Translations under genes and position numbers: made by a program
The notes under the pieces: model-generated
Databases searched by the model: none
What the model saw: only the letters and a program-made list of their open reading frames with translations
What the model was told of the DNA's origin: nothing
Source: a bacterium
GTDB taxonomy: Bacteria; CAIWAD01
Direction of reading: 5' to 3'
Assembly (NCBI GenBank): GCA_030429345.1
Contig: JAUIFJ010000065.1
Span: 1-7,150 of the forward strand
Length of the DNA stretch: 7,150 nucleotides
Part shown: piece after piece, positions 1 to 7,150 of the stretch
Layout of the letters: each line of letters opens with the position of its first letter
How positions within the stretch are numbered: position 1 is the first letter of the stretch

Positions 1-153
1 CGGGACCTGGGCCCGGATCCAGTCAAGGGATTGGCGCTTGTTCCCGATGTACTGCACGCCATGAATGGGAGGCCCCTTGGCCTCGGCACACAGTTCGGGA
101 AACAGGGCGGCTTCCACGGTCAGAAAAGGCATCACCGTCTCGCACAAAAGCAT
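1..153 (-). CDS. Probable D12-class DNA adenine methyltransferase, N-terminal part (partial)
   Basis: Fifty-one codons run from ATG 153-151 off the left edge of the window. The fragment starts MLLCETVMPFLTVEAALFPE and contains GVQYIGNKRQSLDWIRAQVP at its end. The Y-I-G-N-K-R-x-x-L-x-x-I pattern matches motif I of MethyltransfD12 (Dam-type) enzymes, where the Gly/Asn/Lys segment helps bind S-adenosylmethionine. These enzymes methylate adenine N6 in DNA. The catalytic DPPY motif would lie outside the window. A second in-frame ATG at 132-130 would drop seven residues, and neither has a clear ribosome-binding site. Phages often carry such orphan methyltransferases to evade host restriction. The assignment rests on one motif, so it is probable and not certain. 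Confidence 0.6.
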   Translation of the reverse strand, partial: MLLCETVMPFLTVEAALFPELCAEAKGPPIHGVQYIGNKRQSLDWIRAQVP

Positions 154-230
154 TGCTACGAGACAAGGGTAGCCGCCCCGAAATGATTTGAAAAAGACTT
201 TTGGAAGAAAAAGTGTGGGGGAAGCTGAAG
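154..230 (-). other. AT-rich spacer between the coupled operon and the methyltransferase gene
   Basis: These 77 bases hold no gene I can support. The 50 bases at 181-230 contain about 36% GC by hand count, against more than 60% in the large genes. On the minus strand the inverted repeat ACTTTT-TCTTCC-AAAAGT (214-197) is followed by CTTTTT (196-191). That is the layout of an intrinsic terminator, but the stem is only 6 bp and A/T-rich, so termination would be weak. The same stretch could hold the promoter of the next gene. I see no convincing -35/-10 pair. Confidence 0.4.
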
Positions 231-539
231 CTAGCGGACGGCTTTTTGCATCCGGTCCAGGAATTTCTGCAGGTCGTCTACGGTTTCAGTTTGGATCTCC
301 GTGGCCGAGCGGTAGTAGCCAACATTTCGCTGCCAGTACTCCAGGAAGCCTTCGGCCACCGTGTCCTGGTTCTCTTCGATCATGCGGTCGATCACGCGAG
401 AGGCGGTCAGCTCATCCGAGAAATAGTAGTCGGGATGGAAGACATAGTGGAAGGCGTCGTCCTGGTCGACGATCCAGGCGCCGATGGGGGCTTCCCGGCC
501 AGACTCGATGTCGTGCACGAAGAAGTAGCGGACGGTCAT
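231..539 (-). CDS. Hypothetical small acidic, aromatic-rich protein
   Basis: This 102-residue protein starts at ATG 539-537, overlapping the previous stop as ATGA. GAGAGG lies at 553-548, 8 bases upstream. The frame stays open upstream of this ATG, but the extra 37 codons lie inside the preceding gene and read as low-complexity G/A/R/P, so I excluded them. The product begins MTVRYFFVHDIESG and contains IGAWIVDQDDAFHYVFHPDY. It is strongly acidic (about 20 D/E against 10 K/R) and about 16% aromatic, with a predicted beta N-terminal half and helices at about 44-70 and 85-102. There is no signal peptide or membrane helix. I cannot assign a family. Size, charge and position resemble immunity or anti-toxin-like proteins, but a small phage accessory protein is equally consistent. 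Confidence 0.82.
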   Translation of the reverse strand: MTVRYFFVHDIESGREAPIGAWIVDQDDAFHYVFHPDYYFSDELTASRVIDRMIEENQDTVAEGFLEYWQRNVGYYRSATEIQTETVDDLQKFLDRMQKAVR

Positions 540-1039
540 TGGTTGTGCCTCTCGTGCCACTCCCAGTCCTTCAGTTGTTGGACTGCCAGTTCGTCGAGCC
601 GCTGGTCCAGCTTGTCCTGCCCGCCGAAGCGCGCGAGCTCCTGGTCCCATGCGGTGTAGGCGGCTTCTTGCCGCTCATCGAATGAATGAGGATCATTTCG
701 CGATAACAGGAAGGCCATCGCTCCATCTGTCGCGCGCAGAAAACAGGAATGGCCTTTCTGTTCAGTGACTTCGCACTCGAAGACATGAATCGGATTGCCT
801 GCATTTACCAGGTCGATCACGCCTTGATCCACGAACATCAGCAAATAGCGGAACTTCTGAATGCTGCCATCGCCGCGATCGTAGATCGGTGTTGCACGGA
901 GCACACGAACGCCGCCCATGTAGCTGACAAGAAATGGTGATCCATCCAGAAAATTCACTCCAAGCGAGAGTCCGAACTCCCCGAAAAGCGAATCCATGTA
1001 TTTCTGGAACACATCACGTGCTTCTATCGCTGCACTCAA
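536..1039 (-). CDS. Hypothetical acidic protein, candidate immunity or accessory protein
   Basis: I do not recognise this 167-residue protein. The first TTG was chosen because it overlaps the stop of the large gene (TTGA, stop at 1038-1036). A weak GGTGG sits 4 bases upstream. GTG at residue 10 and ATG at residue 15 (position 997) are alternative starts without clear ribosome-binding sites. The protein has no signal peptide or membrane segment. Hand counts give about 26 acidic and 16 Lys/Arg residues, so it is net acidic. The N-terminal two thirds look alpha/beta (FLVSYMGGVRVLRATPIYDR, then FRYLLMFVDQGVIDLV). The last 45 residues are charged helix ending in a W-E-W-H-E-R tail. GC over 721-1020 is about 51%, well below the large genes upstream. 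Coupling directly after an ART-like terminus suggests an immunity or regulatory role, which is inference from context only. Confidence 0.8.
   Translation of the reverse strand: MSAAIEARDVFQKYMDSLFGEFGLSLGVNFLDGSPFLVSYMGGVRVLRATPIYDRGDGSIQKFRYLLMFVDQGVIDLVNAGNPIHVFECEVTEQKGHSCFLRATDGAMAFLLSRNDPHSFDERQEAAYTAWDQELARFGGQDKLDQRLDELAVQQLKDWEWHERHNQ
548..553 (-). promoter_or_regulatory. Shine-Dalgarno site for the 102-residue gene
   Basis: The minus strand reads GAGAGG at 553-548, with 8 bases to the ATG at 539. It supports the overlapping ATGA start over the longer open frame. Confidence 0.7.
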
Positions 1040-1578
1040 TTGGCCACCACGATTACGTCTTCTATGGTCCTACCGTCTGGTAGGACTGTGATACCATTCT
1101 TGCGGAAGGTCTTCAAGAGTCGATCACGTTTCAGGGGGCTGCGCACACCAATGGAATCCAGGTTGTCCAGGATGGTGACCGGCCCCTTGAAGTCCGTTTC
1201 GTTGCTCGAGGACCTCGCGTTGGCCTTGAAGCCCGCCAGGTCACTGCGCCGGTTGTCCCTGACCGTCGTCCCTGTCACACGACCGAACAGGTCGCGCGGA
1301 TAGCTGATCGCGTCCGCGCGCTTCAGCATGTCGATCTTGAATCGGATCTGATCCCCGCCCAGACTTCTGCGCGATTTGATGCGCGTGAAGAAGTAGCTGG
1401 CGCCGCCGGTGTTCATGTCGGAACCGGGACTCATCCCCCCGATCGGCACACCGGCGGTGAAGCGGTCGGCCGTGGGAACGAAGGCCCGGTTCGTCGGCAG
1501 CACAACTTCGAAAAACTCCTCGATATCCCCCTTCGTGATCTCGTGGACCAGCACATGCCCCTTCATCGATTTCTGAAA
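1036..1578 (-). other. C-terminal ADP-ribosyltransferase-like module (candidate effector)
   Basis: Residues about 1290-1469. The segment shows an ART-like order of elements: a strand with His (HVLVHEITKG, His1301); a Gly/Ser-rich turn into an aromatic strand (GGMSPGSDMNTGGASYFFTR, 1336-1355); a further strand with an R-x-D pattern (FKIDMLKRADAISYPRDLFG); and a late Glu before a strand (SSNETDFKGPVTILDNLDSI, Glu1416). The His...Tyr/Phe...Glu order is what PARP/diphtheria-type or related ARTs have, and NE-x-x-F-K-G resembles their catalytic-Glu strand. No alignment could be run, so this is a fold-level inference. An alternative is an unrelated toxin or a structural domain. Its position at the extreme C-terminus, next to small acidic genes, matches where polymorphic toxins keep their toxic domain. 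Confidence 0.45.
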
Positions 1579-4500
1579 GGTCTTGTCGTCCAAGTCGAAG
1601 CGCTCCTGTACACGGATCCCGCCCTGGCTGCCGGCACCGCGCACCGTGGAATACTGGTAGTGGCCCTGGGGCTTGTATGCCGGGAGCTTGGTCACATCTT
1701 GCACGCCCAGCTGGGAGGACCAGGCCTCGCGCCACACGGCGACCGCAGCCTCCGTGGAGTCGGCCTCCGCGGCCCGGGCCGCCGCCTGCTGGAATAGCGG
1801 CGTCTGATCGATGTTGGCGGCGTAGGCTGTCTTCTGCAGATACATCAGCTCTTCCTGGGCGGCCGTCGAAGGTGTGGTGTCCAGCCCCAGTTTCTGCAGC
1901 TTCTGCAGGGCCTGCGCCACCCGGGCCTCGCTGACCTCGCCGGCTGCGCGCACGGTCATTCGCCCCTGGACCGCGAACAGGTGCTGCTGAGTCAGGCTGC
2001 GGTAGGGGCGGTAGACTACCTGGATGCCATCGCCCAGGTCGACCTCGAACTCTGCTGCCTGATCGGCCAGCCGGTGATCGAACTCACTCAGCGGCACGTT
2101 GTCCTTCTCCAGCACCAGGCGGTCGCCCTTGGCGCGCGTGCGGTCCGCTGTCACACGATCGCGCACAGTCACCGTGTACTCCGGATCCGAAGCCACCGGC
2201 TTGCTGAGGGTTTTCAGGTCCTTGGGATCCGCCTGGAATTGCTTCAGGATCGGCAGCGGATCCGGTGTCTTGCCCGCTCTGGCCGCCGCGACCTTCTGCT
2301 GGATCTGCTCCATGGCGTCCAGGTACTGCGTCGCCATTTTCCTTTCAACCACGTTTCCCGACTTCGCAAGCTTTTGAAGTTCCGGGGCGTGAGACATCAT
2401 TCCCATCAGAGTCTGGTCATTGAACCCAAGGTCCGAGAGATGATGGTTCACTGTCTTGGCGGCGTTCAGGATGGAATGCCAGTAGTTGTCCGTATACACT
2501 TCGGATGGCAGGTGCCCTGCTTGCTGCTTCAGCAGCTGGGTCAGTCGCTGGTCCGCCTCGGGGCGCAGCCGCAACTCCATCATCGTGCGCTTTCCGCCCC
2601 CGGGCAGCAGGACCTCGCGCACCAGGACATTCTGATCCTCGATCTGATCCGAATCGATGCCCAGGGACTTTCCCTGCCAGCCGTTGTCCCGGATCTCCTT
2701 GACCTCGTGTGACAGATCGAAGCGAGCGTCGCGCCCCCAGGTGAGCTCTGGAGCATCCGGTGGCGCGGCAGGAGCTGGTGCCACGGGTCCCTTCTCTCCG
2801 AACCGGAAGGCCACTTTCTTTCCCGTGCGCGCGGATTCCACCTCGCTGTACAAGCGCTCAAAGTCCTCGCGCAGCGTCTGCTTGCGCTTCACCGCCCCGT
2901 TCAAGAAGTCGGCCAGGGCTCCAGGCTGGCCGGCGAACCGGCGCTCCGCGTAGGGCCTGAGCATCTCCTTGTACGCACTGTCCGTGATGGCCTGGGCGCG
3001 CCGGATGAATTCTTCCGTGGCACGTAGATCCAGCTGGATCTTCCCGTCCCGGTGCAGGCGCAGCAGCTGGTTGTACACCGGCTCGCCCGCATTGTGGATC
3101 CGGTTGGGGTAGTAGGTCAGATTCAGCTTGTCCTTGCCGAAGAACTTGAACAGCTGCCCCTTGTCGATGCCGTATACCTTCCCGTCCTGCGCGCGCAAAA
3201 ACTGGTTCACATGGCTGTCGTGGTTGGAGATCAGCCAGTCGATGACATGCTCGCGCTGCAGCTGCAGCAAATCCTCGGCCTTCAGGGTGTCCAGCCCCAG
3301 GCTGCCGTAGTCGCTGACTTCCTTCAGCCCGGTCTTCATTCGCTGGATTGAGCCGGCCAGCCGGCGGCCCTTCACCTCCAAGCGGATGAACCGAGCCTCC
3401 ACGGCGTTGGGGTCGATCTCCCGCTGGATCCGGTAGGCCACCTCATCGCCCCAGGCACGGAACTCCTCGGCAATCGGCTTGAACAGCCAGCGGTCGCCAC
3501 TGGCATCACGGAAGAAGTACTTGGAGTGCGCACCGCCCAGGCTGCGGGCGTCGCCGTCGAAGACGAAGGTGCTGCCGTCTTTGAGTGCCTCCCACTCCTG
3601 ATCCGCCTGGTTGGCCAGCTGGATCACCGGGGCCTTGGGTTCCGGCGGCACGGGCTTCGGTTTCGCGGCTTTCTTCGCCGCGTTCTTCGCCTTCACCGCC
3701 TTCAGCTTCTGGGCCACCTGGGCGATCAGCTCCGGCCGCTTCTCCGGGTTCAGGATGTAGGACAGGGTCTCTTCTTTCGTGTACCACTGGAAGTTCTTGA
3801 CCCCGTGTGCCTTCAGGAGATCACGCAGCTGCTTCTGCTTCATGCCCTTCAGTGCGGCGAGGAAGCCATCGTAGGCCTTGGCGATCTGGGCCTTGAACGG
3901 CTTGAGGGCCTCGATGCCCAGCACTTTCTGCGCGTTTTCCAGGACGGCCCCCACTTCGTAGGCAGCCGCGTAATACGCATCGAAAGTCTCGGGCTTCGCG
4001 GTCTCTACAAGCTTCCCCACCTTGGAGTACAGGGCCTCGGTGGCTTCCTGCTTGGCCTTCGCTTCTTCGGCTGCCTTTTGGGCAGCGATCTTCGCTTTCT
4101 CCGCCGCCTCCTTCGCTGCCTTCTCCGCCTGCTTCAGCGCCGCCAGCTTGGCCGCATGCTTCTCCGTCCCCTCGCCCAAAAGGTCTTTCACCAGGTCCTC
4201 GCGGGACTTGATCGGGCTGACCTTGTGCTGTTTCAGCAGCTTTTTGAACTCCGCGGTACTCAGGCTTTGCAGGTATGATACATCGATCCCGGCAACATCC
4301 GAGAGCAGCTGCGTCTGGTAGGCCTTGGAGCGGGAGATCGGAATCCCCTTCTGCTTGGCCAGCTCGCGTAGCTGCCGGACTGTCAGGGCGGAAAAGTCGC
4401 CAGTCTTCAGCGCCTGCTTCACCGCCTGCTGGCCCAGCGTGTGCTTCGTCACCAGGTCCTGGATGGCCGGCAGGTCCTTGATCTGATCCAGGGAACCAGG

Positions 4501-5445
4501 CGCAGGGACATGGGTGCAGCGGCAGGCGGGGTGAAGTGGCTGGGGCGGGAACTTCTCGATCGCGTACTCGCGGCCGTCCAGGGGCTCGCATTCGGGGCAC
4601 AGGCGCTCGTCCCCCGCGGTCAACCAGGTCAGGCGGGTGACCCCGATCTGCTGCTCGAACTTCCGCGCCCCCTGGTTGTAGGCGCGCATGGTCTCCGAGC
4701 GGGCGATCAGCTCCGCCCGCTGCTGAACGCTTCGAAAGACAGTCTTGCCGGCTTTCTTGAACTCCGCGGGGTCGGTGACGATGCCACCGATCTGGCGGGC
4801 GATGCGCGCCGGGCCCTGCCCCTGCAGGATGCCCGCAGAGATCGCGGCCTTGGTGCCGGCCACCAGGTCGTCGGAGAGCTTGCCCAGCAGCTGCAGCTGG
4901 TAGCCGGTCAGGAAGTCGAAGGCCTGGTCACTGACCACACTGAAAGCCCCGGCTGCCAGGTCCTGCTTGTCGACCACCGGAAGGTCCTTGTAGCCCGGGA
5001 GCTTGAGCGCCCCCAGCTTGGAAAGCACGCCCTCGATGCCCGCAGTCGCAGCTTCCTGTGTGACACCCTTGTAGACCAGCTGCAGGTCTTTCTTCAGCCG
5101 CGCGCCCGTCTGCTGGATGGATTTCTCCAGCGCCTTCAGCCGCGCGAGCTCCACCTGCTTACCCGGCAGCCGGTCCCCCGTGAACTGGGAAAGGTCGCCC
5201 AGCTTGAGGACCTCGACGTGGATGGCCTTGGCCGCCTGATCCAGCTGCTTCATCGACTGGGCCAGCAGCTGGTCCGTCATCTTCCCCACATGGGCAAGAG
5301 ACTGGGCGGTCGCCTCCTCGATCAGCTCCCTTTGCGAGGGGCTGAAGGCGGCCCAGGCGCGGGAGCCTTGAACCAACAGCAGGCCCTCGGAGACCAAGGC
5401 CTGCAGAGTAGGCTGGTCCAGCCCCGTGTGCCAGGGCAGGCTCAC
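1036..5445 (-). CDS. Giant MuF minor head protein fused to SAP/Rho-N repeats, kinase-like and ART-like domains
   Basis: The product is 1469 residues, several times the length of an ordinary MuF head protein. Domains in order: helical N-terminus (1-190); MuF head-morphogenesis domain (about 190-315) with its Cys/His cluster; three SAP/Rho-N-like repeats (351-384, 391-424, 531-566) around a Lys/Ala-rich coil (425-470); a K/A/P hinge (583-605); a HipA/PI-kinase-like domain (about 620-880); a Pro/Ala linker (886-899); two unassigned regions (900-1118 and 1120-1250); and a C-terminal ART-like module (about 1290-1469). No signal peptide or membrane segment is visible. The start is GTG, overlapping the portal stop as GTGA. 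There is no clear Shine-Dalgarno site and the next Met is residue 56, so translation is probably coupled to the portal. The frame is open throughout. MuF proteins act inside the procapsid at the portal, so the appended domains are inferred to be virion-borne or to form a polymorphic toxin. The MuF call is firm, the kinase likely and the ART tentative. Confidence 0.93.
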   Translation of the reverse strand: MSLPWHTGLDQPTLQALVSEGLLLVQGSRAWAAFSPSQRELIEEATAQSLAHVGKMTDQLLAQSMKQLDQAAKAIHVEVLKLGDLSQFTGDRLPGKQVELARLKALEKSIQQTGARLKKDLQLVYKGVTQEAATAGIEGVLSKLGALKLPGYKDLPVVDKQDLAAGAFSVVSDQAFDFLTGYQLQLLGKLSDDLVAGTKAAISAGILQGQGPARIARQIGGIVTDPAEFKKAGKTVFRSVQQRAELIARSETMRAYNQGARKFEQQIGVTRLTWLTAGDERLCPECEPLDGREYAIEKFPPQPLHPACRCTHVPAPGSLDQIKDLPAIQDLVTKHTLGQQAVKQALKTGDFSALTVRQLRELAKQKGIPISRSKAYQTQLLSDVAGIDVSYLQSLSTAEFKKLLKQHKVSPIKSREDLVKDLLGEGTEKHAAKLAALKQAEKAAKEAAEKAKIAAQKAAEEAKAKQEATEALYSKVGKLVETAKPETFDAYYAAAYEVGAVLENAQKVLGIEALKPFKAQIAKAYDGFLAALKGMKQKQLRDLLKAHGVKNFQWYTKEETLSYILNPEKRPELIAQVAQKLKAVKAKNAAKKAAKPKPVPPEPKAPVIQLANQADQEWEALKDGSTFVFDGDARSLGGAHSKYFFRDASGDRWLFKPIAEEFRAWGDEVAYRIQREIDPNAVEARFIRLEVKGRRLAGSIQRMKTGLKEVSDYGSLGLDTLKAEDLLQLQREHVIDWLISNHDSHVNQFLRAQDGKVYGIDKGQLFKFFGKDKLNLTYYPNRIHNAGEPVYNQLLRLHRDGKIQLDLRATEEFIRRAQAITDSAYKEMLRPYAERRFAGQPGALADFLNGAVKRKQTLREDFERLYSEVESARTGKKVAFRFGEKGPVAPAPAAPPDAPELTWGRDARFDLSHEVKEIRDNGWQGKSLGIDSDQIEDQNVLVREVLLPGGGKRTMMELRLRPEADQRLTQLLKQQAGHLPSEVYTDNYWHSILNAAKTVNHHLSDLGFNDQTLMGMMSHAPELQKLAKSGNVVERKMATQYLDAMEQIQQKVAAARAGKTPDPLPILKQFQADPKDLKTLSKPVASDPEYTVTVRDRVTADRTRAKGDRLVLEKDNVPLSEFDHRLADQAAEFEVDLGDGIQVVYRPYRSLTQQHLFAVQGRMTVRAAGEVSEARVAQALQKLQKLGLDTTPSTAAQEELMYLQKTAYAANIDQTPLFQQAAARAAEADSTEAAVAVWREAWSSQLGVQDVTKLPAYKPQGHYQYSTVRGAGSQGGIRVQERFDLDDKTFQKSMKGHVLVHEITKGDIEEFFEVVLPTNRAFVPTADRFTAGVPIGGMSPGSDMNTGGASYFFTRIKSRRSLGGDQIRFKIDMLKRADAISYPRDLFGRVTGTTVRDNRRSDLAGFKANARSSSNETDFKGPVTILDNLDSIGVRSPLKRDRLLKTFRKNGITVLPDGRTIEDVIVVAN
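1067..1086 (-). other. Perfect 8-bp hairpin near the 3' end of the large gene
   Basis: The minus strand reads GTCCTACC-AGAC-GGTAGGAC, an 8-bp perfect stem with a 4-base loop, within the codons for the VLPDGRTIED segment. It lies 28 bases upstream of the TTG of the next gene. No T-tract follows it, so it does not look like an intrinsic terminator. It might slow ribosomes or shape coupling to the next gene, or it may be chance. Confidence 0.45.
2806..3588 (-). other. HipA / PI-kinase-like domain within the large protein
   Basis: Residues about 620-880. A Gly-rich entry (RSLGGAHSKYFF, 635-645) is followed by a lysine in a strand (DRWLFKP, Lys656), which is the expected ATP-binding Lys. The region around 692-703 (GRRLAGSIQRMK) fits the inter-lobe segment. 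The catalytic loop HVIDWLISNHDSHVNQFL (733-750) carries the N-x-D-x-H-x-x-N signature typical of HipA-type and phosphatidylinositol-kinase-like folds (Asn741, Asp743, His745 or neighbours, Asn747). It is followed by VYGIDKGQLFKFF with Asp761, the expected Mg-binding Asp. All key positions appear intact, so an active enzyme is likely. The substrate is unknown and could be protein, nucleotide or another small molecule. Confidence 0.72.
3748..4395 (-). repeat. Three SAP/Rho-N-like repeats around a Lys/Ala-rich coil (protein-level repeat)
   Basis: Residues 351-384 (FSALTVRQLRELAKQKGIPI and the following SRSKAYQTQLLSDV), 391-424 (YLQSLSTAEFKKLLKQHKVS, then PIKSREDLVKDLLG) and 531-566 (ALKGMKQKQLRDLLKAHGVK, then a WYTKEETLSYIL segment) share the pattern L-x(5)-L-x-x-L-x-K-x-x-x-V/I followed by a K/R-rich turn and a second helix. 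This is the shape of SAP or Rho N-terminal helix-extended-helix modules, which usually bind nucleic acid. Between the second and third lies a roughly 45-residue helix made almost only of K, A, E and Q (about 429-470). A role in touching packaged DNA is inferred. The repeats have diverged at DNA level. Confidence 0.6.
4501..4875 (-). other. MuF (phage Mu gpF-like) head morphogenesis domain
   Basis: Residues about 190-315 of the large protein. The diagnostic run starts with the RAELIARSETMRAYNQGARK helix at 243-262. It continues through TRLTWLTAGDERLCPECEPL (270-289) and DGREY, and closes with PLHPACRCTHVP at 303-314. Cys283, Cys286, His305, Cys308 and Cys310 form the conserved Cys/His cluster, which could bind a metal. 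In Mu, SPP1 and related phages this family sits inside the procapsid next to the portal and is needed for head assembly or DNA ejection. All the hallmark residues are intact. Confidence 0.93.
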
Positions 5446-7016
5446 GCGGCCTGGTCGTCGAGCGTGGCCAGCAGCTTGTCCACCCGGGCGCGGGCACTCT
5501 CTTCCAGCTGCCGGTTCACCGCGTGATACAGGCCACTGGGATCACCGGTCATGCTTGCCCCGGCTTCGGGATCTTCCTTCCCGGGCTCCTTGCCCTGAAA
5601 GCCCTGAAGCCGCTCGGCCAGGTTCAGCAGGAAGGCCACCTGCTCATTGGTCAGCATGCCCTGCTGGGCCAGGCCCACGATGTCGCCGGGCGTCAAGGGT
5701 GCCGCCACCTGCCGGGTCTCGGACTTCATCTGCGCCGTTTCGACAGCCGGATTCAGCCCGATCATCGTCTGCAGGGTGTTGACCGAAATGAGACCCCTGT
5801 CGTACATCTCCACCAGCACCTTGCGAGTGTCCGACGTGGCGGACAAATCGATGCCGGGGAAGACGATCTGGACATCCGCGTCACGCTTGCCCTTCATCTC
5901 CAGGTAGTCGTCAATGACCCAGGCCAGCATTTCGTGTGCCATGTCGCGCAGGTCGGCCAGCATCAGCTGGATCTTGGCGAAACCCATGCTGGCGGTTGAG
6001 AAGTTGGACCCGTCGCCGGACACGAGTGCCCGGGTGAAGCCCATGGCGACGATGATGTCGGTCTTGGCTTCCTTGATCTTCTCTTCCGTCTTCAGCGCCT
6101 CGCCCTCGGCGCCGTAGGTCTTGACCTCCACGTAGAAGGGGACCACCGCCCCCTGCTTGGGGTCCATGTTGTCGAAGGTCTTCTTCACGTCGTTCATCTG
6201 CGCCTGGGTCGGCATCACGACCTGGCGGCCGAACTGCCCACCCACCTGGATCAGGCGGATCGGCGTGGCCCAGCGCTTGGCGATCGCGCGGTCCGCGCGC
6301 CGGTAGTCGCGCAGAAGCTCGATCGACTCGAAGGCCGGCAGGATCATCGAAGTCCCGTGCTCGGCGAAGTCCGGGGCATCCCAGATCCAACGCCGGAACT
6401 GCAGCAGGGGAATTGGCTTGCCCTCCGTGGGCTCTCCGCCCTCGATCTCGGTGATCAGCGGCAGGACTTGGACCAGCGCACCGTCCTTCACCGTGGGCTT
6501 CAGGTCCGCGGGGTTGAGCACCTTCACGCGCGCGAAGTCCGTATACGTGGGCCTGCCATCCTCGTTCTTGCCGGTGGGCGCGCCGCCGTACTCCTTGAAA
6601 GCCGCGGCCTCCCCCTTGGTCAGCAGCTGCAGCAGCTGATCCTTCAGCCACCTTTTGAGCCCCAGCCGCCGCTTCAGCTCCAGCAGCTCTTTCTTCAGTT
6701 GGGGATCCGAGCACAGGATGGTGAAGTCCTCGCCCAGGGCCAGGGTGCGCCAGGCGTTGATGCAGTTGTTGACGATGGGCTCTTCCTGGTAGTACTTCCA
6801 GGCCCGCTTCGCCCGGTCGCGCCAGTCCTTGGGCACGCCTTCCGTGGTCAGCAGGCTACCGAAGGGATCGATGGTCGCGGCGCTCGAGTTCAGCGGCGGG
6901 GCATCGATCACAGAATCGGCTTCCAGCTCCTGGCCGGCAGGCACAGCCGCGTGTGCTACGCCCTCGCTCTTCATCGCCGGCAGCTGACCCCAGGGCCACA
7001 GGTCACGAATGTGCAT
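5442..7016 (-). CDS. Phage portal protein
   Basis: The 524-residue product reads as a tailed-phage portal, the dodecameric ring at the capsid vertex through which DNA is packaged and ejected. It has the expected length. Visible portal features are the helical N-terminal segment after a disordered leader (residues 64-100, RAKRAWKYYQEEPIVNNCIN and a following GEDFTI), the central stem-like helix (about 221-260, GTSMILPAFESIELLRDYRR, then RADRAIAKRWATP), and the late segment 321-350 (MGFTRALVSGDGSNFSTASM). The clip/crown stretch at 400-422 (DRGLISVNTLQTMIGLNP) is typical of the G-x-I-S-x-x-T portal pattern. The C-terminus (about 455-524) is charged and helical. ATG was chosen because AGGAGG lies 4 bases upstream. 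The stop TGA overlaps the next gene's GTG (GTGA). Portal followed by a MuF-domain protein is the order seen in SPP1 (gp6-gp7) and Mu (gp29-gp30). The family call is firm; the subfamily is not determined. Confidence 0.92.
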   Translation of the reverse strand: MHIRDLWPWGQLPAMKSEGVAHAAVPAGQELEADSVIDAPPLNSSAATIDPFGSLLTTEGVPKDWRDRAKRAWKYYQEEPIVNNCINAWRTLALGEDFTILCSDPQLKKELLELKRRLGLKRWLKDQLLQLLTKGEAAAFKEYGGAPTGKNEDGRPTYTDFARVKVLNPADLKPTVKDGALVQVLPLITEIEGGEPTEGKPIPLLQFRRWIWDAPDFAEHGTSMILPAFESIELLRDYRRADRAIAKRWATPIRLIQVGGQFGRQVVMPTQAQMNDVKKTFDNMDPKQGAVVPFYVEVKTYGAEGEALKTEEKIKEAKTDIIVAMGFTRALVSGDGSNFSTASMGFAKIQLMLADLRDMAHEMLAWVIDDYLEMKGKRDADVQIVFPGIDLSATSDTRKVLVEMYDRGLISVNTLQTMIGLNPAVETAQMKSETRQVAAPLTPGDIVGLAQQGMLTNEQVAFLLNLAERLQGFQGKEPGKEDPEAGASMTGDPSGLYHAVNRQLEESARARVDKLLATLDDQAA

Positions 7017-7020
7017 GGAT

Positions 7021-7026
7021 CCTCCT
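7021..7026 (-). promoter_or_regulatory. Strong Shine-Dalgarno site for the portal gene
   Basis: The minus strand reads AGGAGG at 7026-7021, followed by ATCC and then ATG at 7016-7014. This is a full-consensus anti-16S match. It settles the portal start and overlaps the TAG stop of the preceding gene. It is the strongest ribosome-binding site in the window. The genes downstream rely on overlap coupling or on weaker sites. Confidence 0.9.
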
Positions 7027-7150
7027 ACTCGAAGACTTTCCCGGTCATCACGGGCATCACGAACTCCGCCTTGACCAGCCCCTGGTCGTTCGTGTCGTAC
7101 TGTTTCAGCCGCTCGCGCTCGATGCGCAGAATCGCGGTCCGCGCGCTGTC
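7025..7150 (-). CDS. C-terminal end of an upstream phage gene (partial), possibly large terminase
   Basis: Reading the minus strand from the window edge gives 41 codons that end in TAG at 7027-7025. The tail reads AEFVMPVMTGKVFE, preceded by a charged stretch (RIERERLKQYDTND). No motif in this fragment identifies the family. The gene lies directly upstream of a portal gene in the same direction, with 8 bases between its stop and the portal ATG, and its stop codon overlaps the portal ribosome-binding site. In many tailed phages the gene in this position is the large terminase subunit. That is synteny only, and a small head protein or another packaging gene is also possible. The open frame itself is well supported because it is uninterrupted to the edge and shares the operon's spacing. 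Confidence 0.6.
   Translation of the reverse strand, partial: DSARTAILRIERERLKQYDTNDQGLVKAEFVMPVMTGKVFE

What the first reader, a model, noticed from the sequence alone, without database searches (positions are those of the whole stretch)
1036..5445. MuF head protein carrying a kinase-like and an ART-like domain in one 1469-residue chain
Seen: an intact MuF signature at residues 243-314, a complete HipA/PI-kinase-like active site at 635-761 and an ART-like terminus at 1290-1469, all in one frame and joined by K/A/P and P/A linkers. Known: MuF proteins sit at the portal inside the procapsid; T4 packages the ADP-ribosyltransferase Alt in its head; MuF domains also head some polymorphic toxins. 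Inference: this phage may build two host-modifying enzymes into a minor head protein and deliver them at infection, or the prophage may use the chain as a toxin. I do not know of a characterised protein with this exact order.
Basis: partly seen in the sequence, partly recalled or inferred. Interest (0 to 1): 0.82.

Follow-up and report, generated by a model that had tools for sequence, protein, structure and literature searches.

The report
Phage head protein carrying two enzymes
A temperate phage fuses two enzyme-like domains, a kinase and an ADP-ribosyltransferase, to a protein of its head, and the same pair recurs in phages and in plasmid-like mobile elements of many bacterial phyla, so it probably alters the host cell when DNA enters.

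Summary
One intact minus-strand ORF (1036-5445, 1469 aa, directly after a portal gene) carries a MuF domain (PF04233 E 5e-12, residues 201-311), a kinase fold (AF2 pLDDT 90; best Z 15.4, PI4KII-alpha; also Fam20, CtkA) and a C-terminal ART fold (best Z 9.4; the top seven matches are all DarT). Active-site residues are conserved: K656, D743 and D761 in the kinase, H1301/Y1351/E1416 in the ART. All domains are under purifying selection (dN/dS 0.007-0.12 between prophage copies). The architecture is not private to this phage. It recurs at dozens of viral and prophage loci from several phyla, and mycobacterial prophages (McProf gp54) have the same order with an unrelated ART class. In Firmicutes and streptomycetes the kinase and ART are adjacent genes with a common leader peptide, near a Replic_Relax or ADP-ribosylglycohydrolase gene. 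Of 98 distinct uncut kinase ORFs, 91 are paired with an ART. Two small conserved genes (A, B) follow in about 95% of loci. Best reading: a head-borne two-enzyme effector that enters with phage DNA and modifies host targets. Packaging, delivery, catalysis and targets are untested. It is a new variant of the MuF-effector/polyvalent-protein kind.

The parts
5442..7016 (-). portal protein gene, 524 aa; its TGA overlaps the next start codon (GTGA)
   Evidence: phrog_2739 portal E 1.6e-29; junction read
1036..5445 (-). the 1469-aa MuF-kinase-ART chain
   Evidence: ORF; three copies in the genome; dN/dS 0.056 against copy C62
4501..4845 (-). MuF domain, residues 201-315
   Evidence: PF04233 E 4.8e-12, TIGR01641 E 2.3e-13
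4186..4398 (-). SAP/Ish1-like modules, residues 350-420
   Evidence: PF02037 E 5e-5, just under its cut-off, two stretches; PF10281 E 0.0035; SAP and Rho_N hits in relatives
2824..3612 (-). kinase fold, residues 612-874; K656, D743-x-H745-xx-Q748, D761
   Evidence: AF2 pLDDT 90.4; Z 15.4 PI4KII-alpha, 13.4 Fam20A, 13.2 CtkA; conservation
1606..2745 (-). middle region 901-1280, conserved (GWQGKxL...DIEDQN), function unknown
   Evidence: alignment A2; HMM hits in dozens of relatives
1039..1572 (-). ART fold, residues 1292-1469; H1301, Y1351, E1416
   Evidence: AF2 pLDDT 86 for 901-1469; DarT Z 9.4, the top seven rows all DarT; H in 76 of 76, Y in 70 of 76, E in 69 of 76 homologues
536..1039 (-). 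small gene A, 167 aa, TTGA overlap with the chain's stop; candidate immunity protein or chaperone of the ART
   Evidence: present after the ART gene in 70 of 73 loci; junction; no family or PDB hit
231..539 (-). small gene B, 102 aa, ATGA overlap with A's stop; second candidate partner
   Evidence: present in 69 of 73 loci; no convincing family hit
1..153 (-). start of a DNA methyltransferase gene that runs off the window
   Evidence: same N-terminus (FLTVEAALFPEL...) as the orthologue in G001, which hits phrog_27806 E 2e-142

Best explanation
The chain is a minor head protein of a temperate tailed phage whose C-terminal two thirds is a two-enzyme effector. The MuF part holds it at the portal inside the head. 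On DNA ejection the chain, or its C-terminal part, enters the new host with the genome; there the PI4KII/Fam20/HipA-like kinase phosphorylates one target and the DarT/PARP-like ART transfers ADP-ribose from NAD+ to the same or another target (protein or nucleic acid unknown), favouring establishment of the element. The translationally coupled small genes A and B most likely protect the producing cell from the ART or keep it inactive until packaging. Shown: architecture, both folds (by prediction), conserved active-site residues, purifying selection, portal-effector-A-B gene order, and recurrence of the kinase+ART pair with and without MuF. Inferred: packaging, delivery, catalysis, targets, role of A and B.
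For: Folds. Conserved active sites: K656 in 104 of 105 and D743 in 102 of 105 ungapped homologues, D761 in all 105; H1301 in 76 of 76, E1416 in 69 of 74. Selection: ART dN/dS 0.007-0.026, kinase 0.049-0.093 between prophage copies. Phage context: portal upstream; terminase, tape measure and integrase beside the copies in G001. Pairing: of 98 distinct uncut kinase ORFs, 70 have the ART in the same chain, 14 in another ORF of the locus, and 7 carry the unrelated ART PF03496 in the same chain. In a subclade MuF is a separate upstream gene and kinase+ART form one protein. In Firmicutes and streptomycetes kinase and ART are two genes, with a shared leader in several of the pairs compared; Replic_Relax lies upstream in two actinobacteria, and an ADP-ribosylglycohydrolase lies on the same contig within about 5 kb in the Firmicutes. 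A and B follow in 70 and 69 of 73 loci. Precedent: Bxa, a MuF-ART protein with demonstrated antibacterial ART activity and two neutralising neighbours (PMC11699363).
Against: No virion proteomics, no enzyme assay. Most phage forms have Gln at the metal-binding Asn position of the kinase (Q748; Asn in 22 of 105), so activity is not certain. Five rows of the split set have Gln for the ART glutamate. Profile-profile comparison with DarT sequences found nothing, so the ART assignment rests on the predicted fold plus motif. Conservation of the C-terminus in nearly all relatives would also fit a structural or assembly role.
Confidence: 0.6

Rival explanations
1. Polymorphic MuF toxin: the chain serves bacterial competition. 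Lysogens release particles that deliver a growth-stopping ART (and kinase) to non-immune cells; A and B are immunity proteins that protect kin.
For: Small genes follow most MuF toxin genes (PMC5576092) and A/B follow here in about 95% of loci; Bxa and Apk2 work as toxins with two immunity proteins; A follows the ART even where the kinase is absent (Pan1, E 1e-5) and where the ART is a separate gene (L182, E 1e-6).
Against: The C-terminus is not polymorphic: kinase, middle and ART stay together at dozens of loci across phyla instead of being swapped as cassettes. The three prophages of this genome keep nearly the same ART but diverge in A (78-82% identity, dS about 1). The pair also sits in non-phage mobile elements.
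Confidence: 0.22
2. The enzymes act in the producing cell or in the virion, modifying head, portal or terminase components or protecting packaged DNA, rather than as injected effectors.
For: Gene sits between portal and a DNA methyltransferase; the MuF-kinase-ART chain is conserved as a unit.
Against: Kinase and ART occur as a pair without any MuF in loci with Replic_Relax, VirB4-like AAA_10 and FtsK genes rather than head genes, and several phages lack the kinase (Pan1) or encode MuF separately.
Confidence: 0.1
3. The kinase and ART folds are degenerate and serve only as structural extension of the head protein.
For: The kinase has Gln instead of Asn at 748 in most phage forms; no HMM hit above curated cut-offs for either domain.
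Against: K656, D743, D761, H1301 and E1416 are nearly invariant over large divergence, and the ART has the lowest dN/dS of the chain.
Confidence: 0.05

Closest known systems
McProf gp54 and related mycobacterial prophage 'minor capsid and ADP-ribosyltransferase fusion' proteins
   Same: Same order: head domain (VG15/MuF-type), homologous kinase domain (34% identity), C-terminal ART; gene directly after portal
   Different: ART is PF03496 (a different ART class); kinase is not annotated there; the middle region and A/B are not recognisable
Bxa of Bacteroides stercoris (MuF-ART toxin, PMC11699363)
   Same: MuF head domain fused to an ART in a prophage, followed by small genes
   Different: No kinase is described in the passages read; ART activity and two immunity proteins are demonstrated there; A and B here match no known family
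Polyvalent proteins of phages and conjugative elements (PMC5512222)
   Same: Several predicted host-modifying domains in one DNA-borne element protein; ARTs and a kinase family among them; both phages and conjugative elements use them
   Different: The kinase described there is said to lack the C-terminal subdomain, whereas the model here has a helical C-lobe; no Kinase-PolyVal hit was seen; MuF-kinase-ART trios were not found described in the passages read
DarT DNA ADP-ribosyltransferases (DarTG)
   Same: Closest solved fold to the C-terminal domain (Z 9.4); H...Y.F...E order
   Different: No detectable sequence relationship; no equivalent of the conserved Arg51/52 found by sequence; no QxE motif; no DarG/NADAR partner seen in the window
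PHROG 6577 (unknown function, 1066 positions)
   Same: Covers MuF to the middle region of the relatives (L063 E 3e-219; window residues 98-562 E 9e-50)
   Different: No function assigned; the family was defined without naming the kinase or ART

Membership tests
MuF-domain head proteins | MuF domain over curated cut-off | tested here: met
   PF04233 47.1 bits (cut-off 29.6), TIGR01641 50.5 bits (cut-off 39.65)
MuF-domain head proteins | gene next to portal/terminase | tested here: met
   portal directly upstream with a 4-base overlap; terminase beyond it in G001
MuF-domain head proteins | present in the virion | not testable with these tools
   needs mass spectrometry
PI4KII/Fam20/HipA-like atypical kinase fold | overall fold | tested here: met
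   Z 15.4 over 233 residues to PI4KII-alpha; Fam20A, CtkA, Fam20C 12.8-13.4
PI4KII/Fam20/HipA-like atypical kinase fold | ATP lysine, catalytic Asp, metal Asn, second metal Asp | tested here: inconclusive
   K656, D743, D761 conserved; Asn position is Gln in most phage forms and Asn in the split forms and some others. Residue equivalence inferred from motif spacing, not from a superposition
HipA_C (PF07804) | score over gathering cut-off | tested here: not met
   best member E 1.3e-4; window domain 19.0 bits, cut-off 30.5
ADP-ribosyltransferase superfamily (H-Y-E / ARTD type) | ART fold | tested here: met
   top seven PDB matches DarT, Z 7.9-9.4; other ART-fold rows SopF 6.3 and Tpt1 5.6. Predicted model; one-domain signal in a 569-residue model
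ADP-ribosyltransferase superfamily (H-Y-E / ARTD type) | H-Y-E residues | tested here: met
   H1301 76/76, Y1351 70/76, E1416 69/74 ungapped
DarT (PF14487) | sequence family membership | tested here: not met
   no DarT hit in the Pfam scans, none in G000; HHalign probability under 3%
DarT (PF14487) | Arg51/52 and Q-x-E | tested here: not met
   no invariant Arg between H1301 and Y1351; residue two before E1416 is Ser or Asp; features taken from PMC11281641 and PMC11543638
DarTG toxin-antitoxin | adjacent macrodomain or NADAR antitoxin | tested here: inconclusive
   window genes A and B have no such domain, but the flank beyond the contig end was not read
ADPrib_exo_Tox (PF03496) | score over cut-off | tested here: not met
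   no hit for the window chain; hits in the mycobacterial/actinophage relatives
MuF polymorphic toxin | small gene directly downstream | tested here: met
   A and B
MuF polymorphic toxin | toxicity neutralised by that gene | not testable with these tools
   needs co-expression
Polyvalent-protein kinase | loss of the C-terminal subdomain | tested here: not met
   the model has five C-lobe helices after residue 780; feature from PMC5512222

The most novel reading that the evidence does not exclude
A kinase and an ADP-ribosyltransferase form a conserved two-enzyme invasion kit that travels with incoming DNA in unrelated vehicles: fused to MuF in phage heads, as twin leader-tagged proteins in plasmid-like or conjugative elements, and with two different ART classes. 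The two modifications act together, for instance one enzyme licensing or targeting the other, and may hit nucleic acid as DarT does.
Probability: 0.3. Interest if true: 0.88.

Novelty: new variant of a known kind. Interest (0 to 1): 0.7.

Why it matters
Head-borne enzymes are known from T4 Alt, Bxa and predicted polyvalent proteins, but a kinase persistently paired with an ADP-ribosyltransferase, at dozens of loci over several phyla and in two kinds of mobile element, is not described in the papers read. If the pair is delivered, it names two host modifications at the moment of DNA entry and gives a family (PHROG 6577, unknown function) a testable activity. Prophages in cultured hosts (Ectothiorhodospira shaposhnikovii, Desulfosarcina, Desulfobulbus) make it accessible.

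Tried and rejected
T4 Alt-like or PF03496 ART for the window: no hit; the actinophage relatives have that class instead. DarT by sequence: HHalign of ART alignment A3 against 16 and 12 DarT proteins gave probability 0.2-3%, and KptA as a control 0.15%; kept as a fold resemblance only. Profile searches of solved structures with kinase, C-terminal, A and B alignments: nothing. Programmed frameshift between split MuF and kinase-ART ORFs: one of 13 overlaps (L036) holds two slippery-type heptamers, far upstream of the MuF stop, and most starts fit stop-start coupling; rejected. Scan of genome contigs with the whole chain found nothing; the kinase alignment found 44 loci. ART-only scan of viral contigs found none, which reflects the patterns chosen. 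DarT scan of viral contigs failed. PADLOC scan failed on a wrong reference and was not repeated. C-terminal model against viral structures gave no significant hit. ADP-ribosylglycohydrolase plus phosphatase fusion near the streptomycete pair: the two neighbourhoods read are syntenic overall, so this is weak evidence. No structure library row is taken as absence of a fold.
Full report
What is there. The finding is one intact ORF on the minus strand, 5445 (GTG) to 1036, 1469 aa. Upstream is a portal gene (phrog_2739, E 1.6e-29), downstream two small genes A (536-1039) and B (231-539). The junctions are four-base stop-start overlaps: GTGA, TTGA and ATGA, so the four genes look translationally coupled. 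A DNA methyltransferase start follows at 153-1. The contig is the window itself; the genome holds two more copies of the gene at 96% protein identity, one split over two contigs. A second genome of the same family has three copies at 52-55%, two of them beside terminase, tape measure and integrase genes. These are temperate phages or prophages.

Domains. MuF is over the curated cut-offs. SAP-like modules at 350-420 fall just below theirs. For the kinase, I aligned 35 relatives (A1) and predicted the window domain: pLDDT 90.4, pTM 0.88. VIA-align puts PI4KII-alpha first (Z 15.4, 233 residues, 3.8 A), then Fam20A, the H. pylori kinase CtkA and Fam20C (12.8-13.4), then PI 3-kinases (about 11). 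For residues 901-1469, 26 relatives (A2) gave a model with pLDDT 86, pTM 0.79. Its last 177 residues match DarT structures, which fill the first seven rows (Z 7.9-9.4); other ART-fold proteins (SopF 6.3, Tpt1 5.6) appear lower among unrelated helical rows of 4.5-6.7. Foldseek alone is weak (E 0.2, probability 0.93). I take the ART fold as likely, helped by the motif: H1301 is invariant in 76 distinct homologues, Y1351 is kept in 70 and E1416 in 69. The middle region 901-1280 is conserved and unidentified.

Selection. Between the window and copy C62, dN/dS is 0.056 for the whole chain, 0.049 for the kinase and 0.024 for the ART; against copy C86 the ART has one non-synonymous against 39 synonymous changes. 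dS is about 0.3, so these are separate prophages, not a recent duplication. Gene A has dS near 1 in the same comparisons: it evolves faster or recombines.

Relatives. A scan of viral contigs with the kinase region found 65 loci, and a scan of reference genomes 44. The C-terminal module follows the kinase in 58 clustered viral and own-family proteins. Named hosts of the full chain include Ectothiorhodospira, Desulfosarcina, Desulfatitalea, Desulfobulbus, Desulfofustis and Desulforhopalus, with metagenome-assembled Armatimonadetes, Acidobacteriota, Hydrogenedentota, Chloroflexi and Pontiellaceae; taxonomy of metagenome bins is only as good as the bins. In one subclade MuF is its own gene, and the kinase-ART gene starts at or near its stop, mostly in the -1 frame, without slippery sites that would suggest frameshifting.

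Modular variants. Seven actinobacterial phage proteins keep a homologous kinase (about 27-41% identity) but carry PF03496, a different ART class; six have a recognised MuF or VG15 head domain. McProf gp54 is one; its deposited name mentions the capsid and ART parts only. In five Firmicutes and six actinobacterial loci the kinase and the middle+ART parts are two proteins. In three of the six pairs compared, both proteins begin with the same 30-37 residue leader (BLAST E 3e-4 to 1e-6). Two actinobacterial loci have Replic_Relax genes upstream, and one Firmicutes contig has VirB4-like AAA_10 and FtsK genes; I read these as plasmid-like or conjugative elements, which is an inference. In the Firmicutes genomes an ADP-ribosylglycohydrolase lies on the same contig within a few kilobases, as expected if an ADP-ribosylating enzyme works there. 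In all, 91 of 98 distinct uncut kinase ORFs are paired with an ART: 70 in chain, 14 in another ORF of the locus (four of these rows are broken or IS-split genes), 7 with PF03496. The remaining seven are truncated or interrupted loci, one unresolved, and three TPR-linked cellular-looking proteins.

Partners. A and B follow the ART gene in 70 and 69 of 73 loci. A remains after the ART where the kinase is absent (Pan1) and where the ART is a separate gene (L182), so A belongs with the ART. No family or structure matches were found.

Interpretation. Established knowledge: MuF proteins sit at the portal (SPP1 gp7), T4 packages the ART Alt, and the MuF-ART protein Bxa is an antibacterial ART neutralised by two neighbouring genes. 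With the data above the likeliest mechanism is a head-borne two-enzyme effector, with A and B as safeguards (confidence 0.6). A competition toxin (0.22) differs mainly in purpose and predicts cassette swapping, which is not seen here. Assembly function (0.1) and loss of activity (0.05) are less likely. Kinase Gln748, where kinases of this kind have Asn, is the main caution on activity; the split forms have Asn.

Membership. The protein is a MuF head protein by sequence and context. The ART has the fold and triad of the H-Y-E class but is not a DarT: sequence membership fails, the DarT arginine and QxE motif are absent. The kinase is not a HipA by cut-off.

Limits. The literature search covers open-access papers only, so absence of a description is not proof of novelty. 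Nothing was assayed.

Noticed in passing
L182-L192, neighbourhoods L195-L204 and L206-L207: Split kinase and ART genes in Firmicutes and streptomycetes, several pairs with a shared leader (MGGGxKKK or MGSGGKTTHxTYxTAPTA); what exports or carries them is unknown.
   Followed up: partly
L201:9209-10813 (and G392:C1:266638-268233): An ADP-ribosylglycohydrolase fused to a dual-specificity phosphatase domain (seen in L201) lies about 6 kb from the streptomycete kinase+ART pair, a possible eraser of both modifications, but the neighbourhoods are syntenic overall.
   Followed up: partly
window 536-1039: Gene A has dS near 1 between prophage copies while its neighbours have about 0.3, suggesting recombination or fast evolution.
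   Followed up: no
L175 (4825-6100) and L089 (4658-6258): Transposase-like ORFs interrupt the ART (L175, Rhodopirellula bin) and the kinase (L089); intact copies exist elsewhere.
   Followed up: no
L097, L098, L104 (G119, G383): Kinase domains, some in tandem, in large proteins with TPR repeats and no ART or MuF found.
   Followed up: no
L008, L091: Phage chains with further domains: NUDIX between MuF and kinase (L008), ART-PolyVal plus PF03496 with MuF (L091).
   Followed up: no
L205:3558-9647 (Phrappuccino gp195): 2030-aa protein with the kinase at its N-terminus, no recognised ART, beside a virion structural gene.
   Followed up: partly
window 1-153; L028:8927-11515: A DNA methyltransferase (phrog_27806) follows A and B in this phage group.
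   Followed up: no
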